Assembly: GCF_033095865.1 (NCBI RefSeq)
Contig: NZ_AP019365.1
Coordinates: 5,553,501-5,617,500, forward strand
Length of the DNA stretch: 64,000 nucleotides
Source: Pseudomonas sp. KU43P
GTDB taxonomy: Bacteria; Pseudomonadota; Gammaproteobacteria; Pseudomonadales; Pseudomonadaceae
Direction of reading: 5' to 3'
Numbering within the stretch: position 1 is the stretch's first letter; every line of letters starts with the position of its first letter. Shown one piece after another: positions 1 to 64,000 of the stretch. The notes under the pieces are model-generated. The model was not told where the DNA came from and did not search any database. It saw nothing but the letters and a program-made list of their open reading frames with translations. A program made the translations under genes and the position numbers.

Positions 1-446
1 CAGGCATGCCCCGGTCATCGCATTGCTGCTTGCACCTGGCTCAGGATCTCGCGGCACTGGTCTCGTCAGCCAATGCAGCCTCCACCCGCCCATCGGTAAC
101 GGTGCTCAGGAGGTCAGATCATGAGATGCCCTTGCTCCCGGTCGTAAGGAGCCGCCAGTCCCGCGCTAGAGGACATCCCCACAGGTCGCAGGGGCCTTGA
201 TCCCTGATAACACTCAGCATTCTTGGCGGGATGACGTGGGACAAAGAACGAGAGGTAAAAGTAGGAGGCAGTGGGTATGACGCTAAACGGATGAAATGCT
301 TTGCCATAGACACCGGCAGCACACATTGGTAGTGTCCAAAAACGAATGATTGCATCTCGGATACCATAAACAGTCTGGCCAAGAAAACGCACTCAACAGT
401 TGACTTCTCAAGGTTGATTTCCCTTTGCCCTACCATGAAGGTTTCT
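1..446. other. Gene-poor left edge of island, possible mobile-element debris
   Basis: No convincing gene is seen. The first ~230 bases are GC-richer than the cassette that follows. On the minus strand they show only short open stretches interrupted by stops. One reads as a plausible protein tail (..VTDGRVEAALADETSAARS, stop near 47) but has no start. This could be debris of an insertion element left of the island, but I could not name a family. From about 230 the base composition shifts to the AT-rich style of the next genes, and the promoter of that cassette should lie in 250-446. Confidence 0.35.
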
Positions 447-962
447 ATGATCATATTTGTAGCTGGCGTTTATGGATCTGGAAAAACCACCATATGCTCT
501 CGGCTAGCAGCAGACTTAGGGTATCTAAGCGTCAGCGCAAGTGAGCTGATTCGAGCACGTCGAGGGAGTGCGTCCTGGAACAGTTCGAAAGAGACCCAGG
601 ACATAGAGCGCAATCAACAAATATTAATTGAGGCTGTCGCAGACCTCAAGATGAATCATCGCAATATATTACTAGACGGTCACTTCGCGCTGCTAGATTC
701 CGAAACCAGAATAACCGTTCTACCGCAGAAGGTCTTCGACAATTTAAGCGTAGATAAAATAATCCTAGTTGAGTCCAGCATCCAAGATATTGAATCACGC
801 CTAAAAGCAAGAGACAAAGAGGAGTGGGATCGCAAACTCATAAAAGAGCTTATCATTTCTGAAAGAAATAATGCTCTCGCCTATCACCAAGCAACTGGGA
901 CGCCACTAAAAATAGTCAACAGTAAAAATTATCGGGACATAATCCCCTACTTGGAAAAATAA
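447..962 (+). CDS. Small P-loop NTPase / nucleotide kinase-like protein
   Basis: This 171-aa protein starts with a beta strand and a Walker A motif, MIIFVAGVYGSGKTT (GxxGxGKTT). It resembles the adenylate/gluconate-kinase-like zeta-toxin/AAA_33 class of P-loop proteins. Downstream features fit such a kinase: a LLDGHFALLD strand where a Walker B or substrate-binding aspartate would sit, and a charged lid-like stretch (RLKARDKEEWDRK) around residues 115-130. The start at 447 is chosen because GAAGG lies 5-6 bases upstream; in-frame starts at 435 and 414 lack such a site. It is the first gene of a + strand cassette, 42 bases before the GNAT fusion gene. The substrate is unknown. Low GC and atypical codon use mark it as foreign to the neighbouring core genome. 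Confidence 0.75.
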   Translation: MIIFVAGVYGSGKTTICSRLAADLGYLSVSASELIRARRGSASWNSSKETQDIERNQQILIEAVADLKMNHRNILLDGHFALLDSETRITVLPQKVFDNLSVDKIILVESSIQDIESRLKARDKEEWDRKLIKELIISERNNALAYHQATGTPLKIVNSKNYRDIIPYLEK

Positions 963-1004
963 TAAATAACGCCATCACAATACACATCGATAAAGGAGTA
1001 TCAA

Positions 1005-2069
1005 GTGAAAGGCTTGCAGCACAAAAAAATCTCAGAAATAGATGGAAACGATCCTTTTTTTAATTCCCTGAAAGAAGACTACAGCGAGTTCTGCTCTTGG
1101 TACGCAAAAAAAGCAAACGCTGGTGAGGAAGCATACGTATTCCACAACTCTAGAAAAAGAATGGACGGCTTTTTATATCTAAAGCTTGAGACTGATCCGG
1201 ATCCAAGCATCGCCCCTCCCCTTCCACCTGGCAAAGCATTGAAGGTAGGCACACTTAAGATAAATGCCCACGGAACAAAGCTTGGTGAAAGATTTATCAA
1301 AAAAATTTTTGATCATGCGATGAGCCATAAAGTTGACTACATTTATGTGACGGTTTTTGAAAAGCATGCCGGCCTTATTAATTTATTGGAGCGCTACGGT
1401 TTCGAAAAGCGCGCCTGTAAGACTTCGATAAATGGCTCAGAACATGTCCTAACTAGGGACCTCAATCTAGTGACAGGTCACGTCGTTAGAGACTTCCCCC
1501 ACTTTGAGTTAGCCGACAAAAAATTCTACCTTCTCGCAATTTACCCGGAATACCACTCAGCATTCTTACCTGACTCAATACTCAATGGCGAAAGCCACGA
1601 TATCCTAGAGGACGTATCACACACAAATAGCATACACAAAGTATACATTTCAGGAATAAATAGAACAAAATGCTTGAAACCCGGTGACATTGTTGCGATT
1701 TATCGAACCAATGATGGAAAAGGTAAAGCCTATTATCGCTCCGTCGTTTCCTCACTGGGCGTAGTCGAGGAAGTACGGCAGATAAAATCCTTCAAAAACG
1801 AAGCGCAATTTATTAAATACACAAAACCATATAGCATCTTCACCATTGAACAACTCAAAGACTATTTTACTAATAAGCAAAAATCATATATAATAAAATT
1901 TACATATAATGCAGCGCTGAAAAAAAGAATTATCCGCAAACGGCTTATCGAAGAATGCCTGATTAGCACCCGTACTCGATGGGATTTCACCCAGCTTACA
2001 GAGAAACAGCTAAGATGGATTGCAAAAGAAGGTGAAATTAATGAAAGTATTATTATCCATCAAGCCTGA
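1005..2069 (+). CDS. GNAT acetyltransferase fused to a PUA/ASCH-like C-terminal domain
   Basis: This is a 354-aa protein with a GTG start and a strong AAAGGAG ribosome site at 992-998. Residues ~60-145 look like a GNAT fold: a strand LKVGTLKI, a helix region GERFIKKIFDHAM, a strand YIYVTVF and the typical ending LLERYGFEKR. The canonical Q/RxxGxG/A loop is weak (AHGTKLGERF). Residues ~165-350 hold a second domain with the phrase LKPGDIVAIYRT, typical of PUA-like/ASCH/EVE folds that bind nucleic-acid bases, followed by a lysine/arginine-rich tail (KKRIIRKRLIEE). The next gene, encoding an ASCH protein, begins inside the end of this one with a 29-base overlap, which implies coupled translation. 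An RNA or nucleotide substrate for the acetyltransferase is an inference from the domain pairing. Confidence 0.7.
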   Translation: MKGLQHKKISEIDGNDPFFNSLKEDYSEFCSWYAKKANAGEEAYVFHNSRKRMDGFLYLKLETDPDPSIAPPLPPGKALKVGTLKINAHGTKLGERFIKKIFDHAMSHKVDYIYVTVFEKHAGLINLLERYGFEKRACKTSINGSEHVLTRDLNLVTGHVVRDFPHFELADKKFYLLAIYPEYHSAFLPDSILNGESHDILEDVSHTNSIHKVYISGINRTKCLKPGDIVAIYRTNDGKGKAYYRSVVSSLGVVEEVRQIKSFKNEAQFIKYTKPYSIFTIEQLKDYFTNKQKSYIIKFTYNAALKKRIIRKRLIEECLISTRTRWDFTQLTEKQLRWIAKEGEINESIIIHQA

Positions 2070-2454
2070 GTACGCTAATAAAATTCTTAGTGGTGAGAAA
2101 AAATTCGAATTTCGAAAAGTTTCATTTACGAACACCGACGTGAAAACTGTAGTGATCTATGCAACTAAACCTGTGGGAAAGGTCGTCGGGGAGTTCGAGA
2201 TTCTAAAAATTTATAGCGACTCCCCTTCAAAAATTTGGGAACGGACCAAAAATTCGGCAGGCATCGATAAAAAATATTTTGATCGATACTACGAGGGAAA
2301 GGATCTAGCTATTGCAATCGCGGTCGGAGCTGTTCATCAATATGAGTCCCCTAAAAACTTGTCTGATGTAGGAGTTGGAATCTCACCGCCGCAATCTTTC
2401 TGCTATATTAAACCTAACGAGAGAGAACAGCAGCGAGAACTGGAGCTCGGATAA
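2041..2454 (+). CDS. ASCH-domain protein
   Basis: This 137-aa protein is essentially one ASCH domain. It opens MKVLLSIKPEYANKILSG, followed by the family's GxKxxExR signature as GEKKFEFRK around residues 18-26. Further typical strands follow (VVIYATKPVGKVVGEFEI) and the protein ends FCYIKP. ASCH domains belong to the PUA-like superfamily and are proposed to bind RNA; E. coli YqfB of this fold hydrolyses N4-acetylcytidine. The start at 2041 is set by AAGGTG at 2029-2034. The gene overlaps the preceding GNAT fusion by 29 bases and is followed after 10 bases by another GNAT. Pairing with two acetyltransferases suggests that the cassette adds and removes an acyl group or modifies RNA, but this is not demonstrated. 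Confidence 0.8.
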   Translation: MKVLLSIKPEYANKILSGEKKFEFRKVSFTNTDVKTVVIYATKPVGKVVGEFEILKIYSDSPSKIWERTKNSAGIDKKYFDRYYEGKDLAIAIAVGAVHQYESPKNLSDVGVGISPPQSFCYIKPNEREQQRELELG

Positions 2455-2464
2455 GGATATATTA

Positions 2465-3040
2465 ATGATGAATTTGTCGCGAGAGGTGGATATAGACTGG
2501 GTCACCAGCTCGTTGAGAGCTGTTGATCAGAAATTTTTGATCGCCAATCCTTGGGCGTACGACCATGTATTGCCCGTTATCATTAGTCATCTTCACGATC
2601 TTTCAGGCTACTATCCAAGTTTTAACACTTGGTTAGACCATAAGGTCATACCTGGATTACTTTCAGGCGAGCGAACAATCCTTCTTGAGCATAGCCGAGG
2701 TTGTTTATCTGGATTAGCTATAGTCAAGAATGATGGTCTCGAGCAAAAATTGTGCTGCTTACGAGTTCTGCCGAGATTTCAAAATACTGGAGTTGGATTG
2801 AAATTATTTGAGCGCTCATTCCAAACACTCAACACAAGCATGCCTTTGCTATCAATTGCAGAAGAGCAAAAACCTGTTTTTAGCAGGCTATTCAAATACT
2901 ATGGTTTCGAATTAGCCAAAAAGTATCATGATTATTACCGCCCTATGAAAGACGAGCTCAGCTTTAATGGACTGATCGAAGCTGAGCCCGTATTTAAAAA
3001 GAACTCGAATTGCTCTCAAAAGCTAATTTTTCTGACCTAA
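2465..3040 (+). CDS. GNAT family N-acetyltransferase
   Basis: This 191-aa protein has a recognisable GNAT core. A strand (KLCCLRVLPRFQ) runs into the acetyl-CoA pyrophosphate loop QNTGVGLKLF (Q/RxxGxG), near residues 105-125. The family's closing segment RLFKYYGFELAKKYHDYY follows. The start at 2465 is supported by AAGGA at 2453-2457; a second ATG lies directly after it. It is the last gene of the 447-3040 cassette, 10 bases after the ASCH gene. It converges with, and overlaps by 18 bases, the membrane-protein gene on the other strand. The substrate is unknown. Confidence 0.75.
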   Translation: MMNLSREVDIDWVTSSLRAVDQKFLIANPWAYDHVLPVIISHLHDLSGYYPSFNTWLDHKVIPGLLSGERTILLEHSRGCLSGLAIVKNDGLEQKLCCLRVLPRFQNTGVGLKLFERSFQTLNTSMPLLSIAEEQKPVFSRLFKYYGFELAKKYHDYYRPMKDELSFNGLIEAEPVFKKNSNCSQKLIFLT

Positions 3041-4357
3041 ATGTTTGAGGGCTTTTTTCTTCAAATGTCCGAGTAGTGGCCGGGCACCTATCAATAAAAA
3101 TCCGAATGCCAAGTACATTGATAACCAAGCCACCTTCCGCCCGCAACCGTCAGGTATCTCTTTAGCGATACAAGTCGTGCTAATATCCCATAATGCACTT
3201 CCCGACGCTCCGAAAATAACAACAAGTGTGACAAAGCGGGCTATCGAAAGGTAGTCAGATCGCACCTTTGAAAAACGGCCAAGGACAATTAGATCCTTGA
3301 CGGAGTCTCCTTCTTTGCTTGCGGTCCATTGGTAACCCAAGTAATTTCTAACACTAGTCTCTTCAGAAATACCCACGCTGCTGTCAAGGCGAATGTACTC
3401 GTTCCAAACCTCTTCGTCCATGAGGGAACGATAGCCCTTATAATCCTTCGTATCAGAAACGCATACTTCATCTCGAATCGTTGTCAGAAAACAATGAATT
3501 CTCTGAAATTTCGGAAACTTCAACCGGTCGTTGCCGCTCAGAAGTTCTTCTGGCACCCCGCGACGCACATTAATTCTAAAATCAATAATCCGAGTTTCCG
3601 TGTTGGAACTGATTAACGCCCGATCCTTCTGGATAAAATCTACACTGTATACGCTAGGTGGAACATTTCGAATACGAAAGCGAATGTAGGCAGACTCGCG
3701 GCGATCTTTTATATTCGTAATAGCTGGACGACTAGGTAAGGTGATTGTCAACCGGGTACATACGTTTTCGTCGCTCAGAAAAATAGGCTCAACTTTAAAA
3801 AGCTGAGTATTCAGGCGAACCAAAGAGAAAGGTTTAACATCTTGCCCATCTTTTCTAAAACTAATATTAGCGTAGTTGCCTTCACCAAATCCGTCATAGT
3901 GAACGACCTCATTAAAAATCGCGGCAACGCTCTTTTCGCCATTTAATCTCGAACCAAGATCACTTACATCTTTCAGTTCAACTTTCCATGGAAAATCAAC
4001 CACGACCGCAGAATAAGCATCACGCTTACCGATCATAAGCCCAATATCCATGAAGGGAGACAGTCTATCACGACCTGTTTCCCACAAATTCACATGGAGT
4101 TCATCCTCAAGTTCTCTTTCCCAGAGATCACCTGATTTTTTACGTTGTTCTATCAACCTCGTCTTCCGCGCCTTAGTACTCGCTAGCCAAACCTCTCTGA
4201 CACTGACTTGATCGTCTAGAACGGTTTCGGTATTCGAGTGGGGTTGGTTGTCTTCCTGAGGGATGGCCTTTATCGGTAACTTAGGAGATCCGTGCTTTAC
4301 GGGCTCCTCTTCATCAGATAAGTACCTGACAATTATCCCTGAAAAAGAATGGCGCAT
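3023..4357 (-). CDS. Unrecognised protein with two C-terminal membrane helices
   Basis: This 444-aa protein belongs to no family I recognise. The N-terminal ~370 residues are soluble and rich in beta-strand-like segments. They include a basic helix (ASTKARKTRLIEQRKKSGD) and a charged region (RELEDELHVNLWETGRDRL). The last ~75 residues carry two hydrophobic helices (ARFVTLVVIFGASGSALWDI and AWLSMYLAFGFLLIGARPLL), separated by a short Cys-containing loop and followed by a lysine-rich tail, so the large domain should face the cytoplasm. The start at 4357 is chosen for AAGGA eight bases upstream; 4396 (preceded by AAGGTG) is an alternative. It is the only minus-strand gene of the island and overlaps the final GNAT gene tail to tail. 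A membrane-effector role is speculation from context. Confidence 0.6.
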   Translation of the reverse strand: MRHSFSGIIVRYLSDEEEPVKHGSPKLPIKAIPQEDNQPHSNTETVLDDQVSVREVWLASTKARKTRLIEQRKKSGDLWERELEDELHVNLWETGRDRLSPFMDIGLMIGKRDAYSAVVVDFPWKVELKDVSDLGSRLNGEKSVAAIFNEVVHYDGFGEGNYANISFRKDGQDVKPFSLVRLNTQLFKVEPIFLSDENVCTRLTITLPSRPAITNIKDRRESAYIRFRIRNVPPSVYSVDFIQKDRALISSNTETRIIDFRINVRRGVPEELLSGNDRLKFPKFQRIHCFLTTIRDEVCVSDTKDYKGYRSLMDEEVWNEYIRLDSSVGISEETSVRNYLGYQWTASKEGDSVKDLIVLGRFSKVRSDYLSIARFVTLVVIFGASGSALWDISTTCIAKEIPDGCGRKVAWLSMYLAFGFLLIGARPLLGHLKKKALKHLGQKN

Positions 4358-4457
4358 CGAACGCGTCCTTGGATTTCCGCACAATCGTAGGGGCATTTCA
4401 CCTTTTTTTGTTGAATCTGTCAATAACTGCGCACCCCCAAAAATAGGGTAAAAGCGC

Positions 4458-4487
4458 TTAATATGCAGGATCACATAAACTTGTAAA
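4458..4487 (-). promoter_or_regulatory. Putative sigma-70 promoter for the two-helix membrane protein
   Basis: On the minus strand, TTTACA (4487-4482) and TATTAA (4463-4458) are separated by 18 bases and lie about 100 bases upstream of the proposed start at 4357. The match is moderate and rests only on the hexamers. Confidence 0.3.
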
Positions 4488-4498
4488 CGGCAAAACAT

Positions 4499-4767
4499 TA
4501 TTTATGCTTGACACACAACTTGCCTAAAGCCTTTTCTCAGGGCTGTGGTAGGCCATAAAGATACTTCTAAAGATGCCTTGTGCTACAAACCAACGCCTAC
4601 AATGGCTGCTGACACCCCAATTCGATTCCACCAAACGCCATAACTAGCTGATTTATTTATAGCTACCCTATGAGGTACGCCAAAAAATCCACCAAATTCC
4701 AACCCCGCGAATCCCCTACCCTCACAGCTAGAAACCGTTCGTCTGGTGCCGCACCATAGGCAGTATC
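4499..4767. other. Intergenic island stretch without gene
   Basis: No ORF with coding character and no clear repeat is seen here. The composition stays AT-rich, as in the cassette, up to the terminator hairpin at 4768. The stretch is the right flank of the acquired segment. Confidence 0.4.
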
Positions 4768-4799
4768 AAAAAAGGCTCACCGAAAGGTGTGCCTTTTTT
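4768..4799. terminator. Bidirectional rho-independent terminator at the island edge
   Basis: The hairpin has arms AAAAAAGGC-T-CACC and GGTG-T-GCCTTTTTT around a GAAA tetraloop, so it has a U-run in both orientations. It abuts the point (about 4803) where similarity to the NrdG-like protein stops. It therefore either came with the island or ends an island transcript. Confidence 0.7.
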
Positions 4800-5115
4800 G
4801 TTTGAAACCGCGCTCGCGGACCGCTCGCATGGCAGCAGGGAGCGCGGGTTGCAGCGTGGCTTCGCCGCCGCTGAACACCACCGCCTGCAACAGTTCCTGG
4901 CGGCGATCGAGCAGGTCGGTCACGTCGTGCCAGGGCACGCCGGGCTCGGTGCGGCGGAGGGTCAGCTCGGGGTTGTGGCAATAGCGGCAGTGCCAGGCGC
5001 AACCCTGGCAGAACACTGCGCAGGCGAGGTGGTCGGGGTAGTCGAGGGTGGTCAGGGGTTGTAGGCCGCCGATGCGCAGGGCGCTGGCTTGGGATTTGGG
5101 GTTGGGGGTTGGCAT
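4777..5115 (-). pseudogene. NrdG-like radical-SAM activating protein, 3' end lost
   Basis: The N-terminal half of an anaerobic ribonucleotide-reductase-activating (NrdG/pyruvate-formate-lyase-activase type) radical-SAM protein is intact. It begins at 5115 with MPTPNPKSQASALRIGG and shows the [4Fe-4S] motif CAWHCRYC (CxxxCxxC) near residues 39-46 and the AdoMet-binding VVFSGGEATLQ near residue 80. After RAVRERGFK the reading frame enters island sequence (QKRHTFR) and stops, giving 112 residues where the family has roughly 200 or more. The breakpoint is about 4800-4805, beside the terminator. No nrdD reductase gene is adjacent. The product should be non-functional. Confidence 0.8.
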
Positions 5116-5160
5116 GGGCGCTTCTGGGCAGGGAGGGAGAGCTGTGTTGCCTGGGCTGGC

Positions 5161-5249
5161 CTCATCGCCGGCAAGCCGGCTCCCACAGGGATATCCACAG
5201 GCCTTCAATCCAGCGCTGTAACTGTGGGAGCTGGCGGGCTTGCGGCAAT
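5161..5249. repeat. REP pair (BIME-like)
   Basis: A left arm CATCGCCGGCAAGCCGGCTC and a degenerate right arm (GTGGGAGCTGGCGGGCTTGC) form an inverted pair in the gap between the nrdG remnant and the winged-helix gene. Confidence 0.85.
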
Positions 5250-5446
5250 AGCGCGGACCGGACCATGCAACCGGTAGAGTTTGCTTGGAGAGGACTGGGG
5301 CAGCCTGGGTGAGCATCTGCAGGGTGAAACGGGTAGGACGGCTGGCAAACCCCGAATACTCATTTGTGAATACTTCGTATTTGCAGATGGTTTTTGTTAC
5401 GATAGCCGGCATATCCTCCACGACCTCCCTGCCGGTGTTTTACCCG

Positions 5447-5836
5447 ATGAGCACGACCTTGCCGGTCGTTGTCGATGACGACCACATTAAACCCGAATGC
5501 CCGGATGCTCCTGCCGACGTACAGCGCTTTGCCGGCTTCACGCTGGAACATGCCACCCGCCAACTCACCCGTCCCGATGGCGTATCGCTGACCCTGCCCC
5601 GCTCCGACTACCAAGTGCTGTGCGAACTGCTGGCGGCCAGCAACCGTGTGCTATCACGCGATCGGTTGACGCGCAGCGCGTTCGGCCGCGAACACCTCCC
5701 TGACGACCGTTCGGTGGACATGTGCATCAGCCGCCTGCGCCAGCAACTGCGCCGTGCACCCGGCGCAGACGTGCAGATACTCACCCTGCGCAACGAAGGC
5801 TACCTGCTGAGCATCGCCCGCGCCGAGGTCGGATAG
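5447..5836 (+). CDS. Orphan OmpR-type winged-helix DNA-binding protein
   Basis: This 129-aa protein contains only the output domain of an OmpR/PhoB-type regulator. After a ~30-residue leader come FTLEHATRQLTRPDGVSLTL (the amino-terminal beta sheet), LPRSDYQVLCELLAASNRVLSRDRL (the helix before the turn), then DDRSVDMCISRLRQQLRR (the recognition helix) and LRNEGYLLSI (the wing). No receiver domain lies upstream: the reading frame opens at 5285, but the added residues do not resemble one. The start at 5447 is the first ATG before the domain and lacks a strong ribosome site, so an upstream start remains possible. It lies ~210 bases ahead of the glutamate-synthase-like gene on the same strand, with a REP pair between. 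It should bind DNA without phosphorylation control; its targets are unknown. Confidence 0.75.
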   Translation: MSTTLPVVVDDDHIKPECPDAPADVQRFAGFTLEHATRQLTRPDGVSLTLPRSDYQVLCELLAASNRVLSRDRLTRSAFGREHLPDDRSVDMCISRLRQQLRRAPGADVQILTLRNEGYLLSIARAEVG

Positions 5837-5852
5837 GGCTGCTTTGCAGCCC

Positions 5853-5939
5853 ACTCGCCGGCAAGCCGGCTCCCACAGGGACACCACTGGCTTCAAGACT
5901 TGCGCGTTACTTGTGGGAGCCGACTTGCCGGCGATGAGG
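5853..5939. repeat. REP pair
   Basis: Inverted arms TCGCCGGCAAGCCGGCTCCC and GTGGGAGCCGACTTGCCGGC are separated by a ~30-base spacer, just downstream of the winged-helix gene. Confidence 0.9.
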
Positions 5940-6046
5940 CCAGCAGCAACACCGCAAACCGTAAGAGTGTTTTACCGATTCGCCAGGTTTTCCCACCGGC
6001 CAGTTTGCCTATCCTTGGCCCGGTCATCCTGTTTTGCGATGGACCC

Positions 6047-7714
6047 ATGAAACACTCTCTACCCAGCCGCTACGCCTGCCTTGCCGCCTGCCTGCTCTTC
6101 ACCTTCGCCAGTCTGCCGCTGCTCACCCAGCATGCCTGGTTGTGGCCGCTGACGGTGGTCACCGCCCTGCTCAGCCTGGTCGGCCTCAATGACCTGCGCC
6201 AGAGCCACCACGCTGTGCGGCGCAACTATCCGATCCTGGGCAACATCCGTTACCTGATCGAAACCATTCGCCCGGAAATCCGCCAGTACCTGATCGAGGG
6301 CGACGACGACAAGCTGCCGTTCTCGCGTTCGCAGCGCTCGCTGGTATACGCCCGTGCCAAGAATGAAAGCGCCGAGAAGGCCTTCGGTACGCTCAACGAT
6401 GCCTACAAGCCTGGCTTCGAATTCATCAGCCATTCGATGCTGCCGGTGGCAACGCCGGACCCAGCCTCCTTCCGTATCTCCATCGGTGGGCCGCAGTGCC
6501 GCCGGCCTTACTCGGCGTCGATCTTCAACATCTCGGCAATGAGTTTCGGCGCCCTCAGCGCCAATGCCATCGCCGCACTCAACCAGGGCGCGCGCCTGGG
6601 CCGTTTCGCCCACGACACCGGCGAAGGCAGCATCAGCCCCTACCACCGTGAGCACGGCGGCGACCTGATCTGGGAGATCGGCAGCGGCTATTTTGGCTGC
6701 CGTACCGAAGACGGGCACTTCGACCCGAAGCGCTTCGCCGCCCAGGCCAGCGACCCGCAGGTGAAGATGATCGAGATCAAGCTCAGCCAGGGCGCCAAGC
6801 CGGGCCATGGCGGCATTCTGCCGGGGCACAAGGTGAGTGCGGAAATCGCGGCCACCCGTGGTGTGCGTGAGGGCGAGGATTGCATCTCGCCAGCCGCGCA
6901 CAGCGCGTTCCGCACGCCCATCGAGTTGCTGAATTTCGTCGCCGGCCTGCGAGAGCTTTCGGGCGGCAAACCGGTGGGTTTCAAGTTCTGCCTGGGCCAC
7001 CCGTGGGAATTCATGGGCATTGCCAAAGCCATGCTGGTGACCGGCATCACCCCCGACTTCATCGTCGTCGATGGCAAGGAAGGCGGCACCGGCGCGGCGC
7101 CGCGCGAATTCAGCGACAACATGGGCGTACCCATGCGTGAAGGCCTGATGTTCGTGCACAACACCCTGGTGGGCTTGAACTTGCGTTCGAGCATCCGTAT
7201 CGGGGCAGCGGGCAAGATCGTCAGTGCCTTCGATATCGCCAGCGTGCTGGCCATCGGTGCCGACTGGGTCAACTCGGCGCGGGGCTTCATGTTCGCCATC
7301 GGCTGCATCCAGTCGCAGAGCTGCCACACCAACAAGTGCCCGACCGGCGTGGCCACCCAAAACCCGTTGCGCCAGCGCGCACTGGTGGTGCCGGACAAGG
7401 CACAGCGGGTCGCCAGCTTCCACCGCAATACCTTGCACGCCTTGGCCGAGATGCTCGCGGCCGCTGGCCTGGAGCACCCGTCGGAGCTCAAGCCCAAGCA
7501 CCTGGCGCGGCGCATCAGCACCAGCGAGATCAGCCTGTTTTCGGACCTGCACCAATTCCTCAAGCCGGGCGAATTGCTCAGTGGCTCGATTGAAAGCGAG
7601 TTCTATGCGCGGATGTGGCGGATGGCGCGCAGTGACAGCTTTGCGCCGGAGACGGGGGACATGGCTGTGGTGCCAGCGACGCCAGCACGCAGAAAAGAAA
7701 CAGCCCCGGCATAG
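6047..7714 (+). CDS. Membrane-anchored FMN-binding glutamate-synthase-like protein
   Basis: This 555-aa protein matches the FMN/glutamate-synthase domain found alone (GltB central domain). Residues ~8-50 carry two hydrophobic segments that would anchor it in the inner membrane. The flavin barrel follows, with FNISAMSFGALSANAIAALN, the PGHGG loop, the IVVDGKEGGTGAAP strand-loop and the IRIGAAGKI phosphate-binding segment. CIQSQSCHTNKCPTGVAT (residues ~423-440) provides the cysteines of the [3Fe-4S] cluster seen in GltB. The glutaminase domain and C-terminal beta-helix of a full GltB are absent, so it is unlikely to make glutamate by itself; its substrate and electron donor are unknown. The start at 6047 precedes the membrane segments. 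It ends inside a hairpin shared with the convergent porin gene. Confidence 0.85.
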   Translation: MKHSLPSRYACLAACLLFTFASLPLLTQHAWLWPLTVVTALLSLVGLNDLRQSHHAVRRNYPILGNIRYLIETIRPEIRQYLIEGDDDKLPFSRSQRSLVYARAKNESAEKAFGTLNDAYKPGFEFISHSMLPVATPDPASFRISIGGPQCRRPYSASIFNISAMSFGALSANAIAALNQGARLGRFAHDTGEGSISPYHREHGGDLIWEIGSGYFGCRTEDGHFDPKRFAAQASDPQVKMIEIKLSQGAKPGHGGILPGHKVSAEIAATRGVREGEDCISPAAHSAFRTPIELLNFVAGLRELSGGKPVGFKFCLGHPWEFMGIAKAMLVTGITPDFIVVDGKEGGTGAAPREFSDNMGVPMREGLMFVHNTLVGLNLRSSIRIGAAGKIVSAFDIASVLAIGADWVNSARGFMFAIGCIQSQSCHTNKCPTGVATQNPLRQRALVVPDKAQRVASFHRNTLHALAEMLAAAGLEHPSELKPKHLARRISTSEISLFSDLHQFLKPGELLSGSIESEFYARMWRMARSDSFAPETGDMAVVPATPARRKETAPA

Positions 7715-7726
7715 GCCGGGGCTGTT
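7699..7726. terminator. Bidirectional terminator between convergent genes
   Basis: A perfect 12-bp stem AACAGCCCCGGC / GCCGGGGCTGTT with an ATAG loop overlaps the stop codon of the glutamate-synthase-like gene. It lies 18 bases beyond the porin stop. Confidence 0.85.
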
Positions 7727-7744
7727 CGGTACAACCAATCAGTA

Positions 7745-9034
7745 TCAGAAGATGCTGATTGGGTACTCGACGAATACGCGAACTTCGTTGCCGTCGTCGA
7801 AGTAGCCGTTCTGACGAACGCTTTCCGACGTACGCAGCCAGGAGCCACGCAGTTTGACCGACAGGTCCTTGGCAGGGCCGTCTTGAACCACGTAGCGCAG
7901 CTGGTTGAAGATCTCGCGCTCTTTGCCTTCGCCGAAGCCGTGGGTGTTGATGTTGTCACCACGCACGTAAGCGATCTTGTAGGTCAGGCCAGGAATGCCG
8001 AAGGCGCCGAAGTCCAGGCCGTAGGCGAGCTGCCAGGAACGCTCGTCCTCGGCGTTGAAGTCAGACCAGTACGAGTTGGCCAGGTAAATGGTCGAACCAC
8101 CATCACCGACGCCGCCGCGGTCCTGATACCAACCGTAGTTGTAGCCAGTGCTACCGGTGCTGCGCTGGTGCGCCACTGTCACCGAGTGCGGGCCGAACGC
8201 GTAGGTGGCCGCAAGGCTCCAGATGGTGTTGTCGTCACCGGTCAGGTCGGCCTTCTGCACGTACTTGCTGTTGATGTCCGACTTGTAACCGTTGAAGTCC
8301 AGGGTCAGGGACTGGTCTGCCGCGATCGGGAAGACGTAGTTCAGGCCCAGGTAGTGCTTCTTCATCACGTCTTCGATATTGGACGTGTAGGCAGAGGCAG
8401 TGAAGTTGTCGGTGAACTTGTAGCTGCCGCCGAACACATCGATCGACTTCAGGTGGCCGCTGTCACGGCCCTCGGCGCTCTTGCGCGCTTCCTGGGTGAA
8501 GTGACCGGCATTGAGCTCCAGGCCCTCGATCTCCTTGGAGGTGATGAAGGTGCCGGTGTAGCTCTCAGGCAGCAGACGGCTGTCGTCGTACTGCAGCACC
8601 GGCAGGGCAGGCATCATGTCACCGTACTTGAGCACAGTGTTGGAGACGCGGAACTTGATGGCTGCGCCACCACGGGCCAGGTTGTGCGGCGAGTTCTTAG
8701 GGTCGCTGTCGCTGGCTTTGAAGAAGTCGATACCGGCAGCGCCGTTGCGGCCTTTGCCGCCGTCGAGGCGCATGGCGTACAGGCCAAAGGCGTCAACGCC
8801 CACACCTACGGTGCCTTGGGTGAAACCGGAGGAGAAGTTGCCGATGAATGCCTGGCCCCATTCGCTCTGGTCTTTCGTGCCGTGCTTCTTGTCGCGGTTC
8901 ATGTAAGCGTTACGCAGGAGAACGTTTGCGTGGCTGTCCTCGATAAAGCCCTTGCTGTCGGCCTGCTCGTTGGCCTGGGCCTGGGTCGCGGCGATCATCG
9001 CCAGGGCGACCAGGCTGATCCTGGTTTTCAACAT
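7745..9034 (-). CDS. oprQ: OprD-family outer-membrane porin, OprQ-like
   Basis: This 429-aa porin has a Sec signal peptide (MLKTRISLVALAMIAATQAQA) and the OprD-family opening FIEDSHANVLLRNAYMNRD. Repeated amphipathic strands and a terminal aromatic residue (..VEYPISIF) fit an 18-strand barrel for uptake of small anionic nutrients. A ribosome site AAGGA lies 7-8 bases before the ATG at 9034. The location next to the glutamate-synthase-like gene and a TonB receptor matches the gene called oprQ in P. putida as I remember it; OprE is the close alternative name. An FNR/ANR-like box ~310 bases upstream would fit oxygen-responsive control, but the distance is long. Confidence 0.85.
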   Translation of the reverse strand: MLKTRISLVALAMIAATQAQANEQADSKGFIEDSHANVLLRNAYMNRDKKHGTKDQSEWGQAFIGNFSSGFTQGTVGVGVDAFGLYAMRLDGGKGRNGAAGIDFFKASDSDPKNSPHNLARGGAAIKFRVSNTVLKYGDMMPALPVLQYDDSRLLPESYTGTFITSKEIEGLELNAGHFTQEARKSAEGRDSGHLKSIDVFGGSYKFTDNFTASAYTSNIEDVMKKHYLGLNYVFPIAADQSLTLDFNGYKSDINSKYVQKADLTGDDNTIWSLAATYAFGPHSVTVAHQRSTGSTGYNYGWYQDRGGVGDGGSTIYLANSYWSDFNAEDERSWQLAYGLDFGAFGIPGLTYKIAYVRGDNINTHGFGEGKEREIFNQLRYVVQDGPAKDLSVKLRGSWLRTSESVRQNGYFDDGNEVRVFVEYPISIF

Positions 9035-9130
9035 GTTGTTTTCCTTATTCCTAATCAAAAACGCTCTGCAATATGACGCCAGGAACCAACGCCCCTTCGT
9101 AGGTTCGACGCTTTGCGGATCCAAACTGAA

Positions 9131-9160
9131 AAGCCCGCCGAAGCTTATGTGGCGGGCCTT
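9131..9160. terminator. Hairpin in the porin 5' region
   Basis: AAGCCCGCC and GGCGGGCCTT pair with one bulged base around an 11-base loop, ~100 bases upstream of the porin start. It may be an attenuator-like leader hairpin or a relic terminator. There is no good U-run on the porin strand beyond the TT at its end. Confidence 0.4.
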
Positions 9161-9343
9161 GTGCAGCAGCATGGCCATGTCATGGCCAGCAGGCGTTGGC
9201 CGAATCCTAGCCGTGTGCGATTACAAATGTCAAAAAGTCGTGAAATGCAGGTCGATATAACCAAAATCTCCCAGAGGAACAGTGCATTTCCATGCAGGTT
9301 CACGCGGTCGGTGGGTAATTTATCTTTTGTCAGAAATATCAAT

Positions 9344-9357
9344 TTGATCCTAATCAC
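9344..9357. promoter_or_regulatory. FNR/ANR-type box
   Basis: TTGATCCTAATCAC matches the FNR/ANR consensus TTGAT-N4-ATCAA except in the last base. It lies between the divergent porin (start 9034) and siderophore receptor (start 9504). Confidence 0.45.
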
Positions 9358-9408
9358 GATTTACCATGCTGCGCTCACACCAAGGTGCTAGTAACAAAGT
9401 GATACAAA

Positions 9409-9428
9409 CGTAAAGACAAGTCTTTACG
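9409..9428. promoter_or_regulatory. Perfect 20-bp palindrome, candidate operator
   Basis: CGTAAAGAC-AA-GTCTTTACG is a perfect 9-bp inverted repeat with a 2-base centre, 76 bases upstream of the receptor start. It is a size and spacing typical of a dimeric repressor or response-regulator site. The cognate protein is unknown. Confidence 0.5.
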
Positions 9429-9445
9429 AATAGGCAAGCGGCAGT

Positions 9446-9470
9446 AAATAACAAGCATTACCATTCGCAT
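9446..9470. promoter_or_regulatory. Putative Fur box upstream of the siderophore receptor
   Basis: The reverse strand reads as NATAAT-like hexamers (GAATGG-TAATGC-TTGTTA), a degenerate match to the Fur consensus, 34 bases before the receptor start. Iron repression would be expected for this receptor class. Confidence 0.4.
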
Positions 9471-9503
9471 CCCTTTTTACCTGCCTCAGGTTTGGATGCC
9501 TCC

Positions 9504-11606
9504 ATGCTTGCCCCTTGCCGTATTTCACCCCTGACGCTCGGCCTCTCGCTGCTGTTCAGCGCCAGCCTGGCCAGCGCCGCCACCACGACCCTGCCGGAGC
9601 TGTCGGTTACCGCCGACAGCGAGCGCGAAGAAGACAACCCCCGGGTCAAGGAGGTCAGCACCGCCACCCGCACCTCTACGCCGGTGCGCTACGTACCCCA
9701 GGCCATCGACACGGTGAAGGCCGCCAACGTGCTGGACTACGGCAGCAACACGCTGGGCAAGGCGCTCGAAGGCATCCCCAACGTCAGCAGCGGCGCGGAC
9801 ACGCGCTTCGACAGCGTGCGTATTCGTGGTTTCGAGGCGAGCAACGATTTTTACCTGGACGGCATCCGCGACGACAGCCAGTACATTCGCGACCTGCACA
9901 ACATCGAACGGGTCGAAGTGCTCAAGGGGCCGGCAGCGGTGTTGTACGGCCGTGGCAGCCAGGGCGGCATCGTCAACCGGGTGAGCAAGGCGCCAGAGCA
10001 TGGCCGCCGCTCCTCCATCGAGGCCCAGGGCGGCAGCGAAGACCTGCGCAGCCTGTACGCCGACCTCAGCGCCGACCCCAGCGATACCGTGAGCCTGCGC
10101 CTGAACCTGGGCAACCAGGACAACAACAGCTTCCGCGATGGCGTCGACGGCAGCCGCCAGCTGTTCGCGCCGTCGATGAGCTGGCAGATCTCGCCTGACC
10201 TGAACTGGCTGGTGCAGTACGAATACAGCCGCTACAACCGTACCCCGGACCGTGGCATCCCCGGGGTCAATGGGCGCCCGGCGGATGTGAGCGGTAGCAC
10301 CACCTACGGCGATACCCAGCGCGACTACATCGACGATCGCGCGCAGTCGTTGCGCTCGCGCCTCAACTACCAGCTCAACGACACCTGGCAACTGCGCCAC
10401 ACCCTCGGCCTGTTCCAGCTCGACAGCGACTTCGACAACACCTACGCGACCGGCTACAACGCCAGCAACAACACGGTCACCCGCCAGCGCTGGCAACAGG
10501 ACCTGACCACCCGCAACCTGTTCAACAACCTCGAGGCCGAAGGCGATTTCGCCACCTGGGGCGTGGAACACACGCTGCTGGTAGGCCTGGAGTTCGGCCA
10601 CCAGCGCCGCGACCCGACGCTGTACACCGCTGCGCCGGTTTCGGCCGGCGGCAAGCCGGTGCCCGGCCTGGACCTGAACAACCCGAACCGCGACCTGCAG
10701 CACAACGGCAGGATGGTGGTATCGAGCAACAACCACACCGTGGTCGACAGCCGTGGCCTGTACCTGCAGGACCAGATCCGCCTGAACGATCAGTGGCAGA
10801 TCCTGGCTGGAGTGCGCTTCGACCAGTTCGAAGTGGAAACCACCAACAAGGTGCGCGACCTCTCCGAAAAGCAGGACAGCAACACCACCAGCCCGCGCCT
10901 GGGCGTGGTCTACACGCCGTGGCGCGACCATTCGTTCTACGCTTCGTGGAGCAAGACCTTCTCGCCGGTCGGCGGCGGCCTGATCGGCATCACCCCGGGC
11001 GCGCCCGGCAACACCAATGACACAAGCCCAGAGCTGACCCGGCAGAAAGAAATCGGGATGAAAAGCGACTGGCTCGACGAGCGCCTGACCACCACCCTGG
11101 CCATCTATGAGCTGGAGCTGTACAACCGCCGCACACGTGACCCGAACAACCCGGAAATCACCTTGATGAGCGGCCTGCAGCGCTCCCGCGGCGTGGAGCT
11201 GACCGCCACCGGCAACATCGTCGGCAACTGGTACGTGCGCGGCGGTATCGGCCTGCAGGACGCTACCATCGTAAAGGACAACAACGGCCTGGAAGGCAAC
11301 CGCATCAACGACGTGGCCAAGCGCAACGGCAGCCTGTTCGTGACCTGGAAACCGGAGCTGGGCTGGTATGCGGAAACCGGGTTGACGATGGTGGGCGAGC
11401 GTTATGCCGACAACCAGAACACCACGGTGTTGCCGGGTTATGGGCGTTGGGATGCGCTGGCTGGCTTCCGTACCCGGGAATGGGATGTGCGGGCGGCGCT
11501 GAGCAATATTGCCGACAAGACCTATTACAGCTCGGCGACCAGTGCGGCACAGATTCAGCCAGGGGATCCGCGGAGCCTGGTGGTGACGGGGACTTACAGC
11601 TTCTGA
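9504..11606 (+). CDS. TonB-dependent siderophore receptor
   Basis: This 700-aa outer-membrane receptor has a signal peptide (..LGLSLLFSASLASAA). A TonB-box region (TLPELSVTA) is followed by a plug with VRIRGFEASNDFYLDGIRDD and IERVEVLKGPAAVLYGRG (residues ~100-150), and then a 22-strand barrel ending ..VVTGTYSF with a terminal Phe. Sequence style points to ferric catecholate/hydroxamate (Fiu/FhuE-like) substrates; the exact ligand cannot be read. The start at 9504 gives a normal signal peptide; the TTG at 9492 is less likely. Upstream sequence holds a Fur-like box and a perfect palindrome. The last 29 codons, with the stop and the following half-REP, are repeated seven more times downstream. 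Confidence 0.92.
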   Translation: MLAPCRISPLTLGLSLLFSASLASAATTTLPELSVTADSEREEDNPRVKEVSTATRTSTPVRYVPQAIDTVKAANVLDYGSNTLGKALEGIPNVSSGADTRFDSVRIRGFEASNDFYLDGIRDDSQYIRDLHNIERVEVLKGPAAVLYGRGSQGGIVNRVSKAPEHGRRSSIEAQGGSEDLRSLYADLSADPSDTVSLRLNLGNQDNNSFRDGVDGSRQLFAPSMSWQISPDLNWLVQYEYSRYNRTPDRGIPGVNGRPADVSGSTTYGDTQRDYIDDRAQSLRSRLNYQLNDTWQLRHTLGLFQLDSDFDNTYATGYNASNNTVTRQRWQQDLTTRNLFNNLEAEGDFATWGVEHTLLVGLEFGHQRRDPTLYTAAPVSAGGKPVPGLDLNNPNRDLQHNGRMVVSSNNHTVVDSRGLYLQDQIRLNDQWQILAGVRFDQFEVETTNKVRDLSEKQDSNTTSPRLGVVYTPWRDHSFYASWSKTFSPVGGGLIGITPGAPGNTNDTSPELTRQKEIGMKSDWLDERLTTTLAIYELELYNRRTRDPNNPEITLMSGLQRSRGVELTATGNIVGNWYVRGGIGLQDATIVKDNNGLEGNRINDVAKRNGSLFVTWKPELGWYAETGLTMVGERYADNQNTTVLPGYGRWDALAGFRTREWDVRAALSNIADKTYYSSATSAAQIQPGDPRSLVVTGTYSF

Positions 11607-12806
11607 TGTTGTCTGCGCTGGCCCTATCGCCGGCAAGCCGGCTCCCACAGGTTTCAAGCCTTGCGCTGTTCCTGTGGGAGACCTATTACAGCTCGGCGAC
11701 CAGTGCGGCACAGATTCAGCCAGGGGATCCGCGTAGCCTGGTGGTGACGGGGACTTACAGCTTCTGATGTTGTCTGCGCTGGCCCTATCGCCGGCAAGCC
11801 GGCTCCCACAGGTTTCAAGCCTTGCGCTGTTCCTGTGGGAGACCTATTACAGCTCGGCGACCAGTGCGGCACAGATTCAGCCAGGGGATCCGCGTAGCCT
11901 GGTGGTGACGGGGACTTACAGCTTCTGATGTTGTCTGCGCTGGCCCTATCGCCGGCAAGCCGGCTCCCACAGATTTCAAGCCTTGCGCTGTTCCTGTGGG
12001 AGACCTATTACAGCTCGGCGACCAGTGCGGCACAGATTCAGCCAGGGGATCCGCGTAGCCTGGTGGTGACGGGGACTTACAGCTTCTGATGTTGTCTGCG
12101 CTGGCCCTATCGCCGGCAAGCCGGCTCCCACAGATTTCAAGCCTTGCGCTGTTCCTGTGGGAGACCTATTACAACTCGGCGACCAGTGCGGCACAGATTC
12201 AGCCAGGGGATCCGCGTAGCCTGGTGGTGACGGGGACTTACAGCTTCTGATGTTGTCTGCGCTGGCCCTATCGCCGGCAAGCCGGCTCCCACAGGTTTCA
12301 AGCCTTGCGCTGTTCCTGTGGGAGACCTATTACAACTCGGCGACCAGTGCGGCACAGATTCAGCCAGGGGATCCGCGTAGCCTGGTGGTGACGGGGGCTT
12401 ACAGCTTCTGATGTTGTCTGCGCTGGCCCTATCGCCGGCAAGCCGGCTCCCACAGGTTTCAAGCCTTGCGCTGTTCCTGTGGGAGACCTATTACAGCTCG
12501 GCGACCAGTGCGGCACAGATTCAGCCAGGGGATCCGCGTAGCCTGGTGGTGACGGGGACTTACAGCTTCTGATGTTGTCTGCGCTGGCCCTATCGCCGGC
12601 AAGCCGGCTCCCACAGATTTCAAGCCTTGCGCTGTTCCTGTGGGAGACCTATTACAACTCGGCGACCAGTGCGGCACAGATTCAGCCAGGAGATCCGCGT
12701 AGCCTGGTGGTGACGGGGACTTACAGCTTCTGATGTTGTCTGCGCTGGCCCTATCGCCGGCAAGCCGGCTCCCACAGGTTTCAAGCCTTGCGCTGCTCCA
12801 GTGGGA
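11519..12806 (+). repeat. Eight tandem 161-bp copies of the receptor 3' end plus half a REP pair
   Basis: Units begin at 11519, 11680, 11841, 12002, 12163, 12324, 12485 and 12646. Each holds the final codons ..TYYSSATSAAQIQPGDPRS..GTYSF, the stop, TGTTGTCTGCGCTGG, one full REP arm and the spacer up to the right arm's GTGGGAG. There the next unit is joined in place of the rest of the right arm. Only the last copy continues into a complete right arm. Copies differ at a few sites in a mosaic pattern: AGCTCGG/AACTCGG, CAGGTTTC/CAGATTTC, and CGCGGAGC in copy 1 only against CGCGTAGC elsewhere. Junction microhomology is AG. Copies 2-8 lack starts and are non-coding. Confidence 0.97.
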
Positions 12807-12830
12807 GCCGGCTTGCCGGCGATAGGGCCG
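12747..12830. repeat. Complete REP pair closing the tandem array
   Basis: The left arm CTATCGCCGGCAAGCCGGCT and right arm GTGGGAGCCGGCTTGCCGGC are both intact. This is the presumed ancestral arrangement before amplification. Confidence 0.9.
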
Positions 12831-12848
12831 CTACAGGCATTGCACAAA

Positions 12849-12880
12849 CAAAAACGCCACCGCATTCACGGTGGCGTCTT
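12849..12880 (-). terminator. Terminator of the 65-aa ORF
   Basis: The stem is ACGCCACCG / CGGTGGCGT with a 6-base loop. Read on the minus strand it is followed by TTTTTG, 28 bases past the stop of the small gene. Confidence 0.75.
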
Positions 12881-12907
12881 GCATTGGGGCGGGCTCCTGC
12901 CCTGATT

Positions 12908-13105
12908 TCAGTGCCACACACCCAGCAGTGCTTCCAGCTCCGCATCGCTGATCAGCCCCTGCGGATAGCGGCCGTCAAGCAGACGTCGTGGGTCGGTCGT
13001 CCTGACCCTTTTGCTTCCATGGTGCTTCAGCCACTGCGCCAGCATTCTGAGCGATTGGCGATTCACTGACGATGGGCGCAAAGCCGTCTCACTTGCTGCA
13101 TTCAT
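12908..13105 (-). CDS. Small uncharacterised protein
   Basis: This 65-aa basic protein is not recognised. It contains SLRMLAQWLKHHGSKRVRTT, then a short segment (RRLLDGRYPQGLISDAELEALLGVW) that could be two helices. A GGAG lies about 11 bases before the ATG at 13105, and a good terminator follows the stop, which together favour a real gene. It stands alone between the repeat array and the agmatine deiminase gene. Confidence 0.6.
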   Translation of the reverse strand: MNAASETALRPSSVNRQSLRMLAQWLKHHGSKRVRTTDPRRLLDGRYPQGLISDAELEALLGVWH

Positions 13106-13245
13106 GTCTACACGTACTCCCTGGGCCCGTGAGCGGCTAATTTACGTAGTGATTGTTACAAGACGGAGATCCGACGTGCTTCAGTAACTCCATGAAATCA
13201 ATACAAAACATATGCCATTTGCAGTGCCGCATATCGCCCGCCAAA

Positions 13246-13274
13246 AAAAAGGCCCGTCATCTGACGGGCCTTTT
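13246..13274 (-). terminator. Terminator of aguA
   Basis: Arms AAAAGGCCCGTCA / TGACGGGCCTTTT lie just past the aguA stop, with a run of eight T on the minus strand. Confidence 0.85.
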
Positions 13275-13288
13275 CATTCGACGCAGTC

Positions 13289-14395
13289 TCAGCGCTTGAA
13301 CGGCGCCGGTTGCTGCTGGGTCAGGCAGTGGATGTTGCCACCGCCCAGCAACAGCTCGCGGCCAGGAATCATCACCACTTCGTGGTCCGGGAAGACCTTG
13401 GCCAGGATCGCTCTGGCCTGGGCATCTGCCGGGTCGTTGAAGCTCGGCGCGATGATGCCGCCGTTGACGATCAGGAAGTTCACGTAGGAGCCGGCCAGGC
13501 GCACCGACGGGTCGCGCTCCTGGCTTCCGGCAACGTGGTCGACGCCGGCGCACTCTTCTTCGGTAGCGAACAGCGGGCCTGGAATTGGCATCTTGTGCAC
13601 CACGAACTCGCGGCCTTTGGCGTCGCGGCTGTTTTTCAGCACGTCATAAGCCGCGTGGCAGCGTGCGTAGTTGGGGTCGTTGGAATCATCGGTCCAGGCC
13701 AGTAACACTTCGCCTGGGCTGACGTAACAGCAGAAGTTGTCGACGTGGCCATCGGTCTCGTCGTTGTACAGGCCGTCCGGCAGCCAGACGATGGTTTCCA
13801 CCGCCAGGTGCTCGCGCAGGATCTCTTCGATCTGCTCGCGGTTCAGGTGCGGGTTGCGGTTGCGGTTGAGCAGGCATTCTTCGGTGGTGATCAGGGTGCC
13901 TTCGCCGTCAACGTGGATCGAGCCGCCTTCAAGCACGAAGCCCTCGGTGTGGTAGCGCTGGCAGCGCTCCATTTCCATCACCTTGGCCGCCAGTTCCTCG
14001 TCGCGGTTCCACGGTGCGTAGAGGCCGCCATCGAAACCGCCCCAGGCATTGAAACCCCAGTCCACGCCGCGCACTTCGCCTGCGTCGTTGATCACGAAGG
14101 TCGGGCCGGTGTCGCGCACCCAGGCGTCGTCGTTGCTGATTTCCACCACGCGGATGTTCGGCAGGTCGAGCTGGCGACGGGCGTTTTCATACTGGCCGGC
14201 GGAAACGGCGACGGTTACCGGCTCGAAGCGGGCAATGGCCTTGGCCAGGGTCACGTGGGCAGCCTGGGCAGGCTTGCCACCCAGGCGCCAGTTGTCCGAA
14301 CGCTCGGGCCAGACCATCCAGACCTGGCTTTGCGGCGCCCATTCGGCGGGCATGTGGAAGCCGTCGGCGCGAGGCGTGGAGTTCAGGGTTTTCAT
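13289..14395 (-). CDS. aguA: Agmatine deiminase
   Basis: This 368-aa enzyme hydrolyses agmatine to N-carbamoylputrescine and ammonia in the arginine-decarboxylase route to putrescine. It shows the peptidyl-arginine-deiminase fold signatures [16 protein letters not shown] near the N-terminus, [13 protein letters not shown] (~residue 90), [13 protein letters not shown] (~155), [17 protein letters not shown] (~215) and the catalytic-cysteine motif [13 protein letters not shown] at the C-terminus (Cys ~357). The length is normal. A GAGG lies upstream of the ATG at 14395. No aguB (carbamoylputrescine amidase) is adjacent. The upstream minus-strand gene has its own terminator, so this gene is transcribed separately. 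Confidence 0.95.
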
Positions 14396-14485
14396 CGGTA
14401 ACCTCAGGGAAGAAGGGAAGGCATGGCGATTTTATACCCGATATATATCGATAATTAAAGCTCACCAACCAACCGTTAAGGAATA

Positions 14486-14528
14486 AAAAAACCGCGTTTG
14501 TCGATAACAATCGACAACCGCGGTTTCA
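14486..14528 (-). terminator. Terminator of the 966-aa fusion gene
   Basis: A long stem AAACCGCG-TTGTCGAT / ATCGACAA-CGCGGTTT, followed by seven T on the minus strand, lies 7 bases past the stop. Confidence 0.85.
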
Positions 14529-14534
14529 CCGTGA

Positions 14535-17435
14535 TTACAGTCCTTCGGACAGGATGCGGTCGATGCTATCGACAAAGTAGTCCACGCTGGCCTGCGTGGT
14601 GCACATTGGCGGCTTGATCTTGAGGATGTTCAGGTAATCCCCGGTCGGCTGCATGAAAATGCCAAGGTCACGCAGGCGGTTGCACAGCACCATGGTTTCT
14701 TCGGTGGCCGGCTCCAGGGTCTGGCGGTCGCGCACCAGCTCCAGGCCCAGGTAGAAGCCCGAACCATGTGCGGCACCGGCAAGCGGATGTTTATCGACCA
14801 ACGCCTGCAAACGCGCCTTGAAGTAGCGGCCGGTGTCGCGGGTGTTCTCCCACAAGCCTTCTTCGTCCATCACATCCAGCACCGCCATGCCGATACGGCA
14901 ACTCACTGGGCTACCGCCTGCCGAGGAGAAGAAGTAGCCCTCCGCCTCCAGCGCCTCGGCGATCTCGCGGCGGGTGATGACAACGCCCAGTGGCTGGCCG
15001 TTGCCCATGCCCTTGGCCATGGTGATGATGTCGGGCACCACGCCCTGCTCTTCGAAGCCCCAGAAATACTCGCCCAGGCGGCCGTAACCCACCTGCACTT
15101 CGTCGGCGATGCACACACCACCGCGTGCACGCACTTTGGCGTAGGCCTGTTGCAGGTAGCCTGCCGGCAACGAGATACCACCGGCATTGCCGTACACCGG
15201 TTCGCAGATCATCCCGGCCAGCTGGCGGCCACGGGCATCGAGGTCGGCAAGCTTGGCATCGACATCGCGCAGGTAGTCGGCGGCACTGTCTGCGCCCCGA
15301 TAACGACCACGGAAGGTATTCGGTGCCTCGACCGGGTGCACCCAGTCCGGGCGGGTTTCCAGGGCCTGCGGGTTGTCGGCGATCGAGGTGGAGATGGCAT
15401 CGGTGGCCACCGACCAGCCATGGTAGGCCTCCAGCACGCTGATCAGGTCGCGCCCGCCGCTGTAGGCCCAGGCCAGGCGAATCGCCAGGTCATTGGCTTC
15501 AGTGCCGCTGTTGACCAGGAACACCCGGTCGAAACCCTCGGGCGCCAGTTTCAGCAGGCGTTCGGAGAACTCGGCGATGGCCGCGTAGTGGAAGCGTGAG
15601 TTGGTGTTGACCAGCGACCATTGCCGCGCCGCCTCGGCCGCCATGCGCGGGTGGCCGTGGCCCAATACGGCAACGTTGTTGAGCATGTCCAGGTAGGAGC
15701 GGCCCTGCATGTCGATCAAATAGTTGCGCCAGCCGCGCTCGATCTGTGGCGGCTGCGCATAGTAGTGCTTCTGCGAGCGGGCGAAGCTGGCGTCGCGACG
15801 GGCCAGCAGCGCCTGGGGATCGGGCAGCGGCTCGGCGTCGCAATCGAAGCCCAGCAGCGCCGCTGGCGATGGGCATAGTGCCAGCCAGGCAGCGGCCCGG
15901 GATGGAGTGGCGAAAAAAGGCGGCTGCAGTGTGCCGTCCAGGCACAACTGCACACTGAGGAAACCACAACTGTTGCCCAGCATCTGGCCCTTGGCCACGG
16001 CCTGGCCGTCTGCCGGCGTCTCTTCCAGGCCGCTCAGCCACAAGGCGAACTGCGGCGTATGTAAACAACCACGGCCTTCGCCATGGCGCTGCCAGGTGCC
16101 TGCCTGCGGCGCCTGTACCGCAGAGCCGTTGGGCACATGCAGTTCGACGCCCAAGGCACAGGTGGCCGGTTCGTCGGCGCGGTCGATATGGGTTTGCGAC
16201 AGGCGATACTGCCCATGCAGGGTGCACGTCGGAGCAGGTTGTGCGGTCAGCAGGTGCTGGTCGAAACCGGCCTGCTCCCAGTTACCGGCTTCGCAGTGGG
16301 GGCTGAGCACACCCAGGTCGAGCCGGTTGATCGCCTGCCCGGCCAGTTCTGGTAGCAACGGTGCGCAATCGGCCAGGTCGGGGCTGCTCGGCGCGACCCC
16401 GGCTGCCTGCAGGATGGCAGCTTGCATCAGGGCAAACGGCACGGCGGTGGCGGTGTCGAAGATCTCCCACTCGTGGGCGATGTTGTCACGCGTGTACTGG
16501 TTGCCTGGGTCCACGGCCAGTTGCTGCTCACTGCTCAGCACCAGCACCGCAGCGCGGTTGAGCACCAGCGGCCACAGGGCGCGCAGCTCGGCCTCGCTCA
16601 GCGGGTTGACGGCCTGGTAGGCTTGCACCGCTGGCAGAATGCGCAGCGGATCGCCTTCGGCGTGGTGCAGCAACGCCGCGCAGGTCACGGACAGGTCGGC
16701 GATACGCCAGGTGCGCAACAGGTCACCGAAATCGATGACACCCTGCAACTGCCACTGGCGCTCGCCATCGCGGGCCCACACGGCATTGTCGTCGGTGATA
16801 TCCAGATGCACGGCCTGTGTCGGTAGTTTGCCCACCAGTGGCGCCAGTTGTTCGCTGGCCTGGCGCGTGGCCTGCTCGATACGCGCACGCTGTGCCGGGT
16901 CCTGCAGCACGGGCAGCAGGTGCTCGATCAGGGCCTGGGCGTGCTGTGGATCCCATTGCAGGGTACGCGCAAGGCCAGGATGGTCGAAGCCGGCGAGCGC
17001 CTTGTCGACGCTGGCGCACAGCGCGCCCAGTTCGGCGATCAGCCGCACCGGCATGTGCTTGAGTCGAGTCAGCGGCTGCCCCTCGATATAATCGAGCAAA
17101 CGTGCCCGCAACGGTTGCCCGTCGATGTCCAGCGCCAGCAGGGCCTGCCCGTCGCGAGACGGACGCACGGCCGGCACCGGCACGCCCTGCTCGCGCAGGT
17201 ACGCCAATGCGGCATGCTGCGCCTCCAGCTCAACCTGGGCGTAACTGCCGTGGCAAACCTTGAGCACGTAGCGGCGCTGCCCCGTGTCCAGCCGGAAGTT
17301 CAGGTCCTGCTGGCTGCCCAGCGCGCACAGGCTGCCGGCAAGGTCGTAATGCGCCTGCAGCAAGGCATGGGCCTGGGCTTCGCTGAGCGAAGGGCTGGGC
17401 AGGCTGGAACGCTGGATCAGGGTGCTGAGGGGCAT
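14535..17435 (-). CDS. Fusion: aminoglycoside-phosphotransferase-like kinase, M23-like domain and class-III aminotransferase
   Basis: This is a 966-aa protein with three parts. Residues ~25-330 form an APH/choline-kinase-like domain, with the catalytic loop HLDITDDNAVW (~210) and the metal-binding IDFGDLL. Residues ~395-520 resemble a LytM/M23-type beta domain (ELHVPNGSAVQAPQAGTW, GQAVAKGQMLG), probably without the metal-binding residues of active peptidases. Residues ~560-966 are a class-III PLP aminotransferase with VNSGTEANDLAIRLA, ADEVQVGYGRLGE and the PLP lysine in TMAKGMGNG (~806). This architecture occurs in other proteobacteria and its C-terminus resembles ethanolamine-phosphate phospholyases, so phosphorylation of an amino alcohol followed by its elimination or transamination is plausible. 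The true substrate is unknown. Confidence 0.88.
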   Translation of the reverse strand: MPLSTLIQRSSLPSPSLSEAQAHALLQAHYDLAGSLCALGSQQDLNFRLDTGQRRYVLKVCHGSYAQVELEAQHAALAYLREQGVPVPAVRPSRDGQALLALDIDGQPLRARLLDYIEGQPLTRLKHMPVRLIAELGALCASVDKALAGFDHPGLARTLQWDPQHAQALIEHLLPVLQDPAQRARIEQATRQASEQLAPLVGKLPTQAVHLDITDDNAVWARDGERQWQLQGVIDFGDLLRTWRIADLSVTCAALLHHAEGDPLRILPAVQAYQAVNPLSEAELRALWPLVLNRAAVLVLSSEQQLAVDPGNQYTRDNIAHEWEIFDTATAVPFALMQAAILQAAGVAPSSPDLADCAPLLPELAGQAINRLDLGVLSPHCEAGNWEQAGFDQHLLTAQPAPTCTLHGQYRLSQTHIDRADEPATCALGVELHVPNGSAVQAPQAGTWQRHGEGRGCLHTPQFALWLSGLEETPADGQAVAKGQMLGNSCGFLSVQLCLDGTLQPPFFATPSRAAAWLALCPSPAALLGFDCDAEPLPDPQALLARRDASFARSQKHYYAQPPQIERGWRNYLIDMQGRSYLDMLNNVAVLGHGHPRMAAEAARQWSLVNTNSRFHYAAIAEFSERLLKLAPEGFDRVFLVNSGTEANDLAIRLAWAYSGGRDLISVLEAYHGWSVATDAISTSIADNPQALETRPDWVHPVEAPNTFRGRYRGADSAADYLRDVDAKLADLDARGRQLAGMICEPVYGNAGGISLPAGYLQQAYAKVRARGGVCIADEVQVGYGRLGEYFWGFEEQGVVPDIITMAKGMGNGQPLGVVITRREIAEALEAEGYFFSSAGGSPVSCRIGMAVLDVMDEEGLWENTRDTGRYFKARLQALVDKHPLAGAAHGSGFYLGLELVRDRQTLEPATEETMVLCNRLRDLGIFMQPTGDYLNILKIKPPMCTTQASVDYFVDSIDRILSEGL

Positions 17436-17627
17436 GAAGATGAAACCTCTTTTACTTTTCGCTTATCTCGCCACCGCCAAGGCCGATAAACAAGTGGCAA
17501 AGATGAAATGATGATCATGCGTCAACGCGTAGACCCATCGACAATCTAGGCTGCAAAAGGCCAAGGGCGGCAAAACTGCACATGACCGGTACGGTCGAAT
17601 TCTGAGCACACTGGTCAAAAAAACGCC

Positions 17628-18173
17628 ATGAACATAATCGCCACTGCAATACCTGACTTACTGATCATCGAACCGAAGGTCTTCGGCGATAGCCGCGGGT
17701 TCTTCCTCGAAAGCTTCAACGCCCGTGAGTTCGCCAAGGCGAGCGGGGTGGAGGCGCGCTTTGTTCAGGACAACCACTCCCGCTCGCAGCGCGGCGTGCT
17801 GCGCGGCCTGCATTACCAGATCGACAACCCTCAGGGGAAGCTGGTGCGGGTCACGCAAGGAGAAGTGCTCGACGTGGCCGTGGACATCCGCCGCAGTTCG
17901 CCGACATTCGGCCGCTGGGTGGCCACCCGCCTGAATGCCGACGACCACCGCCAGTTCTGGATTCCACCGGGGTTCGCCCACGGTTTCCTGGTGCTGAGCG
18001 AATCGGCCGACTTCCTCTACAAGACCACCGACTACTACAACCCCGCTGCCGAACGCTGCATCCGCTGGAATGACCCGGACCTGGCCATCGACTGGGGCCT
18101 GGAAACACCACCCTTGCTGTCGGCCAAGGACCAGGCAGGTGACTGGCTGGCAGACGCGGACCTGTTCCCATGA
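17628..18173 (+). CDS. rmlC: dTDP-4-dehydrorhamnose 3,5-epimerase
   Basis: This 181-aa cupin enzyme converts dTDP-4-keto-6-deoxyglucose to dTDP-4-keto-rhamnose. Family landmarks are present: EPKVFGDSRGFFLESFN, FVQDNHSRSQRGVLRGLHYQ (with the catalytic His), GEVLDVAVDIRRSSPTFG and FWIPPGFAHGFLVLSE. The length is standard. The next gene starts within its stop codon (ATGA overlap) and encodes the following pathway step. rmlA and rmlB are not in this window, so the pathway must be completed from elsewhere. No strong ribosome site is seen before the ATG at 17628. Confidence 0.95.
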   Translation: MNIIATAIPDLLIIEPKVFGDSRGFFLESFNAREFAKASGVEARFVQDNHSRSQRGVLRGLHYQIDNPQGKLVRVTQGEVLDVAVDIRRSSPTFGRWVATRLNADDHRQFWIPPGFAHGFLVLSESADFLYKTTDYYNPAAERCIRWNDPDLAIDWGLETPPLLSAKDQAGDWLADADLFP

Positions 18174-19030
18174 AAATTCTCGTCTGTGGCCGCAACGGTC
18201 AAGTCGCCCAAGCGCTGGCCACTCAACTGGCCGGGCTTGGCGAAATCCACCTGCTGGGCCGCGACCAACTCAACCTGGCCCGCCCCGAAGCATTGCGCGA
18301 CCCGCTGCGTCGGCTGGCGCCGAACCTGATCATCAACGCTGCGGCGTATACCGCAGTGGACCAGGCCGAGAGCGAGGCAGATGCCGCCTACGCGATCAAT
18401 GCCGACGCACCCCGCGTACTGGCCGAAGAGGCGCTGCGCCTCGGCGCGCTGCTGATCCACTACTCTACCGACTACGTTTTTGACGGTTGCAAGGCTACGC
18501 CCTACACCGAGGCCGACAAGCCCAACCCGTTGAGCATCTATGGCCGCAGCAAACTGGCGGGTGAGCAGGCCATTGCCGCCGTGGACGGCGAACACCTGAT
18601 TCTGCGCACCAGCTGGGTGTATTCGCTGTACGGGCGCAACTTCCTGCTGACCATGCAGCGCCTGCTGCAGGAAAAACCGCAACTGCGTGTGGTCGACGAC
18701 CAGATTGGTGCACCCACCTGGGCAGCGAGCATCGCCACCAGTACCCGCGCCCTGATCGAGCGCTGGCAGGCCGGTCAGCCTGGAGCCTGGGGCACCTATC
18801 ACCTGACCGCCCAGGGCGAAACCTCCTGGTTCGGCTTCGCCCAGGCCATCGCCGAGCAGCTCAAGGCTCGCGGCCTGCCGTGCGCTGAGCTGCTGCCCAT
18901 CCCCACCAGCGACTACCCGACCCCCGCACGTCGCCCGCTCAACTCGCGCCTGGACTGCACACGCCTGGCCCGTGAATGGGACATCCGCCTGCCGCAGTGG
19001 CAGCAAGCGCTGATCGACTGCCTCAAGTAG
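18170..19030 (+). CDS. rmlD: dTDP-4-dehydrorhamnose reductase
   Basis: This 286-aa NAD(P)H-dependent short-chain dehydrogenase/epimerase-type enzyme makes dTDP-L-rhamnose for lipopolysaccharide or rhamnolipid. It shows the Rossmann motif MKILVCGRNGQVAQAL, INAAAYTAVDQAE, the catalytic SxxxYxxxK arrangement (YSTDYVFDG followed by YGRSKLAGE) and LRTSWVYSLYGRNFL. It overlaps rmlC by four bases, indicating one mRNA. A hairpin follows ten bases after its stop, ahead of the sensor kinase gene. Confidence 0.95.
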   Translation: MKILVCGRNGQVAQALATQLAGLGEIHLLGRDQLNLARPEALRDPLRRLAPNLIINAAAYTAVDQAESEADAAYAINADAPRVLAEEALRLGALLIHYSTDYVFDGCKATPYTEADKPNPLSIYGRSKLAGEQAIAAVDGEHLILRTSWVYSLYGRNFLLTMQRLLQEKPQLRVVDDQIGAPTWAASIATSTRALIERWQAGQPGAWGTYHLTAQGETSWFGFAQAIAEQLKARGLPCAELLPIPTSDYPTPARRPLNSRLDCTRLAREWDIRLPQWQQALIDCLK

Positions 19031-19039
19031 CGCATAATT

Positions 19040-19059
19040 GCGCCAGACTCTTCTGGCGC
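19040..19059. terminator. Hairpin after rmlD
   Basis: GCGCCAGA / TCTGGCGC is a perfect 8-bp stem with a 4-base loop between rmlD and the kinase start at 19069. It has only a weak T-run (ATTT), so it may attenuate rather than terminate. Confidence 0.5.
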
Positions 19060-19068
19060 ATTTACGCA

Positions 19069-20883
19069 ATGATTGCAAAACCGACGCCCCCACGCCGCCC
19101 CCGCTGGCGCAGCCTGGCCTTGCTGGCGCTGTGCCTGGCCCCGCTGCTGTGGCCACTGCACCACCTTGCCGAACGCTATTACCAGGACGAACTGGCCTCG
19201 CAGAACCGCCAGACCCTCGACCTGTACGTGGCCAACCTGCTCGGCACCCTGCACCGCTATGAAACCCTGCCGCAGATTCTCGGCGAACTGCCGGCGCTGC
19301 GCTCGGTGCTGGCCGACCCGTTCAAACTCGAAGCGGTCACCAACGCCAACCGCCTGCTCAAGGACATCGTCCAGCAGACCGGTGCCGAGGTCATGTACCT
19401 GATGGATGTCAGCGGCAATACCCTGGCGGCCTCCAACTGGGACAAGCGCGATAGCTTCGTCGGCCGCAACTTCGCCTTCCGCCCATACTTCATCGAAGCC
19501 ATGGACGGGCACCTGGGGCGCTTCTTCGGCCAGGGCACCACTTCGGCCAAGCGCGGTTACTTCTTCGCTGCGGCCGTGCACGACCGCGAGCGGATCGTCG
19601 GCGTGCTGGTGGTCAAGGTCGACCTCGACCACACCGAAACCCTGTGGGGCCGCACCCCGGAGCAGTTGCTGCTGACCGACCACAACGGCGTGGTCATCCT
19701 CACCTCGCGGCCCGACTGGCGTTTTCGGGCCACCCGTGCGCTGACCGAGGCCGAGCGCCAGGCCATCATCGCCATCCAGCCCTACCCCACCCAGGCGCCG
19801 CAACCCCTGGTGCTGAACCCCGACGCCTGGCTGGCGCAAACCCGTGACATCAAGGAAACCGGCTGGCAGGTCAGCCTGCTCGCTCCTCGCGCGCTGGTCG
19901 ACCGTTCGGTGCAAACGGTGATGGCGATTGGCGGGGGTACGCTGCTGGTATTGATGCTGCTGGCCGGCCTGGTGATGCAACGGCGCCGCCACTACATCGA
20001 CCGCATCGATTTCGAGGCCCGTGGCCGCCAGGAGCTGGAAGACCGCGTGGCGCAGCGCACCGCCGACCTCGAAGGCCTCAATACCCGGCTGAAGAACGCC
20101 GTGCTGGAACGCGAAAATGCTCAGCAGGAGCTGGTACGCGCCCAGGACGAACTGGTGCAGGCCGGCAAGCTGTCGGTGCTCGGCACCATGTCGGCAAGCA
20201 TCAGCCACGAGCTCAACCAACCGCTGGCTGCAATCCGCAGCTACGCGGAAAACGCCGAGATCCTGCTCGACCATCAGCGCACCGAAGATGCACGCGGCAA
20301 CCTCAAGCTGATCGGCGAGCTGACCGGGCGCATGGCGTCGATCATCGCCCACCTGCGCGCCTTCGCCCGCCGCGACCGCCACGCCCCGGAAAGCGTGGCA
20401 CTGCAGCCGGCACTGGACGATGCCCTGGCGTTGCTGGCCAAGCGCCGCCGAGCGATGGCCGTGGAGCTGGTGCGCGACCTGCCGGACGCCACCTTGTGGG
20501 TGCAGGCCGGCGAAACACGCCTGCGCCAGGTGCTCGGCAACCTGCTGGCCAACGCCCTCGACGCCCTGACCGAAAAGGCCAACCCGCGCCGCTTGTGGCT
20601 GAGTGCCGAAACCGCTGATGGCTACGTCTACCTGTACATCCGCGACAACGGCCCAGGCTTCAGCCGTCAGGCCTTGGAGCATGCCAAGGAGCCGTTCTTC
20701 ACCACCAAGACTCGCACCCAGGGCCTGGGCCTGGGCTTGGCCATCTGCGAAAGCCTGATGCGCGCCCTGGGCGGTGAACTGCTGCTGGCCAACCACCCGG
20801 AAGGTGGCGCCCTGCTGACCCTGCAACTACGCGTGGCCGCGCCCGGCGCCAACCTGCAACCCTCGGAGGACCCCTCGGCATGA
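19069..20883 (+). CDS. DctB-type sensor histidine kinase
   Basis: This 604-aa inner-membrane kinase has a transmembrane helix at ~14-32, a periplasmic double-Cache/PAS-like sensor at ~35-280 (MYLMDVSGNTLAASNWDKRD and FVGRNFAFRPYF are typical of DctB) and a second helix at ~284-305. A coiled linker (~315-365) leads to the H-box SHELNQPLAAIRSY (His ~380). An HATPase domain follows, with LLANALDALTEKA, DNGPGFS and TQGLGLGLAICES. It overlaps the sigma-54 regulator gene by four bases and should phosphorylate it. DctB senses C4-dicarboxylates, but no dicarboxylate transporter is nearby, so the ligand is open. The start at 19069 gives a short positively charged N-terminus before the first helix. Confidence 0.92.
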   Translation: MIAKPTPPRRPRWRSLALLALCLAPLLWPLHHLAERYYQDELASQNRQTLDLYVANLLGTLHRYETLPQILGELPALRSVLADPFKLEAVTNANRLLKDIVQQTGAEVMYLMDVSGNTLAASNWDKRDSFVGRNFAFRPYFIEAMDGHLGRFFGQGTTSAKRGYFFAAAVHDRERIVGVLVVKVDLDHTETLWGRTPEQLLLTDHNGVVILTSRPDWRFRATRALTEAERQAIIAIQPYPTQAPQPLVLNPDAWLAQTRDIKETGWQVSLLAPRALVDRSVQTVMAIGGGTLLVLMLLAGLVMQRRRHYIDRIDFEARGRQELEDRVAQRTADLEGLNTRLKNAVLERENAQQELVRAQDELVQAGKLSVLGTMSASISHELNQPLAAIRSYAENAEILLDHQRTEDARGNLKLIGELTGRMASIIAHLRAFARRDRHAPESVALQPALDDALALLAKRRRAMAVELVRDLPDATLWVQAGETRLRQVLGNLLANALDALTEKANPRRLWLSAETADGYVYLYIRDNGPGFSRQALEHAKEPFFTTKTRTQGLGLGLAICESLMRALGGELLLANHPEGGALLTLQLRVAAPGANLQPSEDPSA

Positions 20884-22289
20884 CGACCGAGACACAGATC
20901 GACAGCCAGGCCCAGGTGCTGCTGGTGGACGACGACCCGCACCTGCGCCAGGCCCTGAGCCAGACACTCGACCTGGCCGGGCTCAAGGTGGTGGCGATGG
21001 CAGACGCGCAAGGCCTTGCCGAGCGCCTGGAACCTGACTGGCCGGGCGTGGTTGTCAGCGATATCCGCATGCCCGGTATCGATGGCCTGCAGCTGTTGGA
21101 ACAACTGCATGGCCGCGACAGTGAACTGCCAGTGCTGCTGATTACCGGCCACGGCGATGTGCCCCTGGCCGTACAGGCCATGCGCGCCGGTGCCTACGAC
21201 TTCCTGGAAAAGCCCTTCGCCAGCGATGCCTTGCTCGACAGCGTGCGCCGCGCCCTGGCCCTGCGCCGCCTGGTGCTGGACAACCGCAGCCTGCGCCTGG
21301 CCCTGAGCGACCGCCAACAACTCGCCACCCGCCTGGTCGGCCATTCGCCTTCCATGCAGCGCCTGCGCGAGCAGATCGGAGCCCTGGCCGGCACCCGCGC
21401 CGACGTACTGATCCTCGGTGAAACCGGGGCCGGCAAGGAGGTGGTGGCCCGCGCCCTGCACGACCTGTCCAGCCGGCGCGATGGGCCATTCGTTGCCATC
21501 AATGCCGGTGCGTTGGCCGAGTCGGTGGTGGAGAGCGAGCTGTTCGGCCATGAACCTGGGGCCTTCACCGGCGCGCAGAAGCGCCGCATCGGCAAGTTCG
21601 AATTCGCCAACGGCGGCACGCTGTTCCTCGACGAGATCGAGAGCATGAGCCTGGACGTGCAGGTGAAGCTGCTGCGCCTGCTGCAGGAGCGGGTGGTAGA
21701 GCGCCTGGGCGGCAACCAGCTGATACCGCTGGACATCCGCATCATTGCCGCCACCAAGGAAGACCTGCGCCAATCCGCCGACCAAGGGCGTTTTCGCGCC
21801 GACCTCTATTACCGCCTGAACGTGGCTCCGCTGCGCATCCCGCCGCTACGTGAACGGGGCGACGACATCCTGGTGCTGTTCCAGCATTTTGCCGATGCCG
21901 CCAGCCAGCGCCACGGCCTGCCGCCGAACAGCCTGCAACCGGCGCAACGCGCCATGCTGCTGCGCCATGGCTGGCCGGGCAACGTGCGTGAGTTGCAGAA
22001 CGCCGCCGAGCGCTTCGCCCTCGGCCTGGAGCTGGCCCTCGACGGCGAGGTGGCCGCTGCCGCGCCGCCAGCCGCGCCGATACTGCTGGGCAACCTGAGC
22101 GAACAGGTCGAGCGCTTCGAGCGCTCGCTGATTGCCGCCGAACTGGCCCAACCACACAGCTCCATGCGCAGCCTCGCCGAAGCCTTGGGCGTGCCGCGCA
22201 AGACCCTGCACGACAAGCTGCGCAAACACGGCCTGCATTTTGAAGGTGGCAGCAGCGGGCCCGACGACCACGAGGAAAACCGCCCATGA
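20880..22289 (+). CDS. DctD/NtrC-type sigma-54 response regulator
   Basis: This 469-aa regulator has a receiver domain (LLVDDDPHLRQ; phospho-acceptor Asp in VVSDIRMPGIDG, ~60). A sigma-54 AAA+ domain follows, with Walker A GETGAGKEV (~180), the sigma-54-contacting GAFTGA loop (~227), Walker B GGTLFLDEIESM and the R-finger region. A Fis-type helix-turn-helix is at the C-terminus (MRSLAEALGVPRKTLHDKLR). It should activate RpoN-dependent promoters on phosphorylation by the upstream kinase. A thioesterase gene overlaps its stop by four bases, so all three form one operon; its targets elsewhere are not visible. Confidence 0.93.
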   Translation: MTTETQIDSQAQVLLVDDDPHLRQALSQTLDLAGLKVVAMADAQGLAERLEPDWPGVVVSDIRMPGIDGLQLLEQLHGRDSELPVLLITGHGDVPLAVQAMRAGAYDFLEKPFASDALLDSVRRALALRRLVLDNRSLRLALSDRQQLATRLVGHSPSMQRLREQIGALAGTRADVLILGETGAGKEVVARALHDLSSRRDGPFVAINAGALAESVVESELFGHEPGAFTGAQKRRIGKFEFANGGTLFLDEIESMSLDVQVKLLRLLQERVVERLGGNQLIPLDIRIIAATKEDLRQSADQGRFRADLYYRLNVAPLRIPPLRERGDDILVLFQHFADAASQRHGLPPNSLQPAQRAMLLRHGWPGNVRELQNAAERFALGLELALDGEVAAAAPPAAPILLGNLSEQVERFERSLIAAELAQPHSSMRSLAEALGVPRKTLHDKLRKHGLHFEGGSSGPDDHEENRP

Positions 22290-22741
22290 GTTCCGATAGT
22301 CAATACCTGCAGTCCGTTCTGCACGGCGACATTCCGCTGACCCGTGAAATGGGCATGGAGGTCATCGATTGGCATGCCCATACCCTGCGCCTGCAGCTGC
22401 CGCTGGCCGCCAACGTCAATCACAAGAGCACCATGTTCGGCGGCAGCCTGTACTGCGCCGCGGTGCTGGTGGGTTGGGGCTGGCTGCACCTGCGCTTGCG
22501 CGAGCTGGGTATCGATGACGGGCATATCGTCATCCAGGAGGGGCAGATCAGCTATCCGCTGCCGGTGACCGGTGCGGCGGTGGCACGCTGTGCGGCGCCG
22601 GACGAAAAGACCTGGGAGCGCTTCGTGACGATGTATCAGCGCCGTGGGCGCGCGCGGCTGACGCTGGAGACCACGGTGAGCAATGTCGATAGCGATGAGC
22701 CGGCGGTAAGGTTCAGCGGCCAGTACGTCTTGCACCGCTGA
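22286..22741 (+). CDS. YiiD-type hotdog-fold thioesterase
   Basis: This 151-aa protein resembles the C-terminal putative thioesterase domain of E. coli YiiD (FabY-like family). It carries MGMEVIDWHAHTLRLQLPLAANVNHKSTMFGGSLY split over residues ~18-52, followed by a hydrophobic helix (CAAVLVGWGWLHLRLRELG) and hotdog strands. The acetyltransferase half of YiiD is absent. Its start overlaps the stop of the sigma-54 regulator, so it is co-transcribed with the two-component pair, an unusual partner. The substrate is presumably an acyl thioester. Confidence 0.8.
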   Translation: MSSDSQYLQSVLHGDIPLTREMGMEVIDWHAHTLRLQLPLAANVNHKSTMFGGSLYCAAVLVGWGWLHLRLRELGIDDGHIVIQEGQISYPLPVTGAAVARCAAPDEKTWERFVTMYQRRGRARLTLETTVSNVDSDEPAVRFSGQYVLHR

Positions 22742-22761
22742 TGGTTATCTGCTGGCTTTAC

Positions 22762-22857
22762 CGGCCCTATCGCCGGCAAGCCGGCTCCCACAGGTACTCC
22801 ACCGCTCTCAAGACTTGTGGAGTCCTTGTGGGAGCCGGCTTGCCGGCGATGAGGCCG
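22762..22857. repeat. REP pair
   Basis: Inverted arms CTATCGCCGGCAAGCCGGCT and GAGCCGGCTTGCCGGCGATG sit between the convergent thioesterase and cysQ genes. Confidence 0.92.
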
Positions 22858-22866
22858 GGCCTGCCA

Positions 22867-23694
22867 TCAGCGCTTGATATGTTGGTCGATGAACGCCTGG
22901 CGCCACACCGCCGCAGCCGGCAACGCCAGGAAGAACGGGTTGAGCAGCGATTCACGCGCCGGATAACGGAACGGCTGCCCCTCCAGGTCGATCACCTCGC
23001 CCCCAGCACCTTCCAGCACCCCCTGCGCCGCAGCGGTATCCCACTGCGAAGTCGGCGCCAGGCGCGGGTAGCAATCGGCACTGCCTTCGGCCAGTAGACA
23101 GAATTTCAGTGAGCTGCCGATATTCGCCAATTCCAGCTCTCCCACCGCAGCCTTCAGACCTGCCAACAACGCCTCCTGCTCCGGGCTGGAATGGCGACGG
23201 CTGGCCACCACCGTGAAGCGGCCATCGGCAGATGGCGTATTGCGCACCCGAATCGGCAGGGCATCGCTGCCGGCCTCGGCGCGCCACGCACCCAGCTCGC
23301 GCCCACCGAAATAGCAGCGCCCGTTGGTCGGCATCGACACCACGCCAAACACCACCTCGCCATTTTCGATCAGGGCGATGTTGACGGTGAATTCCTCGCT
23401 ACCGGCAATGAACTCCTTGGTGCCATCGAGCGGATCGACCAGCCACCAGCGTTGCCAGCCCTCGCGTGTCGCCAAGGGAATATTGCAGTCCTCTTCGGAC
23501 AATACCGGGATATGCGGCGCCAGCGCCTGTAGGCCGTCGGCGATCACCCGGTGCGCCGCCAGGTCGGCAGCGGTCACCGGCGAGTCGTCGGCTTTGTTGG
23601 TCACTGCCACGTCGGCGCGCCAGAACGGCAGGATCGCCTCGCCGGCCAAACCGGCCAGCTTGACCACTTCGAGCATCAGTTGCTGGTCGTTCAT
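22867..23694 (-). CDS. cysQ: 3'(2'),5'-bisphosphate nucleotidase CysQ
   Basis: This 275-aa Mg-dependent phosphatase of the inositol-monophosphatase superfamily removes the 3'-phosphate of PAP/PAPS from sulfate assimilation. Motifs are SEEDCNIP (~65), WLVDPLDGTKEFI (~85; the DPLDGT metal site) and TSQWDTAAAQGVLEGAGG (~215). The length is standard. It overlaps nudE by four bases on the same strand, so both are on one mRNA with nudE first. Both enzymes clean up nucleotide by-products. Confidence 0.95.
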   Translation of the reverse strand: MNDQQLMLEVVKLAGLAGEAILPFWRADVAVTNKADDSPVTAADLAAHRVIADGLQALAPHIPVLSEEDCNIPLATREGWQRWWLVDPLDGTKEFIAGSEEFTVNIALIENGEVVFGVVSMPTNGRCYFGGRELGAWRAEAGSDALPIRVRNTPSADGRFTVVASRRHSSPEQEALLAGLKAAVGELELANIGSSLKFCLLAEGSADCYPRLAPTSQWDTAAAQGVLEGAGGEVIDLEGQPFRYPARESLLNPFFLALPAAAVWRQAFIDQHIKR

Positions 23695-24257
23695 ACGTCG
23701 AGCAGCCCACGCTGGATCAGCAGGTCACGGGCGAGATACAGCGCCGCCAGCGCCCGCCCTTCGGTGAACTGCGGGTGCATGGCCAGTGCCGAAAGTTCGC
23801 GCAGGTTGACCTTGTCGACCCGCATCGGCTCCGGCTCGTCGCCTTCCAGGCGCTCCTCGTACAAGTCGCTGGCCAGCACCACCTGGATCTTCTGGCTCAT
23901 GTAGCCCGGCGACAGCGACAGCTCGGTCAGGTGCTCCAGCTGGCGTGCGCCAAACCCGGCTTCTTCCTTGAGCTCGCGGTCGGCCGCAGCCAGCACGTCC
24001 TCACCGGGTTCGATCAACCCCTTGGGCAGCGACAGCTCGTACTCGTCGGTACCACCGCAGTATTCCTCGACCAGCACTGCATGTTCGGCGTCGAGCATGG
24101 CCACGATCATCACAGCGCCATAGCCGTTGCCGCGGCCAACCAGGCGCTCGTAGGTACGCTCGTTGCCATTGCTGAAGCGCAGCTGCACGGCCTCGACGCG
24201 GAACAGGCGGCTGCTGGCGACGATTTCGCGGCTGAGGACGGTGGGTTTCTGGCGCAT
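23691..24257 (-). CDS. nudE: ADP compounds hydrolase NudE
   Basis: This 188-aa Nudix hydrolase cleaves ADP-ribose, Ap3A and NADH. The Nudix box GLIEPGEDVLAAADRELKEEAGF (given as its parts GLIEPGE and RELKEEAGF) lies at ~95-117. The NudE-typical N-terminus RQKPTVLSREIVASSRLFRVE supports the assignment. The start at 24257 has AAGGAG seven bases upstream. It overlaps cysQ downstream and is divergent from yrfG with a 64-base promoter gap. Confidence 0.93.
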   Translation of the reverse strand: MRQKPTVLSREIVASSRLFRVEAVQLRFSNGNERTYERLVGRGNGYGAVMIVAMLDAEHAVLVEEYCGGTDEYELSLPKGLIEPGEDVLAAADRELKEEAGFGARQLEHLTELSLSPGYMSQKIQVVLASDLYEERLEGDEPEPMRVDKVNLRELSALAMHPQFTEGRALAALYLARDLLIQRGLLDV

Positions 24258-24321
24258 GGGGCGGCTCCTTGGCGTGAACGGGTTACTATACCGTGGCTTG
24301 CCGACTGAACGAGAGTTTCCC

Positions 24322-24984
24322 ATGCCTGTTCTTCCCTGGTCTGCCATCGATACCGTCCTGCTGGACATGGACGGCACTCTGCTCGACCTGCACTACGACA
24401 ACCGCTTCTGGCTCGATCACCTGCCCCAACGCTATGCCGAGCTGCACGGGGTGAGCCGGGCCATGGCGGAAATGGAGCTGCAGCCGCTGTTCGAGCGCAA
24501 TGCCGGTACCCTGAACTGGTACTGCCTGGACTTCTGGAGCCGCGAACTGAAGCTGCCGATCCGCGAGCTCAAGCGTGAGATTGCCGACCTGATTGCCCTG
24601 CGGCCCGATGCCGATACCTTTCTGGCAGCCATCCGCCAGGCCGGCAAGCGCGTGGTGATGATCACCAACGCCCACCGCGATTCGCTGTCACTGAAGCTGG
24701 AGCGGGTAGAGCTGGCACCGTACTTCGAGCGGCTTATCAGTTCGCATGATTACGGGTATCCCAAGGAAAGCCCGCAGTTCTGGGATGCGCTGCAGGCGGA
24801 TATCGGCTTCGAGCCGGGGCGCAGCCTGTTCATCGACGATACGCTGGCCATCTTGCGCAGTGCACAGCGGTTTGGCGTGGCGCATCTGCTGGCGGTGCGC
24901 CAGCCCGATAGCCAGGCGGCGCCGCGCGATACCCAGGAGTTCGCGGCAGTCGAGGACTACCGCGAGCTGCTGCTGGGTCTGTAA
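24322..24984 (+). CDS. yrfG: HAD-family GMP/IMP nucleotidase YrfG
   Basis: This 220-aa haloacid-dehalogenase phosphatase has motif I DMDGTLLDLHYDN (~12-24), motif II MITNAHRD (~113) and motifs III/IV YPKESPQFW and SLFIDDTLAIL. E. coli YrfG dephosphorylates GMP and IMP. The start at 24322 is the ATG directly before the conserved MPVLPWSAIDTVLLDMDG; GAGAG lies upstream. It is divergent from nudE-cysQ and is followed by a REP region with an internal tandem repeat. Confidence 0.92.
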   Translation: MPVLPWSAIDTVLLDMDGTLLDLHYDNRFWLDHLPQRYAELHGVSRAMAEMELQPLFERNAGTLNWYCLDFWSRELKLPIRELKREIADLIALRPDADTFLAAIRQAGKRVVMITNAHRDSLSLKLERVELAPYFERLISSHDYGYPKESPQFWDALQADIGFEPGRSLFIDDTLAILRSAQRFGVAHLLAVRQPDSQAAPRDTQEFAAVEDYRELLLGL

Positions 24985-25175
24985 GGCCGCCATCGCCGGC
25001 AAGCCGGCTCCCACAGGTACAGCACAGAATCAGGGAACTGCGTAGTACCTGTGGGAGCCCACAGGTACAGCACAGAATCAGGGAACTGCGTAGTACCTGT
25101 GGGAGCCCACAGGTACAGCACAGGATCAGGGAACTGTGTAGTACCTGTGGGAGCCGGCTTGCCGGCGATGAAGCC
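24985..25175. repeat. REP pair with expanded spacer
   Basis: The left arm CATCGCCGGCAAGCCGGCTC and right arm GAGCCGGCTTGCCGGCGATG bracket a spacer amplified to three 48-bp units. Confidence 0.95.
25010..25153 (+). repeat. Three tandem 48-bp units inside a REP pair
   Basis: Units start at 25010, 25058 and 25106. Each runs from CCCACAGGTAC to GTACCTGTGGGAG, so its ends are themselves inverted repeats (the inner ends of the REP arms). Copies 1 and 2 are identical; copy 3 differs at two bases. Confidence 0.97.
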
Positions 25176-25187
25176 TCTGCAGGTCTA

Positions 25188-25628
25188 TCAGTCAGGAATA
25201 CGCAGAACCTGCCCTGGGTAGATCTTGTCCGGGTGCGACAGCATCGGCTTGTTCGCCTCGAAGATCTTGTTGTACTGGTTAGCGTTGCCATACACGACCA
25301 CGGAAATGGCTGACAATGTGTCGCCCTTCTTCACGGTAACGAACCGCGCAGCCTTGACCACCGGCCCGGTCACTTTAATCTGGTCATCGACGCTGGCCAC
25401 ACCATTGATATTGCCCGCCGCCAGGATGATCTTCTCCTTCTCCTCCTGGCTGGCCACTTCGCCGCTGAGGATGATCTTGTCGCCCTCCACCGTGGCAGTG
25501 ATGTTGGGATTGCCCAAACCAACCTTGCTCACGTGCTCCTTCAACTGCTCCTCGGCATTGGCATTGCCGGGGGTCAGCAGGTCGATCAACTTCTCGCCGG
25601 CTTCCTTCACGAAACTGAACAGGCTCAT
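25188..25628 (-). CDS. lysM: BON/LysM protein (Kbp/YgaU-like)
   Basis: This 146-aa protein has a BON domain (residues ~25-90: EEQLKEHVSKVGLGNPNITA.., DKIILSGEVASQEEKEKI) and a C-terminal LysM domain (RFVTVKKGDTLSAISVVVYG.., HPDKIYPGQVLRIPD). This is the architecture and length of E. coli Kbp (YgaU), a cytoplasmic potassium-binding protein. No signal peptide is present: the N-terminus MSLFSFVKEAGEKLIDLL is the family's amphipathic opening. The start at 25628 has GGAGCG upstream. Confidence 0.93.
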   Translation of the reverse strand: MSLFSFVKEAGEKLIDLLTPGNANAEEQLKEHVSKVGLGNPNITATVEGDKIILSGEVASQEEKEKIILAAGNINGVASVDDQIKVTGPVVKAARFVTVKKGDTLSAISVVVYGNANQYNKIFEANKPMLSHPDKIYPGQVLRIPD

Positions 25629-25802
25629 GACGCGCTCCTTGTTGACGTTTACCTTCGGAGCAAGGAGTCTAGGCCAGCTTTGCCCACCCCGCCCTTGCAG
25701 CTCATCGACGCGCTCTATCAAGGCATAGACCCTAGCGATTAGACGTGCGCGGCCCACCGGCCTAGGCTGGTGCTATCAAATAGCCGCCGGTAGTCAGCCC
25801 CG

Positions 25803-26633
25803 ATGAACAGCAAACCTCCGGTCTGCGCGGCCTCCACGCCTCTGGCCATGCCCGCTGCCAGCAATACCTACGACTATGTCCAGCTCGACGACGGCGAGCA
25901 GGCGAGCACTCCGCTGGCCGAAGAAGTCGCCCTGGCCATCGCCTACAACGGCCTCAACCAGGCCGTGATGCTGGTCAGCCCCACCGACCTGGAAGACTTC
26001 GCGGTCGGCTTCAGCGTCGGCAGCGGCATTGTCGAAGGCACGGCGGAAATCTACGACCTGAAACTCTCCGGCAGCGGTTCGGCGATGTACGCCGACCTGG
26101 AAATTTCCAGCCGGGCGTTCTGGAACCTGAAGAATCAGCGCCGCCAGCTCGCCGGCACCAGTGGCTGCGGCCTGTGCGGGGTAGAGGCCCTGGAGCAGGC
26201 GCTGCCGGAACTTGCCGAGCTGCCGGGCGCGACGCTGCCGCCTGCGCATTGGCTGGCCGGCCTGCGCCAGCGCATCGATGCCTTCCAGCCGCTGGGCCAG
26301 CACTGCGGTGCGGTGCATGCGGCGCTGTTCATGAACGACCAGGGCGAACTGCTGCTCGGCCGTGAAGACATTGGCCGGCACAACGCCCTGGACAAACTGA
26401 TCGGTGCCCTGCTGCGCCAAAGCATCAGCACCACTGGCGGCCTGGCCATCGTCACCAGCCGCTGCAGCCTGGAGCTGATCCAGAAGGTGCTGCGCGCCGG
26501 TATCCAAACCCTGGTCAGCCTGTCGGCGCCGACCGGCCTTGCCCTGCAATGGGCACGCAAGCACAACCTCAACCTCATTCACCTGCCCAAACACAGTGCA
26601 CCGCGGGTTTACAGCCCAGCGGCGGAGTCGTAA
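25803..26633 (+). CDS. fdhD: Sulfur carrier protein FdhD
   Basis: This 276-aa protein would transfer sulfur from IscS to the molybdenum cofactor of formate-dehydrogenase-type enzymes. Its cysteine motif is SGCGLCGVEALEQ (CxxC, ~122-125). Also present are LVSPTDLEDFAVGFSVGSGI, FLMND-like AALFMNDQGELLLGREDIGRHNALDKLIG and SRCSLELIQKVLRAGIQTLVSLSAPT. It lies six bases upstream of the molybdoenzyme gene it presumably serves, in one operon. Confidence 0.95.
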   Translation: MNSKPPVCAASTPLAMPAASNTYDYVQLDDGEQASTPLAEEVALAIAYNGLNQAVMLVSPTDLEDFAVGFSVGSGIVEGTAEIYDLKLSGSGSAMYADLEISSRAFWNLKNQRRQLAGTSGCGLCGVEALEQALPELAELPGATLPPAHWLAGLRQRIDAFQPLGQHCGAVHAALFMNDQGELLLGREDIGRHNALDKLIGALLRQSISTTGGLAIVTSRCSLELIQKVLRAGIQTLVSLSAPTGLALQWARKHNLNLIHLPKHSAPRVYSPAAES

Positions 26634-26638
26634 CAGCC

Positions 26639-28984
<2,346 letters not shown>

Positions 28985-28992
28985 ATGCTCAA

Positions 28993-29088
28993 GGGCCTTA
29001 TCGCCGGCAAGCCGGCTCCCACAGGGACGCCACAGTTTTCATGATTTGTGCTGTTTCCATGGGAGCCGGCTTGCCGGCGATAAGGCCC
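28993..29088. repeat. REP pair
   Basis: Inverted arms TTATCGCCGGCAAGCCGGCT and GAGCCGGCTTGCCGGCGATA lie downstream of the molybdoenzyme gene. Confidence 0.92.
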
Positions 29089-29110
29089 GTCGCAGCACCA
29101 CCCAAAAACG

Positions 29111-29142
29111 AAAAAAGCCCTGTTCCACGGGGGTCAGGGCTT
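29111..29142. terminator. Hairpin terminator after the fdhD operon
   Basis: AAGCCCTG / CAGGGCTT with a 12-base loop has a six-A run on its left. The T-run on the + side is weak (TTCGTC). Confidence 0.55.
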
Positions 29143-29300
29143 CGTCACAAATATTTCAGACCTGCAATATTCGATAAAGTTTCATCGCAAAAACAATAAC
29201 TTAGAAAATTGTGTACAACTCGTGCTACTCGTCGGATTTGCGTTGCCACAAGGATCTCGGAGCCTCAAATTCGCCTCGTCATCCCTATGAGGCTCTGTTG

Positions 29301-29780
29301 ATGAAGAAGTACTCCTCGATTCTGTTGTTGTCTTTCAGCTTGCTCAGCGGCGTTGCCATGGCCGGTGGCAATACCGAGGCCGGCATTGGCGGCGCATTGG
29401 GTGGGGTACTCGGCTCCGTAGTGGGCAACTCCATTGGTGGTAGCACCGGCGGCGCGATTGGTGCCGGTCTGGGTGGTGCGGCCGGTGGTGCCCTGGGTGC
29501 CGACAAGCGCCAGCGTGGCGAAGCCGCCATTGGTGGCGCGCTGGGCGCCGCAGGTGGCAACGTGGTCGGGCGTTCGATGGGCGGCACCACCGGTAGCTAC
29601 ATTGGTGCAGCCGCTGGTGGCGGCATCGGTGGCGCGGCGGGTAACTACCTAGGCAACAAGGCCGATGAAGACGAGCGCCACGACGATCGCAAGTACTACA
29701 GCCGTGGCTACCGGGACGGTCGTCATTATGACCGTGGTCGCCACTACGGCCACCGCAAGCACAAGCACTACCACCACTGA
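29301..29780 (+). CDS. Exported glycine-zipper protein with His-rich tail
   Basis: This 159-aa protein has a signal peptide (MKKYSSILLLSFSLLSGVAMA). About 100 residues of dense glycine-zipper repeats follow (GGALGGVLGSVVGNSIGG, GAIGAGLGGAAGGALG, GGNVVGRSMGGTTGSYIG, GGGIGGAAGNYLGNKAD). The charged tail is rich in His, Arg and Tyr (GRHYDRGRHYGHRKHKHYHH). Glycine zippers pack in membranes, and the family is probably cell-envelope associated; no lipobox cysteine is seen. GAGG precedes the ATG at 29301. The His tail could bind metal, but this is an inference. Confidence 0.85.
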   Translation: MKKYSSILLLSFSLLSGVAMAGGNTEAGIGGALGGVLGSVVGNSIGGSTGGAIGAGLGGAAGGALGADKRQRGEAAIGGALGAAGGNVVGRSMGGTTGSYIGAAAGGGIGGAAGNYLGNKADEDERHDDRKYYSRGYRDGRHYDRGRHYGHRKHKHYHH

Positions 29781-29802
29781 TACGGGGCACCACCCCGGAT
29801 TG

Positions 29803-29832
29803 AAAAGCCCCGCCTCGCCAGCGGGGCTTTTT
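29803..29832. terminator. Bidirectional terminator
   Basis: AAAAGCCCCGC / GCGGGGCTTTTT with an 8-base loop serves the glycine-zipper gene (+) and abuts the stop of the thioesterase gene (-). Confidence 0.88.
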
Positions 29833-30272
29833 CATGCCTGCGCGTCGAGCTGCAGACCGGACAGGATGATCTGCAGCCCCTCAGGCAGCGGCACGGGCCT
29901 GCCAGTGGCGCGCTCGACGAAGACCTGCACCACAGACCCCGCCGCACAGGCATCTGCCTCTCCCGGGCGATACAGCGCCAGCCGGTATTCCACCGTACTC
30001 CCTGCCAGGCGCGTCACACCCAGCCCCACCTCGAGCACATCCGGGAAGCCCGGCAAGGCGTAGAAGTCCGCCGCAGAGCTCACCACGAAGGCCGCCAGCG
30101 CCCCCTCGCGCAGGTCGAACTCTGCCTGTTCGACCAGGAAGGCCTGGATGGCAGTCTCGAAAAAGCCGTGCACGGTGGCACCGGCGATGTGGCCGTTGTG
30201 GTCGTTGTCCTGAGGGCGGGTGAGGATGGGGTGGAAGTGGGAGAAGGCGCCGCGGTTGGGGGACTCATTCAT
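29832..30272 (-). CDS. 4-hydroxybenzoyl-CoA-type thioesterase family protein
   Basis: This 146-aa hotdog-fold protein has the 4HBT-like N-terminal pattern RPQDNDHNGHIAGATVHGFFE, where the Asp-Asn-His segment is the usual active-site region. Typical strands follow (LEVGLGVTRLAGSTVEYRLALYR). Acyl-CoA hydrolysis is presumed; the substrate is unknown. The start at 30272 (MNESPNRG) is chosen because upstream codons come from REP sequence. The ribosome site is weak. Confidence 0.82.
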   Translation of the reverse strand: MNESPNRGAFSHFHPILTRPQDNDHNGHIAGATVHGFFETAIQAFLVEQAEFDLREGALAAFVVSSAADFYALPGFPDVLEVGLGVTRLAGSTVEYRLALYRPGEADACAAGSVVQVFVERATGRPVPLPEGLQIILSGLQLDAQA

Positions 30273-30343
30273 CTGGCAGGCTCGTTTTATCGCGATGGTT
30301 GCTATCAGTGAAACAGAATTTCCAGATTTGTGGGTGCTTGTTG

Positions 30344-30420
30344 CGGCCCTATCGCCGGCAAGCCGGCTCCCACAAGGGCTGTGGTGTACCTGCGGGAGCC
30401 GGCTTGCCGGCGATAGGGCC
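30344..30420. repeat. REP pair
   Basis: Inverted arms CTATCGCCGGCAAGCCGGCT and GAGCCGGCTTGCCGGCGATA with a short spacer lie between the thioesterase promoter side and the pckA terminator. Confidence 0.92.
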
Positions 30421-30448
30421 GGAACCGGCAATACGACTCTGGCAGGCA

Positions 30449-30476
30449 CAAAAAAGCCGCCCCAAAGGGCGGCTTT
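30449..30476 (-). terminator. Terminator of pckA
   Basis: AAAGCCGCCC / GGGCGGCTTT with an AAAG-type loop and a T-run on the minus strand lies 22 bases past the stop. Confidence 0.85.
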
Positions 30477-30497
30477 CTCGTTGCGGCCGGGTTCAGC

Positions 30498-32039
30498 TTA
30501 CAGCTGTGGACCCGCAGCCTTGATGGCGTCGGATACCTCGAACTTCTTGAAGTTCTCGGTGAACAGCTTGGCCAGGCCTTTGGCAGCTTCGTCGTAGGCA
30601 GCTTTGTCAGCCCAGGTGTTGCGTGGGTTGAGCAGCTCGGTCTCGACGCCCGGAACGGCCTTCGGCACGTCCAGGTTGATGATGTCCAGGTGTTCGGTTT
30701 CGGCGCCGACCAGAGCACCGCTCTGGATGGCGGCGATCACGCCACGGGTGGTCGGGATGCTGAAGCGCTTGCCAACGCCGTAGCCGCCACCGGTCCAGCC
30801 GGTGTTGACCAGGTAGACCTTGGAGCCGAAGGCGTTGATACGCTTGATCAGCAGCTCGGCGTACTCGCCAGCCGGACGCGGGAAGAACGGTGCGCCGAAG
30901 CAGGTGGAGAAGGTCGACTTGATGCCGCCGCCCGAACCCATTTCAGTGGAACCGACCAGCGCGGTGTAGCCGGACAGGAAGTGATAGGCCGCCTGCTCGT
31001 TGTTCAGGATCGAAACCGGAGGCAGAACACCGGTCAGGTCGCAGGTCAGGAAGATGACCGCGTTCGGCTCGCCACCCAGGTTGGCTTCGGCGCGCTTGGC
31101 GACGTGCTCCAGCGGGTAGGCGGCACGGCTGTTCTGGGTCAGGCTGACATCGGCGTAGTCGGCGTGCTTGTTACCGTCGAGCACGACGTTTTCCAGCACG
31201 GCGCCGTGCTTGATGGCTTTCCAGATGACCGGCTCGTTCTTCTCGGACAGGTCGATGCACTTGGCGTAGCAGCCGCCTTCCATGTTGAAGACAACGCCTT
31301 CGCCCCAGCCGTGCTCGTCGTCACCGATCAGGTAGCGGCTTTCGTCGGCCGACAGGGTGGTCTTGCCGGTGCCGGACAGGCCGAAGAACAGGGTCACGTC
31401 GCCCTCTTCGCCAATGTTGGCTGCGCAGTGCATCGGCAGCACATCAGCGGCCGGCAGCAGGAAGTTCTGCACCGAGAACATGGCTTTCTTCATTTCACCG
31501 GCGTAGCGCATGCCAGCGATCAGCACTTTCTTCGCAGCGAAGTTGATGATCACGCAGCCGTCGGAGTTGGTGCCGTCACGCTCTGGTTCGCACACGAAGT
31601 TGGCGACGTTGAGGATCTGCCACTGGTCGCGGCCAGCCGGGTTGAACTGCTCCGGGTTGATGAACAGGCAACGGCCGAACAGGTTCTGCCAGGCGGTCTG
31701 GGTGGTCATCTTCACCGGCAGGTAGTGCTCGGCGGCAGCCCCTACGTGAACGTAGGAAACGAAGTGATCCTGGGCGTTGTTGAACGCCTCGACGCGGTCC
31801 CACAGGGCATCGAACTTGTCGGCCGGGAACTTGCGGTTGATCGGGCCCCAGGCGATGGCAGCCTGGGTGGAAGGTTCTTCGACGATGAAACGGTCAGCCG
31901 GCGAACGGCCAGTACGGTGGCCAGTTTCGACTACCAGTGCGCCAGTATCGGCCAGCACGCCTTCACCGCGGGACAGCGCTTCTTTAACCAGCTCATCGAC
32001 GCTCAGGTCGGTGTACACGGTGTTGTTGGCTTGCGTCAT
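30498..32039 (-). CDS. pckA: Phosphoenolpyruvate carboxykinase (ATP)
   Basis: This 513-aa gluconeogenic enzyme makes PEP from oxaloacetate and ATP. It shows the kinase-1a P-loop [16 protein letters not shown] (~235), the metal/kinase-2 region [21 protein letters not shown], and the substrate-binding [12 protein letters not shown] near the N-terminus. The C-terminal [14 protein letters not shown] is standard. The start at 32039 ([11 protein letters not shown]) matches the usual protein length; 12 further residues could be added upstream but lack family similarity. It is monocistronic, with a terminator, and has an extended -10 promoter candidate ~90 bases upstream. Confidence 0.97.
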
Positions 32040-32125
32040 GAGATACCCCATCCGGCCCGAGGCCGAGTGCTCCAAACGTTTTGTAGTTGTCTCGAAAAAA
32101 CTACTACAGCGAAAAAAGTGGCCGG

Positions 32126-32131
32126 ATTATG
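32126..32131 (-). promoter_or_regulatory. Extended -10 element, candidate pckA promoter
   Basis: The minus strand reads TGGCATAAT about 90 bases before the pckA start. The -35 is poor, as allowed for extended -10 promoters. Confidence 0.35.
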
Positions 32132-32218
32132 CCAGAAACGCCCAAAAAAAGTAGGCCCCTCCTGTCGTAACTGCGCTTTTGCGCAATTAGACAAGAGATT
32201 TACCTACGATTAACCGTT

Positions 32219-33118
32219 TCAGTGGCGAGTTTCTGAGGCCGTGTCGGTGCCGCCACCCGCGAACAGTTGCGCCACATCGCTGGCATCGAAGAAATAGCGC
32301 TCGTTGCAGAACTGGCAATCGATCTCCACCTTGCCGCCGCATTCTTCGACCAACTGCTTGGCATCGTGCTCGCCAAGACTGACCAGCGCATTGCCGGAAC
32401 GTTCGCGCGAGCAGCTGCATTTGAACCGCAGCGGCTGGATATCGAACAGGCGCACGGCGTCTTCGTGGTACAGGCGGTGCAGCAGGGTTTCGTTGTCTTC
32501 AGCCCACTCCTGGGCCTTCAACGTGCTGGCCAGGGCGACCACGTGCTGCCAGCTGTTTTCGCGGTCTTCCTCATCACGCTCGCGGTCGACCGGCAGCTGT
32601 TGCAGCAGCAGACCACGCGCCTTGCCGCCTTCAGCGTTGAGCCAGAAACGGGTGTTGGTCTGCTGCGACTGGACGAAGTAGTTGGTGAAGCATTCCGACA
32701 AGTTGGCGCCGTCGAGCTCGACGGTGCCTTGATAACGCTGGCCCTTGACCGGGTCGATGGTCAGGGTCAGGTGGCCGTCGGGCATCAGCTGCGCCAGCGT
32801 CGCGCCATCCGGGATCTGGTCGGCTTCATAGCGGGCCATGCCACGGATATCGCGCTCGCTGGAGCACTCCACCATCAGCAGCGGGATCGGCCCCGCCGAA
32901 CGTGCCTGCAGAATCAGCAGGCCGTCGAACTTCATCGCGCCTACCAGCAATGCCGTGGCGGCCATCAGCTCGCCGAGCACTGCAGCCACTGGCTGTGGGT
33001 ATTGGTGACGCGCCAGCACCGCGGCGTAGCTGTCGTCCAGCGCTACCCACTCGCCGCGGATATCGCGGTCGTCGAAGATGAAACGCTGGGTGAAATCGGT
33101 ATCCGGCAAATCGCTCAT
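32219..33118 (-). CDS. hslO: Redox-regulated chaperone Hsp33
   Basis: This 299-aa cytoplasmic holdase is activated by oxidation. It has the zinc-binding cysteines in CSCSRE (CxC, ~232) and DCQFC (CxxC, ~265) near the C-terminus and the Hsp33 core segment [17 protein letters not shown]. The C-terminal tail after residue 280 is short. Redox-linked heat-shock partner hslR lies 1 kb away on the same strand, with a PAP2 gene between in opposite orientation. Confidence 0.96.
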
Positions 33119-33238
33119 AGGTTTTGGCTATCTGAAAAATGATGACAAAATAGTTACACGGGGTTTCGGCTTACTGCAAAGCCCCGTGGGAGAGCGCTTG
33201 CAAGGCGCTCCGAATCCTGTTGGCAATAGAGGTATTTT

Positions 33239-34033
33239 ATGGACAATCGACCACTGTTCCAAGCAAGGTGGTCCTGGGGCCCATTGGCAGCCTGTACCCT
33301 GCTACCCATCGCTCTACTGTGTTTCTGGTTATGGCCCATTGGCCAGATCCTGTGCCTGACTTTCGACGAATGGCTGTTCCACAGCCTCAATTCACCACTG
33401 GCCGACAACACGCTCTGGCGCTACATCTGGACGGTCGGCAGCCTGCGGCCGTTCGACATCGCCGTTGGCCTGATCCTTCTCACCGTGCTTATCCGTGGCG
33501 ACTGGGTGTTCAAAGCCTGCCAGGTGCGAGAGGCCTTTTTCGGATTTCTCGTCACCCTAATCCTATTAGTGGTGATTCGCGCGCTGTTTTCCAAGTGGGT
33601 AGATGCTGCCGGCTGGCAACATGTGAGCCCGTCCATGGTGCTCGACAACGTCGTGCACCTCAGCGACTACTATCCGAACCTGGAGAAAGCCTGGGAACTG
33701 AAAGACCGCTCCAGCAAGAGCTTCCCTGGCGATCACGCCTCGGTGCTGCTGATCTGGGCATTGTTCATGAGCCTGTTCAGCCGCCGCGTGGGCCAGTACC
33801 TGGTGATTTGGGGCCTGGCGTTCCTGTTCATGCTGCCACGGCTGGTGGCGGGTGCGCACTGGGGGCAGGACGACTATATCGGTGGTTTGCTGATGGCGGT
33901 GCTGGCGTTGGGCTGGAGTTGCCATACACCGTTGGCGGCCAAAGGCAGTGCACTGCTGCTGCGCTGGACCGCACCGCTGTTTGAATTGGCCGCCAAGCTA
34001 CCGTTGGTCGGGCGGTTGGCGGTGGAACGTTAG
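33239..34033 (+). CDS. PAP2-family membrane phosphatase
   Basis: This 264-aa inner-membrane protein has several hydrophobic helices: PLAACTLLPIALLCFWLWPI, FFGFLVTLILLVVIRALF, SVLLIWALFMSLF and YLVIWGLAFLFML. It carries the phosphatase signatures KSFPGDHAS (C2, ~160) and RLVAGAHWGQDDYIGG (C3, ~200), with catalytic His in each; the C1 motif is degenerate (KDRSSK). It probably dephosphorylates a lipid phosphate such as undecaprenyl-pyrophosphate, phosphatidate or a lipid A phosphate. A GAGG ribosome site precedes the ATG. Confidence 0.88.
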   Translation: MDNRPLFQARWSWGPLAACTLLPIALLCFWLWPIGQILCLTFDEWLFHSLNSPLADNTLWRYIWTVGSLRPFDIAVGLILLTVLIRGDWVFKACQVREAFFGFLVTLILLVVIRALFSKWVDAAGWQHVSPSMVLDNVVHLSDYYPNLEKAWELKDRSSKSFPGDHASVLLIWALFMSLFSRRVGQYLVIWGLAFLFMLPRLVAGAHWGQDDYIGGLLMAVLALGWSCHTPLAAKGSALLLRWTAPLFELAAKLPLVGRLAVER

Positions 34034-34053
34034 CCCGTCAGGGCTGCCCTGCA

Positions 34054-34134
34054 GCCCATCGCTGGCAAGCCAGCTCCCACATAGTCCTTGGTGTTGCGGC
34101 CCCCTGTGGGAGCCGGCTTGCCGACGATTGGGCC
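34054..34134. repeat. Degenerate REP pair
   Basis: The left arm has matched changes (CATCGCTGGCAAGCCAGCTC) that keep its internal palindrome. The right arm is GAGCCGGCTTGCCGACGATT. Confidence 0.85.
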
Positions 34135-34149
34135 GCAAAGCGGCCCCCC

Positions 34150-34551
34150 TCAATCAAAACTGCCATGCAGCTGGTGAATCTGCCGCCGCTGCTTCTTGTT
34201 CGGCCGGCCGTCAGTGGTCATCCCCAGCGCACCAGCCTTGCGCATGTCTGCCGCCTGTTCACGACGGCGTACGCTCTCTTCGGTTTCCTCATACAGCGTC
34301 TGCGCCTCTGGTGCGCCACGGCGCACCACCGACAGCGCCTTGACGACTACGGTGCGTTCATCAAAGCCGGTACGCAAAACGAACTCATCCCCGACACGTG
34401 GTTCCTTGCCCGGCTTGCAACGCTCGCCCCGGCAATGCACCTTGCCACTCTCGATCGCCGCCTTGGCCAATGCGCGGGTCTTGTAGAAGCGCGCCGCCCA
34501 CAGCCATTTATCCAGGCGAACCTTGTCGTCGTCTTCGGCTTTTTGTGCCAT
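34150..34551 (-). CDS. hslR: Ribosome-associated heat-shock protein Hsp15
   Basis: This 133-aa S4-domain RNA-binding protein recycles stalled 50S subunits carrying peptidyl-tRNA. The S4 motif is VRLDKWLWAARFYKTRALAK followed by AIESGKVHCRGERCKPGKEP (~10-55). The C-terminal basic tail (RPNKKQRRQIHQLHGSFD) is family-typical. The gene order with hslO supports the name. Confidence 0.95.
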   Translation of the reverse strand: MAQKAEDDDKVRLDKWLWAARFYKTRALAKAAIESGKVHCRGERCKPGKEPRVGDEFVLRTGFDERTVVVKALSVVRRGAPEAQTLYEETEESVRRREQAADMRKAGALGMTTDGRPNKKQRRQIHQLHGSFD

Positions 34552-34660
34552 CTCGTTTCCTCGAATTCTGTCTTTAATCGAACTGTACTACCGTAACCAT
34601 CGGATGCAAAAAGTCCCCATCGTGCTTACAGTTCACCACCTCATTCGCAGGGTGTGTTTC

Positions 34661-35143
34661 GTGAAGACATTTGACCATCTGACTGTGATCGGCCTGCGCG
34701 AGTGGGTCGCTCTGCCCGACCTCGGCCTGGCGGGCCTTCGAGCCAAGATCGACACCGGCGCCAGCACCTCCAGCCTGCATGCCACCGATGTCGAGCCATT
34801 CGAGCGCGACGGCCAGGCCTGGGTGCGTTTCACCGCCCATCTGGGCTCGGTGGTGCAGTTGCGCCACCGCCGGTGCGAAGCGCCACTGGTCACCATGAAA
34901 ACCATCAAGAGCTCCAACGGCCACGCCCAGACCCGCTACGTCATCCGTACGCCACTGGCACTGGGCGACCGGGTGTGGGAAGTCGAATTCACCCTGGCTT
35001 GCCGCAAGAACATGCGTTACCGGCTCCTGCTCGGCTCCAAGGCGCTGATTCACGGGCAACTGGTGGTCAACCCGGGCCTCAAGTACGTTCAAGACAAACC
35101 GGCCTTTCCGGCCACCCTTTCCCCTGTCACAGGTGCTGCATGA
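34661..35143 (+). CDS. rimB: RimB-like retropepsin-type protease
   Basis: This 160-aa protein of the 'ATP-dependent zinc protease' family has a retropepsin-like fold. The active aspartate motif [16 protein letters not shown] lies at ~28-43, and later strands [23 protein letters not shown] complete the half-barrel. In Pseudomonas it is encoded with the ribosomal-protein S6 glutamate ligase RimK and has been called RimB. GTG at 34661 follows an AGGGTG site. The stop overlaps the rimK start (ATGA), so the two are translationally coupled. Confidence 0.88.
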
Positions 35144-36045
35144 AGATCGCTGTGCTGTCGCGCAATCCGCGTCTGTATTCCACCCGCCGCCTGGTCGAAG
35201 CCGGTACCCAGCGTGGCCACGAAATGGTAGTGATCGATACCTTGCGGGCCTACATGAACATCGCCAGCCACAAGCCGCAGATCCACTACCGCGGCAAGCC
35301 GCTTGAAGGGTTCGATGCAGTGATTCCGCGCATTGGCGCCTCGGTGACCTTCTACGGCTGCGCGGTGTTGCGCCAGTTCGAGATGATGGGTGTGTACCCG
35401 CTCAACGAGTCGGTGGCCATCGCCCGTTCCCGTGACAAGCTGCGCTCGCTGCAACTGCTGTCGCGCCGCGGCATCGGCCTGCCGATCACCGGCTTCGCCC
35501 ACTCGCCGGACGACATCCCCGACCTGATCCAGATGGTCAATGGCGCGCCCCTGGTCATCAAGGTGCTCGAAGGCACCCAAGGCATCGGCGTGGTGCTGTG
35601 CGAGACCACCCAGGCAGCCGAGTCGGTGATCGAGGCTTTCATGGGCCTGAAGCAGAACATCATGGTTCAGGAGTACATCAAGGAGGCCGGCGGTGCCGAC
35701 ATTCGCTGCTTCGTGGTCGGCGACAAGGTGATTGCCTCGATGAAGCGTCAGGCCAAGCCAGGGGAGTTCCGCTCCAATCTGCATCGTGGTGGAGTCGCCA
35801 GCCTGATCAAGATTACGCCTGAAGAGCGGATCACGGCCATTCGCGCCGCCAAGGTGATGGGTTTGAGCGTGGCGGGTGTGGATATCCTGCGCTCGAACCA
35901 TGGGCCGTTGGTGATGGAGGTGAACTCTTCGCCAGGGTTGGAAGGGATCGAAGTGACCACCGGCAAGAACGTGGCCGGGATGATCATCGAGCATCTAGAG
36001 AAGAATGGCGGGCCGAATCAGACCCGAACCAAGGGCAAGGGTTGA
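35140..36045 (+). CDS. rimK: Ribosomal protein S6--L-glutamate ligase RimK
   Basis: This 301-aa ATP-grasp enzyme adds glutamates to the C-terminus of ribosomal protein S6. It shows [33 protein letters not shown] (ATP-binding), [35 protein letters not shown] and the metal site [14 protein letters not shown] (~265). The start at 35140 overlaps the rimB stop. The length is standard for RimK. Confidence 0.97.
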
Positions 36046-36050
36046 CTCAA

Positions 36051-36146
36051 GGGCCCTATCGCCGGCAAGCCGGCTCCCACAGGGTCACCACAATGCTCAA
36101 GACCTGTGGGATACCTGTGGGAGCCGGCTTGCCGGCGATAGGGCCG
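36051..36146. repeat. REP pair
   Basis: Inverted arms CTATCGCCGGCAAGCCGGCT and GAGCCGGCTTGCCGGCGATA sit between the convergent rimK and envZ genes. The right side carries a duplicated CTGTGGGA(T/G). Confidence 0.92.
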
Positions 36147-36163
36147 TTACAGGCAACCAAAAA

Positions 36164-37477
36164 TCAAACAGCATTGCGCGGCAACAATAGCCCCAACGGC
36201 AACCGCACCCGCGCCTCGATCCCACCGCCGGACCGGTTGCGCAACTCCACATTGCCGCCGTGCTGCGCCGCGATCCGCTTGACGATCGCCAAGCCCAAAC
36301 CGGTGCCCTTGCCACCGCGGGCACGGTCCCCGCGAATGAACGGGTTGAAGATGGTCTCCAGCTCCGACTCGTCAATCCCCGCGCCACGGTCAAGCACGCT
36401 CAAGACCACATACGGCGCACTCTCGTCACCCGACACATAGGCAGCCACCTCCACACCCTTGCCGGCATGGTGCAAGGCATTGCCGATCAGGTTGCCCAGC
36501 ATGCGCTTGAGCGAAACCCGGCGCAGCGGAAACGGTGGAATCGGCTCCAGGCACAGGCGCACACGCTCATGCGGCTGGTTATAGGGGGCCACCACTTCAC
36601 GCACCAGGTCGGCAAGGTCGACTTCTTCCACCGGCTCGTCACGCCCATCACGGATGAACGCCAGGAACTGGTCCAGAATCGCGTCCATATCCTCGATGTC
36701 ACGCACCATGTCGTCGCTCAGCTCGCTGTCGCTACCCAGCAACGACAAGGAAAGGCGCAAGCGCGTCAGCGGTGTGCGCAAATCGTGGGAAACCCCCGCC
36801 AGCATCAGCTCGCGCTCTCGCCCCGCCTGCTCGACATCCTCGGCCATCTGGTTGAAGGCCCGGTACACCTCGGTCATTTCGCTGGGTGTGTCGCTGATCG
36901 GCAGGCGCACGCTACGCCCCTGGCCCAATTGACGGGCAGCAAATACCAGGCGTTTGAGCGGTTGGTTGAGCTGGCGCACGAAGATCCACGCCGAGGCGGT
37001 CGACAACAGGCCAATGGCCAGGAACCAGCCCAGCACGTTCCAGATCTTCTGCCCGCGCAGCGGGTGGGGATACAGCGGCACCTTCAGCCACCCCGGGCCC
37101 AGGCTCGGCGCATTGACCCACAGCGCCGGCGGCGCGTGGATGCGTAAGCGCACTTCGGTGTCATCACCCAGCTCGGCCTGCATCTGCCGCTGGTAAATCT
37201 CACTGTAGGGCCAATGCTGTTCGCCTTCGGGCACGCCAGAACCAGTCACCCGGATCAACCCGGCGGCCTCGGCGATCTTGTCGCGGTTCTCTTCATCGGC
37301 AGCCCAGTAGGCGCGCAAGGTCAGTGCCACACCGTGGCTGTACTGTCGGTCGACCAGCACGTCCTCGTTCATCAGCAGGTAGACCAGGGTCAACGCCTTG
37401 GAGAACAGGACGACGATCAGTACCAGCCACAAGGTGCGGGCAAAGAAACTCTGCGGAAACCAAAGCGGTGTTTTCAT
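36164..37477 (-). CDS. envZ: Osmosensor histidine kinase EnvZ
   Basis: This 437-aa inner-membrane kinase has a first helix (FFARTLWLVLIVVLFSKALT), a periplasmic part to ~155, a second helix (ILGWFLAIGLLSTASAWIFV-like segment) and a HAMP domain (LNQPLKRLVFAARQLGQG). The H-box is AGVSHDLRTPLTRLRL (~240) and the ATPase part has LIGNALHHAGKG, DRGAGIDE and GGKGTGLGLAIVKR. The start at 37477 begins directly before the first helix. It lies 13 bases downstream of ompR and is its cognate kinase. Confidence 0.95.
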   Translation of the reverse strand: MKTPLWFPQSFFARTLWLVLIVVLFSKALTLVYLLMNEDVLVDRQYSHGVALTLRAYWAADEENRDKIAEAAGLIRVTGSGVPEGEQHWPYSEIYQRQMQAELGDDTEVRLRIHAPPALWVNAPSLGPGWLKVPLYPHPLRGQKIWNVLGWFLAIGLLSTASAWIFVRQLNQPLKRLVFAARQLGQGRSVRLPISDTPSEMTEVYRAFNQMAEDVEQAGRERELMLAGVSHDLRTPLTRLRLSLSLLGSDSELSDDMVRDIEDMDAILDQFLAFIRDGRDEPVEEVDLADLVREVVAPYNQPHERVRLCLEPIPPFPLRRVSLKRMLGNLIGNALHHAGKGVEVAAYVSGDESAPYVVLSVLDRGAGIDESELETIFNPFIRGDRARGGKGTGLGLAIVKRIAAQHGGNVELRNRSGGGIEARVRLPLGLLLPRNAV

Positions 37478-37490
37478 TGACGGCGCAGCA

Positions 37491-38231
37491 TCACTTACCA
37501 GCGTTTCCGTCTGGGACGAACACGTAACCCACACCCCAGACCGTCTGGATATAGCGTGGTTTGGACGGGTCCGGCTCGATCATGCGGCGCAGGCGCGAGA
37601 TCTGCACGTCGATGGAGCGCTCCAGGGCGTCCCACTCACGGCCTCGGGCCAGGTTCATAAGTTTGTCGCGGGTCAGCGGCTCGCGGGCATGCATGACCAG
37701 CGCCTTGAGCACGGCGAATTCACCGGTGGTGAGCATGTGCACTTCCTCACCGCGCTTGAGCTCGCGGGTGGCCAGCGACAGCTCGTAGTCGCCGAAGGTG
37801 ACCGACTCGTCTTCGCTGCCAGGAGCACCCGGCACGCTCGGCGCCTGACGGCGCAGCACGGCTTTGACCCGCGCCATCAGCTCATCAGGGTTGAACGGCT
37901 TGCCCAGGTAGTCGTCGGCACCCAGCTCCAGCCCCTTGATGCGGCTGAGTTCGTCGCCCTTGGCGGTGAGCATGATGATCGGAATCTGGTTGTTCGACTG
38001 GCGCAGGCGCTTGCACGCGGACAGCCCGTCTTCACCCGGCAGCATCAGGTCGAGCACCACCAGGTTGAACACCTCGCGCTGCAGCAGGCGGTCCATCTGT
38101 TCGGTGTTGGGCACCGCGCGGGCGCGATAGCCCTTGCTGGTGAAGAAACGTTCCAGCAGGCTGCTGAGCCCGGGATCGTCGTCGACGATGAGAATCTTGT
38201 CACCTTCAGCGGTGTTGGGGGTGCCAGTCAT
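37491..38231 (-). CDS. ompR: Response regulator OmpR
   Basis: This 246-aa regulator has a receiver domain (ILIVDDDPGLSSLLERFF; phospho-Asp in VVLDLMLPGEDGLS, ~60; TAKGDELSRIKGLELGADDY) and an OmpR winged helix (TTGEFAVLKALVMHAREPLTRDKL split at ~165-190; SIDVQISRLRRMIE; VWGVGYVFVP). It heads the ompR-envZ operon and in Pseudomonas would control envelope and porin genes in response to osmotic conditions. It is divergent from tex, with about 180 bases between. Confidence 0.97.
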   Translation of the reverse strand: MTGTPNTAEGDKILIVDDDPGLSSLLERFFTSKGYRARAVPNTEQMDRLLQREVFNLVVLDLMLPGEDGLSACKRLRQSNNQIPIIMLTAKGDELSRIKGLELGADDYLGKPFNPDELMARVKAVLRRQAPSVPGAPGSEDESVTFGDYELSLATRELKRGEEVHMLTTGEFAVLKALVMHAREPLTRDKLMNLARGREWDALERSIDVQISRLRRMIEPDPSKPRYIQTVWGVGYVFVPDGNAGK

Positions 38232-38376
38232 GAATAACTCCTCTGATATCGCCGCGCATTATGGCGTAGCCATTACCCTGCGTGACGTGAGCATTGTTAG
38301 CAGATTTTTCCCCGGGCGCCAGTTCCTGGCCATCGGCGCTGGCCGGGCGCCATCACCGCAAGCCGTTTTCGATGGG

Positions 38377-38382
38377 TATAAT
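38377..38382 (+). promoter_or_regulatory. TATAAT -10 box of tex
   Basis: A perfect TATAAT lies 33 bases before the tex start. No good -35 is seen at the expected spacing. Confidence 0.4.
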
Positions 38383-38414
38383 GCGCGGCTTTCAATCCTT
38401 GTCAGGTGGTTTAC

Positions 38415-40739
38415 ATGGACAGCATCAACAGCCGTATCGCCGAGGAACTGGGCGTTCGCCCGCAGCAGGTCGAAGCGGCCGTGGGCTTGTTGGACGAAGG
38501 CTCGACCGTGCCCTTCATCGCCCGTTACCGCAAGGAAGTGACCGGCAGCCTGGACGACACCCAGCTGCGCCACCTGGAAGAGCGCCTGCGCTACCTGCGC
38601 GAACTCGACGAGCGCCGCGCCAGCATCCTGTCCAGCATCGAGGAACAGGGCAAGCTGACCCCGGAACTGGCCCGCGAGATCAAGCTGGCCGACACCAAGA
38701 CCCGCCTCGAAGACCTCTACCTGCCCTACAAGCAAAAGCGTCGCACCAAGGGCCAGATCGCCCTGGAAGCGGGCCTTGGCGAGCTGGCCGACGGCCTGTT
38801 CAACGACCCGCAGCTGACCCCGGAAAACGAAGCCGCGCGCTTCGTCGACGCCGACAAGGGCGTGGCCGACGTCAAGGCCGCGCTGGAGGGTGCCAAGTAC
38901 ATCCTCATGGAGCGCTTCGCCGAAGACGCCGCCCTGCTCGACAAGCTGCGCAACTTCCTCAAGCACGAAGCGGTGCTCAGCGCGCGCGTGGTGGCTGGCA
39001 AGGAAGAAGAAGGCGCCAAGTTCCGCGACTACTTCGCTCATGACGAACTGCTGCGCAACGCCCCGTCGCACCGCGCCTTGGCGATTTTCCGCGGGCGCAA
39101 CGAAGGTGTGCTGAGCGCCTCGCTGAAGGTCGGCGAAGAGCTGCCAGGCACCTCGCACCCATGCGAACTGATGATCGGCAGCCATTTTGGCCTGGAAAAC
39201 CACAATCGCCCGGCAGACAAGTGGTTGGGCGAGGTGGTGCGCTGGACCTGGAAGGTCAAGCTGTACACCCACCTGGAAACCGACTTGTTCGGCGAGCTGC
39301 GCGACAACGCCGAAGGCGAGGCGATCAACGTCTTCGCCCACAACCTGCACGACCTGCTGCTAGCCGCGCCGGCCGGCCCGCGCGCCACCCTGGGCTTCGA
39401 CCCGGGCCTGCGTACCGGCTGCAAGATCGCCGTGGTCGATGCCACCGGCAAGCTGCTGGACCACACCACGGTCTACCCGCACGCCCCGAAGAACGACTGG
39501 GACCGCACCATTTCCATTCTCGCGGCGCTGTGCGCCAAGCACTCGGTTGAGCTGATCGCCATCGGCAACGGCACCGCCAGCCGTGAAAGCGACAAGCTGG
39601 TGGCCGAACTGGTGAAAAAATACCCCGCCCTGAAGATCACCAAAGTCATGGTGTCGGAAGCCGGTGCCTCGGTGTACTCGGCCTCGGAGCTGGCCGCCCG
39701 CGAATTCCCGGACCTCGACGTGTCGATTCGTGGCGCCGTGTCGATCGCCCGCCGCCTGCAGGATCCACTTGCCGAACTGGTGAAGATCGACCCGAAATCG
39801 ATCGGTGTCGGCCAGTACCAGCACGATGTATCCCAGGTGAAGTTGGCCCGCGGCCTGGACGCGGTGGTCGAGGACTGCGTGAACGCCGTGGGCGTGGACG
39901 TGAACACTGCCTCGGTGGCACTGCTGACCCGCATTTCCGGCCTGAACGCCACCCTGGCGCAAAACATCGTCGCCCACCGCGACGCCAACGGCCCGTTCGC
40001 CACTCGCGCCGCGCTGAAGAAAGTAAGCCGCCTGGGTGAAAAAACCTACGAACAGGCTGCAGGCTTCCTGCGCGTCATGAACGGCGACAACCCGCTCGAC
40101 GCCTCCGCCGTGCACCCTGAAGCCTACCCACTGGTGAAGCGCATCGCCGCCGACACCGACCGCGACATCCGTTCGCTGATCGGCGACAGCGGTTTCCTCA
40201 AGCGCCTCGACCCCAAGCGCTTCACCGACGAAACCTTCGGCCTGCCGACCGTCACCGACATCCTCCAGGAACTGGACAAGCCCGGCCGCGACCCACGCCC
40301 CGAGTTCAAGACCGCCACCTTCCAGGACGGCGTCGAGGACCTCAAGGACCTGGAGCCGGGTATGATCCTCGAAGGCGTGGTCACCAACGTCACCAACTTC
40401 GGTGCCTTCGTCGACATCGGTGTGCATCAGGACGGCCTGGTGCATATCTCGGCGCTGTCGGAGAAGTTCGTGAAAGACCCGCGCGAAGCGGTCAAGGCCG
40501 GTGACGTGGTCAAGGTCAAGGTCATGGAAGTGGACATCCCGCGCAAACGCGTCGGCCTGTCCATGCGCATGAGCGATACCCCAGGCGAGAAGGTCGAAGG
40601 CAACCGTGGCGGCAACCGTGGCAATGGCGGCAACCGCCCGCAGCAGCCACCACGCCAGCGTGAAACGGCCACCGCCGCCCCCGCCAACAACGCCATGGCG
40701 GCACTGTTCGCCAACGCCAAGCAGCTGAAGAAGAAATGA
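38415..40739 (+). CDS. tex: Tex-type S1 RNA-binding transcription accessory protein
   Basis: This 774-aa nucleic-acid-binding protein has an N-terminal helical region, a YqgF/RNase H-like domain ([20 protein letters not shown], ~320) and helix-hairpin-helix repeats ([20 protein letters not shown], ~500). A C-terminal S1 domain ([20 protein letters not shown], ~645) is followed by a Gly/Asn/Arg-rich tail. Tex influences transcription of virulence and stress genes. Its stop overlaps the next ATG (ATGA), so the small thioesterase gene is coupled to it. Confidence 0.96.
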
Positions 40740-41122
40740 TGGAAATCCCCAAGGAGCTGACCGAGAGCGCCTACAGCCAGTTGCTTGGCTGCCGCGTACA
40801 ACGCCTGGACACCGGCGTTGCCGAGGTGGCCCTGGCGCTGGAGCCGCACTTGCGCAACCGCGGCCAGAAGCTGCACGGCGGTGCGATCTTCAGCCTGGTG
40901 GACATCGCCATGGGCCTGGCCTGCTCGGCCAGCCATGGTTTCGACCAGCAGAGCGTGACCATCGAGTGCAAGATCAACTACCTGCGCGCCGTCAGCGACG
41001 GTGAGGTGATTTGCACCGCCCGTGTGCTGCATGCCGGGCGTCGCACGCTTGTGGTCGACGCCGATGTAGTCCAAGGCGACAAACTCGTGGCAAAAGCTCA
41101 AGGAACCTTCGCGGTTCTCTAG
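40736..41122 (+). CDS. PaaI-type hotdog thioesterase
   Basis: This 128-aa protein of the PaaI/YdiI-like thioesterase family shows [20 protein letters not shown] (~35-54), where the HGG..D pattern is the catalytic signature. [20 protein letters not shown] and [17 protein letters not shown] follow. It overlaps the end of tex by four bases (a second ATG follows at 40739) and is probably co-transcribed. The acyl-CoA substrate is unknown. Confidence 0.88.
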
Positions 41123-41173
41123 CTCACCAAGCTCTATCTGCGGTATTTTCGGCAATAGCTTGGGGCCACTTCG

Positions 41174-41254
41174 TGCCCCATCGCCGGCAAGCCGGCTCCC
41201 ACCTTGTCTGCAGCGCTGCTGACACCTGTGGGAGCCGGCTTGCCGGCGATGGGC
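41174..41254. repeat. REP pair
   Basis: Inverted arms CATCGCCGGCAAGCCGGCTC and GAGCCGGCTTGCCGGCGATG lie between the thioesterase and gshA genes. Confidence 0.92.
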
Positions 41255-41386
41255 CGCGAAGCGGACCCGAATTCGGTGCCGGAACCGCGTAAACCAGGCG
41301 ACAACGCCAGTTCCTTTTCCAACTACCCTTGTAGACCGTCATCCCTACCCCCATATTGGGGCGACTGACGCGTGAAGGAATCCATC

Positions 41387-42964
41387 TTGAGCGACCTCCT
41401 CAACCGCCGCCTGAGCCTGCTCGGCGCCAATCTTCCCCTGCTCGAGCAGTGCCTGCACGGTATTGAGCGCGAATGCCTGCGAGTGACCGATGAAGGTCGC
41501 CTGGCCCAGACCCCGCACCCGGAAGCATTGGGTTCGGCGCTGACCAACGAGCAGATCACCACCGATTATTCCGAGTCGCTGCTGGAGTTCATCACCCCAG
41601 CCCTGGCAGACCCGGCCAAGGTGCTCGAGAGCCTCGAACAGACCCACCGTTTCGTCTACAGCAAGCTCGCCGACGAATACCTGTGGAGCCCGTCGATGCC
41701 GTGCACGCTGCCGGCCGAGGAGGACATCCCGATCGCCGAGTACGGCACGTCCAACATCGGCAAGCTCAAGCACGTCTACCGCAAGGGCCTTGCCCTGCGT
41801 TACGGCCGCACCATGCAGTGCATCGCCGGTATCCATTACAACTTCTCCCTGCCAGAGGCCCTGTGGCCCCTGCTGCGCGATGCCGAAGGCAGCACCGAAA
41901 GCGCCCGCGACTACCAGTCCTCGGCCTACATCGCGCTGATCCGCAACTTCCGCCGCTACAGCTGGCTGCTGATGTACTTGTTCGGCGCCTCGCCGGCCCT
42001 GGACAAAGGTTTCCTGCGCGGCCGCCCGCACCAGCTCGAAGAGCTCGATGCCGAAACCCTGTTCCTGCCCTACGCCACCAGCCTGCGCATGAGCGACCTG
42101 GGCTACCAGAGCAATGCCCAGGCGGGCCTCACGCCCTGCTACAACAACCTGGACAGCTACACCGACAGCCTGCGCAAGGCCGTCGGCACGCCCTACCCGC
42201 CCTATGTCGAGATCGGCACCCATGTGGATGGCGAGTGGGTGCAGCTGAACACCAACATCCTGCAGATCGAGAACGAGTACTACTCGAACATCCGCCCCAA
42301 GCGCGTCACCTACACCGGCGAGCGGCCGATCCAGGCCCTGACCTCGCGTGGCGTTCAGTATGTGGAAGTGCGCTGCCTGGACATCAACCCCTTCCTGCCA
42401 GTGGGCATCGACCTGACCGAGGCGCGCTTCCTCGATGCGTTCCTGCTGTTCTGCGCGCTGGAAGAGAGCCCGCAACTGGACAACGGCGAATGCAGCCAGT
42501 GCACCAGCAACTTCCTCACCGTGGTCAAGGAAGGCCGTCGGCCGGGACTGGAACTGCACCGTGATGGCCAGCCCATCGCATTGAAAGCCTGGGCCGGCGA
42601 GCTCATTGCGCGCATCGGCCAACTGGCCGACCTGCTCGACCGCGCCCACGGCGGTGACGAACATGCCAAGGCGCTGGCCGAACAGCAGGCCAAGGTCGAA
42701 GACATCTCGCTGACGCCGTCGGCGCAGGTGCTGGCACGCATGACCGAGCATGACGAAAGCTTCGTGCAGTTCTCCCTGCGCCAGAGCCGCCTGCACGCCC
42801 AGACCTTCCGTGAGCAGCCGCTGCCCACCGAGCGTCAGCAAGCCTACGAGACCCTGGCCCGCGACTCGCTGGCCGAGCAGTCGCGCCTGGAGCAACAGGA
42901 GGTCGGCGACTTCGACCTGTTCGTCGGTGCGTACCAGGCCAGCATCCTGGCGATCAGCAACTGA
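41387..42964 (+). CDS. gshA: Glutamate--cysteine ligase
   Basis: This 525-aa enzyme catalyses the first step of glutathione synthesis. Proteobacterial GshA signatures include [20 protein letters not shown] (~19-38), [40 protein letters not shown] and [10 protein letters not shown]. The TTG at 41387 is chosen because AAGGA lies eight bases upstream and the protein then begins MSDLLNRRL; the in-frame GTG at 41372 is an alternative. The TetR gene starts in its stop codon. Confidence 0.95.
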
Positions 42965-43599
42965 TGAACCGCAGCGCCACCCCACGCAAGCCACGCGCCA
43001 GCAGCCAGGCCAGGATCGAAGCGATCCTGGCGGCGGCTCGCGAATTGCTGGCCGGGCAAGGGGTGGCCGCGTTGTCGATCTACAGCGTGGCCGAGCGGGC
43101 GCAGATTCCGCCATCGTCCGTGTACCACTTCTTCGCCAGCGTGCCGGCCTTGCTTGAAGCACTGACCGCGGATGTGCACCGAGCGTTTCGCGAAGCCTTG
43201 AGTGCGCCCATCGACAGCAGTGCGTTCACCACCTGGCACGCGTTGTCTCGGCTGGTCGAACAACGCATGCTGGCCATCTACAACGAGGACACCGCAGCGC
43301 GTCAGCTGATCCTGGCCCAGCATGGGCTGAGCGAAGTGGTACAAGCCGACCGCCAGCACGACATGGAGCTGGGCGAGCTCATGCACAGGCTGTTTGATCG
43401 ACATTTCCAGCTACCGGCCATGCCGGGCGATGTGGATGTCTTCGCATTGGCCATGGAGCTGAGCGACCGGGTGTATGCTCGCTCGATGCAGTTGTTCGAA
43501 CAGATCACACCTCGCATGGCAGAGGAAGGCATGCGCGTTTTCGAGGCCTACCTCGCACTCTACTTGCCGCCCTTCCTACCCAAGCGCACCCTCGGCTGA
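42964..43599 (+). CDS. TetR-family transcriptional regulator
   Basis: This 211-aa repressor-type protein has an N-terminal helix-turn-helix (ARIEAILAAARELLAGQG, VAALSIYSVAERAQIPPSSV, YHFFASVPALLEAL; ~18-68) and a variable ligand domain. It shares one base with the gshA stop, so it is expressed with gshA. Its ligand and targets are unknown. In P. putida the next gene after it is, as I recall, ssuF; here a 5.5-kb gene lies between. Confidence 0.9.
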   Translation: MNRSATPRKPRASSQARIEAILAAARELLAGQGVAALSIYSVAERAQIPPSSVYHFFASVPALLEALTADVHRAFREALSAPIDSSAFTTWHALSRLVEQRMLAIYNEDTAARQLILAQHGLSEVVQADRQHDMELGELMHRLFDRHFQLPAMPGDVDVFALAMELSDRVYARSMQLFEQITPRMAEEGMRVFEAYLALYLPPFLPKRTLG

Positions 43600-43684
43600 A
43601 TACATAGATTTACCACCGAGCAAGGCGTAGCGACCGTTTCAATGAGGCATTTGCAAATGTGCAACCTCAAAGAGACCATTGCCC

Positions 43685-46600
43685 ATGCCTACCCCCGAAA
43701 GCTTTCAAAACGCCCATGTCCAGGCATTACTGCTTACCGACACAGATACCGTCGACCAACAGTTGGCCGGCAGGAGTAATCTGCTGGTGGCCGCCAAGCC
43801 CGCCTGGGTGCACACCACCAGACAGCTGCGACGGCTGTTGGACGGAGCGCCCACTTTGCAGCATGCGCTGCGGACAACGTTGCGTGCCCACCTCGATTTG
43901 AACCCTGATGCCTGCGGCCTGCACCACGATGGCCGGCAAGTGACCCTGCTGACCTTCGCCGCCCGCCTGCTCGCCAGCCCGGTGCTCGGCAATGCCTTCT
44001 CTACGTGGGCCACCTGGGGCTTCGACGAAGCGTCACAACGGTCGCAATGGACCGCCAAAAACTGGATTACCGAGCTCAATCCAGTCGTAAATGCGCTGAG
44101 CCTGCAGGCATCCCGTAATTACTGGCAAGGCCGTATGCCAGGTACCGCCATCTCGCGGCAAAAACACGCGAGCAGCTTGCTGCGCCAACACTTCCTGAGC
44201 TGCCTGGACATAGCATTCGGCATCGGCAAGTTGGGTCTCGACGACTGGAAACAAGGCCGGCGGCCTGAGCTCAGCCACGCACAGCTGCAATGGCGACTAC
44301 CTACCGGAACCCTGCTGACCAGTACCGCTGCACTGGCGCTGGCGCCGCAATCCGGCGATTCGGGTTGGTTGATCTACCTGCCGAGTATCAACAACGCCAT
44401 CCTGCGCTTCGACAGCCTTCAGAGCATGCGTGACTGGATCTTGCTCAACCGTTCCTGGTTCTGGTCGGACCCAAGGTCGCCCATTTCCACCGGCACACGC
44501 GACAACGTGATCGTCACAACGATTGAAACCGATGGCTTCGACGCGCTGGTGGAAGACCATGTGCGGCAAGGCCAGGTCATTTCCGACTACCTGCTGGACC
44601 AGGCCTGTGAGCAGAGTGAAACCGACCCGCTGGACTGGAGCGACCTGCAGCGCTGGGAAGCCAAACGCAGTTCGATCATCTTGGCAACCCTCGCGCCAAC
44701 CACCGAGGCTGCCATTGATGCAGTGACCGCGACCGATACGGCAATGGCGCAGGAAGAGGTTCATTTCGCTCACTTGGAGCAGTACCTGCCATCGGCCAGG
44801 CGCCAGGATCAGATCGAGCATCAGGAGGCGCTGCTGGGGCAATACCTGGACGGCGACACCTCCCCCACATCGCTCAACTTCACCCTGCTGCGAGAACGCC
44901 AGGAACAGCTGAACCAGTCGCAGGACGAACTGGACCTGCTACTGCTTGAGCTACCCGATCAGGTAACCGATGCGGACTTGAAAGTGCTCAAGGGGGAAGA
45001 GACGCTGGAAGAGCTGATCAGCGAAAAGCTGTGTCAGGCCCTGCTGAAGGAAGCGCGTTTGCAGAATACCTTGGGTGATCTTTCACCCACCCACCTGGAA
45101 TGGATCGAAAGTCTCGTCGACAGGCCCGAGCCAAGTCTGCGGCGGGCCGTGCAAGCCAGCACGCTGGAACTGGTCGCCGGCGACCTCAAGTGGCAGCTGT
45201 GCGGCTACATGACATTTCGCGCCACGCCCAACGACGACACACAGGATGATTCGCTGCTGCTCTACCGGCCCGGCCAGCGCGGCGGCCTCATGGCCTTCGA
45301 TGATCAGTGGCAGCTTGCCAGGCGCTTGCTGGCAACGCTCCAGGGAGCATGGCCCGATGCCCTGCTGGAATCGGCTGCTCCAACAGACAGTTCAGGCCTG
45401 CTCGATGCCCTGGCCAGCTCAACAGCGGTCACGTTCATACACTCACCCATCCTTTCGCACTTCATGCACGATTGCGTGAAAGCTGTCGTCACTGCGTTGC
45501 CTGCCCAGGCTACGCGCGAACAGACCCGGCAGCGCCTGTGCAGCAGCGAGAATCGCGCCAGGGCCCAGGCCATGGCGCGGTTTGCGGAACAGAACCGTAC
45601 TGACCATATCCAGCAACAGTTAGCGCCGCTGCAACACCTCGATAGCAAACAGCGGGCTGAGCTCGTCTCCCAAATGGAGGCATTGCAGGTATCACTGTAT
45701 GCATCGGGAAAGGTGCTCAAGGGCCTGCCAACGCAGGCAGCATTTTCGCGGGCCATGCTGCATCAACACCTGCGCAACGCATTCAAGCTGCAGGAAATAC
45801 CGCAGATCAGCCTTGATATCGCCGACAGCGTCACGACCAAGAAAGAGGTCGCCGGTCAGTCCGCCACAGGCGGTGCCAGCGCCATAGTCGTGCCGGTCTA
45901 CAGCAAGGAGCGCAGCGATGTTGCCCTGGAAACATTCATGCTGCAGGCGTTGGATGATAATCGGCGCTTGCTGCTCAAAGACGCCAATGTGAAGTTCGAA
46001 CCCTCAGGCAACGCCCTGCTGCGAGCCAACGTAACGCCAGCCTACATTGCTGAGCTGATCGAGCAGCTGGACATGGCTGGCAGCTACGAAAGGCACATAG
46101 TCGATACTTTTCAAGGTTCCAAGGAAGCATCCGATTGGCACGCCCAACTGCGCCAGGAAACCCTTCGTGCGCCTTATGAGGATTGCTTGAGGGTGCTTGT
46201 GCTGACCAGGCCGACCAGCCTCGACAACCATGGCCAACACCTGCTGGAAACATTCTGCCAGGAACAGGTCGATGCATTGGCTTCCAGAACCATTGCCTAC
46301 CACACCCTCATGCTCAGACCCGACACGGCAGCCGACGGCTCAAGCGATAGCGCAGGGCTTTCCGACACCTATGTGATCAAGGGCACCACCGGCCCCGTAC
46401 TGCTCTACGTACCGAACGCTCCCGTCGGACACGTCATCAGCCAGCACGAAAGCGCCGACGCGGCCTGCGAGGCACTGCAACGCATGGCGCTGGACGACAG
46501 GATGGTCCGGTTTCTGGCGCTGCAGGCCGACGCTGGCGACCCAACCCAGCATGAAAGCTACATCAACACCGCACTGAAGAGCGCTATCAGATTCATCGCT

Positions 46601-49156
46601 CTTGGCCCGGCACGCCGCGAACCGATGCCCACGCATCAGTGTCACCTGGACATGGGCGAACGGATCCGCAATCACCGCGCGACCTCACGTAGCCAGGCCG
46701 ACGTGACGCTGTCAGCACCGGACAGCTTTGATCATCATTTTTTCATGGGTTTGAAACTGGCGCTCTGCTTCGTGCCGGGCGCGGGTACGGCAATAGCGGC
46801 ATACGATGGCTGGCATGCCGCGAATGCTGCAGTCCGCGCCTTCGGCCGTGGCGACGAAGAGGAAGGGCTGCAGCACTTGGTCAGCGTGCTGCAGTCCATG
46901 AGCGATGCCATCGTTTCGCTCGCGCTACTGGGCGCCTCGGCCAAACCTGCGCCCTCGGCACGCCAACTGACGCTGCAACGTCAGCGGATCGACCCGCTTC
47001 GCTCGTTGGGCGGGATTCGCAAGCAGCGGCCTAACCCTTTTGCCGGTTACGAAGTCGAACCGCCGCTGGGGTCGCTACAACGCTCCACCCATGCCAAAGG
47101 CACAGGTGTGCTCAAGCTTGCGGGCACTGAGCAGCACTACATAACGCGAAACAGCACCTGGTATGCCGTGGGTTGGGACTCGACCTACGCGACCTGGAGG
47201 CTCAAGCCGCAAGGTGTCCGCAGCTACCGTCAGGCCGTGCAGCTCAGCGAGTTGGGGACATGGGAAACCCCCGGCAGGCTGAGCGGCCTGCTGGTCGAGA
47301 ACGGGCTTGCTGGTGGCGGCGGTGCACTCAGCAACCTCTTCGAACAAGGCATTGCAATCTGGCGTACTGCGCTTGGCCGGCAGCGGCCACAACTGACCGG
47401 GCTGGAACTGGCGCGCGAGATAGACGGTGAGCTCCAGCGCATCGCCGCAAGCATGAAGACAAAGCAGGTAGCCTACCGATCAGCCATGCAGCCGCACATC
47501 GATGGGCAGGCGCTCAGCACTGCGCAGCGCGTCGCCATTGCCGATGCCCGCAAGCAACTGAGTGACGAGCTCAACGTGAGCATCGCGTACAACGAACACA
47601 GCATTGCGCGCCTCAAGGAGCAACGTGCAACGCTGAACAGGGCGGATTTCAGAAGGTTCGTTGGCTTGTGTGAGCAAAACATCAATGAAATGAGCGTTCT
47701 CGACATGAATCTGGCGTCTGGGCGTTTTCTCCTTGCCAGTGAGCGGGTGCTGCAGGCATCCAACGCTATGAGAACTGCAAGCGCCAGTGCCTCGGCCGCC
47801 CCATTGATCAAGCGCCTGGCGATAGAACTGCAGGTGGCAGAGAACGAACTGGCCGACACTTTGGCGATGATCGAGCGCATCGCCATTCGCCACCACAATC
47901 GGCGCAAGCAGTTGCAGGGCAGCGTATTGACCCAATACATGCACAACGCCGACGCGTCGGGCCTGACGCTTGATGTGGCCAAAGCGCGACTGACTCGGGC
48001 CTCGATCCTTTCAAACATACTGTTCGACGCCAACGCTGTCGAAAATGTGAACCGGGATATCTTTCTGGATCTTTACCTCGACCAGGGTAGTGCCTTGCGC
48101 AGCACGCTCTTCAGCCATCTTGCATTGCCCAGGGCAGGCCTCACCCGCGCTCAGGATCGGCATTTCCTGACGAATGCCCAAAGGCACTACCAGCATTACC
48201 TCAACCACCTCACCGCCTGGGAAGACACCTTCCAGGCCCTCATAGCCAAGGACCAAGCCCAAACGTTCCGCCAACTCATGGGCCAACTGATCAAGGAGAT
48301 TGATGACGACCTGGCCAACGTTATCCCGCGCCCCGCCGTCAACCCCGATCGCGGCCCTACCCGCCCGCGGTTGTTCGAAACCGAGGACGGGCCACGCATC
48401 GGTAGCGAGGTCAGCGAACACGGGCAGATACGCATGCACATCAACCGGCCCAATACGCAGCAGGCGCATTCCATCTACATCAAGAACGATGCGAACACGT
48501 GGCAGCTGATCCGGCCCGCACGCGCTACCCCGACTCAGTCGCTGCCGGAACTTGTGAAGATTGCCAAGGCGCGGCTGAACGATGTGCCCAAGCACCGGGC
48601 CAGGTTGCCCCAATACAAGACACCGGATGCGATACCCATCGACCTTGAAGACATCGCACAGGGCTACGCGCAGCAACTACGATTCCTTGCAAAAAGGATT
48701 CGTGAAAAAGCTGGCCCGGCGATCACTGGTGAGCACGACACCCTGGTGAAAAGTCTGGACACCAGTGCCGACGAACTGGACGCACTGGGTCGAACGCTAC
48801 GTATCGAGCAAACCAAGGCGACCGGCAAGCCTTCGGTATGGCATCTGGATTACCTGCTGGAACAGCAAGAAGTTGAAGTAGCCTGGTCGCGCACATTGAA
48901 AGCGAAAGTGGATCGCAAAGGTCAACCCATCGAATACCTGGAAGAGTATCGGGTGAATGACAAGCACACCAAGGAGCCCGTCTGGTATGCCCATTTCCAC
49001 TTTCGTCAACGGCCGACGCAGGGCTTTACGCGGCTTGAGGCAGGCCATTTGAAGCATCCGAGTGAAAGAAACCTCGGTGCCGGGGCCTGGCGGGGTAACT
49101 TGAGTGAAGCCCAAGCCACCCGGATTTTCGACAACCTGCGCCCGGCCAGCGACTGA
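43685..49156 (+). CDS. Giant dermonecrotic-toxin-like protein (DUF6543-type)
   Basis: This 1823-aa protein resembles the large multidomain Pseudomonas proteins annotated with a dermonecrotic-toxin/DUF6543 domain. N-terminal cues are VDQQLAGRSNLLVAAKPAWVHTT (in parts) and ASRNYWQGRMPG. A hydrophobic hairpin-like stretch at ~1017-1055 (FMGLKLALCFVPGAGTAIAA) recalls membrane-insertion regions. A beta module at ~1140-1200 (YITRNSTWYAVGWDSTYATW) follows, then a long helical region. The C-terminus has EYLEEYRVNDK and WYAHFHFRQRP (~1768). No signal peptide, secretion marker or immunity gene is visible. The ATG at 43685, ~10 bases after AAAGAGA, is preferred to the TTG at 43679. It converges on ssuF. 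The target (eukaryotic or insect host, or a bacterium) is unknown. Confidence 0.8.
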   Translation: MPTPESFQNAHVQALLLTDTDTVDQQLAGRSNLLVAAKPAWVHTTRQLRRLLDGAPTLQHALRTTLRAHLDLNPDACGLHHDGRQVTLLTFAARLLASPVLGNAFSTWATWGFDEASQRSQWTAKNWITELNPVVNALSLQASRNYWQGRMPGTAISRQKHASSLLRQHFLSCLDIAFGIGKLGLDDWKQGRRPELSHAQLQWRLPTGTLLTSTAALALAPQSGDSGWLIYLPSINNAILRFDSLQSMRDWILLNRSWFWSDPRSPISTGTRDNVIVTTIETDGFDALVEDHVRQGQVISDYLLDQACEQSETDPLDWSDLQRWEAKRSSIILATLAPTTEAAIDAVTATDTAMAQEEVHFAHLEQYLPSARRQDQIEHQEALLGQYLDGDTSPTSLNFTLLRERQEQLNQSQDELDLLLLELPDQVTDADLKVLKGEETLEELISEKLCQALLKEARLQNTLGDLSPTHLEWIESLVDRPEPSLRRAVQASTLELVAGDLKWQLCGYMTFRATPNDDTQDDSLLLYRPGQRGGLMAFDDQWQLARRLLATLQGAWPDALLESAAPTDSSGLLDALASSTAVTFIHSPILSHFMHDCVKAVVTALPAQATREQTRQRLCSSENRARAQAMARFAEQNRTDHIQQQLAPLQHLDSKQRAELVSQMEALQVSLYASGKVLKGLPTQAAFSRAMLHQHLRNAFKLQEIPQISLDIADSVTTKKEVAGQSATGGASAIVVPVYSKERSDVALETFMLQALDDNRRLLLKDANVKFEPSGNALLRANVTPAYIAELIEQLDMAGSYERHIVDTFQGSKEASDWHAQLRQETLRAPYEDCLRVLVLTRPTSLDNHGQHLLETFCQEQVDALASRTIAYHTLMLRPDTAADGSSDSAGLSDTYVIKGTTGPVLLYVPNAPVGHVISQHESADAACEALQRMALDDRMVRFLALQADAGDPTQHESYINTALKSAIRFIALGPARREPMPTHQCHLDMGERIRNHRATSRSQADVTLSAPDSFDHHFFMGLKLALCFVPGAGTAIAAYDGWHAANAAVRAFGRGDEEEGLQHLVSVLQSMSDAIVSLALLGASAKPAPSARQLTLQRQRIDPLRSLGGIRKQRPNPFAGYEVEPPLGSLQRSTHAKGTGVLKLAGTEQHYITRNSTWYAVGWDSTYATWRLKPQGVRSYRQAVQLSELGTWETPGRLSGLLVENGLAGGGGALSNLFEQGIAIWRTALGRQRPQLTGLELAREIDGELQRIAASMKTKQVAYRSAMQPHIDGQALSTAQRVAIADARKQLSDELNVSIAYNEHSIARLKEQRATLNRADFRRFVGLCEQNINEMSVLDMNLASGRFLLASERVLQASNAMRTASASASAAPLIKRLAIELQVAENELADTLAMIERIAIRHHNRRKQLQGSVLTQYMHNADASGLTLDVAKARLTRASILSNILFDANAVENVNRDIFLDLYLDQGSALRSTLFSHLALPRAGLTRAQDRHFLTNAQRHYQHYLNHLTAWEDTFQALIAKDQAQTFRQLMGQLIKEIDDDLANVIPRPAVNPDRGPTRPRLFETEDGPRIGSEVSEHGQIRMHINRPNTQQAHSIYIKNDANTWQLIRPARATPTQSLPELVKIAKARLNDVPKHRARLPQYKTPDAIPIDLEDIAQGYAQQLRFLAKRIREKAGPAITGEHDTLVKSLDTSADELDALGRTLRIEQTKATGKPSVWHLDYLLEQQEVEVAWSRTLKAKVDRKGQPIEYLEEYRVNDKHTKEPVWYAHFHFRQRPTQGFTRLEAGHLKHPSERNLGAGAWRGNLSEAQATRIFDNLRPASD

Positions 49157-49168
49157 CGCGGCATCCTC

Positions 49169-49193
49169 GCCTGGGCTGCATGGCAGCCCAGGC
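49169..49193. terminator. Strong hairpin between the toxin-like gene and ssuF
   Basis: A perfect 11-bp stem GCCTGGGCTGC / GCAGCCCAGGC with a 3-base loop lies 12 bases past the toxin-like gene stop and 10 bases beyond the ssuF stop. It has only a short T-rich tail. Confidence 0.65.
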
Positions 49194-49202
49194 ATTAACT
49201 GC

Positions 49203-49418
49203 TCACAGCTTGGCGATAGACACTTCCGTCGATTTGACGAAGGCAATCACCTCGCTGCCCACCTGCAGCTCCAACTCCTTCACCGAACGCGTGGTAATCA
49301 CCGACGTCACGATACCCGAGGCCGTCTGCACGTCGATTTCCGACAGTACCGGGCCTTCGAGGATTTCCTTCACGGTGCCTTTGAACTGGTTACGTACGTT
49401 GATCGCTTTGATAGTCAT
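49203..49418 (-). CDS. ssuF: TOBE-domain molybdopterin-binding protein SsuF
   Basis: This 71-aa single TOBE (molbindin) domain reads MTIKAINVRNQFKGTVKEIL, ..VLSEIDVQTASGIVTSVITT and LQVGSEVIAFVKSTEVSI. Small molbindins bind oxyanions such as molybdate. In Pseudomonas ssuF closes the ssu operon and is needed for growth on sulfonates or sulfate esters. It lies 45 bases downstream of ssuB on the same strand. Confidence 0.93.
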   Translation of the reverse strand: MTIKAINVRNQFKGTVKEILEGPVLSEIDVQTASGIVTSVITTRSVKELELQVGSEVIAFVKSTEVSIAKL

Positions 49419-49463
49419 GGCTTGATTCCTTCGCTATTGGCTTCAGTCTGGTAAGTGAGTCAT

Positions 49464-50276
49464 TCAGTGCGCCCAACGCAGTTGCGTGGGCAAAGGGGCT
49501 ACAGGGTCCGGCGCGGGCGGTGTGCCCGGGGCCGACAGGACACGGTTGAGCACTTCGCTTTCCAGCGCGGCCAGGCGGTGCGAACCACGCGCCCTCGGCC
49601 TTGCCAGTTCGACGGTGAGGTCCAGGCCGACTTCGCCGTCCTCGATCAGGATCACCCGGTCGGCTACCGCGACGGCTTCATTGACGTCGTGGGTGACCAG
49701 CAACACGGTGAAGCCGTGCTGGCGCCACAGGCGTTCGATCAGTTGCTGCATTTCGATACGGGTCAGCGCATCCAGCGCGCCCAGCGGCTCATCCAGCAGC
49801 AGTAGGCGCGGCTGGTGAATCAGTGCGCGGGCCAGGGCCACACGCTGCTTCTGGCCGCCGGACAACGCCGCTGGCCACTCGTTGGCGCGGTCAGCCAGGC
49901 CGACCGCTTCCAGGGCATCCAGCGCACGTTGGCGCCAGTCGCCACGCAGGCCCAGACCGACGTTGTCGATCACCTTCTTCCAGGGCAGCAAGCGCGCATC
50001 CTGGAACATCAGGCGGGTGTCCTCGCGGGCATCGGCCAGCGGCGCGGCGCCGGCCAGCAGTTCACCGGCACTGGCCTGGTCGAGCCCGGCCAGCAGCCGC
50101 AGCAAGGTGCTCTTGCCGCAGCCACTGCGGCCGACGATGGCGACGAACTGGCCGGCCGGGATGTGCAGGTCGATGCCGCGCAGCACCTCACGCTGGCCGA
50201 AGGTCTTGCGCAGGCCGTTGGCTGCCAGCGGGATGCCTCGCAGCAGGCGTGGCGGTTGTTCCTTGAGCACGGTCAT
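49464..50276 (-). CDS. ssuB: Alkanesulfonate ABC transporter ATP-binding protein
   Basis: This 270-aa ABC ATPase has Walker [16 protein letters not shown] (~47), Q-loop [10 protein letters not shown], signature [15 protein letters not shown] (~137) and Walker [13 protein letters not shown] with the H-loop [11 protein letters not shown]. The start at 50276 overlaps ssuC by four bases. The C-terminal extension (after [18 protein letters not shown]) is typical of SsuB. Confidence 0.95.
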
Positions 50277-51070
50277 GCGCCCTCCTTCTTCGCCAATTGG
50301 TAGGCGGGGTGCCAGCGCAGCCACATACGTTCCAGGCCGCGAGCGGCGAGGTCGGCGAGCTTGCCGAGCACGGCATACAGCACGATCGCCAGGACCACCA
50401 CATCGGTCTGCAGGAACTCACGGGCATTCATCGCCAGGTAACCGATACCGGCATTGGCCGAAATGGTTTCGGCAACGATCAGGGTCAGCCACATGAAGCC
50501 CAGGGCGAAGCGCACCCCGACCAGGATCGACGGCAGCGCACCCGGCAGGATCACCTGGCGGAACAGGCCGAAGCCCGACAGGCCGTAACTGCGCGCCATC
50601 TCCACCAGCGCCGGGTCGACGTTGCGGATACCGTGGTAAGTGTTCAGGTAGATCGGGAACAGCGTGCCGAGCGCGACCAGGAAAATCTTGGCCGACTCGT
50701 CGATACCGAACCACAGGATCACCAGCGGAATCAGCGCCAGGTGCGGCACGTTGCGGATCATCTGCACCGAGCTGTCGAGCAGGCGTTCGCCCCAGTTCGA
50801 CAGGCCGGTGATGAAGCCCAGCAACAGGCCGATGCTGCCGCCGATCAGGAAGCCCAGGCCGGCACGCCAGCCGCTGATGGCCAGGTGTGACCAGATCTCG
50901 CCGCTGCGCACCAGCTCGACCCCCGCACTTACCACCGCGCTTGGCGCTGGCAGGATGCGCGTCGACAGCCAGCCCGCGCTAACCGCCAACTGCCAGACCG
51001 CCAGCAGTGCCAGCGGCAGTGCCCACGGGGCCAGGCGCTGGGCCAGGGTGGAGGACGTTGCACGACTCAT
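50273..51070 (-). CDS. ssuC: Alkanesulfonate ABC transporter permease
   Basis: This 265-aa inner-membrane permease has about six helices, e.g. [20 protein letters not shown] and [20 protein letters not shown]. The BPD-transporter EAA-loop region [20 protein letters not shown] (~170) lets it dock to SsuB. It is translationally coupled to ssuB and lies ten bases after ssuD. Confidence 0.95.
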
Positions 51071-51080
51071 GGCCCCGCCC

Positions 51081-52229
51081 TCAGCTCTGCGACACGGACT
51101 TGGGCAGGATGTCGTTGGCCACCATCTCGCCGAACGGGCTCACGTAGCCACCGGTTTCCGGTTGCTCCGGGCGCTGCACGTCAAGGTGAGGGAACAGCAG
51201 CTCGGCCACACGGTAGGACTCTTCCAAGTGCGGGTAGCCGGAGAAGATGAAGGTATCGATGCCCAGCTCGGCGTACTCCTTGACCCGCGCGGCCACGGTC
51301 GGGCCATCGCCAACCAGCGCGGTACCCGCGCCGCCGCGCACCAGGCCGACACCGGCCCAGAGGTTGGGGCTGACTTCCAGGTTGTCACGGTTGCCGCCGT
51401 GCAGGGCAGCCATGCGCTGCTGGCCAACCGAGTCGAAGCGCGCCAGCGACGCCTGGGCGCGAGCGATGGTGTCATCGTCCAGGTGCGAGATCAGGCGGTC
51501 GGCGGCGGCCCAGGCTTCTTCGTTGGTTTCACGCACGATCACGTGCAGGCGGATACCGAAGCGCACTTCGCGGCCTTGGGCGGCGGCCTTTTCTCTCACC
51601 TGGGCAATCTTCTCGGCCACAGCGGCCGGTGGCTCGCCCCAGGTCAGATAAAGCTCGACCTGTTCGGCGGCCAGGTCCTGGGCAGCTTCGGACGAACCAC
51701 CGAAGTACAGCGGCGGACGTGGCTGCTGAATCGGCGGATAGAGCAGCTTGGCGCCCTTCACCTGGATGTGCTTGCCGTCGTAGTCGACGTTTTCGCCTTC
51801 CAGCACCTTGCGCCAGATGCGGGTGAATTCGACCGAGGCCTCGTAGCGCTCCTGATGGTTCAGGTGCAGGCCGTCACCGGCCAGCTCGTCCGGGTCGCCC
51901 CCGGTCACCAGGTTGAACAGCGCACGGCCGTTGGACAGGCGATCCAGAGTAGCGGCCTGGCGCGCAGCCACTGTCGGCGAAATGATGCCGGGGCGCAGGG
52001 CGACCAGGAACTTCAGGTGTTGCGTCACCGGGATCAGCGAAGCGGCCACCAGCCAGGAGTCCTCGCAGGAGCGCCCGGTAGGGATGAGTACCCCACCGAA
52101 GCCCAGGCGGTCGGCGGCCTGGGCGATCTGCTGTAGGTAACCGTGGTCGACCGCGCGGGCGCCGTCGGAAGTGCCCAGGTACTTGCCGTCACCGTGGGTA
52201 GGGAGGAACCAGAAAATGTTAAGGCTCAT
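51081..52229 (-). CDS. ssuD: FMNH2-dependent alkanesulfonate monooxygenase
   Basis: This 382-aa luciferase-like TIM-barrel enzyme cleaves C1-C10 alkanesulfonates to aldehyde and sulfite. It shows [20 protein letters not shown], the [18 protein letters not shown] active-site region, [20 protein letters not shown] and [20 protein letters not shown]. It needs reduced FMN, which SsuE would supply; no ssuE is found in this cluster. It lies between ssuA and ssuC. Confidence 0.96.
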
Positions 52230-52294
52230 TGGAGTTGTCTCCTCAAGGGTGGCTCAAGCCGGAGTGACGTGACACCCCGGCGCAGGCAAATCGA

Positions 52295-53260
52295 TCAAGG
52301 CGCGCTGGCGACCTTGGCCGGGGGTGTCCAGATCACGTCCTTGATGCTCAGCGGCTTGGGAATCAGCTTGAGCGCCTGGAAGGTGTCGGCGATTTTCTGT
52401 TGTGCAGCCACGACCTCGGGGGTCAGCGGGGCAGCACCGTAGCCTTGGCGCTTGACCGAGGTCAGGGTGATATCGGCAGGCAGGCCGAGCAGCGGCGCGA
52501 CCTGGTCGGTGACCTGCTGCGGGTTGGCCTGGGACCATTCACCCACGGCGCGCACTTCTTCGATCAGGGTGTTGATCACGGCCGGGTGCTGGGTCGCGTA
52601 GTTGCGGGTGGCCAGGTAGAACTGGTGGTTGTCGACCAGGTCCTTGCCATCACGCAGGGTGCGAGCCTGGAGCTGTTGTTCGGCGGCGGCCTGGTACGGA
52701 TCCCAGATCACCCAGGCATCGACGCTGCCACGCTCGAAGGCGGCGCGAGCATCGGCGGGCGGCAGGTACACCGGCTGGATGTCGCTGTACTTCAGGCCGG
52801 CGTCTTGCAGGGCGCGGACCAGCAGGTAGTGAACGTTGGAGCCTTTGTTGAAGGCGACTTTCTTGCCTTTGAGTTCCTTCACCGACTGGATCGGCGAGCC
52901 CTTGGGCACGAGGATGGCTTCGCTGTGCGGCGCAGGTGGTTCGTAAGCGACGTAGAGCAGGTCAGCACCGGCGGCCTGGGCGAACACCGGCGGGGTTTCG
53001 CCGGTGACACCAAAGTCGATGGAGCCCACGTTCAGCCCTTCGAGCAGCTGCGGCCCCCCGGGAAACTCGGTCCATTGCACCTGCACGCCCTGCTCGGCCA
53101 GGCGTTTCTCAAGCGTGCCCTTGGCTTTGAGCAGCACCAAGGTGCCGTATTTCTGGTAACCGATACGCAGGCTCTCGGCCTGGGCTTGGGTAATGGCGCC
53201 GAAGGACACAGCCGCCGCAAACAGGGCGACCAGACCACGACGCAAGAAGACTGTGCGCAT
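52295..53260 (-). CDS. ssuA: Sulfonate ABC transporter substrate-binding protein
   Basis: This 321-aa periplasmic protein has a signal peptide (LRRGLVALFAAAVSFGAITQAQA). The SsuA/NMT1-type mature start is LRIGYQKYGTLVLLKAKGTL, followed by FGVTGETPPVFAQAAGADLL and VAFNKGSNVHYLLVRALQDA. As first gene of ssuADCBF it captures aliphatic sulfonates. GGAGA lies before the ATG at 53260. The 180 bases upstream are very AT-rich, like other sulfate-starvation promoters. Confidence 0.95.
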   Translation of the reverse strand: MRTVFLRRGLVALFAAAVSFGAITQAQAESLRIGYQKYGTLVLLKAKGTLEKRLAEQGVQVQWTEFPGGPQLLEGLNVGSIDFGVTGETPPVFAQAAGADLLYVAYEPPAPHSEAILVPKGSPIQSVKELKGKKVAFNKGSNVHYLLVRALQDAGLKYSDIQPVYLPPADARAAFERGSVDAWVIWDPYQAAAEQQLQARTLRDGKDLVDNHQFYLATRNYATQHPAVINTLIEEVRAVGEWSQANPQQVTDQVAPLLGLPADITLTSVKRQGYGAAPLTPEVVAAQQKIADTFQALKLIPKPLSIKDVIWTPPAKVASAP

Positions 53261-53379
53261 GGCGCTCTCCTGTGCGATTGGGTTCGGGTTGCACCTGCTT
53301 GCCTCGTTGGCGGGCGAGTAAGGTGGTGAAGCGAAGGTGGCTGGGTAAAGTCCAGCGCTAAGGGGTGTGCTGTTGGGGT

Positions 53380-53445
53380 GACATTACCAGCCTGTTTATA
53401 TATCTAGAAATCATATTTTTTTATTTGTTTATTCCATAAATGTCT
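53380..53445 (-). promoter_or_regulatory. AT-rich ssu promoter region
   Basis: The stretch contains TTTATTCCATAAA (53428-53440) and long A/T runs about 120-185 bases before ssuA. A TTTATTCCAT also occurs upstream of the serine acetyltransferase gene at 63157-63166. It is a candidate site for CysB-type sulfate-starvation control. The 3' part of the 53261-53616 gap holds only a REP pair and the lsfA terminator. Confidence 0.4.
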
Positions 53446-53458
53446 TTTGTTTTCACTG

Positions 53459-53538
53459 GCCCCGTCGCCGGCAAGCCGGCTCCCACAAGGGGCCTGCCTT
53501 TGACTTACTGTGGGAGCCGGCTTGCCGGCGATGGGGCC
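53459..53538. repeat. REP pair
   Basis: Inverted arms CGTCGCCGGCAAGCCGGCTC and GAGCCGGCTTGCCGGCGATG lie in the ssuA-lsfA gap, where ssuE would be expected. Confidence 0.92.
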
Positions 53539-53549
53539 CTTTCAGGCAT

Positions 53550-53574
53550 AAAAAAGGGCCGTAGAAACGGCCCG
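53550..53574 (-). terminator. Terminator of lsfA
   Basis: GGGCCGT / ACGGCCC with an AGAA loop and a T6 run on the minus strand lies about 40 bases past the lsfA stop. Confidence 0.8.
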
Positions 53575-53616
53575 AATATCCCTGCTATGGCTAAGAGCAA
53601 TGCAACGAGGAATTCA

Positions 53617-54255
53617 TCAACGATTGGGTTGCGGGGTCAGCCGCAGATAGGGTTTGACCGCCCGATAACCTTTCGGGAAGCGCTGCTTGATCTCGTCCTC
53701 GTCCTTCAACGAAGGCACGATCACCACCTCGTCGCCGTCCTGCCAGTTACCTGGCGTGGCGACCTTGTGGTTGTCGGTCAGTTGCAGCGAGTCGATCACC
53801 CGCAGGATTTCGTTGAAGTTGCGCCCGGTACTGGCCGGATAGGTGATGGTCAGGCGCACCTTCTTGTTCGGGTCGATGACGAATAGCGAGCGCACGGTCA
53901 GGGTGTCGCTGGCATTCGGGTGGATCAGGTCGTAGAGGTCGGACACCTTGCGGTCGGCGTCGGCGATGATCGGGAAGTTGACCACGGTGTTCTGGGTTTC
54001 GTTGATGTCATCGATCCAGCGGTGGTGCGAGTCGACCGGGTCTACCGAGAGCGCGATGGCTTTGACGCCGCGCTTGGCGAAGTCGTCCTTGAGCTTGGCG
54101 GTCAGGCCCAGCTCGGTGGTGCACACCGGGGTGAAGTCGGCCGGGTGGGAGAACAGCACACCCCAGCTATTGCCCAGCCATTCGTGGAAACGGATCTTGC
54201 CTTCGCTGGAATCCTGTTCGAAATCGGGGGCGATGTCGCCGAGTTTGAGGCTCAT
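53617..54255 (-). CDS. lsfA: 1-Cys peroxiredoxin LsfA
   Basis: This 212-aa Prx6-type peroxiredoxin has its single peroxidatic cysteine in DFTPVCTTELG (Cys45). The family segment PIIADADRKVSDLYDLIHP and the C-terminal arginine-containing arm are present. LsfA is induced by sulfate starvation and protects against peroxides formed when sulfonates are oxidised. It is monocistronic with its own terminator, beside the ssu operon. The upstream 110 bases are AT-rich. Confidence 0.95.
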   Translation of the reverse strand: MSLKLGDIAPDFEQDSSEGKIRFHEWLGNSWGVLFSHPADFTPVCTTELGLTAKLKDDFAKRGVKAIALSVDPVDSHHRWIDDINETQNTVVNFPIIADADRKVSDLYDLIHPNASDTLTVRSLFVIDPNKKVRLTITYPASTGRNFNEILRVIDSLQLTDNHKVATPGNWQDGDEVVIVPSLKDEDEIKQRFPKGYRAVKPYLRLTPQPNR

Positions 54256-54377
54256 GGGGTGCGGCTCCTGTGCTGTGTTCTGGCCTTGTGAGGTTCAATG
54301 TGCCTGTATCGGATTAAAAACAAAAAGAATAAATAATGATTTATTTATAACTGTTTTGCATACCGTATGGCAGGCAC

Positions 54378-54404
54378 AAAAAAGCCTCGCACTAGGCGAG
54401 GCTT
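54378..54404 (-). terminator. Terminator of the OprE-like porin gene
   Basis: AAGCCTCGC / GCGAGGCTT with a short ACTAG loop and a T-run on the minus strand lies about 17 bases beyond the stop. Confidence 0.82.
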
Positions 54405-54420
54405 CTGGTAGAGCTACTAC

Positions 54421-55752
54421 TTACAGGAAGTTGTAAGTGTAGTTCACGATGAAGCGAGTCTGGTCCTTGTCGACCGGCGCTTGGCCTTCACCGCGATAGA
54501 CACCGTGACGCAGGCTAGCACCCAAGCCTTTGAGGGTGCCTTCCTGGATCACGTAGTCGATACGGGCGTCACGTTCCCACTCGTGGTAGGTGCCATTGCC
54601 AGAAGTGTTGCGAATATCGGTACCGCGCAGATACGCAATAGAAGCCTTCAGGCCAGGCGCACCAATACGGGCGAAGTCATAGCTGTACTGACCGAAGGTG
54701 GTGTTGGTACCGGCACGGGCAAACTGGTTGATCATGCTGTCGGTGAACAGGTAGAAGCTCGCGCCACCTGCGCCTTCCAGGTTACCGTTACCGTCTTCGA
54801 CGTTACCTTGGTTCAGCCAGACGAAACCACCATCATCGCTGACCTGCTGATGACCGAGCATCAACGCATGGCCACCCAGGGCGTAGGTGAACATGGCGGA
54901 CCAGGTCTTGTTGTCGATCTCGCCGGCATGCTTGGCATAACCGCCGTTGTTGTTGAAGAAGTACTCGCCGCCGTCGCCGTTCTTGCCATCGCTGCTGCTG
55001 TCGAAATAGCGCAGGTCGGTCTTGAACGAGGAATCATCGGAAATCTTGTAGACGTGGGTAGCACCCAGGAAGTGCTGCTTGTAGAAGTCTTTCAGATTCG
55101 AGTAGTAGTACTGCAGGGTCAGGTCTGGAGTGAGCTTGTAGTCCAGACCGCCGTAGTAGAACTTGTTGCTGTCGACAGCAGAACCGGCGACAGAAAGACC
55201 AGTACGGTTGCTCGAGGCACGGCCCATCGCGTGGGTAAGCTGACCGGCGTTGATGGTCAGGTTGTCGATTTCCTTGCTCTGGAGGGTACCGCCTTCAAAG
55301 GTCTGCGGCAGCAGACGGCCATCGTTGGCCACCAGGATCGGCAGGTTCGGCGCCAGGGCGCTACCGTAGTGAACCTCGGTTTTGGAGAAGCGTGCCTTGG
55401 CGTTACCGCCAATGCGAGCCCAGTCATGGACAGCAGAGCCATCGGAGTCGCTAGGGAAGAAGCTGTTGTTGGCATCAGGACGGCTGCCACGGCCACCATC
55501 CAGGTGAATGCCCCACAGCGCTTGTACATCGACGCCGAAACCAACGGTACCTTGGGTAAAGCCAGACAGATAGTCGAGTTTGAAGCCCTGACCGGTTTCG
55601 TTCTGGTCAGCACCGCCTTCGCGGTTATCGTCGTTGAAGTACATGGTGCGCGAGCTCAGGGCCAGTTTGCTGTCTTCAACGAAACCGGCAGCGCCTGCAG
55701 TTTGGGCGAAAACCCCCAGTGCCACGGCCACGGCCAGGCTTGACTTGTACAT
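54421..55752 (-). CDS. oprE: OprD-family outer-membrane porin, OprE-like
   Basis: This 443-aa porin has a signal peptide (MYKSSLAVAVALGVFAQTAGA) and the OprD-family pattern FVEDSKLALSSRTMYFNDD. It has many aromatic strand ends and finishes RFIVNYTYNFL. AGAGGAG precedes the ATG. Placement between lsfA and tau suggests passage of sulfonates or other anions, but substrate specificity cannot be read. It is related to, but clearly different from, the porin at 7745-9034. Confidence 0.88.
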   Translation of the reverse strand: MYKSSLAVAVALGVFAQTAGAAGFVEDSKLALSSRTMYFNDDNREGGADQNETGQGFKLDYLSGFTQGTVGFGVDVQALWGIHLDGGRGSRPDANNSFFPSDSDGSAVHDWARIGGNAKARFSKTEVHYGSALAPNLPILVANDGRLLPQTFEGGTLQSKEIDNLTINAGQLTHAMGRASSNRTGLSVAGSAVDSNKFYYGGLDYKLTPDLTLQYYYSNLKDFYKQHFLGATHVYKISDDSSFKTDLRYFDSSSDGKNGDGGEYFFNNNGGYAKHAGEIDNKTWSAMFTYALGGHALMLGHQQVSDDGGFVWLNQGNVEDGNGNLEGAGGASFYLFTDSMINQFARAGTNTTFGQYSYDFARIGAPGLKASIAYLRGTDIRNTSGNGTYHEWERDARIDYVIQEGTLKGLGASLRHGVYRGEGQAPVDKDQTRFIVNYTYNFL

Positions 55753-56252
55753 GTTTTGCTCCTCTACGTTCTAATTCTTGTGTATCTCTGGCGGCGGAGT
55801 CTTCTGCCCCGCTCACCGTGGATGGGCGATTTAGTCCCAAAGCGTGACCAGTAAGTCAATCGTTTCTGAACGTTTCGCGACTTTGGTCTAAGGACGCAAC
55901 CTGCGCTACAGGATAATGACAATCCTATAAATCCAAAATGACCGTTTTATGAATTAGTAAGATTTTTACGGAATATAGATCGAACCTTTACAGCCAGAAG
56001 TTGTATCGACCCCGTCAATCATACCTTTAGGTTATGTGCAAACGTTTGCCGACCAGCTGCCCGCCAACCACCCCTGACGAGGGGAAAAAGACTAGCAGCG
56101 CGCCGCTGTTCCGCCAGTCGCCATTTCCGAACCCGCCCGCGTTAAAGCATTTGGCTCCTAAGCTAATTCTAAAAAGTTATTTATTTTTGATTTCTTAGAT
56201 CATCTAGTCTTCTCGCCATCCATCACATCGATTGCCTGACGAGAGGTTCACC
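55753..56252. other. 500-base divergent promoter region between oprE and tauA
   Basis: No gene is seen. The oprE-side half is unremarkable. The tauA-side end (56155-56215) becomes very AT-rich (AGTTATTTATTTTTGATTTC), resembling the ssu and lsfA upstream regions and probably holding the sulfate-starvation-controlled tau promoter. Confidence 0.5.
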
Positions 56253-57224
56253 ATGATCCCGCATGCCCCGCTGCGCCTGTTCGCCGCCCTGACCCTCGCC
56301 GGCACCAGCTGGTTGGCCCAGGCCGCCGACCTCACCGTTGCCTACCAGACCACCGTCGACCCCGCCAAAGTGGCCCAAGTCGATGGCTCCTATGAAAAAG
56401 CCAGCAAGGCCGACATCGCCTGGCGCAAGTTCGATAACGGCGCCGATGTGATCACTGCGGTCGCCAGCGGCGATGTGCAAATCGGCTACCTCGGGTCGAG
56501 CCCGCTGGCCGCTGCCGCCACCCGCAAGCTGCCGGTGGAGACCTTCCTGATCGCCACCCAGATTGGTGCAGGCGAAGCGCTGGTCGCCCGTGACGGCATC
56601 AAGTCGCCGCAAGACCTGGTCGGCAAGAAGGTCGCCGTACCGTTCGTTTCCACCGGCCACTACAGCCTGCTGGCTGCGCTGAAGCACTGGAACATCGACC
56701 CATCCAAGGTGCAGATCCTCAACCTCGCGCCACCGGCGATCATCGCTGCCTGGAAGCGCGGCGACATCGACGCCACCTATGTCTGGGATCCTGCCCTGGG
56801 TGTGGCCAAGGAGAACGGCAAGGTGCTGATCACTTCGGGCGAACTGGCCGAGCAAGGCGCACCGACCTTCGACGCCTGGATCGTGCGCAAGGACTTCGCC
56901 GAGAAGCACCCGGACGTGGTCAAGGCCTTCGCCAAGGTCACTCTCGACGCCTACGCCGACTACCGCAAAGACCCTAAAGCCTGGCTGGCCAATAAGGACA
57001 ACGTGGCCAAGCTGGTCAAGCTGTCCGGCGCCAAGGCCAGCGACATTCCGGTCCTGCTGGAAGGCAACGTCTACCCGCTGGCTGCCGACCAGGCCAACGC
57101 CCTGGGCGCACCGACCACCCAGGCACTGACCGACACCGCCACCTTCCTCAAGCAACAGGGCAAGGTCGACGCGGTACTGCCGGACTACTCGCCCTACGTC
57201 AGCGCCAAATTCCTGCCTAACTGA
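56253..57224 (+). CDS. tauA: Taurine ABC transporter substrate-binding protein
   Basis: This 323-aa periplasmic protein has a signal peptide ([18 protein letters not shown]) and TauA landmarks: [60 protein letters not shown] and [25 protein letters not shown] lies before the ATG at 56253. It is first in tauABCD and delivers taurine to TauBC. Confidence 0.96.
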
Positions 57225-57243
57225 ACCTGATCCGGAGCCTGTC

Positions 57244-59749
<2,506 letters not shown>

Positions 59750-59769
59750 AGGGCCTTGGGGAGGCCTTT

Positions 59770-59853
59770 GGCCTCCAATCGCCGGCACGCCGGCTCCCAC
59801 AGAGGAAAGTGCAGCGCTACAAATCCTGTGGGGTCCGGCTTGCCGGCGATTGC
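59770..59853. repeat. REP pair
   Basis: Slightly degenerate inverted arms AATCGCCGGCACGCCGGCTC and GGTCCGGCTTGCCGGCGATT lie between convergent tauD and betT. Confidence 0.9.
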
Positions 59854-59855
59854 GC

Positions 59856-61859
59856 CTACCTGACCAGATGCAGGTACTGCATGTGCCGCTCGTACTGGTC
59901 GAGAATGTCGTTGATGATCTGCTCCTTGCTGTAGCCCACCAGGTCGTAATTCTGGCTGCCTTCGCTCAAGTGCACTTCCGCCCGGTAGTAGCGGCGGTTC
60001 TTCAACTCCTGGGTTCCCAACCCGCCCAGCGCAAACGACGGCGTGAAGTAGCCACGCATCTGCACCTGGTAGATGAACGGCTGTTCCTCGCCATGGCCGA
60101 CCTTCAGGCTGACGTTGTCATGGCTCGGGTCATCCTGGGTCACCAGCACCAACCCCTTCTGCTCGAACACTTCGCGCACGTCGGCAATCGCTGGGCGCAC
60201 CACGTCGTCCATGAAGCGGTACACCTCGTCGCGTGACGGGAAATGCACCGCCTGGCTCAAGCGTTGGCGCCAGCCACCGCGGCCACGGCGCGATTGAGCG
60301 AACGGCGCCAGCGAATGCATCTGCGCGATCTGCCGCTGGCTCTCCAGGTAGAAGGCCTTGTGCAGCCCCCACATCATGCACAGCAGGATCAGCGAGAACG
60401 GCAGCGACGTCAGTACCACCGCCGACTTCAGCGAATCGATGCTACCCGCGAACAGCAGCCCGCTGGTAATCAGCGCGGTCATCACGCCCCAGAAGATACG
60501 CAGCCAGTTCGGGCCGTCCTCGTCGGCACCACCGCCCTTCGCCGACAGGGTCGAGAGCACCACCGTGCCGGAGTCGGCCGAGGTGACGAAGAACACGAAG
60601 CTGATGAACACCGTCACGGCGATGACTGTCTTGCTCCACGGGTAGGTTTCCAGCAGCAGGTACAGGCTCATCGAAGGGTTGTCCAGGGCCGACTGGCCCA
60701 GGGCGGTCATGCCGTGGTTGATCACCTGGTCCAGCGCGCTGTTGCCGAAGATCGACATCCACGCCAGGGTGAAGCCCAGCGGAATCAGCAGCACGCCGAA
60801 GACGAACTCACGGATGGTGCGGCCGCGCGAAATGCGCGCGATGAACAACCCAACGAATGGCGCCCAGGCAATCCACCAGGCCCAGTAGAACACCGTCCAG
60901 CCACCCAGCCAGTCACGGTTCTCGCCGTAGGCGTACACGTCGAAGCTCTTGCGCGGCAAAGCCCCCAGGTAGTCGCCGAGGTTCTGGATCAAGGTATTGA
61001 ACAGGTGCTGGGTAGGCCCCGCGAACAGCACGAACAGCAGCAGCGCGCAGGCCAGGAACAGGTTGATGTCGCTCATCACCCGCACGCCCTTCTCTACCCC
61101 GGCGACTGCCACGGCCACCGCCGCGCCCATCATCAAGGCGATCAGCAGCACCTGCACCCACTGGCTGTGGCTGATGCCGAACAAGTAGTCGAGGCCAGCA
61201 TTCAAATGCAGCACACCAAAGCCCATGTCGGCGCCCAGACCGAACACTGTGGCGATGATGCCGAAGCCATCCACCGCATAGCCGATGGGGCCGTTGATAC
61301 GCTTGCCGATCAGCGGGTAGAGCGCCGAGCGCAGGGCCAACGGCAGGTTGTGGCGGTAGGCGAAATAGGCCAGCGCCATGCCGACGAAGGCGAACACGCC
61401 CCAACCATGCAGGCCCCAGTGCAGGAACAGGATCTGCATCGCCTGGCGCCCTGCCTCGGCCGTGCCGGCCTCGCCTTGCGGCGGCTGGAGCATGTGAGTC
61501 AGCGGTTCGGAGACGCAAAAGAAGAACAGGGTGATGCTGATGCCGGCGGCGAACAGCATGCCGGCCCACGACAGGTAGCTGAACTCGGGTTCGTCGTGGT
61601 CGGCACCGAGCTTGATCTTGCCGTAGCCGGACAACGCGGTGACCACCACGAAGACCAGGTACAGCGTCATGGCCAGCATGTAGTACCAGCCGACCGTGTT
61701 GGCCGCCCAGTTCTGTGCTGCCAGCAGCCATTCGCCTGCGGCTTGCGGGAAGGCGATGACTACCAGGCCGAAGATGAGGATGAAACTTGCCGCGAAGTAG
61801 AACACCGGAGGGTTCATGCGGATTTTGTCGGCGGCAAGGGAAGGGGTCGGTGCACTCAT
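59856..61859 (-). CDS. betT: BCCT-family choline/betaine transporter, BetT-like
   Basis: This 667-aa inner-membrane symporter has twelve hydrophobic segments. The substrate-site Trp-rich segment is WTVFYWAWWIAWAPFVGLFI, followed by ARISRGRTIREFVFGVLLIP (~340), and GADMGFGVLHLNAGLDYLFG is also present. A ~150-residue cytoplasmic C-terminal extension, typical of osmoregulated BetT, ends HMQYLHLVR. The start at 61859 (MSAPTPSL) has GAGG about ten bases upstream; 35 extra upstream codons are unlikely. Choline or a related quaternary amine is the probable substrate. Confidence 0.93.
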   Translation of the reverse strand: MSAPTPSLAADKIRMNPPVFYFAASFILIFGLVVIAFPQAAGEWLLAAQNWAANTVGWYYMLAMTLYLVFVVVTALSGYGKIKLGADHDEPEFSYLSWAGMLFAAGISITLFFFCVSEPLTHMLQPPQGEAGTAEAGRQAMQILFLHWGLHGWGVFAFVGMALAYFAYRHNLPLALRSALYPLIGKRINGPIGYAVDGFGIIATVFGLGADMGFGVLHLNAGLDYLFGISHSQWVQVLLIALMMGAAVAVAVAGVEKGVRVMSDINLFLACALLLFVLFAGPTQHLFNTLIQNLGDYLGALPRKSFDVYAYGENRDWLGGWTVFYWAWWIAWAPFVGLFIARISRGRTIREFVFGVLLIPLGFTLAWMSIFGNSALDQVINHGMTALGQSALDNPSMSLYLLLETYPWSKTVIAVTVFISFVFFVTSADSGTVVLSTLSAKGGGADEDGPNWLRIFWGVMTALITSGLLFAGSIDSLKSAVVLTSLPFSLILLCMMWGLHKAFYLESQRQIAQMHSLAPFAQSRRGRGGWRQRLSQAVHFPSRDEVYRFMDDVVRPAIADVREVFEQKGLVLVTQDDPSHDNVSLKVGHGEEQPFIYQVQMRGYFTPSFALGGLGTQELKNRRYYRAEVHLSEGSQNYDLVGYSKEQIINDILDQYERHMQYLHLVR

Positions 61860-62030
61860 GCAGCATGCACCTCGTCGATTGACGTGAGGTTCGGAATGAA
61901 CGGGTTCAGCAAAGGAATCCTCCTGTTGAACACCGGCAGCGGACCAGCGTTTTTCATTGAACAAGCGTTCAAGTTAAACATGGATCGGATTTCAATGCGA
62001 ACCGGGGTGCTGATCGGTGCATGCCTGTAG

Positions 62031-62126
62031 CGGCCCTATCGCCGGCAAGCCGGCTCCCACTGGTACCCCACTGCACTCAGCTTCGGCGGGGTTACCTGTA
62101 GGAGCCGGCTTGCCGGCGATAGGGCC
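62031..62126. repeat. REP pair
   Basis: Inverted arms CTATCGCCGGCAAGCCGGCT and GAGCCGGCTTGCCGGCGATA lie between the betT promoter side and the epsC stop. Confidence 0.92.
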
Positions 62127-62145
62127 AGCAAGGCCAGCAAAGAAC

Positions 62146-63078
62146 TCAGTTCTTGTCCTGGCAATCCAGCTGCAGGTTCGCCTGGGTAATGTTGCTCTCG
62201 GCCGGCACACTGCGGGTCAGCCACACATTGCCGCCAATGGTCGAACCCTTGCCGATCGTGATCCGCCCCAGGATCGTCGCCCCCGCATAGATCACCACAT
62301 CGTCCTCGACGATCGGGTGCCGCGCCAGGCCCTTGTGCAGCGTCCCCGACTCATCGCTGGGGAAGCGCTTGGCGCCCAAAGTCACGGCCTGGTAGATACG
62401 CACACGCTCACCGATGATCGCGGTCTCACCAATCACTACACCGGTACCGTGGTCGATGAAGAAGCTCGGGCCGATCTGCGCACCGGGGTGAATGTCGATG
62501 CCGGTGGCCGAATGCGCCAGCTCCGAACTGATCCGCGCCAGCAACGGCAAGCCGGCCCGGTACAGGTGATGGGCCAGGCGGTGATGGATGATCGCCAGGA
62601 TGCCCGGGTAGCACAGCAGCACTTCATCGACGCTGCGTGCCGCTGGGTCGCCGTGGTAGGCCGCCAGCACGTCGGTATCGAGCATCACCCGCAGGGCCGG
62701 CAGCGCCGCCGCGAAATCCTGGATCAGGCGCAGGGCCTGGGCATCCACGGTCGCCAGTTCACCCTTGCTCTGCCGTGCGGCATAACGCAGTTCGAGGCGG
62801 GCCTGGGCCAGCAGCGCGGTGAGCGCAGCATCCAGGGTATGGCCGACGTAGAAGTCTTCGCTTTCCTCGCGCAGGTCCACCGGGCCCAGGCGCATCGGGA
62901 ACAATGCGCCGCACAGTTGCTCGAGAATCTGGCGCATGGCTTCGCGCGACGGCAATTCTCGCCCGCCCTGCTCTCCTATGCTGCGGCCATTGCGGCTGCG
63001 CCACTGCTCACGGGCGCCGCGCAGGCCGCTGACAATACTGTGCAACTGCCAATGCGCCGAAGATGGTTGTTCGCTCAC
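62146..63078 (-). CDS. epsC: Serine O-acetyltransferase (EpsC/CysE-like)
   Basis: This 310-aa enzyme makes O-acetylserine for cysteine synthesis. An N-terminal helical domain (to ~180) is followed by a left-handed beta helix of hexapeptide repeats: GIDIHPGAQIGPSFFIDHGT, GVVIGETAIIGERVRIYQAV and IVEDDVVIYAGATILGRITI. It is longer than E. coli CysE and of the EpsC/SrpH type. GTG at 63078 is chosen because AGGAG lies seven bases upstream. It is divergent from the cystine-binding protein gene; the ~270-base gap holds AT-rich control sequence. Confidence 0.92.
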   Translation of the reverse strand: MSEQPSSAHWQLHSIVSGLRGAREQWRSRNGRSIGEQGGRELPSREAMRQILEQLCGALFPMRLGPVDLREESEDFYVGHTLDAALTALLAQARLELRYAARQSKGELATVDAQALRLIQDFAAALPALRVMLDTDVLAAYHGDPAARSVDEVLLCYPGILAIIHHRLAHHLYRAGLPLLARISSELAHSATGIDIHPGAQIGPSFFIDHGTGVVIGETAIIGERVRIYQAVTLGAKRFPSDESGTLHKGLARHPIVEDDVVIYAGATILGRITIGKGSTIGGNVWLTRSVPAESNITQANLQLDCQDKN

Positions 63079-63349
63079 GGTGTTCTCCTGCCAGTGGGGC
63101 AATCGGTATTTTGCAATCCACTCTACGGCAAATCCGTCCCTTGGAAAAAACAACGCTTTATTCCATCCTGCGCTAAGTCAGGCATAAGCAGCGATGACGA
63201 ACCGGGCATCGTCGCCTACCCTCAACCCTGCTTGTAGCTGAACTTTTTATTGAAAGCGCATAAGAAAATAAGTTTTTATTATTTCCTGGCCTATCAAGCC
63301 AACTCTATAGTCGCCACCCACTACTTCCACAACAAGCGCGGGGCCTGAC

Positions 63350-64000
63350 ATGTCGAAATTTGCCAAACCGCTTCTCAACGCCAGCCTGGCGATCCTGCTG
63401 GGCGCCGGGTTGCTCAGCCAGGCATTTGCCGGCGAGCAACTGAAGACCATCCAGGAAAAAGGCGTGATCAACGTCGGCCTGGAAGGCACCTACCCGCCGT
63501 TCAGCTTCCAGGATGAAAACGGCAAGCTGGCAGGCTTCGAGGTCGAGCTGTCGGAGCTGCTGGCCAAGGAGCTTGGGGTCAAGGCCAAGATCCAGCCCAC
63601 CAAGTGGGACGGCATTCTCGCTGCGCTGGAGTCCAAGCGCCTGGATGTGGTGGTCAACCAGGTCACCATCTCCGACGAGCGCAAGAAGAAGTACGACTTC
63701 TCCGAGCCCTACACCGTTTCCGGCATTCAGGCACTGGTCCTGAAGAAGAAGGCTGCCGAGCTCAACATCAAGACCGCGCAGGACTTGGCCGGCAAGAAAG
63801 TCGGCGTGGGCCTGGGCACCAACTACGAACAGTGGGTCAAGCAGGACGTACCGAAAGCCGAAGTGCGTACCTACGAGGATGACCCGAGCAAGTTCGCCGA
63901 CCTGCGCAACGGCCGCATCGACGCCATCCTGATCGACCGCCTGGCCGCGCTGGAATACGCGCAGAAAGCCAAGGACACTGAGCTTGCCGGCGATGCCTTC
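63350..64000 (+). CDS. tcyJ: Cystine/amino-acid ABC transporter substrate-binding protein (partial)
   Basis: The first 217 residues are present, and the frame is open at the window end. A signal peptide (PLLNASLAILLGAGLLSQAFA) is followed by family-3 binding-protein motifs: GVINVGLEGTYPPFSFQDEN, GFEVELSELLAKELGVKAK, DVVVNQVTISDERKKKYDFS and GKKVGVGLGTNYEQW. The sequence style and the divergent serine acetyltransferase gene point to L-cystine (FliY/TcyJ) uptake. The ATG at 63350 is the first one before the signal peptide. Confidence 0.9.
   Translation, partial: MSKFAKPLLNASLAILLGAGLLSQAFAGEQLKTIQEKGVINVGLEGTYPPFSFQDENGKLAGFEVELSELLAKELGVKAKIQPTKWDGILAALESKRLDVVVNQVTISDERKKKYDFSEPYTVSGIQALVLKKKAAELNIKTAQDLAGKKVGVGLGTNYEQWVKQDVPKAEVRTYEDDPSKFADLRNGRIDAILIDRLAALEYAQKAKDTELAGDAF

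Follow-up and report, generated by a model that had tools for sequence, protein, structure and literature searches.

The 3' end of a predicted siderophore receptor gene of Pseudomonas sp. KU43P is repeated in eight head-to-tail copies of a 161-bp unit, in which the gene tail and its stop are linked to one arm, and to the first bases of the other arm, of an inverted pair of REP elements. The joint between units lies at the foot of the REP hairpin, a single gene tail is present in close relatives, and the same genome carries four more arrays of the same build. The window analysed, 64,000 nucleotides in length, corresponds to C1:5553501-5617500 of a single-contig genome of 5,869,691 bases; positions not preceded by C1 or by a locus label refer to the window (Table 1).

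The array at the end of the receptor gene

The last 87 nt of the receptor ORF form the coding part of unit 1. Each unit includes the last 28 sense codons of the receptor with TGA, a short intergenic piece, a complete REP in the reverse orientation (GCCGGCAAGCCGGCTCCCAC), a spacer and the sequence GTGGGAG, which represents the first seven bases of the second REP arm. The unit starts within the gene at ACCTATTAC, and between units GTGGG[AG] is directly followed by ACCTATTAC. The remainder of the second arm is found only 3' of unit 8, where GTGGGAG of the true right arm runs into CCGGCTTGCCGGC, the continuation of the arm being CCGGCTTGCCGGCGATAGGG.

The eightfold array reported in the initial annotation was recovered both by TRF (11518-12807, period 161, 8.0 copies, 98% matches) and by exact self-comparison, which gave 1290 bp matching at period 161, namely exactly 8 x 161 bp without indels plus the 2-bp AG microhomology. 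The AG can be assigned to either side of the joint, and the units accordingly occupy 11520-12807 or 11518-12805; the extent first given, 11519..12806, differs from these by a base. Self-comparison also reproduced the joint placed exactly at GTGGGAG of the right arm, with AG as microhomology. The unit had been described as the last 29 codons, the stop and a REP arm, and this description holds for gene end, stop and arm, the codons being 28 sense codons and the stop.

Table 1 Features of the window and gene-tail arrays elsewhere in the genome.
Feature	Position	Strand	Basis or content
Predicted TonB-dependent siderophore receptor, 704 aa (longest ORF)	9492..11606	+	TIGR01783, 339.9 bits; PF00593, PF07715
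Tandem array, 8 x 161 bp	11520..12807	+	TRF, self-comparison
Unit 1, real gene tail	11520..11680	+	Unit alignment; the sole unit with CGG at unit codon 18
Units 2-7	11681..12646	+	Unit alignment; starts 11681, 11842, 12003, 12164, 12325, 12486
Unit 8	12647..12807	+	Unit alignment; terminal CTCCAGTGGGAG (units 1-7: TTCCTGTGGGAG)
Right REP arm, single occurrence	12801..12827	+	Array joint just 3' of its GTGGGAG (12801-12807)
Complete REP pair (REPIN-like inverted repeat)	12747..12829	.	Unit 8 and right arm; 32-nt arms, 97% complementary
Terminator-like hairpin, T-rich tail	12851..12880	-	Terminator scan
Second window array, 48 bp x 3 (146 bp including 2-bp microhomology)	25010..25155	+	Loop between two REP arms; at the joint GTGGGAG is followed by CCCACAGG
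Gene-tail array, 128 bp x 3.0	C1:4407286		59 nt of ORF ending LYLMGPDSTGVNGQAFNAQ
Gene-tail array, 199 bp x ~2	C1:1772109 (L236 1346-1830)		133 nt of ORF
Gene-tail array, 90 bp x 4.1	C1:4442952		29 nt of ORF
Gene-tail array, 128 bp x 2.0	about C1:4837041		ORF ending GPVGYIDYPRL

The repeated element is a Pseudomonas REP, with a GTAG-type tag and a hairpin and with many dispersed tagged palindromes; exact copies of GTGGGAGCCGGCTTGCCGGC number 811 in the genome, compared with 0 for the reversed control. Two inverted REPs able to fold as one hairpin, as in a REPIN, occur in the array once, at its end. As single-stranded DNA this pair (12740-12835, - strand) folds with -49.1 kcal/mol and a z of -10.7, and strong folding is predicted, from the native sequence only, for the RNA of the array. 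The units do not encode a repeat protein; 161 is not a multiple of three, and no single reading frame runs through them.

Downstream of the array, terminator-like sites of the + strand were located by scan at 12990-13008. The + strand tail of the 12851-12880 hairpin reads GTCTTGC, as against GTTTTTC or GTTTTGC in several of the relatives compared. The stretch 12900-13110, similar in the relatives compared, may on its - strand side code for a short protein convergent to the receptor. Further on, the first long ORF to match a protein family (PAD_porph, 13289-14395) lies on the strand opposite to the receptor.

Across the eight units, 7 of 161 columns vary. The coding changes are S>N in units 5, 6 and 8 and T>A in unit 6, together with two silent changes, in units 1 and 8 respectively; three variable columns are non-coding. 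Parsimony-informative variation is limited to two columns (10 and 131, 0-based), for which three of the four combinations are present. Duplications of one and of two units account for the unit order a a b b c c b c. Of the unequal exchange or conversion that the mosaic copies had been taken to imply, exchange is therefore plausible; gene conversion is possible and unnecessary, since such duplications suffice. The amino acid changes in the silent units look chance-like and neutral, with no apparent sign of constraint, and the proposal that the array serves as a recombination reservoir is not supported. An arm copied across the palindrome in units 1-7 (CCTGTGGGAG) was also considered, and set aside as it accounts for one of the two differences from unit 8.

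The comparison with relatives proposed in the initial annotation was carried out at the site 3' of the orthologous stop in 149 loci, the own locus excluded (29, a further 80 kept of 267, and 40 fetched by region). Comparison of the final 300 nt of the gene leaves 132 distinct sequences among them, of which three have less than 250 nt downstream. The 161-bp array was found in none of the 132, and the six close relatives inspected at this site have one gene tail and at most one hairpin pair. As no ortholog examined has a counterpart, the array arose by local amplification. The closest named relative, P. faucium (L079), whose receptor is 97% identical, carries a single tail with a single REP pair of the class found in the array, and its stretch 6027-6184 matches all eight units; this locus represents the state before duplication.

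A REP lies within 250 nt of the receptor stop in 58 of the 132 relatives and an inverted pair in 45, compared with 26 pairs in 879,553 bases elsewhere in the relatives' loci (coding DNA included) and none in shuffled tails. Thus, the end of this gene is a common REP site. Other arrays occupy it in two of the 132 relatives, and in none of the 40 loci fetched by region. In Pseudomonas sp. RIT-PI-q (L123, 6140-7193) an unrelated array of 133 bp x 7.9 contains a whole REP pair per unit, and in L066 an array of 112 bp x 2.1 stands behind the orthologous receptor gene; from edges read by hand, both include no more than two bases of the stop from the gene tail. Amplification per REP pair was not significantly in excess at the receptor locus relative to elsewhere (Fisher p = 0.53), on a rough input in which L066 was missed by the REP-pair finder and only L123 was counted among the 45. 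No second isolate of the source species was found among the genomes searched.

REP-linked arrays in the genome and their joints

Tandem units this large at a gene end had been regarded as unusual, which is true of the size, but TRF and direct-REP-pair patterns disclosed at least 13 REP-linked tandem arrays in this genome, five of them with gene tails, and REP clusters with flanking DNA are in the literature (see below). The periods are 42, 46, 48, 55, 57, 62, 62, 90, 118, 128, 128, 161 and 199; because the patterns recognise only exact REP cores at periods between about 40 and 216, 13 is a lower bound. In all five gene-tail arrays each unit contains gene tail, stop and left REP arm, and the right arm is single and lies past the last unit. 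The genes of the four besides the receptor are predicted, being ORFs of gene-like composition or length. At the locus of the 199-bp array (L236) one tail was present in all five relatives searched, one of which (L289) stops 34 nt past the gene. The two units of this array agree at every position for 175 nt, after which the loop of one is inverted relative to the other, with a reverse-complement score of 15 vs 1.

The 118-bp x 3 REP array (L012 11104-11459; G000:C1:1076104) terminates 24 nt short of the following ORF (11483) and may repeat a promoter region.

Joints were counted for the eight of 13 arrays with both edges unambiguous, in the own genome only. The 57-bp array, whose end is irregular, was left out, as were the 46-, 55-, 62- and 62-bp arrays, in which long homology within the palindromic core forms the joint; joints from other genomes (L245-L287) were excluded because the imperfect copies there defeat edge reading. 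Six of the eight joints, those of the five gene-tail arrays and of the 48-bp array of the window, have the right break between the REP arms or within the right arm. Four of these six allow a right break after GTGGGAG, 1 nt inside the core of the right REP, and the microhomology is AG (2 nt) in the receptor array, GGAG (4 nt) in the 199-bp array (L236_199), GGAG (4 nt) in one 128-bp array (L299_128b) and CC (2 nt) in the 48-bp array. Among the gene-tail arrays, three of five can thus be joined at the foot of the hairpin, as can the 48-bp array. The other 128-bp array (L234_128a) and the 90-bp array (L280_90) are joined at -16/-15 and -24/-18, that is 15-24 nt before the foot, and the remaining two of the eight, with periods of 118 and 42 bp, break elsewhere. 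By simulation, four of six joints at one position has a P of 0.00026 if the site is fixed and of 0.010 if any site is allowed, values that assume 60 equally likely positions and are post hoc, the array class having been defined after it was seen. A break inside the REP pair was dropped as evidence by itself, since, as estimated by hand, most units of 118-199 bp would be expected to have an edge within a pair of 82 bp.

The joint is not a signature of the genus, as GTGGGAGCCCACAGG occurs in only two of 199 genomes. A looser joint pattern matched 13 of 398 genomes, and among the stretches inspected by eye only those of the own genome and of one other (G025) were array-like, the others resembling coding DNA, chance matches or other REP-like hairpins. 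The G025 array, of a different REP class, also has GTGGGAG followed by C at its joint, and was found by searching for that joint.

Formation of the arrays

The preferred explanation, to which we attach about an even probability, is slippage or template switching at the REP hairpin with 2-4 nt of microhomology, followed by unequal exchange. A new DNA strand would stop at the foot of the right REP hairpin, just past its GTGGGAG; the stalled 3' end, ...GGAG, would slip back, pair with AG or GGAG in the upstream gene and recopy the stretch, and unequal exchange between units would then extend the array to eight copies. A strand ending at the hairpin foot and pairing again upstream would give these joints and the included gene tail, and the duplication would be nearly neutral because gene, stop and REP arm each stay intact. 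The array, its joint, the single-copy state of the relatives and the four further arrays are observed; stall, slippage, growth step and the timing of that step are inferred. The strong single-stranded fold of the REP pair counts in favour of slippage, and the inverted loop in the units of the 199-bp array suggests strand switching within the hairpin. Replication direction also agrees in most cases: dnaA lies at base 1358, and the sign of the GC skew changes near 2.9 Mb (positive skew below 2.7 Mb, in 19 of 19 stretches; negative skew above 3.2 Mb, in 17 of 18), so that the + strand is on the lagging side for four of the five gene-tail arrays, located in the left chromosome arm. Against slippage stand the 199-bp array, for which the + strand is leading (1.77 Mb, right arm), the two gene-tail joints off the foot, and the different breaks of the 118- and 42-bp arrays. 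Slippage is nevertheless held at this level because it also covers the arrays joined by core homology and the joints lacking CT.

A less probable but serious alternative is that a REP transposase (RAYT, TnpA-REP) cuts a single strand at a CT 5' and a CT 3' of a REP and joins the piece alongside. Two Y1_Tnp genes pass the Pfam cut-off in the genome, and the one at C1:169063 has REPs of the array class on both flanks and is a putative cognate RAYT. The available part of the enzymatic study reports that TnpA-REP cleaves at CT 5' or 3' of a REP, and that a GTGG tag, the form present in the receptor array, shifted the Marinomonas enzyme to CC (PMC8266576). CT is possible on both sides in five of the eight joints, compared with 2.2 expected (P (>=5) = 0.023), and where one strand choice exists, in four joints, the CT strand read by hand is the strand that holds the REP of the unit in REP form. 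If CC is allowed as well, an addition made post hoc, seven of eight joints comply, against 4.0 expected (P (>=7) = 0.010). Nonetheless, CT cannot stand on both sides of the joint in the 48-bp array, L234_128a or L280_90, the 46-, 55-, 62- and 62-bp arrays with their joints within the palindromic core require no cutter, and a strand ending in GTGGGAG automatically places CT opposite, so that three of the five CT joints are not independent of slippage. In addition, the E. coli and S. maltophilia enzymes are described in that part of the study as acting on REP and not on inverted REP (PMC8266576). As slippage and transposase predict the same three gene-tail joints, the sequence alone does not separate them. 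More tentatively still, the transposase itself may build the arrays, by taking a single strand from a CT beside a REP arm to a CT in the neighbouring gene and pasting it in tandem. On that view REP pairs, besides being passive repeats or mobile hairpins, would actively take up and multiply gene ends, with five such ends in this genome.

The first duplication is unlikely to derive from breakage at the REP, by gyrase or by fork collapse between convergent genes, followed by end joining or by repair that depends on RecA. In enteric bacteria, REP elements are bound by gyrase and mark the join points of duplications, and the PAD_porph ORF lies on the strand opposite to the receptor, but breakage gives no reason to expect a single base common to the joints at the hairpin foot. 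It is more doubtful that the array is maintained, either because eight REP hairpins alter stability or termination of the receptor mRNA or because the units are spare gene ends. The inverted REP pairs past the stop in 45 of 132 relatives and the unrelated 133-bp array of RIT-PI-q are in line with such a role, whereas the changes in the silent units look neutral and arrays occupy the site in only two of the 132 relatives. An assembly artefact is highly improbable: the array was judged from the assembly and not from raw reads, but its unit variants are ordered, the genome is one contig, and parallel arrays exist at other loci and in other species.

Published REP clusters and occurrence in the genus

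Shyamala, Schneider and Ames reportedly described in 1990 tandem duplications with REPs at the join points, attributed to REP-to-REP recombination over large segments. A REP at the join point is shared with the arrays described here, in which the foot of a REP is instead joined to a gene and the units are of 90-199 bp.

In P. fluorescens SBW25, the consulted part of the 2011 paper describes 16 ordered tandem REPIN clusters, the largest with four REPINs and a REP over more than 700 bp (Bertels & Rainey 2011, PMC3116915). These clusters also repeat REP with flanking DNA in tandem, but their unit is a whole REPIN with its flanks, whereas every unit of the receptor array combines a single arm and 7 nt of its partner with gene tail and intergenic DNA, and the array does not fall in that class; its joint is at the foot of the second arm, coding sequence is included and eight copies extend over 1.29 kb. 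On how clusters form, that part of the paper infers only 'a second mechanism' (PMC3116915). Large clusters of GTAG-family REPs, in tandem with flanks, have been published as well (Di Nocera et al. 2013, PMC3733652), and the portion consulted does not describe joint position or gene-end capture. Similarly, cleavage and strand transfer by TnpA-REP act on REP near CT, which fits several joints here, and array formation is not described in the portion of that work consulted (PMC8266576). No description of half-pair, gene-tail REP arrays was found in the literature searched, which comprised parts of papers; as far as that literature goes, units that couple half a REP pair to a gene end appear to be new, as do the repeated occurrence of such units within a single genome and their common joint at the hairpin foot. 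That joints recur at a single base of this foot, and have short matches in the gene, leads to separable predictions for slippage and for a transposase cut, and the arrays show how bacterial genes can gain extra copies of their 3' ends with the intact gene kept.

Direct REP pairs at 100-160 bp spacing are present in 12 of 76 genomes, own included, all 12 from Pseudomonas, although not all such pairs are arrays. In another Pseudomonas (G034, L246/L265), a 136-bp REP-pair array of more than 13 copies was observed at C1:4417130-4418909. Candidates for gene-tail arrays in other genomes, selected by the ORF filter, are L248, L250, L252, L254, L255 and L262.
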